Of a stretch of DNA of 64,000 bases, positions 1 through 64,000 are shown piece by piece. The position numbers were made by a program, and so were the translations under genes. Each line of letters starts with the position of its first letter. Position 1 is the stretch's first letter. The notes below the pieces were generated by a model. It had not been told where the DNA came from. It searched no databases and saw only the letters and a program-made list of their open reading frames with translations. The DNA is from Liolophura sinensis (Eukaryota; Mollusca; Polyplacophora; Chitonida; Chitonidae), in contig NC_088296.1 in NCBI RefSeq assembly GCF_032854445.1, forward strand, positions 28,267,064 to 28,331,063. Reading direction: 5' to 3'.

Positions 1-490
1 CTTTGCCTCGTCACTTCCCTCGCTGTGCATGTGACGTTGCTTAGTAACGGTAGAAGGTCTTTCACCAATTTCATTGGCTCAAAGAATCTCATTCATAAAG
101 TGTGTATTCTGGAGCCTGCGGTGTTCCCTTCTTCAAAACAGTCAGCCAACATTTCTCATAGTTTGGAATGGAAGTAAATCATTAGATAACATCCTTTTAT
201 TCCTTAAACTGAATTATAAGGATTGACTATAGGTTTATTTGGGGTATAAACGAAAAAGACCGCTGTGCAAACTGTATGAATCCGTGGTTTACTTTTTGCT
301 GTTCCAAAAAACCGTGCCACCAAGCACAGTGACTATTTCCTAAACGTGAGTATAAGCTTAGATATCTAAATACTTCAGCTATAAAAAGAGATACAGCTGA
401 TAAACTCTTGTTCTGCGACAAGAGTTGTGTGTATTTCTGTTTTGTCGCCATCGTATGATGCATGATTATTTTTAGTACGGTGTAAAACAC
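1..490. other. No gene recognised
   Basis: A/T-rich sequence upstream of a SINE, probably intron of the receptor gene. I see no exon with credible splice sites. Confidence 0.4.
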
Positions 491-493
491 TTG

Positions 494-815
494 TGAGTGA
501 CTTTTAACTTCGTACTTAACAATTCTTCAATCATATGAAGACGAAGGAGACATTAGGGTACATGTACGTGTAATGTACCTCCTTGATGAAGGACGGATTT
601 CCAACGCTCTTTTATCTAGTGCTGCTGCACTGAGACGACTTACCGAAAGTACATAAGCCGCATCGCCCGAGCCATTATATTGATACGGGTCAACCAGTGG
701 TTGCACCCTCCTCTTCATGCTGAACGCCAAGCGAGGAAGTTACAACTTCTTCTTTTAAGATGACTCGACCCAGGATTGACACGGGCGTTCTACCAACTGT
801 ACTCTCGGTGCTGGT
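494..815 (-). mobile_element. tRNA-derived SINE, family B
   Basis: Contains the family signature (CGTACTTAACAATTCTTCAA, then TCATATGAAGACGAAGGAG) and ends in a tRNA-like head on the minus strand (CTCTACCAACTG type box A complement). A deletion has removed part of the head. A second loose head fragment lies at about 1143-1182 (GCGGACGCTCTACCAACTGT). Confidence 0.75.
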
Positions 816-1239
816 TATAGTTGTGATGTAAAAGGGGAACGTAAATAGACACTGGTAAAGACCGATTACAACTTGTGTCAGAATATAATGTCTGCCAAAC
901 ACAAAAAAGAAATCGTAAAAGAAGAAAATTGGCTTCAAAAACCTGCCAAAAAAGCGACCTTTTTGACTTAGAACAGCAAAGATATACAGCATATATATAA
1001 TACTATAATACACAAAGAAAAACATGGACTAACAGGGGTTTGTCGTATACAGTATACCACAGAACAGTTTCTACCCATAACATCGTACAATTTGTCAGCG
1101 TGCGCGGTGTTTCTGCTGTTTGGAGCGTGTTAAACCTAATACTCAAGCGGACGCTCTACCAACTGTGCTATCCGGACCGGTAAAACACTTGTGAAATCAA
1201 GCAAATAAATATATTCTTTGACGTGTGTGATCTTTGTAG

Positions 1240-1365
1240 GTAGAACGGTTTCTTCTCACCAGGCAGTGCTCTATTGGTCGACAGGGGGTGTAGCTCTGGG
1301 TGTGTTGATAATTGGACTGATTGTCACTTTGTGTTACTTTCATTTAAGAAAAACAACCAATCAAG
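1240..1365 (+). CDS. Transmembrane exon of receptor gene
   Basis: The acceptor CTTTGTAG ends at 1239 and the donor CAAG|GTAAGA begins at 1366; the exon is 126 nt, phase 1-1. It encodes a short juxtamembrane stretch (RTVSSHQAVLYW), then a membrane helix rich in G, V, L and I (GVALGVLIIGLIVTLCY), then HLRKTTNQ. The positive residues just after the helix predict that the C-terminal side is cytoplasmic. The next exon in phase starts at 1644. Confidence 0.65.
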
Positions 1366-4300
1366 GTAAGAACTCCAGACGATTTTTTGAAGGGACAGTT
1401 CGTGTTACCTGTATATTGTTTTCACCTATATAGACAAAACTGATGAGATTTTTCCATTGACATAACACAATTTCGACAAACAGTTTTATCGTATTTCACT
1501 TTAACTTACCATTAGCAATTGAAACCAATCTGTAAATTTAACAGTTACAATGGGAAACTTGCGTTTATACAGTATACTATAGAAAAAAGTAGTTTGTTGA
1601 AATAAAGAATGTAAGAAAACTGGTGCCATCACATATGTTACAGAGCGGAATTCCGGTGAGTCATTGGAATTACAGGTCATCACAGAAAGCGCTATGTCTG
1701 AAAACGTCATGCCCGAGAACGTCATGCATGAACGCATGACAGAGAACGCCATAACCGCACGAGTGATTCTTGAGAACGTCGTTGAACAACACGGAACAGG
1801 TATCAGCGAGATGTGCAGCTCTCTAAATAATAAACGTTGTCGGGCAACTTTATGATGCCCCAATCGCAGCAAATCGTATCAGTTTTTGCTGCGACACTGT
1901 GAGCCACTTAAGTTTGTTTGTCTGACTGGTTTTTACGCCGTAGTCGAGAATATTTCACTAAAACGACTGCAGCCAGCACTATGGTGAGAGGAAGCAGGTC
2001 AGAGTCCGGTAGAAACCCGAGACCATCCGCAGGTTGCTGCCCCGTACGGTCAATGCTGTGTATGCGTTTTAGGAGCATACATTCACCTAGTAGTCTGACT
2101 AATTAGAGGGTTGAAATGACGCGAATCAATTATAAAATAAATGAATTAAGTAGTTATTACAGGAAAGAACAGTGGAGTGCTTTCTTTTGAAATGCCTTGT
2201 TATGGCCATCAATGTGCATAACAGATTAGTCCTGCATGGTCATTCCAAATGACTTACAGAGGTTGAGTGGTCAAAATCTCATATTCTGAACTTATGTATA
2301 TCTTTTTTGCTTGTATTTGCTTTAATGTTGTTTTGTGTTCAAGTGGTGTCCCTAGGAACTATGCGGTACAACCCAGTCACTACACTACCTAGGTACCCTT
2401 TAGAAACACGCACAATGTACATGTAACAATATTTGACGGACTTACATATTGCAGAAGTCGGTTCCAACGAAGTACCCGCTTTTGAGACTGGAACTATAGC
2501 ACATAACACAGGTCAGGAAAGAAGCCCATTTCTAGAGAGCCGAAGGACAAAACAAGAAACGGGAGATGAAATCATGCCAGACAAAGACCTGGGAGAAAAT
2601 GTGATTCCAGAAAAACCAAGTGCAGAGGGGGCCTCTGGTGGAATGGCGAGTGCAGATGTGGAGGAACATGGTTAGGCTGATGATTATCATGGAGCATACT
2701 GTGTTGTAAAATATAGTAAATTGTTCTGTAGCCTAAAGGGAATTGCTCTGTAGAATATAGCAAATTGTTTTGTAGGCTATAAGGAATTGTTCTGTAGAAT
2801 ATAGCAAATTGTTCTACAGACTAGAGCAAATTGTTCTGTAGCCTAAAGGGAATTGCTCTGTAGAATATAGCAAATTGTTTTGTAGCCTATAAGGAATTGT
2901 TCTGTAGAATATAGCAAATTGTCCTGCAGACTAGAGCAAATTGTCTGTAGAATATAGCAAATTGTTTTGTAGGCTATAAGGAATTGTTCTGTAGAATATA
3001 GCAAATTGTTCTACAGACTAGAGCAAATTGTTTTGTAGGCTATAGGGAATTGTTCTGTAGAATATAGCAAATTGTTCTACAGACTAGAGCAAATTGTCTG
3101 TAGAATGTAGCAAATTGTTTTGTAGCTATAGGGAATTGTTCTGTAGAATATAGCAAATTGTTCTACAGACTAGAGCAAATTGTTCTGTAGAATATAGCAA
3201 ATTGTTCTGTAGGCTAAAGGGAATTGTTCTGTAGAATATAGCAAATTGTTCTGCAGACTAGAGCAAATTGTCTTGTAGGATATAGGAAATGGTTCTGCAG
3301 ACTATAGCAATTTGTAAGATAGAATATAGCAAATTGTTCTGTAGAATATAGCAAGTTGTTCTGCAGAATAAGCGAATGATACAGTTAACAGTTAACATCA
3401 ATATGCGTACACATAGACCTGTAATTCTATTGTTGAACTCTTATATTAGACATAACTGATGGCAAATTATTATCATTGTTTCAAGTCGGAATGTCTTATT
3501 CACGCTGAATACTGAAAGCTTTGTTCTCATGAGTGGTCGCTGCTTGAAGATCAAAATTTTCTTATTTTTAATACCTTCTCGAGCAAATTGCCATTTCAAT
3601 TATCGTCTGATGGATTTAGTCATTTGATTTAGTCTTACGCAGAACTAATACCAGGGCCGAGCTGTTCGTTGTACTAGGGGGTTGTTATACCTGTACAGGT
3701 AGGAAACGACACGAACGTAGATTGCACCGGGCAGTGTAATACGATTGTCCCTTTCTCTCTCTGGCGGTTGGGCAGGGTAAATTTCCTATTCAATAAAACT
3801 GTTGCACCTGATAAATAGTTAGAGTGACATCAGAACTTATTATCTCTCTTAACATGTATCACGGTGTAATTGTTTTGTAGTGTATGAAGACATAGCTGAA
3901 GACATCCTAACTGAAGACTCGCGTGAGTGTTACGTGTTTAGATCTGGTTAGCAACGTACCATTCTATCTGTGAATTATGTAATGATAGATTCTTCTATTA
4001 ACACATACCTACTCGTTCTTATAATTTCTCTTCAGCAATTTGAATTCTGTTTACGTGTGTGAGACATTACCCATTTTGGAAGCTAATTGGGAGGGGAAGG
4101 TGTTTTAGAAAAGGGAAGGAGTTGTTAGAGTCACAAAAATATTATTGCATCCTTGTGACAAATATCACCCTGCCTTTACTTGTGTTAAGAGAAAAAACGG
4201 TGATATTTAAATAGGAGGGCGTCGGAATGAAGAAGGGACAAATTTCATGCCCGGTATAATTAAACACGAAGTCATTAAGCGTGGAATGACCAAGCCTGGA

Positions 4301-7249
4301 ACCGTTAAGCCTGCAATAACCAAACCTGCAATAACCAAGCCTGGAATCACCAAGTTTGGAAAGGCTATGTCAGAAGTTGTTAAGGATGAGATGCCAGAAG
4401 CTTCAATAGAGAAACGTGGTTTTTTTTTTTTCAAAGCAGATTTACTTCTCTGATTTTTTTCCTTTAGATTTTAAATGTGTAGACATACTTGACTGATCTT
4501 AATTCTGGACCAAAATGTTATTTAGTGAATATCTCCTTGAGGTGCTATTTTTATCGCCACCACCTATCACCACATATCGTTAAGAGGATATTGTTTCAGC
4601 TGCATTGAGAATGATGAGAGATGTTCAGTTTGGGGCAGGATTACAAATGGTGTGTTGTATGTGTCCTCTGTAATGCTCCATGAATCCTCTAACAACTGCA
4701 TAGCGAAATGTCGCTAACGCCCACACAGAACCGAACGTTTCTATGCAGTAGGCTATTTGTGCTGTGTGAGGGCGGGATGCGGCTGAGTGGCTAAGATGCT
4801 TATGTTTAATCCGTACGACAATGGATGTTAATGAAACCACCTTAATTGTAATGTTTGTGCCTCTCAGCTTATCAGATATATCATTGCTACTATTAAATGT
4901 TTTAGGGCTGCGTTGGAATGAAGGATGTTCCCCCACCATGCCAGGAAACGCCGCACGGGAGAAGGCGGTGTTAAAAAAAGGCATCCCCAAAAAGCCAATA
5001 CCGATAAAGATGACCCCAGTGATGACTTTGTCGCATACCGCTATGACAGAACAGTCTCTGCCCCTAAACTTCAGCCCAGAGAAAGCCATGCCAGAACACA
5101 TCTCGTCCGAAAACGTGACTGTTGCGATGACAGGTGCAAGATCTAGGGAATACGGTAAGGCTGATGTGTCTCACACCAAGTAAAATTTAGGTAGATATTG
5201 AATCTGTAGGTAGAATTCACATTACATTTTTGACATTGCCCCACTGCACCAATATTCCGTTAGCTGGATGTTCCTTTTTTGTGTTAAACAAGGTCGTACT
5301 GTTCATTTCGCCATTTATGGGCCTGTTGGTAGTGTGTGTATTCATTTAGCCATTTATAAGGGCCTGCTGGTAGTCTGTGCATTGATTTGGACATTTATGT
5401 GCGTCTGTTGGTAGTGTGTGTATTCATTGGCCATTTATATAGGCCTGTTGGTAGAGTGTGTATTCATTACAGTAGCATGCATTATTTCTCTGAGTTTTCA
5501 TGTAACATGTGTTACTATGTATAGACAGTCTGCTATATTACTGTTTACAGAGAAATTACCATATTACTGTTACTATTTGTATACAGACTTCTAGATTACT
5601 ATTACCATTTAGAGACAGACTGCCATATTACTGTTACTCTTTATAAACAGATTGCTATATTACTGTTACTATTTATAGACAGACTACTAGATTACTGTTA
5701 CTATTTATAGACAGACTGCTAAATTACTGTTACTATTTATAGACAAACTGCGAAATTACTGTTACTATTTATAGACAGACTACTAGATTACTGTTACTAT
5801 TTATAGACAAACTGCTAAATTACTGTTACTATGTGAAGACAGACTGATATATTACTGTTACTATTTATAGACCAACTGCTAGATTACTGTTACAATTATA
5901 GACAAACTGCTATATTACTGTTAGTATTATAGAAAATCTGCTATATTACTGTTACTATTTATAGACAAATTGCTAGATTACTGTTACAATTATAGACAAA
6001 CTGCTATATTACTGTTACTATTTATAGACCAACTACTAGATTACTGTTACAATTATAGACAAACTGCTATATTACTGTTAGTATTATAGACTATCTGCTA
6101 TATTACTGTTACTATTTATAGACAAATTGCTAGATTACTGTTTATGTCAGTTTTCTTTTTTAGTAATGGCAAAAATGGCATGACTTTTGTGATGCTTACT
6201 ATATACACGCGTACACTGTAACATTACTGGGGCGAGAAGGTTAGCGTGCCGGCTCGGTGTAATAAGTCTTTTGCCAATGCCATCTTTTCAGCTCATGTTG
6301 TTTTAGCACTCTGTGGATGGTCGTGGACTTCCCCCGGTTTTCCACCCACCTAAATGATAGCCGCCGTCGTACAAGTAAAATATGGCGTTAAACACCAAAC
6401 AAATCAATCAATCAATCAATAAATACATGTATTACGTTACATTGCAGTGTATGATGAACCTAGCGATATCCGAGATGAAAACCCACGTAAGTAATGCGTT
6501 AAATTATTACAGTATTTTCACATAAGCTCGACCACTGTCAGTGTTACCCTTGGGGTTCATTTCCCTCGCTTGACCACTGACAGCGTTACTCTTAGCCCCA
6601 TTCCTCTAGCTTTACCACCTTAACCGCAGCTGCATTTCCCTAACTCTACGACTGACCGTGTTACGCTTACCTCCATTGCTTTAGCGCGTTAATAAGGTCA
6701 GGTAAAATAGGCCGTCATTCTAAACCCTGTCAATTTCTGTGAGTTATTAAATGATCATGGGAATTTGGGGTAATACACCTGTTCCACATCACTGTGTTTT
6801 TTAACCATATTTACTACCGTATTTTTATAAGGGCTTCGGCTTTACAGTTTTGAAAGGTATTCTCTGTTTTTCCAGCTTTGCCATGTAAAAAGAAACGTTC
6901 CATGAAAGTGTTACCCGATCCTGAACGCAAGAGTCGGAGAACAAAAAATGTCAGCTTTACTAGCCCCCCACCTTCCGCGGCCCTGAGATCCGACTCAGCT
7001 GCACTGATCACCCCAGCCGCACAAGAGCTCTCAGCCGAACCGGACCTCTCAGACACACCAGAACTCCCAGACGCAGCAGAGCTCTCAGCTGCACCAAAGC
7101 TCTCAGCCACACCAGAGCTCCTAGACGCAGCAGAAGTCCCAACCACACCCAGTCACGTAGGCCACACCTGTCCGTCAGCAGCCGAGGTGGCTGTGGAAGT
7201 ACTGAAGCTACTGAACGTGAAGACCCACCCTGAGGAGGGCCGGCTATGA
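1240..7249 (+). CDS. 3' half of a single-pass transmembrane receptor gene (8 predicted exons, 5' part outside window)
   Basis: I predict exons at 1240-1365, 1644-1799, 2455-2670, 3881-3922, 4215-~4415, 4906-5154, 6448-6486 and 6876-7249. What links them is phase: each starts with two bases of a split codon and, except the last, ends with one, so all seven junctions are phase 1 and join in one open frame. Exon 1 encodes a hydrophobic transmembrane helix followed by basic residues (HLRK), so later exons should be cytoplasmic. They encode about 420 residues of low-complexity tail. All-phase-1 structure is typical of receptors built from shuffled Ig or EGF exons; the extracellular exons would lie upstream of base 1. 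I cannot name the gene. Invertebrate scavenger-like or Ig-family receptors have comparable layouts, but that is inference. Confidence 0.6.
1644..1799 (+). CDS. Cytoplasmic-tail exon with ENVMP-type pentapeptide repeats
   Basis: The acceptor GTTACAG ends at 1643 and the donor ACAG|GTATCA begins at 1800; 156 nt, phase 1-1. The split codon from the previous exon (G + AG) gives Glu. The translation after that is RNSGESLELQVITESAM followed by five-residue units such as SENVMP, ENVMH and ERMTE. The underlying DNA has a matching 15-nt periodicity (GAGAACGTCATG-like). The polypyrimidine tract of the acceptor is weak. No known domain is recognisable. Confidence 0.5.
1918..2056 (+). mobile_element. SINE family A, 3' body fragment (inverted)
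   Basis: Shows the family A body in inverse orientation: GACTGGTTTTTACGCCGTAG, GAATATTTCACTAAAACGAC, then GACCATCCGCAGGTTGCTGC. It sits in the intron between predicted exons 2 and 3. Confidence 0.7.
2455..2670 (+). CDS. Cytoplasmic-tail exon, acidic and low complexity
   Basis: The acceptor ATATTGCAG ends at 2454, in phase with the preceding exon (G + AA = Glu). The frame reads VGSNEVPAFETGTIAHN and later GENVIPEKPSAEG, again with ENVIPE-like units. It ends either at the donor-like ATG|GTTAGG (phase 1, 2671) or at the in-frame TAG at 2673-2675. The donor is non-ideal, so an isoform ending here is possible. A 22-bp satellite begins immediately downstream. Confidence 0.5.
2690..3375 (+). repeat. 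22-bp tandem array (~31 units)
   Basis: The basic unit is ATTGTTCTGTAGAATATAGC plus AA, with a variant half (CTACAGACTAGAGCAA) alternating irregularly. It begins right after the candidate donor or stop of predicted exon 3. Confidence 0.85.
3881..3922 (+). CDS. Mini-exon carrying a YEDI tyrosine motif
   Basis: The acceptor TTGTTTTGTAG ends at 3880 and the donor TCGC|GTGAGT begins at 3923. The exon is only 42 nt, phase 1-1. With the upstream G it encodes VYEDIAEDILTEDS. YEDI in an acidic context resembles substrates and ligands of tyrosine kinases and SH2 domains; that function is inferred. It has a sister exon at 6448-6486 with the same start (TGTATGA) and similar size. Confidence 0.5.
4215..4415 (+). 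CDS. Cytoplasmic-tail exon with ITKPG/ITKPA pentapeptide repeats
   Basis: The acceptor TTAAATAG ends at 4214 and the frame is in phase with the others. After GRRNEEGTNFMPGIIKHE comes a run of pentapeptides GMTKP, GTVKP, AITKP, AITKP, GITKF, mirrored by a 15-nt DNA repeat (ACCAAGCCTGGAAT-like). The end is uncertain: c|GTGGTT at 4416 or g|GTTTTT at 4419, both phase 1 and both weak. The first ~20 nt (GGGCGTCGGAATGAAG) resemble the start of the exon at 4906 (GCTGCGTTGGAATGAAGG), which suggests exon duplication. Confidence 0.45.
4906..5154 (+). CDS. Cytoplasmic-tail exon, Pro/Met/Lys-rich
   Basis: The acceptor AATGTTTTAG ends at 4905 and the strong donor TACG|GTAAGG begins at 5155; 249 nt, phase 1-1. 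The protein starts LRWNEGCSPTMPGNAAREK and continues with pentapeptide-like KKGIP, KKPIP, IKMTP and EKAMP, ending near SREY. An earlier phase-1 donor (ACAG|GTGCAAG, about 5132) could give a shorter form lacking the tyrosine. Its start is similar to the 4215 exon. Confidence 0.5.
5296..5470 (+). repeat. ~41-bp tandem repeat, 4 copies
   Basis: Copies of GGCCTGTTGGTAGTGTGTGT followed by ATTCATTTAGCCATTTATA. Intronic in the receptor gene. Confidence 0.8.
5520..6145 (+). repeat. 32-bp tandem array (~19 copies)
   Basis: The unit is ATTACTGTTACTATTTATAG then ACAGACTGCTAG. Intronic between predicted exons 6 and 7. Confidence 0.85.
6228..6422 (+). mobile_element. SINE family A, near full length
   Basis: tRNA-like head (GGGGCGAGAAGGTTAGCGTG), middle with CTGTGGATGGTCGTGGACTT, and 3' end GCGTTAAACACCAAACAAAT followed by an (ATCA)n tail. 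Confidence 0.75.
6448..6486 (+). CDS. Mini-exon carrying a YDEP tyrosine motif
   Basis: The acceptor ACATTGCAG ends at 6447 and the donor CCAC|GTAAGT begins at 6487; 39 nt, phase 1-1. It encodes VYDEPSDIRDENP with the split codons. Splice sites are strong. It is paralogous in size, phase and first residues to the 3881 mini-exon (VYED versus VYDE), so the tail carries two interchangeable tyrosine modules. Confidence 0.55.
6876..7249 (+). CDS. Terminal exon with LSxxPE hexapeptide repeats
   Basis: The acceptor TTTTTCCAG ends at 6875 and the frame runs in phase to TGA at 7247-7249. It begins LPCKKKRSMKVLPDPERK, a basic stretch, then a Ser/Ala/Pro/Glu-rich segment built of six-residue units (ELSAEP, DLSDTP, ELPDAA, ELSAAP, KLSATP, ELLDAA) matched by an 18-nt DNA repeat. 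It ends EVLKLLNVKTHPEEGRL. No catalytic domain is visible. The tail could serve as a flexible scaffold; function unknown. Confidence 0.55.
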
Positions 7250-7453
7250 GGCCATGAGGCTGAACCCCATTGTCATCCAGACTGGTTCTTTTTTTTTTTT
7301 TTCAATTCTGGTATGGATTGCCTGTTTACAATGTTGTTGTTTTTAAATTGTCAAATGATTTATTTAAAAAGACTGAGTACGGAAATTGTAGTTTAGGAGA
7401 GCAGGCGTCTGATGCTGCTGTAAAAGCACAACGTACATGCAATTCAGTGGAGT

Positions 7454-7508
7454 GAAATATTCTTGAGTACGGCGTAAAACACCAGTCAAGTAAATAAATA
7501 AGTAAAAA
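7454..7508 (+). mobile_element. SINE family A 3' end fragment
   Basis: GAAATATTCTTGAGTACGGC then GTAAAACACCAGTCAAGTAA with an (AAAT)n-like tail. Confidence 0.65.
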
Positions 7509-7664
7509 ATGCAACAGAAGAAGTGTTAAGAGTGAGAGAATTAGTGTAATAGATGCCATGTGCGAATAGGAATGGGTTTTCTCGTTAAGTTCTTGTGAGT
7601 CTAGATGTAAATACTTCTCATTAAATGCTAGTTGCTAATCTTGACCAGATTTTTTTTCTTTCAG

Positions 7665-7960
7665 CTTCAGAACAAGCTCTCGTTACGAATCTCTTTACTT
7701 TTCTGCAAAACATGTATACAGTAAAGTGTAGTAGAACAAATCCACATGGGGATAGTGCTCAAACAGTAAAGTGTAGTAGAACTAATCCACATGGGGATAG
7801 TGCTCAAACAGTAAAGTGTAGTAGAACTAATCCACATGGGGATAGTGCTCAAACGGTAAAGTGTAGCAGAACTAATCCACTTAGCGATAGTGCTCAAACA
7901 GTAAAGTGTAATAGAATTAATCTACATGGGGAGAGTGCTCAAACAGTAATGTGCAATTGA
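7665..7960 (+). CDS. Possible alternative terminal exon encoding 15-residue repeats
   Basis: A strong acceptor (T-rich tract then CTTTCAG, ending 7664) opens a frame that is again phase-1 compatible with the upstream receptor exons. It encodes SEQALVTNLFTFLQNMYT and then copies of VKCSRTNPHGDSAQT, stopping at TGA 7958-7960. This is either an alternative 3' exon or a fortuitous acceptor before a satellite. The TGA is CGA in the sister copies. Confidence 0.3.
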
Positions 7961-9250
7961 ACTAATCCACATGGGGATAGTGCTCAAACAGTAAAGTGTA
8001 GTAGAACTAATCCACATGGGGATAGTGCTCAAACGGTAAAGTGTAGCAGAACTAATCCACTTAGCGATAGTGCTCAAACAGTAAAGTGTAATAGAATTAA
8101 TCTACATGGGGAGAGTGCTCAAACAGTAATGTGCAATCGAACTAATCCACATGGGGATAGTGCTCAAACAGTAAAGTGTAGTAGAACTAATTCACATGGG
8201 GATAGTGCTCAAACGGTAAAGTGTAGCAGAACTAATCCACTTAGCGATAGTGCTCAAACAGTAAAGTGTAATAGAATTAATCTACATGGGGAGAGTGCTC
8301 AAACAGTAATGTGCAATCGAACTAATCCACATGGGGATAGTGCTCAAACAGTAAAGTGTTGTAGAACTAATCCACTTAGGGATAGTGCTCAAACAGTAAA
8401 GTGTAGTAGAACTAATCCACGTGGGGATAATGCTCAAAGAGTAAAGGGTAGTAGAACTAATCCACTTAGCGATAGTGTTCAAACAGTAAAGTGTAATAGA
8501 ATTAATCCACATGGGGAGAGTGCTCAAACAGTAAAGTGTAGTAGAACTAATCCACATGAGGATAGTGCACAAACGGTAAAGTTTAGTAGAACTAATCCAC
8601 CTGGGGATAGTGCTCAAACAGTAAAGTGTAATAGAATTAATCTACATGGGGAGAGTGCTCAAACAGTAATGTGCAATCGAACTAATCCACATGGGGATAG
8701 TGCTCAAACAGTAAAGTGTAGTAGAACTAATCCACATGGGGATAGTGCTCAAACAGTAAAGTGTAGCAGAACTAATCCACTTAGCGATAGTGCTCAAACA
8801 GTAAAGTGTAATAGAATTAATCTACATGGGGAGAGTGCTTAAACAGTAATGTGCAATCGAACTAATCCACATGGGGATAGTGCTCAAACAGTAAAGTGTT
8901 GTAGAACTAATCCACTTAGGGATAGTGCTCAAACAGTAAAGTGTAGTAGAACTAATCCACGTGGGGATAATGCTCAAACAGTAAAGTGTAGTAGAACTAA
9001 TCCACATGGGGAGAGTGCTCAAACAGTAAAGGGTAGTAGAACTAATCCACTTAGCGATAGTGTTCAAACAGTAAAGTGTAATAGAATTAATCCACATGGG
9101 GAGAGTGCTCAAACAGTAAAGTGTTGTAGAACTAATCCACATGAGGATAGTGCACAAACGGTAAAGTTTAGTAGAACTAATCCACCTGGGGATAGTGCTC
9201 AAACAGTAAAGTGCAGCAGAACTAATCCACACAGGGATAGTGCTCATAGG
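7719..9250 (+). repeat. 45-bp tandem array (~34 copies), open in frame
   Basis: The core of the unit is GTAAAGTGTAGTAGAACTAA, then TCCACATGGGGATAGTGCT. It is 15 codons long, so one frame runs through all copies from 7665 to 9274, broken only by TGA at 7958 and TAA at 8840, both single C-to-T changes relative to sister copies. Variants recur every 180 bp (for example 7861, 8041, 8221), giving a four-unit higher-order repeat. A 540-bp block (about 8310 and 8850) is also duplicated. Confidence 0.9.
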
Positions 9251-9274
9251 TTAATTCCTCTGAGTCTGCGATGA

Positions 9275-10590
9275 GCGTCTGTAGCATCACACCTAAAGTG
9301 CACACGCGTACCGACACAGGCTCAGCTGTGTAAACTAGAGTTCCGCAAAGACCGGTTTACAATCGCCCAATTCAGTTTGTGCTCAGTACATATGTTGTAA
9401 ATTGAAATCTTCCATATATGTGTATCTTATATACGCTGTGCTTTTAGCATATACTTACTTTCTGTGCAATGAAATAATTTATTGATGTATAACCCTTGTT
9501 TGTACAAGACGTATATAACACATGCTTGTTATAAAATAAAAATGTATTGATTTTTATTGTTCACGAAATGTGGTGTACATTGATGATAAGGAGTTCTGAT
9601 CTGAACATAGCTGTACCTTGGATTTGTTTGAGTTCTCTGTTTTACATAGTGTCTTCTCGTCATTTAAATTGTGAATTTTATAATAACGCTCAAAGCATTG
9701 TACTTTGTTAATTGTTTAGTTTTGCCAATGTATAACCTTGTCATAAAGGTTGATCTTACATATTACAGTTTATATTTCGTTCCACAATTATATCGTATAT
9801 TGTATATATGTCGATAACGCCATATGAACAACAGGCCTCACGGCTTTGGCCCGAATTACTGTATGAGGGAATGGTTCCTTGTTAGATATATTAACGCCAG
9901 CACTACACCAGTATAGTCAATGTATCTGCTTTTGTTTATCATTGGATATTCCCTCGGAATCGTTGTAATTTTAAGCTACAGCTAATCAGTTATTCCATGA
10001 GACGAATAGACATTCTCTCCTTAGATATTTTCATTTCGTGATTTTTGATTTTAAGTTGTAGTTCATTGTGATTTTAATTTTGTATGAATTTAGAGCCTAT
10101 GTCATGCTTTAAATTCTAATCATTGTACATGTTTTTAGGAGAGAAAGTTTGTAACTGTGTCATAAATGTTTATTTTCTATCGTATGTACCGTAAATAGTT
10201 TATATTTAGTTTGATAAATATCGCAATTTATCTGTGCTAAAATATTCGGTAATTACAAATAGTCCAATTATGATTGAACAGGATTCAATTTCTGATTAGA
10301 TACCAATCTACTTTTCGGACATAAGAATTTGGAGATTTATGCCTTCTGAATGGAGATTCACAGGCATGTTTTCTATGTTTACAATCAGCAATACCTAGGT
10401 TAATTTTTAATGAAATACATTGGTAACGAACAGACTCATGTATGATACGCGTCGTGTGTATGTATATTCTTACATTGTATGAAAGTTATTGGCTATTCAA
10501 TATTTTATAAATAAAATTTTATTGATTTTTTATATAATTTTTTCCTTTCGGACAGGTTAGTTGATGATTTAGAGGTTATTCGTTTTTTGT
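9275..10590. other. AT-rich region, no gene
   Basis: AT-rich sequence with two AATAAA motifs (9535, 10510) on the + strand. It could be 3' UTR of the receptor gene or intergenic. No open frame or repeat unit of note. Confidence 0.4.
9535..9540 (+). terminator. Candidate poly(A) signal AATAAA
   Basis: First AATAAA on the + strand after the open satellite frame ends at 9274. It could close the receptor transcript. A second AATAAA lies at 10510-10515. Position only; no transcript evidence. Confidence 0.25.
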
Positions 10591-10599
10591 AGCATGAAG

Positions 10600-10812
10600 G
10601 AGCCAGGAGCCTCTGACCAGGTTGGTCGCTGTTCAAGTCCAGCTCATGCTTGCTTCCTCTCCAGTGTTACACGGGAAGGCCTGCCAGCAATCTCCGGATA
10701 GTCGTTGGTCTCCTCCGGGCTCTGCCCACTTTCCTCCCATCGTAATGATGGTGTGTAAGTAAAATATTTTTGCGTGTATACCGTGTAAAGCTTCAATCAA
10801 ATAAATACTAAC
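10600..10812 (+). mobile_element. SINE family A, diverged
   Basis: A box-B-like GTTCAAGTCC, then CTCATGCTTGCTTCCTCTCC and a diverged 3' end (CCGTGTAAAGCTTCAATCAA). It shows more of the tRNA-derived head than most copies here. Confidence 0.65.
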
Positions 10813-10814
10813 TC

Positions 10815-13800
10815 ATTTCCTGACGTACACACCCTTCCCGACAACAAGCATTCGAGAACACAACCTGATGTGACGTAAACTATAAAATGCTCAGTGAAAA
10901 CAAAAAAGACCCATTTGTCTTGCACAGTGCGTAAAGTATAACCTTCTGTTAGAAAGCAGTCTTATGCGATAACCTTGCCCAGTCGAGAGAGGCGGTTCCT
11001 ATAGTGGATAACTACCTCAGCACTGGCTGTCACAGCTATGGGTTACGTTTTACGCCATTTGTGGTCATCGCCATCGAGCTAACCGTACCAATACTCGTAC
11101 TTTTGCCGAGACAACAACCCCCTTGTTCGGGTATCTCATTGTATTTCATTACAGTCGCATCTGGGGTTCGCCGCATGTGTTAGGCTGGTACTGTACCAAT
11201 ACCAATACCGACCTCTGCACCATTCGTATAAAACCCATAAACCAAGAAGGAGCGTTCCAAGTCAATCTTTGAAAGCCCCGTTTCCAAAATTGCTTAAAAT
11301 ATTAGTTTCAAAAAGGAATATGTAAAAGGCAATGTATAAAAAGCAAATGAATCTGGTAATGTGTAAAATAGAAGCAGTCATCTATTTTCTATGATACAAG
11401 GGGAAAACTGGACATTCTATGCATGCCATCCAATTCAAATTTCCAATTCGTCCGTTAATATTTTCCACATCACATACAAATACCTCAGTCAAGCTTCGAA
11501 TGAATGAATGAATGAATGAATGGAAGCTTGGGGTTTTACGTCGTACTTAGCAATTTTTCTCACGTCACCGACCCAGAGACAACAAATAACAGTTACAGGG
11601 AGATTGTTTTATTCAACCATCAGCGTACAACCGGATGTGACATATAAATTGTATAATGGTATACCTTTGGCAGGAAACTGTACAGCTTAATTTACATCTA
11701 ATAGCGAAAGGTATTGTATTGCTATGACATTGTGTCAGTCAACTTCATTTAATGTTAACTGAACATTATCAAAACATGTTTACTACCCCCAGCGCACACA
11801 CACACAAAAAGAGATATCTTACCGTACTCTATAATACAATGACTATTACAACCTACCATTGGACTAGGTGGTAAGTGACTAAAATTGAAAAAAAAGGCAA
11901 AAAAATAAAAAATAAAAAAAATAAAAAAAATAAAAAAACAACAACAATATGGAAATTTTCGGTTTTGGTGAAAGAACGCTCTAGAAATAATCACGTCTGA
12001 TTATTTATAAATATAGCTGGGATTTCCGACTAGCCATTTCGTTCGACGTAGAGACGGCAAATACTCCCAGTCTGACTGTATCGCTACACTTACTTAAGGC
12101 TAGAGTGTATGACTAGTTCAAGGTACAATGAAAGGAAAGTATAACAATGTCTCTTTGTATAATACAGGGTGTAAGATTGCACCCTCTGATTCACTTGTAT
12201 TACGGGCTGATTACATGATCGTACAGGTGACTTGAGCCTTCTCTGCTTGACAATTTCCAAACCCTTTGATCACTTGTTCCATGTGGTTCTTGTATACGGT
12301 TGTGAAAGACAGCAAGCAAAACATGCAATGTGACAGCGCTGGTATTCGCATGAAGCCATCGAGAAAGAAACTGACAAAAGCAAATTTTGTTTTTGAACTT
12401 TTCGAAGCCAAGTACAAAGTTCGTATCTGATGTCTTGGTAATGGACAAAAACTCCTATCTGTTAAAGAAGATTTATTAAGAGATCTGTTGACCCCTTTCC
12501 CTACTGACACCCTACACTATTTTAACATGCACTAATTCCCACGCTCTTACCACTGTGCCTCATCTTATAAAATGTTATATCACCTTTTTTAATTAAGAAC
12601 AGAAACAACTTCCCAAACACAAACGTGTGAAATATAAGCGTCATGTCCGACATTCACATACCATTCGCAGCCCGTAAAGGGCGTTCCAAGTCGATAATCG
12701 CATGATCCATTTCCAAAACTACGTTTAACACTAGCTTCCAAAGACAAAGGTATGTATGAAACTATTTAAATAGGAAATAGGAAAGACACAATAGTATTGG
12801 TGCATATTAATACACAACCATTTGAAAGAAGTCACAGAAAAGTGGCTCAACTGCCATTTACAAGAAAAGACATCGAAAGCATACGTCAGTATCACCGTAT
12901 TACTCTCACAACAGCTTTAAACAAACTACAGAAAACGCCATCAATGGTCAAACCTCACAGTGGCTTTGAACTGGTCAGAGCGTGTTGGCTTAGACACAGC
13001 CTTTGACAGTTCACACCGTCATTTTGCACAAAAACTTTAGATCCAAATTAAAAGAATTACTTTCCGAGAAAAAAATTCAAAGCATAAATGTTCATCCCAT
13101 CTCATAGAGGAAGGACAAATTCCAAGGTTCTCTAAGTTAACGGCATATGACAAATGTACTAACACACACAGAAAGATGCAACAGCCCAGGCGACCCAACC
13201 TTATGTAAATAAGACGTTTGTCTGTAAAAACATTTTATACAGTCATCTCAGTTAGACTTAGTGCCTCTTTATATTAAAGTATATTATTATTTGTACACAT
13301 GTAGCATTAATATGTATTAAATATTGGTATACATTAGGCTATACCAGGAATTAATTGCCAAAACATTTGTATTTGAGAATATAGAATACATGTGACAGCA
13401 TAGTGAGACCGTCGGCAGAATTAGGTTAGCCAATGGTTTTCAAACCTAAATCTTTGTTCATGTAAAACCTTAAACAAACACCTCGTACGCCCAGGTACCA
13501 AGTACTGTGAACAGAACACAACTTATACAAACAGACCTCATTCTTCAAAGTTTAGTGAACGAAAAAAGCTAGTCAGGAGCTATAGCTTCCCTGTTAAGGG
13601 CCACTCTTTGATTCCACTTGACTAATTTTTGCAGATCACACAATAAGTGCCTACAAAGCCTTTGCTATTACGGACAGGATATGATATACATGTATAACGC
13701 CGGTCTCACATGGGCAGGTAAGTGTCTATTTATCTCTATCTCAACTCATCAATTATCTCAAATCTCTGTCTACAGTTAACTTAAGTACAGGTTCGTGACA

Positions 13801-15010
13801 TTCCTTACCTTCACTTGCTCTATTATGTCAAGTCCAAGTACACATATACATGCATTTGATGGTTTTATCAAGCTCATATCACTGATTGAGGTTAATATAT
13901 GTACATTTGCTTACATTTTATGCAATGTTTATCACATGGGATGTGCATGGAAACACAGGTTATCAATAATAGCACTAGCTACAGCGGTTACAGGAGGGAC
14001 ACAGGGTCTGGCACTTAAGGTTTACCAGTTTTTGTTTACATGGCAAGAGCAGCCGGGACAGGAGTAACACGGGGCGATAAGGGGTCTGGCACTTCAAGGT
14101 TTAATGGGTTTCTCACAAAACAAAGAGACAGGAGGGACGTGGACTATGGCACTTCAAGGATTTTCTTTAACAAGAATGTCGTTAAGAATGCAACAAATGG
14201 CATCAGAGATCTGACAAATAAGTATAGACCTTTGTCGGCTTTTTCTAAAGTTGAACGATTTCCAAGGTCAGGTGGGAATTAGGCGGTTGGGGGCGTGAGT
14301 CGTGGAGGGCTGGTTCCTGTTGAAAACCGTAAAACAAAATACCTTCAAAGTCAGAAGGAAGGTGAACGACTTCGTAGGTCATTCCAGATAGAAAGCACTT
14401 TCAAGGTTACATCTCAGAATAAATGCCAAATAATGAAGGTCGAGTCTGGTAATGGTCATACATGTATATACATCTACGTGACCAAGTCACAGTGGAACAC
14501 AGACGTTCACCTGGGTTTTCTGTCAGCTCAGAATTGTTGTGGACAAAAAAGCATGGCATCTGAGAGGATAATTTAACAATTACATGTTTTGTCCACGACC
14601 CTGACAGGCCTACATGTAGCTGGAGTTGTGCGAGCTAGTTCTTGTTGTAAACTACAATAACTTCAACAGCAAAGCCCAACCACCTTTCAGCTAAGCTTTA
14701 ACAAAGTATAAATTAAAATATACTCTAATTCATGGATGAATCAAAATGTACAACTACTTCTTATAATAACATAACCTTAACATACACTGTATCCAGTAAC
14801 TATATGTATGTACAAAGTTTAAGCTTATTTATGCATCTGTTATTATTCCTGATCAACAGTAAGTAACAGCTAAACATAGTGATTATTAAAAATGAAGATA
14901 ATTCCACTATACACAAACATACACAGCAGGTATGTAAACTGAGTATCATTTCTGACACACTAAAAACATGTTGTTCCACCTCTATTGTAAATGAACATAT
15001 AGAGCTTACC
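10815..15010. other. Gene-poor stretch
   Basis: Only short chance open frames are present. At about 11497-11570 a SINE family B end fragment (GCTTGGGGTTTTACGTCGTA) follows a (GAAT)n run. At 11805-11815 there is a short CA run and at 11885-11945 an A-rich tract. At 13985-14160 a loose repeat of GGCACTTCAAGG-like segments occurs. No exon or RNA gene can be supported. Confidence 0.4.
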
Positions 15011-15012
15011 AC

Positions 15013-15240
15013 CTAAAACATTGTCTGGTAACTTTGTTACCACCTGGAGCATTATGTGACAACTATCCCCACAGAACATTGTGTCAAAACTTAATTAGCA
15101 TCTAAAACATTGTCTGGTAACTTTGGTACCACCTGGAGCATTATGTGACAACTATCCCCACAGAACATTGTGTCAAAACATAATTAGCATCTAAAACATT
15201 GTCTGGTAACTTTAATACCACCTGGAGCACTATGTGTTAA
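15013..15240 (+). repeat. 89-bp tandem repeat, ~2.5 copies
   Basis: The unit begins CTAAAACATTGTCTGGTAAC; copies start at 15013, 15102 and 15191. Copies are nearly identical, so the duplication is recent. Confidence 0.85.
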
Positions 15241-15269
15241 CTTACCAACTACAAAACTGTTATCTTTCA

Positions 15270-16250
15270 CATGACTTTATTGGCTGTAGTATAATAGATA
15301 ATAAAAACAAAAAACCAATCCAAAAACAATGACAAAAAACCCCAACAAAAATAGCATCTCATTATGAAATAATTCCTTAGACCTAAGCTGTTGTAGTTGC
15401 CCACATCAACATCGTCTGACACACTCTCCCAATGTGACACAAAGTACCCATAAAACTTTAACATTCCAGTTAAATATGTTATTTACATGAAAACAGAGTA
15501 CAAAATACTAAGAACAATCAACTTTATTTCAGTTAACAAGAAATGCTGTGACCATCTGAAATCACGGATGACAGTTTGTATAAAGGTAAACTAGCTGTTG
15601 CTGACAAGATTATTTTAAGCAAAAATGAGTGAAATCTTTAAAAGTGACCTTCGTGTACACTCCATACAATATAATCATGCAAAAAGAAGCATCATAAAAC
15701 TGAACAAACTGGATGACTCCAGGCAAATTCTGTGACCCCACAAACAGAAGACACCTTATTAAGGACACACTGTAGTTTCCAGAGGTTTTGAATGTGACTG
15801 ACATCATACATGTAACTGTATTTTAAAGCTGAACAAGTCTTTCAGCCATGTTGGAGGTTAGGCTGTCAGTTGTGCTCCATTATCATGACTATGGTGGTCA
15901 ATAAACTAGTTACCATGTATGGTACCATTCTAATAAAGGCATGATAAAAAGTCGCCTGCATAAAAAAAACAGTAAAATAAAAACTAAAGCAAACTCTCTG
16001 ATACCAACAGTTTCGCCAGAAACTATATCTATACATTCAAAAACACTCCATTTTAAAGATAATGTATCATTTGATTGGTGTTTGACAGCAGTACTTAGAA
16101 AGACATTTGTAACAAAAATATACAAATAACACAGATCAACAAAAAATCAGCCAGAACATGCACATCACAAATTTGCAAATACAGTATGTAATCTAACCTA
16201 ATCATGTGGCATACAGCAAACAAATGGCAGTTTTTTAACGCATCAAGTGA
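15270..16250 (-). other. Possible 3' UTR of the 16255-16405 exon
   Basis: No exon is visible. The minus-strand AATAAA at 15523-15528 is the nearest plausible cleavage signal after the TGA at 16255. Apart from that I see only short chance frames. Confidence 0.25.
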
Positions 16251-16254
16251 TTTA

Positions 16255-16405
16255 TCATTTCTTTCTCTTCCAGAAGCGGGTCTTTGTTTTCTTCTTGCCT
16301 GAGCTGCTCAGACTGACCGGGCTGGCAGCGGCAGTGTTCAGGTCATCTGGGCTGTCAAAACCTTTCTCTAAAGTAGTTGGGCTTAGCATGGCAACTTTAT
16401 CAACT
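16255..16405 (-). CDS. C-terminal exon of an unidentified minus-strand gene
   Basis: On the minus strand a good acceptor (TTTTCTAACAG) ends at 16406 and the frame then runs to TGA at 16257-16255. It encodes about 49 residues, starting VDKVAMLSPTTLEKGFDSP, a Ser/Ala-rich middle, and a strongly basic end (KKKTKTRFWKRKK). The start is phase 2. A minus-strand AATAAA lies at 15523-15528. I do not recognise the family. The basic tail could be a membrane-lipid or nuclear-localisation element; inference only. Upstream exons were not found. Confidence 0.4.
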
Positions 16406-16459
16406 CTGTTAGAAAAGGAGAAAAAAACTTTCTCAAATAAAAGCAAGACTTGCAAGTTA

Positions 16460-17800
16460 CTTCATTTAAAGATATTAATGTTGTACAAAATGGGTAAAGT
16501 TTGATGCAATCTTAATATTCGTCCCTAATGAAAGTCTTTGAATTGGTCTGAGCTATTGGCGCACACATTACAGTTCCAGTGATCTCGTGACTTTACTTCA
16601 CCTTTTAATCTTTCGTAGAATTGAGCTCGTTAGAGCCCACAGAAAACCAATATCCTCCACCTGGTTTATACACATCATTAGTCAAGCAGTTTCTCTCATC
16701 TATTGTTATATATACCAGCTTCCATCACGCACAGTCTGATGTTTAAGGCTGTATCCCTCTCAAAGGCTACTACATCTATTTCCCAAAACAATTAATGACA
16801 AAATAATTCCAAACCTAATCAAATCTACACAATCAAAACAAAACCATATACTGTACACATGCAACTTTTTGATATTATAAAACAAACTGGAACAAGTACA
16901 AAGAAGACAAAGCAACACAATGCAGCAACTCTACGTGTAAAAGATTTCTAAGTAGATTAGTAAGCCATGAAACTTTGGGTCAAAGAGCAATGTGAGGGTG
17001 ATAGGTACATTTGTAGTAGGATAAAACAAAGCAGGGAGAGGTCAAAGTTTATGCTGAGCCAAAGTGTCACACAGCATCACTAGTACTAAACGGTAGCTTT
17101 TTTATGCAGAATGCTTTAGCAATACTGTATCAATGCTTTAGAAACTCCATTTATTGTCAAGAAAATGAAGCAAGTACGGTGCTGCACATCTTCACCATTT
17201 CAATAAGCACATTCACTTGTTAAGGCATATTATTTTGGCAGTATACGAGTTGATCATATCTATTATAACTGGGGAAAAAATCATTTTTAACTGATCCAGT
17301 TATGTGTTCACAAAATATATTGATTGACCTGTACAATTACAAAACAAATAATGTATTTGTTAAATAGATGCACCCCCCCCCCCTCCTCCCCCCCCCCCCC
17401 ATTACAATAATACATGTTTTAAGCAAGAGCAGCCATTTTAAAAAGCAACTAAAACCATAAAAGTAGCAATGACATTCACAGAAACCATTGAAGATAAGGA
17501 GCGGCAAACTCGGAGAATGGATCTCTTAACTGTGGAAAACGTTGCTATTGTCAGACAACTCTAAAATGATAGCACTTTCCCTGTCCATTAAAAAGCAACA
17601 AAAAGAAAAAAACTACATTGACAGAACTGCGTCACATTCGTGTAGTTTAAAGATCCATTCACTAAACCGACAATCAACCAAATAAAAAACAAAGTAAAAA
17701 GGTCAAAACAACATAAAATATTGATGACACAATCTGTGTGTTGTCGTTGTGTACTACCTGTCTGAGCTGAGGTCATCACCATGGTGACAGTGCAGCAAAG
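16460..17800. other. No gene recognised
   Basis: AT-rich non-coding sequence. A broken poly-C tract with one TCCTCC interruption lies at about 17372-17400. Confidence 0.4.
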
Positions 17801-17834
17801 GTCATCACCTTGGTGACACAGCGGCTGAGGAAGG

Positions 17835-18220
17835 GTGGAAGAGGCGGAGACTGAGGAAGATTTTTGGATCGTCGATCGAGTGGATGCTGTATGGCTGGAC
17901 ATCGCTCAATACCAGCCGCTGAGAGGAGGCTCCTACATCCCACTCCCAGCAGCTATAAGGGACAAGAAGGCGGTTGTACACGTGAAAAACAAGGATGATC
18001 ACTGCCTCCGATGGGCACTCCGGTCAGCTCTGTTTCCTACAGCCAAAAACCCACACCCACCTAGCAAGTACCACACCCAGGATGGTCTCAAATTTGATGG
18101 GATCGACGCACCTACACCCATTTCTGAGATCTCCAAAGTGGAGAAGCAGAACACTCTGGCCATCAACGTCTTCAGTTGGGACAAAGGGGTTATTGTACAC
18201 TACCACAGCAAACAGTCTGC
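17835..18220 (+). pseudogene. Fragment of a mobile-element-type protein
   Basis: An open frame of about 183 codons contains a block that looks like real protein. Near residues 39-64 it has YIPLPAAIRDKKAVVHVKNK followed by DDHCLRW. Further on are DGIDAPTPISEISKVEKQN and INVFSWDKGVIV. This pattern (KN-x-D-x-x-C-x-x-W, then PT/S-x-I-x-K-x-EKQN, then I-x-VF) is familiar from many uncharacterised metazoan proteins linked to large self-replicating DNA transposons such as Polinton-like elements; the assignment is from memory. Similarity seems to end near HYHSKQSAD (about 18220), and the rest of the frame looks like non-coding read-through. No flanking element genes are seen, so it is probably a solo remnant. 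Confidence 0.45.
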
Positions 18221-18389
18221 TGACAGGCGACGCTCTGTCATTCGGTTGACTGTTTATCTTGCATTCACACAAACCTATAACACTAAGCTGAGATTGAATA
18301 AGCCACTTTTCGGCAATCGATTTAATGGAAGCGAGTATGCTGTCATGATGTTCAAAATTATTAGTATTGCTTTCTGTTCTGATTGAATG

Positions 18390-20000
18390 ATCTTTGCCTT
18401 TCAACGGCTACTCCCCGTACACTGTTAACCATTTGAAATGGCTCGCACGCCCCATATTGGAGCCGCGATGTCCTTCAGTATGAGATTTGACTTATTTCAT
18501 TTTCCAGTCTTGATAAGCCTTTGAACAAACTGTGAGTTCTGTAGCACTCATCTGAACTGGTTTTGTCAATGATCTGTGGTTATTCGGTGCCCATCATTTT
18601 CTTGAACAACGCCAGTGCAAAATAATGGTGGCAAGAATTGTTTGTCCTTTCATGAAGTCTATTCAACACAATGCACATTGCGTCTGTTTTCTGTACGTCT
18701 TATTCTTGCCATTATGGCCTGAAACTTCCAGCCTGGTAAGGCAACGTTACACAATCGGTATTTGCAACATAATTTCAGCAAAAAAGTCAGCTATTACGGG
18801 CTTACACTTACAACTTATTGTCGCCGTATATAAAACACGATATTCGCAAAATTAACTGTAATATAAATGATTACTTCACTGCTCACATAACATTGCCCTT
18901 GGCTTCGGTTTAGATGTACAAACAATGTGGTTATAGGTAGATGCACGCCATGTGACCAAGCGACTGTCAAAATGTTACTCAGTGATCTCCCTTTAAATCA
19001 ATAGCCTGAAAACAAAAACGTACATTTGGCCAATGTAATGTTTTTATGTTAAAATGTACGTTAGTGGGTTTTTTTTTTTTCAAGATTCCTTGCAAGTAAA
19101 TTAACATCTTGAAAACACCCGATTAAATTAATCAGGTGGTAATTCATCTTGAAACAGAGGTATACATTGCCGGTCTTATATGTAAGCGTTTGGAGTGACA
19201 TGCACACCGTTAAACCCATTGTTTCGTGGATAGAATCCCACATACAGAAAATGCGGCATTATTGATAAGGTTCTCATATTTGTATACATACCACACACCC
19301 TTCCTTCATAGTTAGATGCGCACCACCTCACTGATAATTAACATAAAAGGTCAAGGAGGTTAGGGCCCTTTCCAGGGTATCGGAGACGAAAACGGGAAGT
19401 TGGTCAAAAGCTTACTTGACATACACAGATAAGCAAATTTGTATGGTCTTAATTGTAAATTACAGAATATTTACTTTACATTATAATTGTTTAAATGAAG
19501 GACTCAATATATACATGCACATGCATGTTTACACACATTCGAGGCCATGTACAGCGACTGAATAGTTCACAACACAACACAAGACGATGTGTTTTACTCT
19601 GCCAGTTGTAGTGTTTTCGATATCATCACAAATATTCTGTATACGTATTATATCACATAGCTGTCAGCGTTACATTGTCCTGTCATCTAAACCCGAAGAC
19701 ATGGATATAACAAGGAAACTGATCGTGTGTATATTTGTCGGGTCTAAACTATGTGTGTCTTTTGAGCAGTTACGTTTTAAGTTACGGTGCCACCGTGTGT
19801 GTTGACCAGGCTGATTAGTTAAGACCCCTTGCTCTGTTTGGTCAGAGAACAGGGTGGTTAGGCTCGCTTAATATCTGATTATAAGCTATTGACCAGTATA
19901 TTTACCGCGCATTGTGAGAGAACCAGGCTGAGTCCACATAACTCAGACTCAAGCAAATCTTATATGAATAGCCCAGATTTTTATTCCCGCCGTTTCTTTC
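18390..20000. other. No firm gene; possible signal-peptide exon near 19701
   Basis: An ATG at about 19701 begins MDITRKLIVCIFVGSKLCVS, which has a short hydrophobic core and could be a signal peptide for the Ig exon at 20009. No good phase-1 donor is visible after it. The rest is AT-rich with no exons seen. Confidence 0.2.
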
Positions 20001-20008
20001 CTTTGCAG

Positions 20009-20329
20009 CACTACGGTTTCTAGTTTCCTATGCTACTTGTGCATATGTTGTATGGGAAGGACAAACAATTGTTCTAAAATGTGGCACTGGGGATTCGGAG
20101 GAGAATCCATTCACGACATGGTGTAAGATAGACGCAAATATGACCTGCACAACATCCCTATATGATGAACCTTCGTCAACAGTCACAGTCCCACCTTGGT
20201 CTTCTGCAGATGTGACATTTGTGGAGGAAAATTCTTTATACATAACATCGGCATCGTATCCAAGACACAATGGCACTTTTCAGTGTTCTTCTGGTCAGGT
20301 TGACAAGTTTATGGAGCTTGTTGTCTTTA
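20009..20329 (+). CDS. Single immunoglobulin-like domain exon, phase 1-1
   Basis: The acceptor TTTCTTTCCTTTGCAG ends at 20008 and the donor TTTA|GTAAGT begins at 20330; 321 nt, starting and ending in phase 1, the classic symmetric Ig exon. The frame has EGQTIVLKCG (B-strand Cys), TTWCKI (C-strand Trp), NSLYITSASYPRHNGTFQCS (E to F strands, with Gly and Phe before Cys in place of the usual D-x-[GA]-x-Y-x-C) and an N-glycosylation site (NGT). Length (about 106 residues) suits a V or V-like domain. It is isolated: I find no transmembrane or further Ig exons within several kb downstream. It could be part of a large-intron receptor, possibly related to the gene at 1-9 kb, or a stray exon. Confidence 0.6.
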
Positions 20330-20581
20330 GTAAGTGATGATGTGGTGAAAACTACATGCAGACAAATGTTTATTGCTCTCTGATATGGGCATCTTTGTGA
20401 TCCACAAAGAAAGCAAGCATTTGTGCCGAGTCTTTCTCTTTCTCTGACATGCCTCTGCAACGTAGAAAAGTATTGTCGTAACTGTCAGTGAAGTAATGTT
20501 CTAAAGATATTTTAAGGTTATCGTATATATTACAGTAACTGAATTCGTATACGTTATTTTTTCAGCTGGCTAGAGTTTACA

Positions 20582-20679
20582 TCCAACTGAATGACATTTA
20601 CAGCTTTGGTGCTAGAGTTTACATCCAACTGAATGACATTTACATCTAGCACCAAAGCTGTAAATGTCACTCAGTTGGA
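20582..20679. repeat. Foldback (inverted repeat, ~34-nt arms)
   Basis: The left arm at 20582-20616 (CCAACTGAATGACATTTACA...) pairs with the right arm at 20645-20679 (...TGTAAATGTCACTCAGTTGG). The loop holds a further direct copy of the left arm (TACATCCAACTGAATGACAT). Confidence 0.85.
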
Positions 20680-20962
20680 TATTCTTTACTTTTAGTATTA
20701 TTTAAAATCGTACTATTTTCTTCCATGGAAAAAACATATACAACCTGTATGTCGTTTTGATGCGTTTTTATCTTTTGATTTTTCTTCTGTTTAGCTCTTA
20801 TTGAAATGCTGGTACATTTACCGTACGCACTACATGTTTTTAATGTTTTATTTTGAAAAATCGGTTCGACTACATTTTTTTAAAAAATGTTTATATTGTT
20901 AGATGTCACGAAGTTAGTGTATGAATATGCCTTCTTGTTGTTTTCTGTTGCACATATATACT

Positions 20963-21208
20963 GCTGGGTCCGGTTGTTCAAAAGTATATTAGCTAATACC
21001 GATATCATTTCATATTACATATTTAAGATTTAAACAAAACCCAGCAATCAAATGGAGGAAAATGGGACAGCAGCAGATTTAGTTCATATTTAATATAGGC
21101 CTACTGTTACACGATAAGTTTTTGTTTGCGGGATACAAAACTGAAGACTTGGCTTAAAGTTAAATCTGGCATTAAGTCTTAAGACAGTTTTGAATAACTG
21201 GGCCCGGA
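20963..21208. mobile_element. MITE-like element with terminal inverted repeats
   Basis: The left end GCTGGGTCCGGTTGTTCAAA is the inverse of the right end TTTTGAATAACTGGGCCCGG with few mismatches. About 245 bp, no coding capacity, AT-rich centre. Confidence 0.65.
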
Positions 21209-22089
21209 TAATTGGTAGTGCTCATGAGAAATTGTGATGTCTCCAGCATAGTCTTACATACTTAGCTAGGACGAGCAGCTCCACGGGAAAACGGCGTTGT
21301 TGTTGTTGTAGAGGATGATATTTTTCTTCTCTATCGTGAGGTGCATTTTTCAGTGCGCATGCGTCGCGTGTTACAACAGTTTTAGTGCTTTTTCCACTGA
21401 TGCTTTCTTCATTTTTACGATTTCTTTCCAGTTTTAACTGGCTGCAAAATTCAAGTACGTTTCAGAAAAAGTCGTTTTAATAGAAAACAAAAAGCTAAAA
21501 GTTAGCTAAAAGTCAGGAAATGGCTAGAACTACTGTTTATTAAGCACTGATGATAAATGTGCAAATATCACCAGAAATTAATATGTCAATATTTGACCTC
21601 GTTTGCTCTTACAAAAGAGCAGTAGATATCATTTGGATTATGTTTTACTTTTTTGTTTTGTTAAAATCATCAGCTTGACGTTCGGAACTTAGTACATACA
21701 CTGAGTGAGAGTTCAAACGAACATGCTTTTAGCTGTTGTATTACAACTTGACCTTGTCACCTGTACATAAGATGATATCATTATAATGGTATTTTTCTGG
21801 TAGAGTGTATCAAATCACACAGAACTGTGCGCTACAAAAATATGAAAAGGTGCACGAAGAATGATTTATAAACTGTATTGTTCAGGATAAAGCACTGTAT
21901 CTGATGAGCAAAAATGTAAAAAAACACAAACTAAAAATAGTGTGCTTAGACTGGTAACGTCCACTGTGAACGTTGATAATAACACGTATGTATTAGTCCC
22001 AATAGTTTCCATGTCCTTACTCGCTGATGCCCGCTCAGATGACTGACTGATTGTCCCCAGATTCAAATATGAGGCATTATTTAGCTGAG

Positions 22090-22375
22090 TCCGCTTTTAA
22101 TTAAGACGCATTTAATCTAGTAAGTATTTGGTGTAGGCTACTATATTGATGAGGACACATTTAATCTAGTAAGTATTGGGTGTGCTTGTATTGATTAAGA
22201 CACATTTAATCAAGCAAGTATTAGGTGTACTTGTATTGGTTAAGGCACGTTTAATCTAGTAAGTATTAGGTGTACTTATATTGGTTAAGACACGTTTAAT
22301 CTAGTAAGTATTAGGTGTACTTATATTGGTTAAGACACGTTTAATCTAGTAAGTATTGGGTGTACTGGTATTGAG
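22090..22375 (+). repeat. 45-bp tandem array (~6 copies)
   Basis: The unit is TTGGTTAAGACACGTTTAAT then CTAGTAAGTATTAGGTGTAC and TTATA. Confidence 0.85.
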
Positions 22376-22379
22376 ATTT

Positions 22380-23390
22380 TTTAAGTCTAGAGAAATATCT
22401 CTCATCCAACTTCTTCACACAGGTTACAAGTTCAAATCATTGTTTCACGGCTTTGTTTTGAAGGTGTCCACGCTGTATGGAATTGTTTTATCAATGTACT
22501 GACAACTCATTGATGTAAAGAAAACGCTGTAAACGAAGCTCGTCTGGCTGGTGTGTATGTTAATTCAATGTGTTGTGTTTGACTATAAGTTTAATACATA
22601 TTTAATCTGCAAAGAAAGTTCTAGACTCGATCTGTAACGGGATTTCGTCTGACATAAGGAAGTTTGTATAATTTCTATATAGTTGTGCTTGTATAAAAAT
22701 AGAATTCTAATTGTGTAATTAGTTAACGCTCAAATGCACGTGGTGTAATTTAATGAAGGTCACTGATTACATTAGATAAAAGGCAGACTTAGTTGTCCTC
22801 AATAAAAGATCTTTTTGGCAATAAATAACTGTGCTTTTCGCTATTTTTTAAATGTTCAATTCGTCACCTTGTTGTTTATTTCACTCTGAGTTTACAAGTT
22901 ACATCCAGCAGCCAGCGGACACATAATTTGAGAGGTGGATCATCGACAATCGGATTCGAACTCACATACGTCTCCATGTGTATATGTAAAATGTCCATAA
23001 TGATCTCAGACACAAACAGTTTATGATTCTGAACTGTTGATATCTTAACATCATATCAGTTTTCGGTATTTCTTTTGTGTGTTAAAAGCCGTAATTTTTA
23101 ATTATTTGAAATCAATAACAAACATTTCTAAATGAAGGAAACTAGTACACCTCGCTATGGGAGTCTTCTCTAGCTGAAAACTACACCCACTTAAACCATT
23201 TAGTGAGAGCTGAATTTGAACTCGTGATTTCAGAGGGGAAAGACGTGTATAGCAGTATTAACTGAATCTTGGATCCATACCTGTATATCCAGTGATTCCA
23301 CAGATCAGCTTTGCATAAACTATATTTCGGTCGTTGTGTTTTTGCCATCATCACGAAATATGTACAGTATACATCAAAATATACTGTAAG
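22380..23390. other. No gene recognised
   Basis: AT-rich sequence with only short chance open frames. Confidence 0.4.
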
Positions 23391-23392
23391 TA

Positions 23393-23576
23393 GGGGCCTC
23401 CGTGGCAGAGGGGGTTAGCACGCCAGCGCGGCGCAATGACCCAGGTGTCAAGCGTATGCTGGCTTTTTCTTCGGCCATACCTGAGAAGTTCTTAACAGCA
23501 ACCTGCTGATCGTCATATCAGTGAAATATTCTTGAGTACACCGTAAAACAACCAATCAAATAGATCAATAAATACT
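23393..23576 (+). mobile_element. SINE family A, full length
   Basis: tRNA-like head GGCCTCCGTGGCAGAGGGGG TTAGC (box A region), then the body and GTGAAATATTCTTGAGTACA, CCGTAAAACAACCAATCAAA. This is the clearest full-length copy in the window. Confidence 0.75.
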
Positions 23577-24189
23577 GTAAATATTTCCTAATGATGGCAC
23601 AAACAAGATGACCAAAATATAGACTAACAATAGGATTTCAGTATTCGGAGTTACGTTCTTTCTATTTTATGCCTGCATATATATGCCTTCATACACTCAA
23701 AAAGATAATCGGTTAAAACGTCTGTTGTGTGAGTGACGCTAGAATGTATTCCGTTGTTATCACATACAATTCTGTCATATTCAACACCATAGTTAAATAA
23801 TGTATAATGACCATTGTGCTACATACATGAACACGAGTCCAGCTCATGCTTCTTTGTAATGATAACTCCTTGTTATGACACAGATTCCATGTGTATTGAT
23901 GGTTATGATATACAATGTACCTGGTTAAACTTCTGTTTGTTAGACATGCAACATGTAGGTGCTTTTTACAATTTAGTTCAAGGGAACCTGTTTTTTGTAT
24001 TTTCATATTACCATGGCTAATGACCTTCAGCTGTATTCAATATGAGTGATGACACGTGTGTGTTCAAGAAGCCCAGAAATACAATGATGAACTGTAACAG
24101 CGTGTAATAGCCGGCCACACACATCTACATGTACACCTTCAACAGAATTTTGCATCCTTACAAACGGATATTTGTTGTTATAAGTCACA

Positions 24190-24363
24190 TCCAGCCGTAA
24201 ATGGAAAGGTCTGCCAGCAGCCTGTGGATGGTCGTGGGTTTCCTTCGTTCTCTTCACGGTTTCCTCCAAATGTAATGCTGTCCGCCGTCGTACAGGTGAA
24301 ATATTCTTGAGTACGGCGTAAAACACCATCAAAATAAATAAACAAACAAATAAATAAATAAAT
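24190..24363 (+). mobile_element. SINE family A, 5'-truncated
   Basis: CTGTGGATGGTCGTGGGTTT, TCGTACAGGTGAAATATTCT, then GTACGGCGTAAAACACC and an (AAAT)n tail. Confidence 0.75.
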
Positions 24364-24774
24364 ATGAGTCATATCGTTACTAAACTTGGAAGGTCCGTGT
24401 CTCCAACTGCGCATGCTTGAAACGCGGGTAATGTCCTTGACAAGAACAAATAACTGTTCTGTTCGTTATATAAGAAATGTGATGTCGCAAGTCTTCATCA
24501 GAATCACGATTTAACAAATGGTTTATTTGGAAAGGTTAAAACTTTTAGGCTGTCTGTGTTAACAGAATGTGTTCTGCCTGACCCTTAACATGTATATATT
24601 CATTTATCCAAATAGCAAATCATGTCTTTATCAGTGGATCACCCTATGTGTACATGGTTTTTCATTGACATGAGGAAGTTTATGTGAAATCGTATGCTCG
24701 TGGGTCTATAAATATACAAGTTTAGATGTTTAATTAGGTAACAGTCAAACATAGGTGACACAGTTTAGTAAAAG

Positions 24775-25010
24775 GCCAAATGTGACAAATATTACAGGTC
24801 AGCACACCTAGGGGAGCAGAGGTCAAAGGTGACAAATATTACAGGAAAACTGAACTGGAGAGCAAAGGTCAAAGATGATAATTACATGTACTATACATCA
24901 CAAGTTATGTACTGTTTCACTGCATGTTGTCACTAACAAATTTACACCTGGTCCAGGAGTATGGTCTTTTACTTAAGAATACTTCGCTTAAATGACGATC
25001 GGTCAGGAAA
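24775..25010 (+). repeat. Dispersed repeat copy 1 (AGGTCAAAGGTGACA-containing)
   Basis: Shares AGGTCAAAGGTGACAAATAT, TTTCACTGCATGTTGTCACT and ACAAATTTACACCTGGT with 27485-27905. The second copy has an expanded array of the first part. Confidence 0.75.
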
Positions 25011-25261
25011 ATCAAACCTATGTAGAATCAGTCATACTCTGACCTTAGACGAAGAGCTTGTGGACACACACGTGTAACAGAAGTCATTACTCCACCCCCA
25101 CCATTACGGGATCAACTCTTGTTTAACTATATTACTACCAAGAAAACAATGCCTTTATACACAGTGCTTTGTAGACATGTTACATGCATATGTATAGGGA
25201 ATTTTCAGGTATGTGTCTATAACTGCCAAAAAAACCCCAAAAAACAGTGCCATTACTGAGT

Positions 25262-26135
25262 AGAAAAGAGCATAAATGTCTACAACACTGGGCAGAATAG
25301 TGCATAAATGTCTACAACACTGGACAGAATAGGGCATAAATATCTACAACACTGGGCAGAAGAATGAATAAATGTCTACAACACTAGACAGAAAAATGAA
25401 TAAATGTCTACACCACTAGGCAGAAGAATGAATAAATGTCTACAACACTGGACAGAATAGTGCTTATATGTCTACAACACTGGGCAGAAGAATGAATAAA
25501 TGTCTACAACACTGGACAGAATAGTGCTTAAATGTCTACAACACTGGACAGAATAGTGCTTAAATGTCTACAACACTGGGCAGAAGAATGTATAAATGTC
25601 TACAACACTGGACAGAATAGTGCTTAAATGTCTACAACACTGGGCAGAAGAATGAATAAATGTCTACAACACTGGACAGAATAGTGCTTAAATGTCCACA
25701 ACACTGAGCAGAAGAATGAATAAATGTCTACAACAATAGGCAGAAGAATGAATAAATGTCTACAACACTAGGCAGAAGAATGAATAAATGTCTACAACAC
25801 TAGGCAGAAGAATGAATAAATGTCTACAACACTGGACAGAATAGTGCTTAAATGTCTACAATACTGGACAGAAAAACGAATAAATGTCTACAACACTGGA
25901 CAGAATAGTGCTTAAATGTCTTTCAACACTAGGCAGAAGAATGAATAAATGTCTACAACACTAGGCAGAAGAATGAATAAATGTCTACAACACTGGAGAG
26001 AACAGTGCTTAAATGTCCACAATACTGGACAGAAGAATGAATAAATGTCTACAACACTAGGCAGAAGAATGAATAAATGTCTACAACACTGGACAGAATA
26101 GTGCTTAAATGTCTTCAACACTAGGCAGAAGAAAG
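25262..26135 (+). repeat. 32-bp tandem array (~27 copies)
   Basis: The unit is TCTACAACACTGGGCAGAAG then AATGAATAAATG, with variants ending ATAGTGCTTAAATG. Two variant types alternate irregularly. No unique spacers, so it is not a CRISPR. Confidence 0.9.
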
Positions 26136-27368
26136 CTTCAATGCCCATGACATGCTTATTATATATACTGAGGTGATGACCGTTAATTTTGCCTGAAGGG
26201 CTATGAGTTGAACACTGGTCTTCCACTAATCACGCCACCACCTCTCTTGTCAGCTCATGACTGTCTTTGAAGTTACTGACATGATTAATTGTACAGGCCA
26301 TATAACATCCTCCTCTGTGGCTTACGTGAAAGCACAAAACAAACAAAGAAAAAAAAAGAAAAACAGAACTATGAAGTTAAAAAAGATACATTTCTCTTTT
26401 CTTGTCAGCAATCTTGCAAATCATTGCACAAATTTCTTTATTACAGATTAAGATACAATTAACAGAGTTAATTCCCCATTATAATGTACACTGCATAATA
26501 CTAAGTGATAAAATTAACCATGATAAATTTCAGAGAGGGTTGCCATATAGATACCTACATAAGTATATGGAAATTGAAATTACCCACTGTATCATAACCT
26601 AGTTTGAAAATTAATCACACCACACCTAATTACCACACCTATACTGAATTCATGCAGATTTCAATAATATAACAATATAAATGCATGAGGTTGTCTTTCA
26701 TTGTTGTGGAGAACATAAACAGTATGTTTTAACCTTATCCACAAGACAGTTGATTCTGAAGCTGGATCCCACAACCCAGCCACCCAAACACAGAATCAAA
26801 AACAAGATGCATGCATGTAATATCTTAAACCAAGCACAAATGTTTAATCCTCAAATTGAGAAAATCTTTATGATTCTCGCAATTATCAAAACAAATACAT
26901 TAATATTCAGTAACAATAAGAAAGCCAACACTTGTGGGATGGAAAGTAGGCTGTAAATGGTGTTTTATGAAGTCTTAAAAATGGTATTCCCAACACATGT
27001 AGATAGAGTCATGCAGAACTGGTTCCTGCTTTTTTATTTCATTTTTATAAATGTTTGATAAAATTTGATCATTTTGAAGATTTGGTAATGTATTTGACTG
27101 TTGTCATACTGTGATTATTGTCAGGCCAGGTTTTGTACTCTAGGGGAAGCTGTGCCTGGTCACAAGCTGTGCCCAGTGACAAATCAAAGTTCAAATCTTG
27201 TGACAGGCAAAGGTGTATTAAATGCCTATTACATGTACTGTCTTACTGTCTTTTCACTGTACTCCAGTGAAAAACAAGCTCATTTTCATCTTTAAAAGAC
27301 CTTGTTATAAATGCACAGGTATTATCACCTGTTTGACAATAAGATAATCGGAAAACCCACTTTTTTAC

Positions 27369-27491
27369 CTGTCCTTCTTTCTATAAACAATCTAAACTTG
27401 TTAGGGGTACGCTTGTTGTCCAAGACGCCCTGACCCAGGCCTCTGTTGTCATCCTGACACAGCCTTCGATCCTTCATGATTTCAAACTAAC
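27369..27491 (-). pseudogene. MAN2A-like: Mannosidase II exon ([20 protein letters not shown]) with in-frame TAG
   Basis: The acceptor TGCCCCCTCAG precedes 27491 and the donor ACAG|GTAAAA follows 27369; phase 1 to 1. In the phase set by the upstream exon the second codon is TAG (27487-27489), where the family usually has a Gln or Trp. Then follow [20 protein letters not shown] and [23 protein letters not shown]-x-Q-D-D-x-R-G-L-x-Q-G is a hallmark of the family. A TTAG acceptor three bases inside would skip the stop but break phase. No later exon was found. Confidence 0.8.
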
Positions 27492-27905
27492 CTGAGGGGG
27501 CAAAGGTCAAAGGTGACAAATATTACAGGATAGCTGATGTGGTGAAGCAAAGGCCAATATTAGAGGCAAGCTGACCTGTGGGAGCAAAGGTCAAATGTGA
27601 CAAATATTACAGGCCAGCTGACGTGGGGGAGCAGAGGTCAAAGGTGACATATTACAGGTCAGCTGACCAGGGGGAGCAAAGGTCAAAAGTGACAAATATT
27701 ACAGTCCAGCTGACCTGGGGGAGCAAAGATCAAAGGTGACAAATATTACAGGAAAACTGACCTGGGGAACAAAGGTCAAAGATGATAGGTACATGTACTA
27801 CACATCACAACTGACGTAGTGTTTCACTGCATGTTGTCACTGACAAATTTACACCTGGTTTAGGTGTATGGTTTAAGAATATTTCGCTTGTATGACAAGA
27901 GGTCA
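27485..27905 (+). repeat. Dispersed repeat copy 2 with ~47-bp internal array
   Basis: About six copies of GGGGGAGCAAAGGTCAAAGG then TGACAAATATTACAGG..AGCTGACC, followed by a 3' part shared with 24775-25010. Its left end overlaps the mannosidase exon edge at 27491. Confidence 0.75.
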
Positions 27906-28905
27906 GGTAAAGGAAATCTTTTCATGTGTCTATATACTGACAACCATTTATTCCATCTACGTAACACAGGTTCCAATCATCACTGAAATTATACGTGAAC
28001 ATGTCACAAACCTATCTACTGTACCTTGTTCAGCTCACCCTCACCCTTTACTCAATATGTAAAATCTCACCAATAAAATAAATCCCCATGACTGGTGTCA
28101 TTTTTATCAGAAGATGTACTCGCAACAACTTTTGTTTCAGAAACAAAGCATGAAAAACGTAAGTATTCTCATCAAATTGTGTGATATTTGAAATTACTTG
28201 TACCTGGGCATCCCTAAAACAGTAGGACAGTGGTCAGAGGTGGCTGAGAACAAATATACTTATTCCAGGAAGCCATTATCGATCAGGGTTTTGCCGGGTG
28301 ATGAAAATAACTGCTGTATGTGTATCAGGCAATGTGTGTAGAGCGTATATATGCAGATCTCCACGTGTCCAGGGTAATTACCACACTAATGACAGTATTT
28401 AGCATCTTACAGGGAAACTATCACTAGGGAGTTATCCTTATAATTGAGGATAAAGCATCTGTTAATCACGGCTGTATGAATTCAGCATACAGGGGTCACA
28501 CAGACTGTGCCATGGCTTCTGTAGGGAAAACATGCAAAAACATCAGGCCATGCTGCATTAAATGTTTATCAACGGTAACTTCATACATGTACCCATAGAG
28601 AAGCAGCTAGGAATCTTTTATGCCTGGTGTTTGGTGTTCTTGACCTAAATTTTTTATTTCAAAACAAAACTTTTTTCTGTTCATCATATCAAAAATTCAA
28701 GTTAAACAAAATAACATAAGGCCATCAGCTGATGTGTCATATCCCTGATTGTATGTGGAAGATTTTGCCCTCAGCGCCAACCCTCAACCTCTTTAAAGAC
28801 TTAAATCTAAACCTGATCTGTAGTTTACAGTATATGCAGTAATTGCAAGCTATAAGACTTAGACGTTTTTTCAAAGAGCAAAATAAATACATGAATATTT
28901 AATAC

Positions 28906-29045
28906 CTTGCTTCAAGCTAGCAACACTCGGAGCTTGTGCTGTTACCATGGTAACACGTTTTCTCATCTTCCAGGTATACCATTGTAGGCATGGGGTAGTA
29001 GTTTGCTCGTAAAGGCAGCTTGTTAAGCGTGCGGCGTCGGTGCAT
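28906..29045 (-). pseudogene. MAN2A-like: Mannosidase II exon (RTLNKLPLRANYYPMPTM / AQAPSVASLKQG), frameshifted
   Basis: The acceptor TTTTACTTCAG precedes 29045. The frame reads MHRRRTLNKLPLRANYYPMP and TMVYLEDEK, matching the family, then goes out of frame to TAG. In another frame the family sequence resumes (RVTMVTAQAPSVASLKQ) to a phase-1 donor CAAG|GTATTA. The 140-nt exon is two bases short of the expected phase; a 2-nt loss at about 28955-28963 (AAAACGTG) would explain it. Confidence 0.75.
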
Positions 29046-29375
29046 CTGAAGTAAAAAGAAAATAATCATGGATGTATTAAATTAAAATTCCATTCTTGAC
29101 TAAGTTGTTTATTTTTCCATGATTCGGACAGTTCTACTGTTCTTAGATATCATGCTGATAACATACAAGTTTCAGCACCAAAAACAGTATGGTAGGACAT
29201 TTACTTGGCTCTAAAAAATCCACATTTTCATGGGAAATTTAGGTCTTTTACAATAATTCCAGTCAAAAATACAGATGTGACATCACCAGTACCCCCACCC
29301 GGTTACAACAGGCCATCATACAATCTTGAGTTTTGACAAATTATTTTCCTTTACAGAGTTTATCGGTTTCAATTT

Positions 29376-29730
29376 GAGTGAGTGAGTGCTTGGGGTTTAA
29401 CGTCATGCTCAACAATTTTTCAGTCATATGACGACGAAGGAATCCTTAGGGTGTATGTAATGTGCCTCCTTGTTGCAGGACGGATTTCCACCACACTTTT
29501 ATCTAGCGCTGTTTCACTGAGACAACTTACCGAAGGCAAGTAAGTTGCCCCGCCCGAGCCATAATACTAATACAAGTCAACCAGTCATTGCACTATCCCC
29601 TTCAGGCTGAACGTCAAGAGTGGAAGTTACAACTTCCTCTTTTAAGGCCTTAAGTGTGACTCGACCCAGGATTGATCCTGGATCTACTGCTCCCGAAGCG
29701 GATGCTCTACCAACGGTCGCTATTTCAATT
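29376..29730 (-). mobile_element. SINE family B, near full length
   Basis: Signature CAATTTTTCAGTCATATGAC, GACGAAGGAATCC, and tRNA-like head complement (GGATCTACTGCTCCCGAAGC, GGATGCTCTACCAACGGT). It begins in (GAGT)n. It lies in a mannosidase intron region. Confidence 0.8.
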
Positions 29731-29804
29731 TGACATCTGCTAGCTTTCTGCTAGTGTTTTCTTTGCCATTAAATGACTCCCTTGATGAAAGTTATGTCCC
29801 TTAC

Positions 29805-29941
29805 CTGGAATCCATTCAAATCAGTAAACAATCCTCTTTCCCGATTGGAGACATCTGTGTCAACCCTCATGACCAGCTCTTTGTTCTGCTATGACTTGAT
29901 GTCAACAATGTTGTGAATTTCCACACTAGAACCATCTGTAC
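29805..29941 (-). pseudogene. MAN2A-like: Mannosidase II exon (VEIHNIVDI / LFTDLNGFQ) with in-frame TAG
   Basis: The acceptor TCTGTTGACAG precedes 29941 and the donor CAG|GTAAGG follows 29805; 137 nt, phase 1 to 0. It encodes TDGSSVEIHNIVDIKS, then TAG at 29889-29891, then QNKELVMRVDTDVSNRERG and LFTDLNGFQ. Both sides match the family (VEVSNIVDI...NREI.M...FYTDLNG), so the stop sits inside a conserved exon and splicing around it is not apparent. Confidence 0.8.
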
Positions 29942-30046
29942 CTGTCAACAGAGGCCAGGTGAATAATAAGCTAGACAGCTTATAGGTCCCATATGTACAG
30001 GTAAAAAGGCTGGAGAATGATGTCCCTCATTACAACACTGTTTGAG

Positions 30047-30078
30047 GTGGGGGGTGGGGTGGGGTGGGGGGTGGGGTG
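30047..30078 (+). other. G-rich tract with G-quadruplex potential
   Basis: Successive runs of four to six G separated by single T (GGTGGGGGGTGGGGTGGGGT and on). It meets the usual four-run pattern for G-quadruplex formation on the + strand. Confidence 0.6.
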
Positions 30079-31045
30079 CATCATCACTTCTATCATCTCA
30101 TAAGTGGCAGACGTGGGTTGATGCTGGATGTTAATTTTAAGTCATATCAGGCTAATATCATGCTTTTCATTGATTAATTACGTGATATATAAACCCTGGA
30201 AACCCCTGAATGTTAAAATGGGACAAAATTTGAAGGTTTTCTACCATGAAACTTTTGCAAGTGTCAGCACAGAAAAAGCTTTGAGAAAATCTGGGGGACA
30301 CATTTGTAACCGTGTTCTAATGGAGCGTGTCTCATAGGGGAAGCGTGTGGTAATCAGGGGGAGGTGTACAGGTAAAAATTTATATCAGGATTGATCCATA
30401 CAAGAAGTTGTATTACAACCTGTAGTCACACAGCTGATCAGGGGGCTGGATACAGATATTTCTGGGGTCAGTATATTTGTACAGTTAGCATGGCTATGGT
30501 GGGTATAACACAGCACGGGTTTGAAAGAAATGTATATCCAAGACCTTAATACTATAACTTGACAAATATGAAACAACTGCCCCTGAAACTTGTCTGAGTT
30601 AATGTGACTTCATATCAAATGTTTCTATTATCCTTCTTTTCAGCCAATTTAAATTTAAAGGGCAACCATAACATCATTTTGTTGCTTTTCTATGTATGAA
30701 CGTCTGTAGTTTCTCTTTTCAAACTACACAATGCTTTTATCTTGTTTTATATATATTGGTGTATTTTTTTCCCTTGGACTCTGAAGTACATGTTTCCTGT
30801 TTACTGTTTTCTCTGTGGCCTTGGTGAAGAACAGTTTCATTGTAAATTGACCGGACTACCTTTGATAAATAAAGATATTATTGTATTTTAATACTCCCCT
30901 GGTACATCTTATAATAGGCTCTATCCTGGGTGAAACATCAGTATTTCCCCAGAAATATTCAGGTGTAAGTGTAGCCAATATGAACACAAAACCAAATACT
31001 TTGTGGATTTCCATAACTGGCAGTTATTTATGAAAGACCCTTTAC

Positions 31046-31150
31046 CTGGTGAGTTCTGTAGCCTGACCACATGTTCAACATTAGAGAGCATGACCTTGAC
31101 CTCTGACATCACCTTAAAACACGGATAAAGGGCTTGGATATTGCAACAGG
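31046..31150 (-). pseudogene. MAN2A-like: Mannosidase II exon (KPFIRV / EVKVMLSNVEHVVRL), frameshifted
   Basis: The acceptor TTTTTCTTCTTCAG precedes 31150 and the donor CCAG|GTAAAG follows 31046. From the phase-0 start the frame reads PVAISKPFIRVLR, matching the family's P-F-V-R-V, then hits TGA. In another frame the homology continues as MSEVKVMLSNVEHVVRLQN SP, which is the frame required by the next exon. The 105-nt length is one base off the needed phase, consistent with a small deletion near 31110-31122. Confidence 0.75.
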
Positions 31151-31517
31151 CTGAAGAAGAAAAAGAAAATATGTTCAATCTACCATGTACATTTGACTTG
31201 TACTTGGTCAAAAAATGTCTACAATGTCAAACTCACAAGGATATTTTGAGCTGAAGTCCAAAACTTTAATCTTCAGTACAAAACAAAATCTTTGAAGGTG
31301 CACACTGTATCTTACCCCTAAAACTGTAACATCAATTGTTGTCAAAATTTTATTGATTTTATCCACATTTTTAAGAGTTTTGGATTTGGATTACAATTTT
31401 ACCTGGAAATCACATTGTTAAATGGACCTCAGAAACTAACTGTTTTGATGCCACTTCACTGGTCAGTGACTACAGTTATGAAATGAGACTGTTTAAGTAA
31501 AAGAGACCCTTGCTTAC

Positions 31518-31735
31518 TGTAATTCTTCAACCCTTTCATATGTTTGGAAGGAGTTTATTCAAACATATTCTGAAGGAATTATTCTGAGTAGATTTATAAA
31601 ATTATACTTTTTGTGAAAACCTGAAAAGGGCAAATTCAACCAATATAGTTTTGCCTCCAAAATTATAGATGTGCAAAAATTGCTCAGAAAGTTTCTCTTT
31701 CATTAGAGAAAAGGTTGAGGAATTAGGGTATGTAT
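31518..31735 (+). repeat. Dispersed ~200-bp repeat, copy 1
   Basis: Shares GTAATTCTTCAA, CACATTCTGAAGG-like, AAATTATACTTTCTTTG-like and TTGCCTCCAAAAT-like segments with 40607-40800. Non-coding, probably a short transposon relic. Confidence 0.6.
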
Positions 31736-32256
31736 TCCCTGGTAGTCTGGATGTATTTGTTTACATATACATGCACCTTTGTATCTTGACAGATGATGCT
31801 GAGATGTTAAGGCAATCTCAAAGCACTGCACAAGGGCAGAATGATTGTGTTTGATGTGCATTTAAGGTGTCAGTATAGAGACATGGTTTTCAGGATGACT
31901 CAATACAGAGGAGTTGAGCAGGGGAGGTAATTCAAGAACTGCACAACTCTGGGGAACAACCCCCACATTACAGTAATTCACTAGAATATGTGTGTCATTT
32001 ATTTACCTATTTATTTGACTGATGCTTTATTGCTTTATGCCATACTCAAGAATACTGTAAAATCTTTTCCAACACTAAAGCACTTTTTTAAAGAGAAATT
32101 TACGCCTACAGCTAATGTGAAAATGATGCTCAGAATGATTTGTTTGTGTCACTTATGATGCCAATTTCATAAAACTGTGCAAATTATTTCTGTACCCTCC
32201 ATATTGTTCCAAAATACTGGTGACAGAGGTGGTTGAAAAAGTTGGAGAATTAAGAT

Positions 32257-32350
32257 TATTTCACTTATCCGACAGTGGCCAGCGTTATGGAGGAATGAAA
32301 CCGGGCAGAGACTGGGGGAAACCCATGGCCATTCGCAGGTTGCTATAATT
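32257..32350 (+). mobile_element. SINE family A fragment (inverted)
   Basis: TATTTCACTTATCCGACAGT, GGCCAGCGTTATGGAGGAAT, CCATTCGCAGGTTGCT. The matching left part (GCCATACTCAAGAATACTG, 32017-32058) lies about 200 bp away, as if separated by an insertion. Confidence 0.6.
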
Positions 32351-32443
32351 ATAGTTATTCAATTCATGTTGTAGTTATTTGGTTAGTGTCGTTGTTATTT
32401 GGTTAGTGCCATAGTTATTTGGTAAGGGCTGTATTTACTTTAC

Positions 32444-32566
32444 CTGTGCCTCCCCATCTGGTAAGAAGAGGTAGGCCCCGCTCTTTTCCTTCGCCATCTT
32501 TACCCCATACATGACAAAACTCAGCTGGATCTGTTGTTTTACACTGTCCTCCTTTGATGTCACGGA
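32444..32566 (-). pseudogene. MAN2A-like: Mannosidase II exon (KSGAYLFLPDGEAQ block)
   Basis: The acceptor TTCCCTGAACAG precedes 32566 and the donor CAG|GTAAAG follows 32444; 123 nt, phase 0-0. It encodes SVTSKEDSVKQQIQLSFVMY and AKEKSGAYLFLPDGEAQ. K-SGAYLFLPDG is a signature of Golgi alpha-mannosidase II and was the motif that identified the locus. Frame intact. Confidence 0.85.
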
Positions 32567-33124
32567 CTGTTCAGGGAAGGAATCAAAACACTGGATTAGT
32601 TCAAATGGTGCCATTTGGCTAGGTGATAACATATGATATCAGACTGTCTTCAGTGAACCTGGTAAAGAAGCTCTGCTAGTTAGCCAACAACCCATAGCAT
32701 CAGGGGAACCATCAGTCACATTCTCATCTTAAAATTATTCAGAAATTACCCACAAACTTCAGATTAAACATTTGCTGTGAAGGAGTGTGCTTAACACACA
32801 AAGTGACCAAAATAAGCCATCCAAAGGCTTATCATACTTACTAAATGCAATGTGAAAGCTAAAAAATATTCACTGTTTTTGTCCTGAACATGGTAAGCTG
32901 ATGACAAGATCAGCAAACTTAATGGTTTTAATAATCTCCTAATAATCACAAATGTGTTTATAAATTCTGAATCCACCAAAGTTATGATCAACGCCAGATT
33001 TAAGGGCATGTACACTCAACGATGCTGATTTCTCTCTTCCCGAAATATATGAATATATAATTTTGACAGTCTTGCAGTTGTAACCAGTCTTGTCCAATGA
33101 AAATTGCCTCTTCTTTATCTGTGT

Positions 33125-35454
33125 TAGCAGCCCCTTTAATTATCTGTGTAAGGGACATCATGGGAAGGTACATATACGTACTGTTAGCAGCCCTGTTTAT
33201 TATCTGTGTAAGGGACATCATGGGAAGGTACATATACATACTGTTAGCAGCCCCGTTTATTATCGGAGTAATGGACAGCAAGGGAAGGTAAATACACATG
33301 CTGTTAGCAGCCCCGTTTATTATCTGTGTAAGGGACATCATGGAAAGGTACATATACATACTGTTAGCAGCCCTGTTTATTGTCTGTGTAAGGGTCATCA
33401 TGGGAAGGTACATATACATACTGTTAGCAGCCCTGTTTATTATCTGTGTAAGGGGCATCATGGGAAGGTACATATACGTACTGTTAGCAGCCCTGTTTGT
33501 TGTCTGTGTAAGGGACATCATGGGAAGGTACATACACATACTGATAGCAGCCCCATTTATTATCTGTGTAAGGGACATCATGGGAAGGTACATATACGTA
33601 CTGTTAGCAGCTCTGTTTATTATCTGTGTAAGGGACATCATGGGAAGGTACATATGCATACTGTTAGCAGCCCCGTTTATTATCTGTGTAAGGGACATCA
33701 TGGGAAGGTACATATACGTAATGTTAGCAGCCCCGTTTATTATCTGTGTAAGGGACATGATGGGAAGGTACATATACGTACTGTTAGCAGCCCCGTTTAT
33801 TATGTGTGTAACGGACATCATGGGAAGGTACATATACGTACTGTTAGCAGCCCTGTTTATTATCTGTGTAAGGGGCATCATGGGAAGGTACATATATGTA
33901 CTGTTAGCAGGCCCGTTTATTATCTGCGTAAGGGACATCATAGGAATGCACATATGCATACTCTTAGCAGCCCCGTTTATTATCTGTGTAAGGGACATCA
34001 TGGGAAGGTACATATATGTACTGTTAGCAGGCCCGTTTATTATCTGCGTAAGGGACATCATGGGAATGTACATATACATACTGTTAGCAGCCCCGTTTAT
34101 TATCTGTGTAAGGGACATCATGGGAAAGTACATATACGTACTGTTAGCAGCCCCTTTTATTATCTGTGTAAGGGACATCATGGGAAGGTACATATATGTA
34201 CTGTTAGCAGGCCCGTGTATTATCTGTGTAAGGGGCATCATGGGAAGGTACATATACGTAATGTTAGCAGCCCCGTTTATTATCTGTGTAAGGGACATCA
34301 TGGGAAGGTACATATACATACTGTTAGCAGCCCCGTTTATTATCTAAGGGACATCATGGGAAGGTACATATATGTACTGTTAGCCGCCCCGTTTATTATC
34401 TGTGTAAGGGGCATCATGGGAAGGTACATATACGTACTGTTAGCAGCCCTGTTTTTTATCTGTGTAAGGGACATCATGGGAAGGTACATATATGTACTGT
34501 TAGCAGCCCCGTTTATTATCTGTGTAAGGGACATCATGGGAAGGTACATATACGTACTGTTAGCAGCCCCGTTTATTATCTGTGTAAGGGGCATCATGGG
34601 AAGGTACATATACATACTGTTAGCAGGCCCGTTTATTATCTGCGTAAGGGACATCATGGGAATGTACATATACATACTGTTAGCAGCCCTGTTTATTATC
34701 TGTGTAAGGGACATCATGGGAAGGTACATATATGTACTGTTAGCAGCCCTGTTTATTATCTGTGTAAGGGACATCATGGGAAGGTACATATAGGTACTGT
34801 TAGCAGCCCCGTTTATTATCTGCGTAACGGACATCATGGGAAGGTACATATACGTACTGTCAGCAGCCCCGTTTATTATCTGTGTAACGGACATCATGGG
34901 AAGGTACATATATGTACTGTTACCAGCCCCGTTTATTATCTGTGTAAGGGACATCATGGGAAGGTACATATATGTACTGTTAGCAGCCCCGTTTATTATC
35001 TGTGTACCGAACATCATGGGAAGGTACATATATGTACTGTCAGCAGCCCTGTTTATTATCTGCGTAAGGGACATCATGGGAAGGTACATATACATACTGT
35101 TAGCAGCCCTGTTTATTATCTGCGTAACGGACATCATGGGAAGGTACATATACATACTGTCAGCAGCCCTGTTTATTATCTGTGTAACGGACATCATGGG
35201 AAGGTACATATATGTACTGTTAGCAGCCCCGTTTATTACCTGTGTAAGGGACATCATGGGAAGGTACATATATGTACTGTTAGCAGCCGGACATCATGGG
35301 AAGGTACATATACGTACTGTCAGCAGCCCTGTTTATTATCTGTGTAACTGACATCATGGGAAGGTACATATGCGTACTGTTAGCAGCCCTGTTTATTATC
35401 GGAGTAACGGAGATCATGGGAAGGTACATATACGTACTGTTAGCAGCCCTGTTT
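33125..35454 (-). repeat. 60-bp array (~39 copies) containing a mannosidase exon 3' end and splice donor
   Basis: On the minus strand each unit includes AAACAGGGCTGCTAACAGTA, the last bases of the 35438 exon followed by its donor, then intronic CGTATATGTACCTTCCCATG and ATGTCCCTTACACAGATAAT. The 35454 edge is where array and exon join. Most copies are exactly 60 bp (20 codons), which is why long frames of several hundred codons appear on both strands. Short copies occur near 34345 and 35289. The motif TTACACAG before the exon-like bases also supplies an acceptor-like AG in each unit. Confidence 0.9.
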
Positions 35455-35510
35455 CACCACTAAAATCTGCACTCAGCTGAGAGTTCTCCACGGAAAACGG
35501 TTCAGGATTC
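35438..35510 (-). pseudogene. MAN2A-like: Mannosidase II exon (NPEPFSVENSQLSADFS..TGLLT); founder of the 60-bp array
   Basis: The minus strand encodes NPEPFSVENSQLSADFSGE and then TGLLT, ending phase 0 at the donor AACA|GTACGT. It continues in frame into the 32444 exon (SVTSKED), as the family does (GLL-x-S-V-T-x-K-E-D). The 5' boundary is unclear: the only nearby AG (CACGAAG) has a poor pyrimidine tract and the wrong phase for the 37718 exon, possibly further damage. The last ~19 nt of the exon and its donor recur in the adjoining 60-bp array. Confidence 0.65.
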
Positions 35511-35699
35511 TTCGTGTCAACAAGTCAGATGTATAATATACATGTGCATCAGAGAACTCAATTGTTCACACAATCACATGTACCTAGCATTAATGAGTGC
35601 ACTTTGTTGAATACATTCAAACCATGCTCGGCAGGAAAACAATATTAAATATTAACATCAGTGCTGGCAGGTTATTTTACACTGTGGTCTAGCATACCT

Positions 35700-36740
35700 G
35701 TACATCATCTCTACATGTGTTATCAGCCAGACATACCTGTACTTCATCTCTACATGTGTTATCAGTCAGACAAACCTGTACTTCATCTCTACATGTGTCA
35801 TTAGCCAGACATACCTGTACTTTATCTCTACAGGTGTTATCAGCCAGACATACCTGTACATCATCTCTACATGTGTTATCAGCCAGACATACCTGTACTT
35901 TATCTCTACAGGTGTTATCAGCCAGACATACCTGTACTTCATCTCTACATGTGTTATCAGCCAGACATACCTGTGCTTCATCTCTACATGTGTTATCAGC
36001 CAGACATACCTGTACTTCATCTTTACATGTGTTATCAGCCAGACATACCTGTACTTCATCTCTACAGGTGTTATCAGCCAGACATACCTGTATTTCATCT
36101 CTACATGTGTTATCAGCCAGACATACCTGTACTTCATCTCTACAGGTGTTATCAGCCAGACATACCTGTACTTCATCTCTACATGTGTCATTAGCCAGTC
36201 ATACCTGTACTTCATCTCTACATGTGTCATCAGCCAGTCATACCTGTACTTCATCTCTACATGTGTCATCAGCCAGACATACCTGTACTTCATCTCTAAA
36301 GGTGTTATCAGCCAGAAATACCTGTAGTTTATCTCTACATGTGTTATCAGCCAGACATAGCTGTACTTCATCTCTACATGTGTTATCAGCCAGACATACC
36401 TGTACTTCATCTCTACATGTGTTATCAGCCAGACATAGCTGTACTTCATCTCTAGATGTGTTATCAGCCAGACATACCTGTACTTCATCTTTAGATGTGT
36501 TATCAGCCAGACATACCTGTACTTTATCTCTACAGGTGTTATCAGCCAGACATACCTGTACTTCATCTCTACATGTGTTATCAGCCAGAAATACCTGTAC
36601 ATCTCTCCATGTGTTATCAGCCAGACATACCTGTACTTCATCTCTACATGTGTTATCAGCCAGACATACCTGTACTTCATCTCTATGTGTGTTATCAGCC
36701 AGACATGCCTGTATTTCATCTCTAGATGTGTTATCAGCTA
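35700..36740 (+). repeat. 39-bp tandem array (~27 copies) with a donor consensus on the minus strand
   Basis: The + strand unit is TACCTGTACTTCATCTCTAC then ATGTGTTATCAGCCAGACA, 13 codons, hence long chance frames on both strands. On the minus strand, the strand of the mannosidase gene, nearly every copy reads GAAGTACAG|GTATGTCTGG, a strong splice-donor match. It lies in the intron between the 37718 and 35438 exons. Confidence 0.9.
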
Positions 36741-37232
36741 GGATTAAGGGGTCATCAACTGATCCAAGTTTTGTGAAAAACCACAGTGTTAATGAATATG
36801 CCTGACAAACATCCTAATGTCAGACCCAAGATAAGCCACACATACATGTAGCAGGAGCAAGATTCACACACAAGATGTCCTCCTGATGTCAGACCCAAGC
36901 TGAGCTGAGTCACACATATATGCTGCAGGGGCAAGATTTACACACAAGATCTCCTTGGACAAAACACTAAACCATTTGCTGGTTGCTGGCAGGTCTTTCC
37001 ATGCACAGCAAGAGATCATGGACACACTTAGCCAGGAGTAAATGTAACCTGTAATCAGGGGGAGTAACTCCTCCAATATTGTCATGGAAGCAGCTTGACT
37101 GAAGTACTCAGTATGGGTGTCTCACCAAGCTATGCCAGTAGAGTGTATTTAAAGTCAATATCCATCAGAATTAAGACACTAGTAAACTGCCCTCCACATG
37201 TATATTCCTCAAATTCATGTACATCATGAAAA

Positions 37233-37660
37233 GACCAATCAATCATTATGACATTTTGGCGTAAAACACCAATCAATCATTATGATATTTTGGCATAAAA
37301 CACCAAACAATCATTATGACATTTTGGCATAAAACACCAATCAATCATTATGACATTTTGACATAAAACACCAGTCAATTATTATGACATTTGGCGTAAG
37401 ACACCAATCATTCATTATGACATTTTGACATAAAACACCAATCAATCATTATGACATTTTGGTATAAAACACCAATCAATCATTATGACATTTTGACATA
37501 AAACACCAATCAATCATTATGACATTTGGCGTAAGACACCAATCATTCATTATGACATTTTGGCGTAAAACACCAATCAATTATGACATTTGGCGTAAGA
37601 CATCAATCAATCATTATGACATTTGGCGTAAGACACCAATCAATCATTATGACATTTTAT
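37233..37660 (+). repeat. 33-bp array made from a SINE 3' tail (~13 copies)
   Basis: The unit is GTAAAACACCAATCAATCAT then TATGACATTTTGG (GGC before it in many copies). GGCGTAAAACACCAATCAAT is the 3' end of SINE family A, so the array looks like an amplified SINE tail. Confidence 0.85.
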
Positions 37661-37717
37661 GAGATAAACATCTAAGGGCCAAAGCTGGCTCAGATGGTGA
37701 AGCTGGTGATGTCTTAC

Positions 37718-37854
37718 TGCTGAGATGTTCCTGGTGTGCCAAGGTTATAAATGGTGAGGTAGGACAGCTTGTTCTGAGGGTTGGATCCCTCTGGCACCGT
37801 CTGGATGATGTACCGGGAGATGCCCACGGCCGGGACTGATACTATGAAAGACAC
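37718..37854 (-). pseudogene. MAN2A-like: Mannosidase II exon (SFIVSVPAVGISRYII block)
   Basis: The acceptor GTTTATTAACAG precedes 37854 and the donor AGCA|GTAAGA follows 37718; 137 nt, phase 0 to 2. It encodes VSFIVSVPAVGISRYIIQ and NKLSYLTIYNLG, corresponding to the family's conserved P-x-L/V-G-x-x-x-Y segment at the start of the beta-sandwich region. The frame is intact. The join to the 35438 exon is out of phase unless another acceptor is used. Confidence 0.65.
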
Positions 37855-37900
37855 CTGTTAATAAACACAAATACAGATAATGCAATTTGATTGATTTGAT

Positions 37901-40115
37901 ATGATTGGCAGCTGGTTCAGTACAGGTGTAGATCTGAAATCTTTGTTATGACGACTGGCAGCTCGTACATTACAGGTGTAGATCTGAAATCTTTGTTATA
38001 ATGATTGGCAGCTGGTTAAGTACAGGTGTAGATCTGAAATCTTTGTTATGACGATTGGCAGCTTGTGCAGTACAGGTGTAGATCTGAAATCTTTGTTATA
38101 ATGATTGGCAGCTGGTACAGTACAGGTGTAGATCTGAAATCTTAGTCATAATGACTGGCAGCTCATACAGTACAGGTGTAGATCTGAAATCTTTGTTATA
38201 ATGATTGGAAGCTCGTACAGTACAGATGTAGATCTGAAATCTTTGTGTTAATGATTGGCAGCTGGTTAAGTACAGGTGTAGATCTGAAATCTTTGTTATG
38301 ACGATTGGCAGCTTGTGCAGTACAGGTGTAGATCTGAAATCTTTGTTATAATGATTGGCAGCTGGTACAGTACAGGTGTAGATCTGAAATCTTAGTCATA
38401 ATGACTGGCAGCTCATACAGTACAGGTGTAGATCTGAAATCTTTGTTATAATGATTGGAAGCTCGTACAGTACAGATGTAGATCTGAAATCTTTGTGTTA
38501 ATGATTGGCAGCTTGTACAGTACAGGTGTAGATCTGAAATCTATGTCATAATGATTGGCAGCTGGTTAAGTACAGGTGTAGATCTGAAATCTTTGTTATA
38601 ATGATTGGCAGCTCTTACAGTACAGGTGTAGATCTGAAATCTTTGTTATAATGATTGGCAGCTGGTTAAGTACAGGTGTAGATCTGAAATCTTTGTTATA
38701 ATGATTGGCAGCTCGTACAGTACAGGTGCATAACTGAAATCTTTGTTATAATGATTGGCAGCTTGTACAGTACAGGTGTAGATCTGAAATCTTTGTTATA
38801 ATGATTGGAAGCTCGTACAGTACAGATGTAGATCTGAAATCTTTGTTATAATGACTGGCAGCTCGTACAGTACAGGTGTAGATCTGAAATCTATGTCATA
38901 ATGATTGGCAGCTGGTTAAGTACAGGTGTAGATCTGAAATCTTTGTTATAATGATTGGCAGCTCTTACACTACAGGTGTAGATCTGAAATCTTTGTTATA
39001 ATGATTGGCAGCTGGTTAAGTACAGGTGTAGATCTGAAATCTTTGTTATAATGATTGGCAGCTCGTACAGTACAGGTGCATAACTGAAATCTTTGTTATA
39101 ATGATTGGCAGCTTGTACAGTACAGGTGTAGATCTGAAATCTATGTTATGACGACTGGCAGCTGGTACAGTACAGGTGTAGATCTGAAATCTTAGTCATA
39201 ATGATTGGCAGCTTGTACAGTACAGGTGTAGATCTGAAATCATTGTCATAATGATTGGCAGCTTGTACAGTACAGGTGTAGATCTGAAATCTATGTTATG
39301 ACGACTGGCAGATTGTACAGTACAGGTGTAGATCTGAAATCTATGTTATGACGACTGGCAGATTGTACAGTACAGGTGTAGATCTGAAATCTATGTTATG
39401 TTGACTGGCAGATTGTACAGTACAGGTGTAGATCTGAAATCTATGTTATGACGACTGGCAGATTGTACAGTACAGGTGTAGATCTGAAATCTATGTTATG
39501 ACGACTGGCAGATTGTACAGTACAGGTGTAGATCTGAAATCTTTGTTATAATGATTGGCAGCTGGTTAAGTACAGGTGTAGATCTGAAATCTTTGTTATA
39601 ATGATTGGCAGCTCGTACAGTACAGGTGCATAACTGAAATCTTTGTTATAATGATTGGCAGCTCGTACAGTACAGGTGTAGATCTTAAATCTATGTTATG
39701 ACGACTGGCAGCTGGTACAGTACAGGTGTAGATCTAAAATCTTTGTTATAATGATTGGCAGCTGGTACAGTACAGGTGTAGATCTGAAATCTTTGTTATG
39801 ATGATTGGCAGCTCGTACAGTACAGGTGCATAACTGAAATCTTTGTTACAATGATTGGCAGCTCGTACAGTACAGGTGTAGATCTAAAATCTTTGTTATA
39901 ATGATTGGCAGCTGGTACAGTACAGGTGTAGATCTGAAATCTTTGTTATAATGATTGGCAGCTGGTACAGTACAGGTGTAGATCTGAAATCTTTGTTATA
40001 ATGATTGGCAGCTTGTACAGTACAGGTGTAGATCTGAAATCTTTGTTATAATGATTGGCAGCTCGTACAGTACAGGTGTAGATCCGAAATCTTTGTTATA
40101 ATGATTGGCAGCTCA
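37901..40115 (+). repeat. 50-bp tandem array (~44 copies)
   Basis: The unit is GGCAGCTGGTACAGTACAGG, TGTAGATCTGAAATCTTTGT, TATAATGATT. Several variants (GCTCGTACAG, GCTGGTTAAG, GTGCATAACTG) recur in blocks, showing multi-unit duplications. On the minus strand each copy has GATTTCAG|ATCTACACC, an acceptor-like site. It sits where the VVYNP exon would be expected. Confidence 0.9.
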
Positions 40116-40606
40116 TGTATAGAAGTCTTCAGGAACCAAATCTTTCCACAACCAATGGCATTGTGGCCTGCGTACTTCCGCCAGCATTGTATGTCTTTCT
40201 TGTTTCACCACTAATTTCTATCAAGCCTATTTTTCCTAAAACTAACCGTCCCCCCGATAACCATTAACACGTGGATGTGCAGGCAGATTTTTTTCTCTTC
40301 ACAAAAATAAGGAAACAAATTTATTCCACACCGCATACTTCTCACTACAGCCACATCCTATGTTGTTGTTGTTTTGAACTCCTGTCAGTGTCAATAACTA
40401 ACAACTAAGTGGAACCTGATTGGGCCATGGATCATGAATATTTATGAAGGCAAGTTCAGGGCTTTGAAGTTGTTAATACAGCTCCATAAAACAAGGTAGA
40501 TGATGTTGGATATTGCTAGCTTGATTAAATGAAGATGCTTAGGGGAGACCTGTCTGATCTTTGCATGTATTTGCTTCTGTCAGTATTGCAACTTTTTAGG
40601 GTGTAC

Positions 40607-40800
40607 TGTAATTCTTCAAACTTTTCGCATGTTTGCAAGGTGTTTACCCAAGCACATTCTGAAGGCATCATTCTGTGTAGATAAAATTATACTTTCTTTG
40701 AAGCCCTGAAAGTGGCTGGTCCAATGAATGTAGTGTTGTCTCCAAAATCAGATTAAAAATGAGCATTAATTGGGGAAGAATTAGGGTCACATAAAAATGC
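40607..40800 (+). repeat. Dispersed ~200-bp repeat, copy 2
   Basis: Homologous to 31518-31735 (GTAATTCTTCAAACTTTTCG, ATAAAATTATACTTTCTTTG). Diverged copies imply an old element. Confidence 0.6.
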
Positions 40801-40863
40801 CACATGATTAAAAGTTAAGGTGAATCACAAATATGTTTTGGCTACGCATGAGACAGTCAAGTA

Positions 40864-40988
40864 CCACAGGCCGCTTTCATGAAGCTGACTTAGCTACATG
40901 TAAGTAAGCCCTTAACTACCATGGTACCGTATGTTGCAGAGATAAGGGCTGCCGAACACTAAGTAAGCTTCATGAAACTGGCCACTGA
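40864..40988. mobile_element. Short inverted-repeat element (MITE-like)
   Basis: The ends CCGCTTTCATGAAGCTGACT and AAGTAAGCTTCATGAAACTG are inverse of each other. An inner pair AAGCCCTTA / TAAGGGCT extends the hairpin. About 125 bp, no coding capacity. Confidence 0.65.
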
Positions 40989-41470
40989 TATGCTACAGTA
41001 AAGACAATTCACAATGTCTGATCATTTCAGGTTGTCACATCATCGGTCACTAGGTTGCAATGTCACACTCTGTCACCATCACCTATACAAGGCCATGTTC
41101 CTTACAACAGTCACACCAGAGAGTAACTGTTACCGTTTGCATTACTGATATTTTGTGCCGACACATACCCACAGGGGAGATAACTCCTTACACAATCAAG
41201 CAACAGCCAAGGTCTTCTACAAGGCTCTGGTTTTAGATGGCACTCGTTGCATGTGGCAGGGCAAGCTTGATATACATGTATCTTATCAAATACAGACGAA
41301 CTACTTGTTCAAGTTGGCCAGTTTAACAGACACTGAACAAAGACTTTAAACTAGCCCTGGCCAGCAGAGTTGAGGACTGCGAGGTATACGCCATGTTTAG
41401 CCAAGCATAACTTTGAGTTCCCAGACAGGGGAGGATAACTCCTCACTAGGTGCATGTAGCATGTACTTAC

Positions 41471-41538
41471 TGTGGCTGGTTACTCAATCGCAGAACTGTC
41501 TTCTCTGGCATTGAATCATGGGACATTCTGTATTCATC
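41471..41538 (-). pseudogene. MAN2A-like: Mannosidase II exon (SMPEKTVLRLSNQP block)
   Basis: The acceptor TGTTTTAG precedes 41538 and the donor CACA|GTAAGT follows 41471; 68 nt, phase 0 to 2. It encodes DEYRMSHDSMPEKTVLRL, matching the family's D-S-L-P-x-K-x-x-I-x-L linker before the VVYNP block. The frame is continuous with the 43275 exon. The following family exon (VVYNP) is not seen before 37854. Confidence 0.65.
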
Positions 41539-41796
41539 CTAAAACAATACAATTAAACACAATTTTACACTCTATAATACAATCTGAATGTGTAAATTGT
41601 ATATTTTCTTTTATCTCATCTAACTGTATCCTTCTGCAACAAATTTAAGGAGAGTGGATTTCTCTCCACACTGTACATTCTGACATTGTCTAAGAAAATG
41701 TTCTGACCATGATGTACATAAACAAGCTCTCTAACACACATTCAGGGCCAAGTAGCTGTTTGACTAAAGTGTCTTACGAGTTTATTTATTTTTTTT

Positions 41797-41875
41797 TTTT
41801 GATTGGTGTTTTACGTCACTCTCTGGAATATTTCACTTATACCATGGCGGCCAGCATTATGGTGGGAGGAGACTC
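41797..41875 (+). mobile_element. SINE family A fragment (inverted)
   Basis: TTGATTGGTGTTTTACGTCA, AATATTTCACTTATACCATG, GGCGGCCAGCATTATGGTGG. Confidence 0.75.
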
Positions 41876-41902
41876 TTAGGAGTTTAGTACGCTCATGTAC
41901 TG

Positions 41903-42168
41903 AACTTTACGCTGGACTAAGTCGTTCTTTGTTATGTATTAGCTTAACGTTGGACTATGTCCTGCTTAGCTATGTATTAGCTTTACGCTGGGCTAAGTCG
42001 TTCTTTGTTATGTATTAGCTTTACATTGGACTATGTCCTGCTTAGCTATGTATTAGTTTTACGCTGGGCTAAGTCGTTCTTTGTTATGTATTAGCTTTAC
42101 GTTGGACTATGTGCTGCTTAGCTATGTATTAGTTTTACGTTGGACTACGCTGTGCTTAGCTATGTAAG
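41903..42168 (+). repeat. 38-bp tandem array (~7 units, alternating as 76-bp pairs)
   Basis: Units CTTTACGCTGGGCTAAGTCG/TTCTTTGTTATGTATTAG and CTTTACATTGGACTATGTCC/TGCTTAGCTATGTATTAG alternate. Confidence 0.85.
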
Positions 42169-42939
42169 TACTTGAATGAAAATTGTTCAAGGCTTTACAA
42201 TTAATAAAGGATTAGCCAATCAGCAAACCACCTGGTGTTTAACGTTTAACACACATCATTGAGTGACTGACTGACAGCGCACTACTTACAGTGTAATGAC
42301 CACAAACAGGCCTATCATTCTCTCCTACACAACAATCCGTACACTGGCATAACTAATTCACAGCAGTTTAGTTTTCAGCTCGTATTCTCATTTGGAATCT
42401 ACAATAGCATTACATGCATACTTTGGTACAAACAAACTGTGGTATTTAGCTCCTATTTGCATAATGCAAAAGCATAAATACTCCGATAAAAAAACTGAGA
42501 AGTCGCATATTTGATGATCCAATATTTCGACAAAATTGAATGTCATCTTCAGGATGAGTAAAGTCACACAAGTAGCTGGGCGATATACACAGTAGAAGGC
42601 TCAGAAGGATTAGATTGAGGAATGGTTTAGTGGATGTAGCCAGTGAAAAGAGTGATAAGTATCTATGCGGTAGCATTCCGCTGAGTTTATTGGTGGATCA
42701 ACGTGTTTTTAGTTCCTATTCGCCGTTTTGCGATGTTGATTTCACCTCGGGTATCACAACACCGGCCCAATAATATTTACTTCATGCATAAATCTACATT
42801 TCGACCAGGGTTTGGAAACAGAACAAATGATATCCCACCAGCTAAACATCCAGGAAACTGATAAATCCACCAAGTCAGCAGTATTAGTGCTACAGGGTTC
42901 ATAGCAGCACCCATTTTATTGACCTTCATTTATTAATGG

Positions 42940-43040
42940 CTGTACATGGGAAGTTCTGTCAGCAGCCTGCGGATGGTCTTTGCTTTTTCGTAAAAGTGAA
43001 ATAATCTTGAGAATCTCGCATCAAATAAAAAAATCAATCA
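42940..43040 (+). mobile_element. SINE family A 3' remnant
   Basis: TGTCAGCAGCCTGCGGATGG, then GTGAAATAATCTTGAGAATC and CATCAAATAAAAAAATCAAT. Confidence 0.5.
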
Positions 43041-43274
43041 TTTATTAATGTTCTACTTGCAATAGCTGTGTTTTGCTATATGTTGGACAGACAAAAAGAA
43101 AAATTTGACCGAGCCTGAATCTGACTTCATGATATGAAGTGAGATTATTTTGAGGTATCTTTTGACTGGTCAAATGCATCTGACATTTCACCTCTATCTT
43201 TGTCCTTCAATGATTAAATATTTCGACTGACAGGTCAACCATTTATCCCACCTGTTTTCACTCCTCAAACTTAC

Positions 43275-43389
43275 AATGTTAAATACAGACGTTAATTCCT
43301 GATAAAAGTAGCTTTTCCTGTCGGACACCATGAGTAAATAGGCACACTCCACAATCATCCTCTTTAAATCCATGATGGCTTTCAACAAC
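43275..43389 (-). pseudogene. MAN2A-like: Mannosidase II exon (LKAIMDLKRMIVECAYLL block)
   Basis: The acceptor TTCTTCAG precedes 43389 and the donor ATT|GTAAGT follows 43275; 115 nt, phase 2 to 0. It encodes LLKAIMDLKRMIVECAYLL and SYFYQELTSVFN, following DCGKK from the 44147 exon without a frame change. Family position: just C-terminal of the QHHD motif. Intact. Confidence 0.7.
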
Positions 43390-44146
43390 CTGAAGAAAAA
43401 ACAAACAAACAAACAAGCAATAAGTCATCATCAACAAAATGAATCAGGTACTCATGTGGAGCAACCATAAACAAAGAAAACAAGAAAGCATGCATGATCA
43501 CACAGATGGAAGGAAAAAGCAATCGCAAACTGTCCTCCCTAATTAGGACAGGGATAAAATCAATCCAAATGTGGGAATATTTTCCCATATCAGTGTATCA
43601 ATCATCAGTCTGGCATTAACTGGTCAATCTGGTACGTGTGGGCAAGAGACCTCATCTGAGCCAGACATAGCTGGGTTTGAGTCTGACACCTCATGTGATT
43701 ATGACTTTACCTCTCTGTCCATCTCTCATAGTATTCATACGGAGACTTTAAGACAAACAAATATTAAAATTCAAGTATCTGCAGTCAGGGCTGGAGCCAC
43801 AAGAATTATATACAGATACTTGTATACAACTGATATATTTATTTGTTGGTGTTTCAAACTGAACTTCAGAATATTTCATTTATAAGATAGTGATCAGCTT
43901 TATAGGTGACAAAAACCTCACTATAAACAAGTAACAAGCTGTAGCTGAAACAAAAGAAGCTAGCTAGATTTGAACCATCAACATCACTGGTGAAGAGAAT
44001 AGCTTCATTAACTCTGTTCTCAATTTTGGACAACACTTGTCACAAGATTATACACTATAAACAAAAACTAAGCAGATAATTACACTGTTCTGCTCCCCAA
44101 TTGCTTCCGCCAGAAATGCCATACTACATGTACATGTTACACTCAC

Positions 44147-44329
44147 TTTTTCCCACAGTCCACCACCACAAAGTCCTTGGCAGTGCCAGTAATTCCGTTA
44201 TGATGTTGGTACAGCCCCAAACTTCTGCGAGCAGACACCAAGTTCTTCATCATAGGTTCTGACGGGAAACTGTTCACACCATATTGACAAACATATGCCA
44301 TGGCTAAGGCGAAGACAATTTCTCCAGCT
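44147..44329 (-). pseudogene. MAN2A-like: Mannosidase II active-site exon with QHHN in place of QHHD
   Basis: The acceptor ATTTTTTCAG precedes 44329 and the donor AAAA|GTGAGT follows 44147; 183 nt, phase 2 to 2. It encodes AGEIVFALAMAYVCQYG, SARRSLGLYQHHNGITGTAK and DFVVVDCGKK. In the family this motif is QHHDAITGTAK. The second His is a zinc ligand (His471 in the fly enzyme) and the following Asp472 holds the substrate mannose (from memory). Here His is kept but Asp is Asn, which should weaken or abolish activity. The frame is intact. Confidence 0.8.
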
Positions 44330-45469
44330 CTGAAAAAATAGACAGTTTATTTCCTTTTCACCCACTCATTCATTTTTATGAAAAGTTTTTATGAGAAGTT
44401 TTTTAAGAGTCACAACTGCTCATAATAAGGCTGCTTGCTAGTACAAGGCATTCTATAATGTAGTCTGGTGCCCTGACATATTCTGCGTACCTTGAATGTG
44501 ACTTCAGGTACATCACAAAGCTATCTGCATTACGATTGGTCACTTATATATAGTACAACGTTTGCAGCGGTGGAAGCCTATCAACAAAGTATGGTGTATA
44601 AAGTGTTGCTGCGTTGTGTTAATGCTAGAATTTGATGTGAAAATCTACAACTTCACTGTGGCACCAAAAGATACACACAAATAGAACAGTAAATGTTAGA
44701 TATCTCAAACAAGGACCTAAGTTTTGTAATGACGTCTGTGCCTGCCCCTACATCAGAAGCGATTAGCGCCATCTGGTGTCAGGGGAGGGAACCAACCAAT
44801 CTATAATGTAGACATACTTTTTTTTGTTTTTTTGGTTAAACAGCACACTGATAAGGTTTCCATTTATAAGATGGCAGTCAGTTTAATGGATGAAGCAAAC
44901 CATCTACAAGATGTCACATGTAAAGATGAACTTTTTCATGTGTGATGTACAGACACACAACATACTGGTCACTGATAAGTGCTCATTAACAAACGCTGAA
45001 CTCCACAAGCTGCCACACGGTTGACATCACATGATTAAGTTCATCAAGGCCCAAGAGCAGTGTTGGGAGAGAACTGTAGACATTCCTCTCAAAAACCAAG
45101 ACTGCATCCACACCCAATACACATGGATGCTAATATACATGGGTGCTAGGCAGTTTCTGTGTTCCCAAGGTCAAATACACGATGAATTTATGCAAATTAG
45201 AATTCAACACTGTTCCATGTAAATGTAGCTGTATGATCTTTGTTTTCTCTTTGAAAGCCAAGGGGAGATAACTCCTAGATCATGTATGTTACGACAAACT
45301 ATACTGCACTTTAACACACAGGTGTATATTTATATACATCCAACACATCCAACTATAATATCTATCTCTTTATCTACTCAGGCAAACAAGCTGTAGACAC
45401 ACTGCTTTGTCTAAACACCAGACGTTCCCCCTCTTCCCAACCCAGAACTGTTTACTTCATTCTTTTATT

Positions 45470-46015
45470 TCTTCAATAAATGCAGTCTGGTTTCATGCCT
45501 TTACTTATTCATTCAATAAGCAGTCAGGTTTCATTCATTCACTCATTCAATAAGTCAGGCTTCATTCATTCACTCAGTCAATAAGCAGTCAGGTTTCATT
45601 CATTAATTCATTCATTCAATAAGCAGTCAGGTTTCATTCATTCATTCATTCATTCACTCATTCAATAAGCAGTCAGGTTTCATTCAATTATTCATTCATT
45701 CATTCATTCAATAAGCAGTCAGGTTTCATTCTTTCATTCATTCATTCAATAAGCAGTCAGGTTTCATTCATTCATTCATTCATTCAATAAGCAGTCAGGC
45801 TTCATTCATTCATTCATTCAATGCGCAGTCAGGTTTCATTCATTCATTCAATCATTCATTCATTCATTCATTCAATAAGCAGTCAGGTTTCATTCAGTCA
45901 TTCATTCATTCAATAAGCAGTCAGGTTTCATTCATTCATTCTATAAGCAGTCAGGTTTCATTCATTCATTCAATAAGCAGTCAGGTTTCATTCATTCATT
46001 CATTCATTCAAGCGG
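45470..46015 (+). repeat. Compound (CATT)n plus AATAAGCAGTCAGGTTT array (~15 copies)
   Basis: Each block is a constant AATAAGCAGTCAGGTTTCAT followed by a variable number of TTCA units. It lies in the intron upstream of the 44147 exon. Confidence 0.85.
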
Positions 46016-46403
46016 CAGGAAATGTCCTGCATAAAAATATCATTTTGACTGGGTTGACTGTAACAGGACAAAACCGCCAAATAACACTAACTTTTTTCAG
46101 AATGTAAAAAGCTGGAAGATATCATCTTATCATGCACCAGTTTAAAAATCATTCCCAGGCCTACAGTACAACTGTTATCTTATGCTACATGAATCATAAA
46201 TACTTCAACCCTATATCGGCCACAATGTTCATATATGCAAGAAGCTGAGAGGAAACCATCACACCAAGCTGTACCTGTCTTCTGAAGAGAGCATGCATTA
46301 TACACATCATTTAAACAATTTGTACACGGACACTTCACCTCACATGGTACTCCGTGATCCTGTCTAGGCTTTTGTAGAAGGGGCGTGGGGTGGGGTGAAA
46401 TAC

Positions 46404-46551
46404 CCACTCCAGTAGTGGTCCTCGTGATCAGAATATCTAAAGAAATCCTCGCTCAGCACCGCGTAGTCCTTGGGCAAAAATCGTGTTCAGGTTCGAGCTG
46501 AGATCTCTGTGTCACAGCATTGAAAAAGTCCTTCAGGGTGCCAAATTGCAG
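46404..46551 (-). pseudogene. MAN2A-like: Mannosidase II exon (FGTLKDFFNAV / DHYWSGYF), frameshifted
   Basis: The acceptor CTGTCTACAG precedes 46551. Reading starts LQFGTLKDFFNAVTQRSQ in phase with the 48000 exon, but by about 46475-46500 it leaves the family frame and meets TGA. In the next frame the homology resumes as [19 protein letters not shown] and then EDHYWSGYF, the conserved family block. A one-base net indel is needed. The donor is probably GG|GTATTT at 46403. Confidence 0.7.
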
Positions 46552-46649
46552 CTGTAGACAGAAAAAAGTCACCTGTGTCAACCTGAAACATTGATTGGGC
46601 TTCTAGGAGGACTGGATGATCCAATCATTAGGTGTGTCATATCAGAGGT

Positions 46650-47999
46650 CCACTATACAATATAGGACTTACCTCAGCATTTAACTCTGGTCTAGCATTG
46701 GTATAATCAAACAGCCTCTGGTAGTTGTTGAACTGGTTGTACCATTCATCGGTTTGTAATATCTGAGGTCCACTATACAATATAGGACTTACCTCAGCAT
46801 TTAACTCTGCTCTACCATTGGTATGATCAAACAGCCTCTGGTAGTTGTTGAACTGGTTGTACCATTCATCGGTTTGTAGTATCTGAGGTCCACTATACAA
46901 TATATGACTTACCTCAGCATTTAACTCTGGTCTACCATTGATATGATCAAACAGCCTCTGGTAGTTGTTGAACTGGTTGTACCATTCATCAGGTTTGTAA
47001 TATCTGAGGTCCACTATACAATAAAGGACTTACCTCAGCATTTAACTCTGGTCTACCATTGATATGATCAAACAGCCTCTGGTAGTTGTTGAACTGGTTG
47101 TACCATTCATCGGTTTGTCATATCTGAGGTCCACTATACAACACATGACTTACCTCAGCATTTAACTCTGGTCTACCACTGATATGATCAAACAGCCTCT
47201 GGTAGTTGTTGAACTGGTTGTACCATTCATCAGGTTTGTTATATCTGAGGTCCACTATACAATATATAACTTACCTCAGCATTTAACTCTGGTCTACCAT
47301 TGATATGATCAAACAGCCTCTGGTAGTTGTTGAACTGGTTGTACCATTCATCAGGTTTGTTATATCTGAGGTCCACTATACAATATATAACTTACCTCAG
47401 CATTTAACTCTGGTCTACCATTGATATGATCAAACAGCCTCTGGTAGTTGTTGAACTGGTTGTACCATTAATCGGTTTGTCATATCTGAGGTGCACTATA
47501 CAATATATGACTTACCTCAGCATTTAACCCTGGTCTACCATTGATATGATCAAACAGCCTCTGGTAGTTGTTGAACTGGTTGTACCATTTATCAGGTTTG
47601 TAATATCTGAGGTCCACTATACAACATATGACTTACCTCTGCATTTAACTCTGGTCTAGCATTGGTATGATCAAACAGCCTCTGGTAGTTGTTGAACTGG
47701 TTTTCCCATTCATCAGGTTTGTCATATCTGAGGTCCACTATACAATATATGACTTACCTCAGCATTTAACTCTGGTCTAGCATTGGTATGATCAAACAGT
47801 CTCTGGTAGTTGTTGAACTGGTTTTCCCATTCATCAGGTTTGTCATATCTGAGGTCCACTATACAATATATGACTTACCTCAGCATTTAACTCTGCTCTA
47901 GCATTGGTATGATCAAACAGCCTCTGGTAGTTGTTGAACTGGTTTTCCCATTCATCAGGTTTGTCATATCTGAGGTCCACTATACAATATATGACTTAC
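46650..47999 (-). repeat. 11 tandem partial copies of the mannosidase exon plus splice donor (~120 bp each)
   Basis: Each unit carries, on the minus strand, an acceptor-like GGACCTCAG, about 90 nt homologous to the 3' half of the 48000-48177 exon ([16 protein letters not shown]...LNAE) and the same GAG|GTAAGT donor plus ~28 nt of intron. With the true exon there are 12 donors spaced 120-122 bp. In copies with ATATTACAAACCG the segment between AG and GT is 90 nt and in frame; in copies with ATATGACAAACCTG it is 91 nt. The last three units (46637-47014) are open throughout, including the intronic part. Confidence 0.9.
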
Positions 48000-48177
48000 C
48001 TCAGCATTTAACTCTGACCTAGCATTGATATGAGCAAACAGCCTCTGGTTGTTGTTGAACTGGTTGTCCCATTCATCAGGTTTGTCATATCTAAAGTTGT
48101 CTCCCAAAGGCGCCAGTAATATATCATTCTTATACAGCTGGGCTTTCTGTCTGTACTGGTCCAAGATCATTTCAGCC
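48000..48177 (-). pseudogene. MAN2A-like: Mannosidase II exon ([13 protein letters not shown] block)
   Basis: The acceptor TGTTTTCACAG precedes 48177 and the donor GAG|GTAAGT follows 48000; 178 nt, phase 2 to 0. It encodes [34 protein letters not shown] and [15 protein letters not shown], matching the family's conserved LAPLGDDFRY...EWD...NYQ.LF block in the catalytic domain. This copy is intact. It is the source of the 11 partial copies downstream (46650-47990). Confidence 0.8.
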
Positions 48178-48289
48178 CTGTGAAAACACAGATTTAGGAT
48201 TCATTTATTTACTTAAGGGACTTTAAATGCTGAACAAAATGCACTCATTTTACAGGTATTATTTAATACCAAGGCAAAGAATGTCTGTG

Positions 48290-48385
48290 GGTGTGTGGTT
48301 CCCTTCCATCATAACACTGGCTGCCGCCTGGTAAGTGAAATATTCTTGAGTACGACATAAAACACCAATCAATCAAACAAATATA
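48290..48385 (+). mobile_element. SINE family A 3' fragment
   Basis: AAGTGAAATATTCTTGAGTA then CGACATAAAACACCAATCAA and an (ATCAA)n tail. Confidence 0.65.
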
Positions 48386-48512
48386 TAAAATACACATGTG
48401 GCTGAATGGGCAGGGTGCCTTTTACATGTACAGTACCTTCACAATAATCACAGGCACTCGGTAATAAAGATACACTGAAAGTAAACATGTAAACATCAGA
48501 CAGTCTCCTGTG

Positions 48513-48850
48513 AGTGAGTGAGTGTTTGGGTTTTAACGTCGTACTTAACAATTTTTCAGTCATATGACGACGAAGGAGTCCTCAGAGTGCATGTAATCTG
48601 TCTCATTGTTGCAGGACGGATTTCCACCGCTCTTTTATCTAGTGCTGCTGCACTGAGACTCCTTACCTAAGGCAAGTAAGCTGCCCACCTGAGCCATTAT
48701 ACTGATATAGGTCAACCAGTCGTTGCACTATCCCCTTCATGCTGAACGCCAAGTCTTATGTGTGACTCGACCCAGGATTGACCCTGGATCTACCCTCCTG
48801 AAGCAGACGCTCAACCAACTGTGGCGTTGGTTGAGTATTTTCTATCAGGG
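48513..48850 (-). mobile_element. SINE family B, near full length
   Basis: Starts GAGTGAGTGAGTGTTTGGGT, then TTTTTCAGTCATATGACGAC, and ends in the tRNA-like head complement (GACTCGACCCAGGATTGACC, GAAGCAGACGCTCAACCAAC). Confidence 0.8.
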
Positions 48851-48859
48851 CCGGTCAAG

Positions 48860-51220
48860 TCCCCTGTCCCCACAGGGATGACATTGGCGTGTTAGCTTAC
48901 TCAGCTTGAATAAAGGCCTATAAACCAGCCTTTCCTGGCAACTTATACAAGGCAACTTAAGGTGTCATTCTTCATTGTACCTGCTTGTATAAAGAAGAAA
49001 AAAAAAACGTATTGAAAAATTAACCTGTGTAGGTGACAGCTTAACGCCAATTCGTTGTTCCAAGAATATCACCGATTTTAATGAACAAGCTTGAACCATG
49101 GTACAGCAGTTGAACAAGACTTGAACCGGCATATAGTTGTGATCACATATAGCTCGGAAACATACGATTGACTGCAAACAAAACAAACATAAATCTGCAT
49201 AAGAGGCCTTCACTTAGTACGTGCTTTTGACATATGCCATATAATGTAGGCACCAGGCCGTCGTTACTGTTAACTGTACTTACTGTATAACACTGATTAG
49301 GCCTACATTTACCATTTGTTGTGGTTGTAGTGCGATCTTTGGCGGAAAAGAACAGACTTAACGAAACAATCATTTTCAATGAACATAGCAGCCTGTCACG
49401 TGCAAACATCACAGGCAAGGAGAGAATATATCTTTACGAAACATACAGAATGTCAGTGCATTTCAAATACCGTTTTGTAGACCAATACACCGCTTTCACA
49501 ATGTCAACAAGTCAACAACATGTTGTCTGTCAGTGTCAAAGTTCACAACGCGCCACAACACATTCCTGGGTGATGTAAAACAATAAAAGCGAAACAACGG
49601 ACTTTAATTACACGCTATAATAGGCCTACATGAACACATTAACATATAATTCAGAGCCAACAAATGTTCTTTGGCCTTTACAACCTGATCATTAATCTAG
49701 TGAAAATATATCTTGGCTATTTCCCTCCCCAAAACACTAACTATGCCGTTTCTGAGGGGTTCTGAGGCTACACGCTTTTTAGATTAATTTTAAAAAGATA
49801 GTCTGTAGCATAAAATCACGAGCATTTCAAGAAAAAGTTAGTACTACATGTACATTCATGTATATATGTCATTAAATTAGCCAAACCGGGCTTTATATTT
49901 TATCACCCAAATGCCTCCAAAGCCCACTGATATACGTACCAGGCCACACTAGAAAATATCGAGCTCTGAAGAGTAGGTTTTGCTGTGAATGGCATCGGTA
50001 ATTTCACAGAGAATATATAAACAATGTTCGCTCAGAAAACAAAGTTCGAGTGGTAAGTTCCAACTGAAAAGATGACAGGCCAGATTTGAGGTGGGGGGGC
50101 GGGGGGCTCTGGAAGGTCTTTTGCAGATGCAAAACCATACATAGTATTTTTTCCTAATAAATGTCTAAAGTAAAAATGTCTAAAGTTAAGAGAAGAATTG
50201 TCAAATACCCATGTGTATTTATCTACTAATCACTCTAAAGGTATGATCAAAAGTTACAAATGATGCACAGTGTGACAATAATAACCAGGTGCCTCAACAC
50301 CCAACCATTGGAAACCTCATTCAGTTCACTCGGACTTGATTAAACTGAAATATCTTGAACTCCTCAGTTGAACGCCAGTGAGACAAAATATGCAATGTGT
50401 GTAAGGGTTACAAAAATCAAGACCTCATGCAAAACACCTGCTATACGGACTGGTTTTAGAAATTACTACCACGTAAGAAACTCACAAAAAATCCTGATCA
50501 AAATAATATAATGGTAATATTTTTTTAAAGGGGCTTTCCCAAATCATCGGTTGGCTTACAGAGCGATTACCTGCTGTGTGAAAACTTTTGAACCAGGTTT
50601 CATTTTTAATGTGGCAGTGACAGCTTTAAAGCAGGGCTTGACCAACATTAGACACCTCTGACCACGCCAAGAGTCCCAAGAATTAACATAAAAAATGAAC
50701 ACTGGTATTCTTAATTAGATTCCATGCCAAGATTCCCTCGCATTTGGACAAACATGTATGCATCACACATTGCAGTATTCAACACCGAGCCCACTACGAC
50801 ACCGGCCGCTATAAAACCTCCACAACTGTCCAAGCCTGGTATGTCTTGAAACACGTGTGTCCGTTTCTGACATAGGCCTACATGCATAAAGTATGTTACA
50901 CCACATATCAAGACCGATAGTATGGGTTCCGGAATATCGCGAAATAAGTAGCTGTGTATATATGTCAAACTATGCCAAACTTTAATTAAGAATTAAGAAT
51001 AGTTTGTATGAAGTCGTGTCGCTGCCGTTGTCTCTCCAGAATTATTTCTACCGTGCACTTGTATAGTCTTTTACTGTCCCCTGGTTTACACAACAATGTT
51101 TCAAATAAACCTACCACTAGTTAATAAAAACTAGTTTGTATGAATCACTAATAACTAGCTTTCAGATTTAGAAGAACTACATGTTTTGACAACATATAAT
51201 GTATATCAAAGGAGAGATTC
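48860..51220. other. No gene recognised
   Basis: Non-coding AT-rich sequence with a G-rich stretch at about 50091-50108. No mannosidase N-terminal exon was found here on the minus strand. Confidence 0.4.
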
Positions 51221-51224
51221 TATT

Positions 51225-51480
51225 AGCCCAACGACCCGGATAGCACATTTGGTAGAGCGTCCACTTCGGGAGCAGGCCTATCCAGGATCAATCCTGGGTC
51301 GGGTCACACCTAAGACTTTAAAAGAGGAAGTGTCTCCCTCGCTTGGCGTTCAGCATGAAGGTTGATACTGGTTGACTCGTATCAGCATAATGGCTCGGGC
51401 GGGTTGGCTTACTTGACAAAAGAGCGGTGGAAATGCATCCTGCAACAAGGAGGCATGTTACACACATGGTAAGGATTCCT
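51225..51480 (+). mobile_element. SINE family B with clear tRNA-like head
   Basis: The head GGATAGCACATTTGGTAGAG then CGTCCACTTCGGGAGC (box A and anticodon-arm-like) and GGATCAATCCTGGGTCGGGT (box-B-like) is followed by the family body to AAGGATTCCTTCGTCA. It shows the family's true orientation. Confidence 0.8.
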
Positions 51481-51965
51481 TCGTCAGCACTCACTCTATT
51501 GGCCGACGCTCAGTCGAACACAGTTAATCAATGCATACGTCACAAATTTGATGTACCAACGTGTGTTTTTCTGCAATTTTCCAGTCTATATAAGTCTTCC
51601 TATGTGTGCTGTGTCTTAAACGGCGTTGGCTTGATTGGAAAACATCCGTTCACTGGCACACAGAGTTAAACCCTTCCAAAACACGGCTGAGTGTCTGTCC
51701 CCGTCTTGCCATGCTGGTGAGGCTCACAGAGGTGTGACAGAGATGTGAACAACTGTCACTGATCGACTACCGGTAATCCTCTACTCTCCTCAAAGAGTGT
51801 ATAACTTACGACAACAGCCCCTGTAAGGTATCATGGTATACATTTTGTGAAAATGCGTCTTAAATTATTGAGAACGTACAGGACCTCATGAACAATCTGA
51901 ATTAAATCTGAAGCTTAACAAAAACTGATGACATCATTCAACTCTATTCCCACCATTCATCTATC

Positions 51966-52100
51966 TGTCTACACTTTGGGTTTTACATCTTACTGATCAA
52001 TCGGTCATATGACGACGAGGATTCATGAGGTGTGTGTTCACATACTGTGTCTTTTTATGGCAGGGCGATTTTAGCCTGCCAGAGCGTTGCCACCACTGAA
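51966..52100 (-). mobile_element. SINE family B, diverged remnant
   Basis: TTTGGGTTTTACATCTTACT, then GGTCATATGACGACGAGGAT and a decayed remainder. Confidence 0.5.
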
Positions 52101-53165
52101 GTATCATGCCGAAGACACAAGGCATAACAATGACATTATACTGACACCGTGCCAACCAGACCTTTTTCCATGCCCTAAACTTTCAGCACTGAGGGATAGT
52201 TTCAATTTTGACAATGTAAATTATCCTGACTGGGACAGCAGTATACCGAATGGTCAAGCATCTCGCCTCGTACCATTTGTTAGATCCTGCGCGTTGTGAG
52301 ACGATTTCAATCAACGTCACAATCAAGTCATTACTGTAAACATTAGTGTCAATGTTATTCCATCAAACGCCTCCATTCCAAATTTCTCAAGTTTTACAAT
52401 CCTGTGTAATTCTCTTGTTAGTAAATATGGACAGTGTCCAGAATCTCTGGTGCTCTGCTTCATTATGGTGCCTAATTCTGCTTAACCTGGGTCAGGGGCG
52501 TATCTTCATCGTGTTGAATTAGATCGCCGCGTTTGATACATGAAGCGCAACTGAGATACGTATTTTAATATCGACAACAGATATTCTAGCACGATACTCG
52601 ATTTGAGCACTGATTTCACTCAGCTGCCTAGAACGCACCTGGCGACTTTCCATCCTCACTGAAAACTGTTGACTTCTCCTCTTTACATGACTCGGTCCTA
52701 TTTTCGTATTTTATGTACTTTCTTAGATCTTTGGTGGCTTGTGTCATACGTCGTTTTGGATATTGGCTTTGTAATTACTGACCTCAAACGTCCTTGGTTG
52801 ACGGCTGGTATACGAATGTCTGTTTCTAGGCATGGATTTATAGACAGAACTACTTCTTACAGAGTGTTGTACAGTAAAGTGGCAAAATCAAGACCCACTC
52901 TGGAGAAAACGGCGTTTCCATCAATGCGTCAATCCGAACTAAATCATCAAACAACCATATATGGAACAACTTTTTCATCTTCATTTTACAGTTAGAAGCA
53001 TGGCTGTATATGGCACACTGATGTTAAGGGACAGAAATGTAGCCACGTGATCATCATTCCTATTGTGCGAAATTCACCATGCTCACAAAGCTGTACCGAG
53101 GGCTAAAAACGGAATAAATTATTTTGATCGCTTCTGATGAACATTTGTTTTGTTATTGTTACAGA
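52100..53165. other. No gene supported
   Basis: A 108-codon open frame lies at 52669-52995 but shows no recognisable domain, no splice support and no codon pattern that sets it apart from background. Confidence 0.35.
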
Positions 53166-53199
53166 AACATCACATTACTGTTCTTTTTGCTTCCTTAAG

Positions 53200-54545
53200 T
53201 AAGTACAAGTTCGTTCTATACAACTGTTCTGTAGATTTTTGTCCATAGTTATTCAGATGCATGGCTTTGTGCCATCTTTTCGATCTATACACTAGATATA
53301 AAGTTCTGTACAACTGTTCTGTAGATTTATGTCCATATTTATTCAGATGTACGGCTTTGTGCCATCTTTTCGATCTATACACTAGATATGGAGTTCTATA
53401 CAACTGTTCTGTAGATTTATGTCCATAGTTATTCAGATGTACGGCTTTGTGCCATCTTTTCGATCTATACACTAGATATAGAGTTGTATAGAACGGTTCT
53501 GTAGATTTATATCCATAGTTATTCAGATGTACGGCTTTGTGCCATCTTTTCGATCTGTACACTAGATATAGAGTTCTATACAACTGTTCTGTAGATTTAT
53601 GTCCATAGTTATTCATATGCACGGCTTTGTGCCATCTTTTCGATCTATACACTAGATATAGAGTTGTATAGAACTGTTCTGTAGATTTATGTCCATAGTT
53701 ATTCAGATGCACGGCTTTGTGCCATCTTTTCGATCTATACACTAGAGTTCTACACAACTGTTCTGTAGATTTATGTCCATAGTTATTCAGATGTACGGCT
53801 TTGTGCCATCTTTTTGATCTATACACTAGATATAGAGTTCTATACAACTGTTCTGTAGATTTATGTCCATAGTTATTCAGATGTACGGCTTTGTGCCATC
53901 TTTTCGATCTATACACTAGATATAGAGTTCTATACAACTGTTCTGTAGATTTATGTCCATAGTTATTCAGATGCACGGCTTCGTGCCATCTTTTCGATCT
54001 ATACACTAGATATAGAGTTCTGTACAACTGTTCTGTAGATTTATGTCCATAGTTATTCAAATGTACGGCTTTGTGCCATCTTTCCGATCTATACACTAGA
54101 TATAGAGTTGTATAGAACTGTTCTGTAGATTTATGTCCATAGTTATTCAGATGCACGGCTTTGTGCCATCTTTTCGATCTATACACTAGAGTTCTACACA
54201 ACTGTTCTGTAGATTTATGTCCATAGTTATTCAGATGTACGGCTTTGTGCCATCTTTTCGATCTATACACTAGATAGAGAGTTCTATACAACTGTTCTGT
54301 AGATTTATGTCCATAGTTATTCAGATGCACAGCTTTGTGCCATCTTTTCGATCTATACACTAGAGTTCTACACAACTGTTCTGTAGATTTATGTCCATAG
54401 TTATTCAGATGCACGGCTTTGTCCCATCTATTCGATCTATACACTAGATATAGAGTTCTATACAACTGTTCTGTAGATTTATGTCCATAGTTATTCAGAT
54501 ACACGGCTTTGTGCCATCTTTTCGATCTATACAATATTTCCTTCC
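53200..54545 (-). repeat. 90-bp tandem array (~15 copies), one 471-codon minus-strand frame
   Basis: On the minus strand each unit encodes LVYRSKRWHKAVHLNNYG followed by HKSTEQLYRTLY. Units are 90 bp, or 81 bp where 9 bp (3 codons) are missing (for example near 53745, 54190, 54360), so frame is kept across 53170-54585. Many differences between units are silent in this frame (GTA/GTG, TAT/TAC). No initiator context, acceptor or known domain supports a gene, so I list it as a repeat with coding potential. Confidence 0.85.
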
Positions 54546-54726
54546 CTCTGTGATTAGGAGCAATATTTAAGTATTTGTGTAGCACAACAAATACCTGTGT
54601 AGTGCAACTAAATTTCTAATATGTTGAGCTAAGTAATTGTATGTCAAATGCAGAGGTCAAATGTCACGCTTCGCATGTCTTAGCAGTTAATGAGAGTGAT
54701 ATAATTGTGTTACAATCCACTTGAAG

Positions 54727-54818
54727 GGAGCACGCCTTTACACACGGCAGTCCTTCAGGGCAATGTTGATGTTTATCTGCTGTACGAGAAAGGGGCCGAC
54801 GTCATTACACAGGCAAAG
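54727..54818 (+). CDS. Ankyrin-repeat exon 1
   Basis: The frame begins GSTPLHTAV, the canonical TPLHxA helix start, and ends GADVITQAK at a phase-0 donor (AAAG|GTCAGT). The helix 2 segment NVDVYLLYEKG is one residue shorter than the usual VDVVxLLLEKG. The 5' boundary (after TTGAAG) is uncertain. Confidence 0.55.
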
Positions 54819-57800
54819 GTCAGTGACTTATTGTTACATATGTGGCGATCGTAGGTAATTAGCAATGTTGTTCTAAGGGACATAACTCTTAGGTGTTACA
54901 CAGGATGGGAATCCCCAACATGTGCATTGACACTGAGTGAAACGATCGTTCTGATTGGTTGATCGGGAGGATGAGACTGGTTGTCCGCCATCTTCAATTA
55001 AAAGTTCTATGCCATCTAAATAATTTGTCTCGTCTCGTCTGTGTTACAGGTAAGATTCAGAGGCCATCTGCCCCTCGATAACACGCCATTTAGTTCTTGT
55101 TGTGTTGTAGTTCCTAGCTGATCTATAAAAACTAATATGATGCGCTTAGTTTTGAAAGATATTTTTGGAAGAATAGTTTATAAATCTAAAAGTACATGTT
55201 CGCTTACTGTTTATTAAGGTGTTGTTGTTGTTACAAGCCCAAGAGTGTTAAATCCTTGTTAGAATTAGTCTGAGATATAATGCTACACTAGTATGGCAGA
55301 TTTCACAGTTTTTGATGCATTTGTATTCATGGTACAAGTAACCCTAAGAGCTCAGTGTAGTTACGTGTGTAACAAAGTGACTTAATTCAGTCAGTGTTCG
55401 AACGGGTGTACATAAACCCGTGCTAGTGATTGTAGCGGTTCAGGGGAGACAACTCTCAAAGACATTCCTATTCAGGGGGAAATACTCTGTCCGGAATTAC
55501 GAGGTGATACCATTGTATACGTTGTATTGAGACTGGTTGTCCACCATCTTACCTTAAAAGTTCTAAATAATTTGTCTCGTCTCCTCTGTGTTACAGTCCT
55601 ACATTGCCCCGGACCATAGGAAAGGCAAGACATATTGCTTACTCATCATGTCAATGAGCAGCAACCGTCTCAACACCTAAATAATGACGGACATAGACGA
55701 GACGTTAATTAATGAACCAGGAACACGTAAAAAATGTACAACATACACAGACCCTTTTAAATGAAATGATATAAATGCAGATCAACATCTGCAACCCATT
55801 ATATAATGTGGAGGGAGGCTGTTTTACACGTAGGCGGCGAATGCCGTCGTTAAGCCGGCGTAGCGTTTCGACCCATTTGAGAAAACGGATTTGAGAAATC
55901 GAGATACAACACTACGACAACAGAACGACGTCCCTTGTTTTGCAGCACTGTAGGACGAATCTGCCAACTTTAACATAGGGTGATATGTATAATAAGTAAA
56001 AAGATTTAAAAAGTATTAGATCGATCTTCTGATTTATCTTCTTGATTGGGTTTGGGTTTACAATATTTAAAAAAAGTGATGTTCTCTCAGTGGTTTGATT
56101 TAAATAAGTTTCTACCTGTTAAAAGACAGACAAGAATACTTACCGTGCCCTACCCTTCGCGGTTATGTCACTTCCGGGGACGTCAATCTGTTGCTTTTAT
56201 GATGTTACTGGAACACTGCATATTGTAATTATGCGACGGCGCACCTTAGCTGGTAAATCTGCAAACAGGTCTTATCCTGTTGAATACATGCGTAACACAA
56301 GGGGTATATATGTGATATATTTGTATTATATTCCACAGGACGGATGGACGCCTCTGTACCTGGAAGCCCAGGAAGGCAGCGTGGTTCTTGTTCGTCTGTT
56401 AACTTTGTCCTCTTATGTCTGTACCACTTATGTATAAAAGTGCTTGTTCTGATATTTGTGGATGTGAAAGAGCCTCTCCAACGACCACTGTACAGTATTA
56501 CACTTTTCCCTTATTGAGCATTAAGCTCAGTTTCATTGCTAAATGTATAAAAGGCCTGTGATGTCTTCTGTTGTACATCGTCCTATAGACTTTCCTTTGT
56601 TAAAATACAATAATGAAACCATGGCAAGTCTCTACCCAATACTGATACCTCAAGGCATACATGTCGACATACAAGCAGCTCTACAAGTTATACTAAACAT
56701 TGGTGCGTATGGTACATGTAGTTTGGTGCTGTAATCCATAGGACGGAACAATTCATAAAGATTGGGTCATGTTCTATATAGGTATGTTTTAACAGTTAAA
56801 TCTTGATCCCTTCATTGTCAGGTACGAAACAAAACATAAAGATTGGGTCATGTTCTATGTAGGTATGTTCTAACAGTTAAGTCTTGGTACCTTCATTGTC
56901 AGGTACGAAACAAAACATAAAGATTGGGTCATGTTCTATATAGGTATGTTCTAACAGTTAAATCTTGATCCCTTCATTGTCAGGTACGGAACAATTCATA
57001 AAGATTTGGTCATGTTCTATATAGGTATGTTTTAACAGTTAAATCTTGATCCCTTCATTGTCAGGTACGAAACAAAACATAAAGATTGGGTCATGTTCTA
57101 TATAGGTATGTTCTAACAGTTAAATCTTGATCCCTTCATTGTCAGGTACAAAACAAAACATAAAGATTGGGTCATGTCCTATATAGGTATGTTCTAACAG
57201 TTAAATCTTGATCCCTTCATTGTCAGGTACGAAACAAAACATAAAGATTGGGTCATCTTCTATATAGGTATGTTCTAACAGTTAAATCTTGATCCCTTCA
57301 TTGTCAGGTACGAAACAAAACATAAAAATTGGGTCATGTTCCATATAGGTATGTTCTAACAGTTAAGTCTTGGCGCCTTCATTGTCAGGTACGAAACAAA
57401 ACATAAAGATTGGGTCATGTTCTATATAGGTATGTTCTAACAGTTAAGTCTTGGCGCCTTCATTGTCAGGTACGAAACAAAACATAAAGATTGGGTCATG
57501 TTCCATATAGGTATGTTCTAACAGTTAAGTCTTGGCGCCTTCATTGTCAGGTACGAAACAAAACATAAAGATTGGGTCATGTTCTATATAGTTATGTTTT
57601 AACAGTTAAATCTTGATCATTTTATTGTCAAGTACGGAGAAAGCACTTGTTTTAGTACTTCGTTGTGTACCATCACCAAGACTTAGTGGCGTTAAGTGAT
57701 AATATTTATGTCCTTGTCTACTTGATACATCTGTGTAACATGATTCTATACTGGGACATATTGCCGAAAGATATTCTGAATGTTTGAATTGTTTCAGCTA

Positions 57801-60800
57801 AATACAAATATGAGTTGCATTTGATTCTTAACCAAACGCATTGGGCCTGTATTTTTCGAAAAATGAAGACAAAGAGAAGGGGAAATTCGCCACTGGCCTA
57901 ACTGTCATCCCGGCGAAATAACATGCACATGAGACAGAATAACGATTCGCACAATGCATGGCTCTTTCGAGTTAACAATGTGACAGATTTAAAGCGAACA
58001 GTAAGTCTAGTAAAATGTCTTCCTCTCTATCGATGATATATTATAGAGTATTCGTAATTTAAATAATAACGTAAAAAAGTTAATTTTCAGACATGTTTCT
58101 AAATATAGCGACTTGAGTGCCTTGATGTTCGATAGGAATCCATGGATATTCGACTATCCACTCAAAGGCAGATAAATGTCAATGGACGTCTGGAAATCTT
58201 AACCTAATCTACATCTAGATGGCGTTTGAAATAGCAGCCCAATGGTGTTATCTTCATGCCAAGAAAAGGAATTGATTAGCAATAATGTCACAGTAATATT
58301 GTGTAGGTTACTGGACTTTTTAGCCTAATCGGATTTTAGAATGAATAAATTCAACAGCCATACCACGTTGCGGAGCTTTTTAAAAGGTTCGCAAATAAAT
58401 TGGGCACCAGGAAAGAGACCTTTGATTCCTAGTATGATTGGTGTTTTACACCGCAATTGAGAATAGTTCACTTGAACGACGGCCTCCAGAATTACGGCGG
58501 GAGGAAACGGGGCAGTGTGGGGGAAAGAACTAGACTATAACATAGCCATAATCTGACGCCACTCCAAATGTTTATATTCACCAAACTGGAAGTCATGCTT
58601 GTGTACTGTATGTATCCTCACCATTGATTCGAAAATGTTTACAGAACAAAACACGTGTCTGTTCATCCTTTTGTCTCCATAGCACGTAATGACTTGTGAA
58701 TAATAAAGACAATAATGCCATATTGAAAAAAAAATGTACCTTGTACATAGATGGCAAGCCAGACTTTGCTTACGGCCATTTTAAATTGGAATCAGCCCCT
58801 CGCGGCATGGTCCAGGGGAAGATAATCTTGTGAAATTTTGGGATTGAAATGAAAGATGCACTTCATTAAAATGGCGATAGTCGAATTTTTTTGCTAGTCT
58901 TATCTTTAATTTTTTCAAGCAAAGGACAGAATTAAGAATAAGCGACTATCGTGAAAAAAAATGTGACGTAAGAGAAGCTGAGTTGAATCTTACATCGGAG
59001 TCACGTGATTCGAAAATGCCGGTTTACGACGCAGTCCGAATGGATCCGTCGCGTTTACTTTTGTGTTAATTGCAACTTAATGGTCTTTATTATTCCACCT
59101 TAATCATGTAATACTAATTCAGAATTATTCATAATAACACTGGGCCCACCAATAGGTATTCATACTAACACTGGGCCCACCAGTAGGTATTCATAGTAAC
59201 ACGGCCCATCAGTAGGTATTCATACTAACACTGGGCCCACCAATAGGTATTCATACTAACACTGGGCCCACCAATAGGTACTCATAGTAACACTGGGTCC
59301 ACCAGTAGGTATTCATACTAACACTGGGCCCACCAATAGGTATTCATACTAACACTGGGCCCACCAATAGGTATTCATACTAACACTGGGCCCACCAATC
59401 CTGTTTTCTTGCTCTAACTTCTCGGTGATGACCGCCAAGCAAGGCAGCATCTAATACCACTTTCAAAGTGTTTGTTATGACCAGACCCAAGTGTGAGGTT
59501 CCTCGATTTCGAGGCAGACGTTCTACCCGTTAGGTCTCCCAAGCTGTTTAAAAGTATTCTTATGACAAACGTTCTCACAAACAAAAAACAGTGAATATTT
59601 GCCATCTAGACGACATGAAATTCTGATTGACCCCTTGCTTTACCCTATAGTTAGGTCATGCTCATACATGGAACAGTTTCACCGATTTTTGTTCATATTT
59701 ATTCAGTGTTGTTGTTGTACCTCTGAGTTCCCGGTTTTTACCGGTTTCGAACCACTTTATGTGTTAGTTGCCTTAGACATGTGAAGCCACGGGGATCAGC
59801 ATTTGTGGAAATATTATCATGTAAGTGTCTATTTAATAGCCGATTTGACTTTGTATAGTGTGTTCTTTGAAAAAAAAAAACGCCATTTTAACCACCGCCA
59901 TAGCGCACATGATCGCACATTTTAAACTCTCACACTTCGCTTCCCGCAAATTTTTAAGTTGAATTGATCTGTTCGCTTTATAATGATGCACTTTATAATA
60001 TTCACTTTAAAAAAGATATTTTATTTCGAGAAACATGGGTTTTGTTCAGTTCTCGGTCTCCATTTCAAAGCTGCCATTTCCATGCTGCTTCAACAGGCCC
60101 TTGGAGTGATGTCCCTTTTGTTAAGCGGCATTCGGGAATGAAAATAATGTGACGTCTGAGTATACCTTGTTACTGGCAGTATACGGCCCATAAAGCCTAC
60201 CTTGACATTTGGGAATGAAAGTAATGTGACGTCAGAGTATACCTTGTTACTGGCAGCATACAGCCCATAAAGACTTCCTTGACGTTCGGGAATGAAGGTA
60301 ATGTGACGTCAGAATATACCTTGTTACTGGCAGTATACGGCCCATAAAGACTTCCTTGACATCCGGGAATGAAAGTAATGTGACGTCAGAGTATACCTTG
60401 TTACTGGCAGTATACGGCCCATAAAGACTACCTTGACATTTGGGAATGAAAGTAATGTGACGTCAGAGTATACCTTGTTACTGACAGCATACAGCCCATA
60501 AAGCCTACCTTGACATTCGGGAATGAAAGTAATGTGACGTCAGAGTATACCTTGTTACTGGCAGTGTACGGCCCATAAAGACTATCTTGACATTCGGGAA
60601 TGAAAGTAATGTGACGTCAGAGTATGCCTTGTTACTGGCAGTATACGGCCCATAAAGCCTACCTTGACATTCGGGAATGAAAGTAATGTGACGTCAGAGT
60701 ATACCTTGTTACTGGCAGTATACGGCCCATAAAGCCTACCTTGACATTTGGGAATGAAAGTAATGTGACGTCAGAATATACCTTGTTACTGGCAGTATAC

Positions 60801-61499
60801 GGCCCATAAAGACTACCTTGACATTCGGGAATGAAAGTAATGTGACGTCAGAGTATACCTTGTTACTGGCAGTATACGGCCCATAAAGACTACCTTGACA
60901 TTCGGGAATGAAAGTAATGTGACGTCAGAGTATACCTTGTTACTGACAGCATACAGCCCATAAAGCCTACCTTGACATTCGGGAATGAAAGTAATGTGAC
61001 GTCAGAGTATACCTTGTTACTGGCAGTATACGGCCCATAAAGACTTCCTTGACATTCGGGAATGAAAGTAATGTGACGTCAGAGTGTACCTTGTTACTGG
61101 CAGTATACGGCCCATAAAGCCTACCTTGACATTCGGGAAAGAAAGTATTGTGACGTCAGAGCATATCTTGTTACTGGCCCATACGGCCCATAAAGCCTAT
61201 CTTGAGATTCGGGAAAGAAAGTAATGTGACGTCAGAGTATGCCTTGCTACTGGCAGTGTACGGTTCATAAAGCCTGCCTGGGCAACATTTAAATCTGTGA
61301 AAAAGAAAACAACAACAATTGTGTGATTTGCTGTCATTTTCTTCCACAGAATGGATGGACGGCTCTGCACATTGTAGTTCAGAAATGTCGTTTTGACATC
61401 GTCGCTCTGCTCGTGAACAAAGGTGCTAGTGTCGACGAACTGGGAACTATCTACGTGAAGCATAAATATGTTTGTCCCATAATTTGCCCGTGTCAGTGA
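54727..61499 (+). CDS. Ankyrin-repeat gene, three exons (partial or decaying)
   Basis: Exons at ~54727-54818, 56339-~56400 and 61350-61499 each encode one ankyrin unit and join in phase 0. Exon 1: STPLHTAVLQGNVDVYLLY then EKGADVITQAK, donor AAAG|GTCAGT. Exon 2: DGWTPLYLEAQEGSVVLVRL, acceptor TATATTCCACAG. Exon 3: NGWTALHIVVQKCRFDIVAL and LVNKGASVDE, acceptor TTTTCTTCCACAG. Ankyrin units are ~33-residue protein-binding modules. Unit 2 loses the consensus after VRLL, with a stop at 56434-56436 and no good donor, so this may be a degenerate copy. The 5' exons were not identified. Large introns hold the 81-, 31- and 77-bp arrays. Confidence 0.6.
54960..55605 (+). repeat. Diverged direct duplication of ~90 bp
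   Basis: GAGACTGGTTGTCCGCCATC...TTTGTCTCGTCTCGTCTGTG TTACAG at about 54971-55049 recurs at 55530-55597 with changes. Both end in an acceptor-like TTACAG, perhaps relics of duplicated ankyrin exons. Confidence 0.5.
55610..56330. other. No further exon seen (ankyrin gene intron)
   Basis: AT-rich sequence between ankyrin exons 1 and 2 with no other ankyrin motif in any frame. Confidence 0.35.
56339..56400 (+). CDS. Ankyrin-repeat exon 2, truncated unit
   Basis: After the acceptor CCACAG the frame reads DGWTPLYLEAQEGSVVLVRL and completes QAK-DGWTPL across the join with exon 1, as in tandem ankyrin units. Downstream, LTLSSYVCTTYV ends at TAA. The expected LLxxGADV end of the unit is absent. Confidence 0.5.
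56731..57645 (+). repeat. 81-bp tandem array (~11 copies)
   Basis: The unit is GTACGAAACAAAACATAAAG, ATTGGGTCATGTTCTATATA, GGTATGTTCTAACAGTTAAA, TCTTGATCCCTTCATTGTCA, G. Each copy has CATTGTCAG|GTACG (acceptor-like) and ATATAG|GTATGTT (donor-like). It lies in the ankyrin gene intron. Confidence 0.9.
57650..58430. other. No gene recognised
   Basis: Unique AT-rich sequence, presumably intron of the ankyrin gene. Confidence 0.4.
58432..58560 (+). mobile_element. SINE family A fragment (inverted)
   Basis: GATTGGTGTTTTACACCGCA, then GAACGACGGCCTCCAGAATT and ACGGCGGGAGGAAACGGGGC. Confidence 0.65.
59128..59398 (+). repeat. 31-bp tandem array (~9 copies)
   Basis: The unit is ATTCATACTAACACTGGGCC then CACCAATAGGT. 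Copies are nearly identical. Confidence 0.9.
59399..59555 (-). mobile_element. tRNA-derived SINE, third family (head and part of body)
   Basis: On the minus strand: GGGAGACCTAACGGGTAGAA CGTCTGCCTCGAAATCGAGG (tRNA-like), then ACTTGGGTCTGGTCATAACA and CTGCCTTGCTTGGCGGTCAT. Distinct from families A and B. It abuts the 31-bp array. Confidence 0.55.
59556..60105. other. No gene recognised
   Basis: Only short open frames are present; no splice-supported exon. Confidence 0.35.
60105..61280 (+). repeat. 77-bp array (~15 copies), each with a TGACGTCA octamer
   Basis: The unit includes GAATGAAAGTAATGTGACGT CAGAGTATACCTTGTTACTG and GCAGTATACGGCCCATAAAG. TGACGTCA, the palindromic cAMP-response-element consensus, is intact in 14 copies; the first copy has TGACGTCT. 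The array ends 70 bp before ankyrin exon 3. Confidence 0.9.
61350..61499 (+). CDS. Ankyrin-repeat exon 3, probably terminal
   Basis: The acceptor CTTCCACAG ends at 61349. The frame reads NGWTALHIVVQKCRFDIVAL, LVNKGASVDELGTIYVKHKY and stops at TGA 61497-61499. All key ankyrin positions (TALH, V-LL, KGAS-VD) are present. Confidence 0.6.
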   Translation, partial: NGWTALHIVVQKCRFDIVALLVNKGASVDELGTIYVKHKYVCPIICPCQ

Positions 61500-62575
61500 T
61501 ATAACAACAGTGATGTAAAGTTTCAATACGCCACTAATATAAATAACCCGAAGTTTTCATTGGTCACCTGAACTTTCATTAACAAGTTTATCTGATGAAA
61601 AGGTAAAACTGCATACAGGTCTACTTCAGTTACTGAAAAACAAAGAAATAAAATGGCTAGCGATCAATTATTACACCGTGACAGCGGTTTCTTGGTACAC
61701 TGGATAGGAACAAAATTTATCTTCGTAAAATTGAAAAAAATAGCCAAAGTTGGTGAAAGGAAATGAAACGCTTGACACCGTAAGGTACTCACAAACACAA
61801 GTACAACCGTCGCTGCGTCAGGCGTCATCGACAGCAGCATGCCTGGGTATCAGATTTTCGCGAAATTAAACACCTGCAGACTGGCCTCATTACTTTGTTG
61901 AGCCTCAAGGAGTTGTCTCGTGTGTACTTCATGATTATTCTTAGATCTAGTTAATTCTGTTTTCTACATCGGACACGATAATTGGCCACACTGTAACCTT
62001 TTGATTCAACATCACGTCTACCATCTCACGGAAAGCCCAAACGGAACTAAAATAAAGCTTTTTGAAATACCGTAGACACTGTTTTGTTACATTCTCCAAA
62101 TTCCATAATGGTTTATGAGACTAACAAATAAGTTTTCAAGTGAATTGTTCGCGTAAAAAGCGAAAATACTTTGAAAATACCGTTCAGTATGATTTTTGAA
62201 ATCACCACTCCTCGCGCCCTGCAAGTCAGCACGTGACGTCATGGAGTTGTGATTTAGATTTTTGAAGCCCAAAGTTTCGACATGAGCAATTATGAATGCT
62301 GGTATTTTTGAAAGAAATTAAAGCTCGTCATCTTATCACCCTAATGGGTTGTGTTGTGTTTTCTGTTCACAGAACTCACAAATTCCCTCAAAGTTTTCTA
62401 GAAATATATTTTGGAAAATGTGCGGTACGGCCCCAACCTTTTCACATATATCGAAATCAGTACACATCTCGTTTACATACTTGTCAAAACAAACAGGCAT
62501 GGCCTTCCCCATCAAGCGGCTCAAACCGCTGAAAATAAATTATGGGATAAATAGGGCATGCGATTCCTGACATGT
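61500..62575. other. No gene recognised
   Basis: Only chance open frames in several registers at 62296-62570. No repeat unit. Confidence 0.35.
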
Positions 62576-62582
62576 TGTATTA

Positions 62583-62671
62583 GATTTATTAAACTCACGA
62601 TGTAATTTTCATTTGTTCCTCTCCAAAGTCTGGGAACAAATGAAAATTCCACCACTCCTTTAATAAATCCG
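62583..62671. repeat. Hairpin-forming inverted repeat
   Basis: The left arm GATTTATTAAACTCACGATG/TAATTTTCATTTGTTCC pairs with the right arm GGAACAAATGAAAATT...TTTAATAAATC with a 13-nt loop (TCTCCAAAGTCTG). A compact foldback element. Confidence 0.75.
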
Positions 62672-63394
62672 ATGTAATGGGTCACTCATTGCATATCCTC
62701 TATGCATGCGAGTATCGGAGACAGCTAATGTTACCGCATGGCATTATCTGTATATGCTACATCAAAGAGATACGAAGGGCCTCCTTCGCATCACTGTTAT
62801 AACAAATGGCGTATGTTTACAATAAATTTACTGTAACTTTACAAGCAAGTTACAAGTACGTAAACAAAATTGCAGCATAGCCTTACGTCTTGTTGTAAAC
62901 AGAGAGCTGTAAATGTCCAGTACAAGTCGGATAATCACCTGCTTGTCTTCAACGCACAGCTACATCTAAAATAATTATACTTAACAGGGTGATATGTCAA
63001 TAATAATACCAGTGCAGGTACTTCTATTTGTGCAGCGCTTTTTGTGGATGTGCTCCATGTTAATTGTAAAGTAGGTATAATACACTACGTATGTCTGTCT
63101 CACAACACCGCAAATATTATGTACAAATTCGACACTTTATGCAGCGTGGGAACCGTTGTTCAAGAAAAAGCCTCTTGTGAACTTTCGCACAGTAACCGAG
63201 ATAATCAATTCAGGTCTCAATTTGACCTAAAATCATTAACTAATAGGGAAAGGAAAACGTAGATATAGTGTCCTTTATATATGTTGTTTTGAAAATGAAA
63301 TACAGTTGAAGTCATTTGTGTCGACTGTATCTTACTTTTATTGAACCAATTGGACGATGTCATTAATGTCACGGTAGTAGATGATATCACTTTA

Positions 63395-64000
63395 GTAGAT
63401 GATGTCACCTGTGTCAATGATACCGCCAGTGTCAGTGATGTCACCTAAGTCAATGATGTCTTCTATGCCACTGATGTCACCTGTGTCAGTGATGTCACCT
63501 GTGTCCATGATGTCACCTGTGTCCATGTCACCTGTGTCAATGATGTCACCTGTGTCCATGATGTCAACTGTGTCAATGTCGTTACCTGTGTCAATGTCGT
63601 CACCAGTGTCAATGATGTCACCTTTGTCCATGATGTCACCTGTGTCCATGATGTCACCTGTGTCAATGGCGTTACCTGTGTTAATGATGTCATATGTGCC
63701 AATGGCGTCACCTGTGTCAGTGATGTCACCTGTGTCAGTGATGTCACCAGTCTCAATGATGTTACCTGTGTCAGTAATGTCACCTATGCCAATCTCGTCA
63801 CCTGTGTCAATGAGGTCACCTGTGTCAATGTCGTCACCTGTGTCAGTGTTGTCAGCTGTGTCAATGTTGTCACCTGTGTCAATGACGTCACCTGTGTCAA
63901 TGATGCCACCAGTCTCAATGATGTCACCTGTGTCAATGTTGTCACCTGTGTCAATGTTGTCATCTGTATCAATGGCGTCACCTGTATTAATGACGTCACC
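63395..64000 (+). repeat. 18-bp tandem array running off the window
   Basis: The unit AATGATGTCACCTGTGTC (with G, A or T variants) is repeated over 30 times. Six codons per unit give chance frames of type MDTGDI on the minus strand. TGATGTCA and occasional TGACGTCA octamers recur. Confidence 0.9.

Follow-up and report, generated by a model that had tools for sequence, protein, structure and literature searches.

The 60-bp tandem array described here, which lies on the minus strand of a 64,000-nt stretch of Liolophura sinensis DNA (referred to as the window), can be read with good confidence as a minisatellite of the mirage type that is older than the copying of the C-terminal half of its host gene, that now stands in a decayed copy of that gene and whose donors would have no selected role. 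The locus is a real finding, but of a known kind. Taken as a single array it is a relic, and its lasting interest lies in the frequency of such boundary arrays in a mollusc, since in the stretches sampled they look several times commoner than expected by chance.

By homology, the array-bearing exon is part of a minus-strand gene of the Golgi alpha-mannosidase II-like (GH38) type. The exons of this gene from 48.2 to 27.3 kb match alpha-mannosidase II exon by exon, the top matches among solved structures being titled alpha-mannosidase II (1qwu and others). The features of the window used below are as follows.

48000 to 48182, minus strand: E1, the first detectable exon of the window gene copy (ending ...NAE).
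46621 to 48092, minus strand: 121-bp array of about 12 units, repeating the 3' end and GTAAGT donor of E1.
46320 to 46620, minus strand: E2 region, with a 1-nt deletion and a 5-nt insertion.
35438 to 35516, minus strand: remnant of E7, on whose 3' end and donor (ACA/GTACGT) the array is founded; the 5' limit is only the point at which the alignment resumes.
33122 to 35454, minus strand: 60-bp array, each unit 17 nt of exon end, the donor and in all 43 nt of intron start; 40 anchors, the final one truncated.
32441 to 32569, minus strand: E8, the next coding exon downstream (QSVTSKEDSVKQQIQLSFVMYG...), beyond the far side of the array.
29811 to 29927, minus strand: E9, with an in-frame TAG at 29891-29889.
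27519 to 27785, minus strand: 47-bp array, repeating the acceptor (TTTGACCTTTGCTCCCCCAG/GTCAG) of E11.
27379 to 27491, minus strand: E11, with an in-frame TAG at 27489-27487.
1923-2039, 7451-7507, 23511-23572, 24197-24343, 41783-41870, 48273-48392 and 58435-58526: copies of a dispersed repeat of about 50-150 bp common to the window and loci L007-L009.

The array is real and lies where the initial annotation had placed it (33125-35510), as seen from both TRF and anchors on the minus strand. TRF reports a period of 60 at 33122-35288 with 36.2 copies and 91% matches, and overlapping rows of 60, 100 and 160 bp extend the array from 35288 to 35454. The 40 unit anchors run from 35454 down to 33138, and the gaps between them are 60 nt in 37 of 39 cases, with one of 40 and one of 56. 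The unit is laid out as a 17-nt exon end, AAACRGGGCTGCTAACA, followed by a 43-nt intron start that opens with GTACGT and contains an acceptor-like TTACACAG. Unit 1 is the exon end proper and reads GTG, AAACAGGGCTGCTAACA and then GTACGT, the final exon base being 35438, and the terminal unit is incomplete, ending at 33122 without a donor. Scoring covered 38 window stretches of 60 nt, with the truncated last unit but not the two shorter ones: GT stands at the donor position in 34 and AG at the acceptor-like position in 34, the two splice signals that characterise a mirage occur together in 32, and GTACG is present in 11. The 22-nt cassette bracketed by AG and GT is as it had been described. The donor is indeed repeated, the count being at least 34 GT dinucleotides rather than about 39 donors in a row, and the acceptor-like AG is likewise present, though short of every unit.

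A 120-nt query located the array unit, with at least 59 matches, at five places on one contig, where the C-terminal half of the mannosidase II-like gene recurs as segmental copies: group A comprises the window, c28068 and c27832, and group B c24371 and c23206. Aligned stretches compared with the window are 82-93% identical between the groups, mostly 85-90%, and 86-97% identical within group A. The array predates the split of these copies, because it is found in all five, with 40, 12, 41, 23 and 10 anchors (a single 120-nt gap in c23206 conceals one more unit), and always at this exon end. The exon boundary and the first unit are common to all five paralogues, which by GH38 exon homology places the boundary inside the repeat unit, as in a mirage, and bears out the proposal that the array was founded on a real exon end and its donor. 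Copy number is unstable, as is also typical of mirages, ranging from 10 to 41 anchors among the five paralogues, and the array is absent from a sixth. This sixth copy, at C2:23.25 Mb (L018), lacks both the E7 exon and the 60-bp array, its alignment breaking off within the adjoining 39-bp array and resuming roughly 12 nt beyond the 3' edge of the 60-bp array; a further partial copy, at C2:23.187-23.193 Mb, shows exons E1-E4 alone. Unit identity is 0.888 within the window as opposed to 0.844-0.894 against the other four loci. Since, in the five copies, units are not clearly more alike within than between loci, it is copy number that points to expansion after copying, and no claim of homogenisation by concerted evolution is made.

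Homology marks the donor at 35438 as a genuine exon end, since E7 codes for ...FSVENSQLSADFSGETGLLT and the following exon for SVTSKEDSVKQQIQLSFVMYGVKM. The 5' limit of 35510 initially given to this exon is no true boundary: the E7 acceptor, CTTTTCAG, is kept in the four other compared copies and deleted from the window copy. Together with this lost acceptor, the lesions in E2, the stop codons in E9 and E11, a 2-nt deletion in E10 and the lack of an upstream N-terminal exon (none was found by tblastn in the 15.8 kb upstream of E1 within the window) mark the window copy as very probably a pseudogene. The 1-nt deletion in E2 is common to the window, c28068 and c27832 relative to c24371 and c23206, and the 5-nt insertion is private to the window copy; the TAG of E9 reads CAG in the two group-B copies, and that of E11 reads CAG in the two other group-A copies. 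In group B, E10 has lost 2 nt and gained a stop and E11 is unrecognisable, and E8 of c24371 has a 1-nt deletion. These calls come from one assembly, in which some frameshifts could be assembly errors, but such error is unlikely to account for all lesions, as substitutions to stop codons and lesions common to several copies speak against it. Effects on splicing are probably moot in the window copy. At C2:25.694-25.700 Mb (L007, C2:25690001-25700000) a mannosidase II-like gene is represented by N-terminal exons (aa 123-334) that look undamaged, possibly a split parent gene or a scaffold error; tblastn of the next 20 kb (with 200 N, in L008) revealed no C-terminal exons of an intact parent. A further pair of GH38 genes, at C6 4.31 Mb (L005) and C11 16.97 Mb (L006), each consist of one uninterrupted open frame (1086 and 1095 aa) and are apparently intronless.

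The 60-bp array is accompanied by two further boundary arrays, so that three of the eight non-overlapping arrays of the gene with a TRF score of at least 100 are of this type. The 121-bp array on the E1 donor has 12 anchors in the window and 4-6 in the other copies, the fetched stretch of c24371 beginning inside this array, and the 47-bp array repeats the E11 acceptor. A 39-bp array adjoins the 60-bp array at 35693-36738 of the window; its consensus holds a strong donor-like CAGGTATGT, no exon was found beside it, and it numbers 58 units in the sixth copy.

As to the origin of the array, a 5-nt direct repeat, TGAAA, stands at both founder breakpoints, in the exon before the array and in the intron after it, in both group-B copies. 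This is suggestive of a founding duplication mediated by short repeats, through slippage or end joining; the unit is without one base expected from TGAAA-based founding, and the repeat is read only in the two group-B copies. The earlier suggestion that replication slippage started at the boundary is on this evidence plausible rather than proven. An early duplication of about 60 bp would have taken in the last bases of the mannosidase II-like exon together with the donor that follows them, and the duplicated unit would then have expanded into the intron by slippage or unequal exchange. The unit nearest the exon would continue to serve as its true end, while every unit behind it would turn into intron; if the gene is transcribed, the exon-adjacent splice site would be used and the remaining units removed as part of the intron, and the multiplied donors would have no selected role at this locus.

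Elements of this sort had been taken to match nothing standard, which does not hold, given the mirages of lancelets, which are of the same kind, and a donor minisatellite known, by title, from an interferon-induced transcript. For the latter, Turri et al. reportedly described in 1995, going by the title, a minisatellite that supplies multiple splice donors of the transcript, and the gene is said to be human 6-16/IFI6. The likeness lies in the repeated splice donors, which by the title serve that transcript. Judged by its unit, the array belongs to the mirages, a rare but already described kind of minisatellite that spans an exon-intron boundary. Passages of two papers on lancelets describe such minisatellites in Adh3, globins, troponin C and PGBD5, with units of 10-160 bp, many of which keep AG and GT, and with variable copy number, and suggest that they do not disturb splicing (PMC3087553; PMC3902484). 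The globin mirages are those of BflGb6 and BflGb9, presented alongside earlier work on Adh3 (PMC3087553, in part), and those of PGBD5 are repeats of 60 and 108 bp over splice sites (PMC3902484, in part). As far as these passages go, haplotypes of BflGb6 have 6 and 3 units as opposed to about 40 in the window array, which further differs from the lancelet mirages in its mollusc host, in its decayed gene copy and in the excess of boundary arrays over chance in the sampled windows. The genome of the animal shows eight consecutive matches to molluscan haemocyanin (PF14830), a family not known outside molluscs and matched in 0 of 14 control genomes, which speaks against a lancelet. A literature search with narrow word combinations, covering few subscription journals, found no reports of boundary minisatellites in molluscs or gastropods.

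It is improbable that the array is functional, with its donors acting as decoys or U1 binders that tune the splicing or 3' processing of the transcript. Such a role would fit the joint presence of AG and GT in most scored stretches of the window (32 of 38) and the recurrence of boundary arrays across several genes. However, the four splice-dinucleotide columns show no excess conservation, with a mean of 0.933 as against 0.930 over all 60 columns (120 stretches from the five copies, truncated last units scored with the rest); 61% of random four-column sets score at least as high, and no selection on the splice dinucleotides inside the units was found (P 0.61). The compared gene copies are decayed, copy number differs about fourfold among the five, and the sixth copy is without the array and its exon together. 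The merely average conservation of the splice columns, the decayed state of the copies and the absence of the array from one of them argue against any upkeep of decoy or U1 functions at this locus, and the donor decoy, U1 sponge or splicing interference that had been put forward finds no support (P about 0.6, in a decayed copy); an array of this sort in a living gene may affect splicing.

Even less probable is a stage in intron and exon gain, in which units would be recruited as new exons according to the lancelet globin model, which is proposed in a part of PMC3087553 and with which the AG and GT of the units would agree. Against it stand a cassette whose 22 nt are not a multiple of 3, the decay of the window gene copy and the exon alignments of the five copies, which give no hint of a recruited unit. 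An exon of 22 nt is, moreover, short for exon definition.

Hardly any weight remains for the idea that a separate intronic satellite came to adjoin the exon by chance, with coincidentally shared bases. The 39-, 50-, 34- and 38-bp arrays of the same gene do show no exon boundary in their units, but the whole first unit (60 bp, 17 exon and 43 intron) is homologous to the array in five copies and the boundary pattern in other genes exceeds random placement. These ordinary minisatellites are likewise arranged head-to-tail and vary in length among some paralogous copies; unlike in the 60-bp array, no exon boundary was recognised in their units.

The mirage-type reading gains a wider frame from the frequency of boundary arrays in other genes of the animal. 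The sample consisted of 14 gene windows (138 kb) picked regardless of arrays, namely four GH38 windows and the ten family windows with the most exon matches (seven of PF00118, one of PF01496 and two of PF00171), of which L024 and L030 are array-free. Nine of the 28 arrays in this sample span a splice boundary, three of the genes being CCT chaperonins, the calls being made by eye and not blind, on exon lists from HMM and tblastn matches in one genome. Arrays with a TRF score below 100 or a period below 15, overlapping rows and the window itself were left out of the 28, as were the three arrays of L033, which had been chosen because a repeat had already been seen there. With random founder placement, 1.5, 2.0 or 2.7 boundary arrays would be expected, taking the exon number as found, times 1.5 or times 2 (P 5e-6, 9e-5 and 5e-4). 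The ten family windows alone gave 6 of 22, compared with 1.3, 1.8 or 2.3 expected (P 0.0009, 0.005 and 0.02). The weakest of the nine is a 41-bp acceptor array in L027, which ends at the acceptor with little exon in its unit and was counted as boundary-spanning. A 79-bp array at 7559-7795 of L031 was counted as not splice-spanning; it begins immediately behind the final matched codons of an aldehyde dehydrogenase-like gene, whose stop codon and first 3' UTR bases it probably repeats.

The two other GH38 genes with boundary arrays were fetched without prior knowledge of the arrays. One of them, which we take to be MAN2C1-like, has a 53-bp donor array of 43.8 copies at an exon ending ...VVLDTIKR/GTAAGT and gave no match in solved structures. 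The second, presumably MAN2B-like, has both a 31-bp donor array of 8 copies and a 46-bp acceptor array of 25. A CCT zeta-like gene (L026) contains a 36-bp boundary array of 26 copies, its matched exons being open and, when joined, aligning without gaps to T-complex protein 1 subunit zeta; of the other CCT genes, L023 has one boundary array and L027 three. One is found in an aldehyde dehydrogenase-like gene (L032). In the V-ATPase subunit a-like gene (L033, C1:1357001-1364000), 128 bp comprising an exon end and donor are repeated 21 times at 901-3581, and the matched exons are again open, their joined sequence aligning gaplessly to V-type proton ATPase subunit a 4.

Tandem exon ends of the sort seen in PF01496 were absent among the 81 matches listed for PF00063 (65 of 213 candidates scored; the nearest pair of the same part lies about 1 kb apart) and among the 99 listed for PF00067 (92 of 386 scored). 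This listing method detects only units with a long exon part, and the two results therefore count against such long-exon mirages being common.

Overall, 13 boundary arrays were found, ten on donors and three on acceptors. Should splicing use the donor nearest the exon, all sequence beyond it would become intron and the protein would be unchanged, whereas duplicated acceptors would supply an earlier AG and would more likely be harmful. This argument accounts for the prevalence of donors over acceptors, not for that of boundaries over the intron interior, for which either a mutational bias towards exon edges or some benefit would have to be assumed. We lean slightly towards a genome-wide pattern in this mollusc, in which minisatellites are seeded at exon-intron boundaries, mostly at donors, several times above chance. 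If this is true, small tandem duplications would begin or be retained preferentially at splice junctions, as hot spots, including in essential genes such as those of CCT and the V-ATPase, and cephalochordates would not be special. It would then have to be asked why tandem duplications begin or survive at exon edges, why donors are favoured over acceptors and how the splicing of essential genes copes with twenty or more donor copies. Such arrays would also be naturally occurring cases in which to examine the long-standing view that duplications spanning splice sites give rise to introns and exons.

As a minor observation from the same assembly, seven mitochondrial COX1 matches lie about 15.5 kb apart on one contig (C99), forming a tandem copy of the mitochondrial genome that is probably an assembly artefact.
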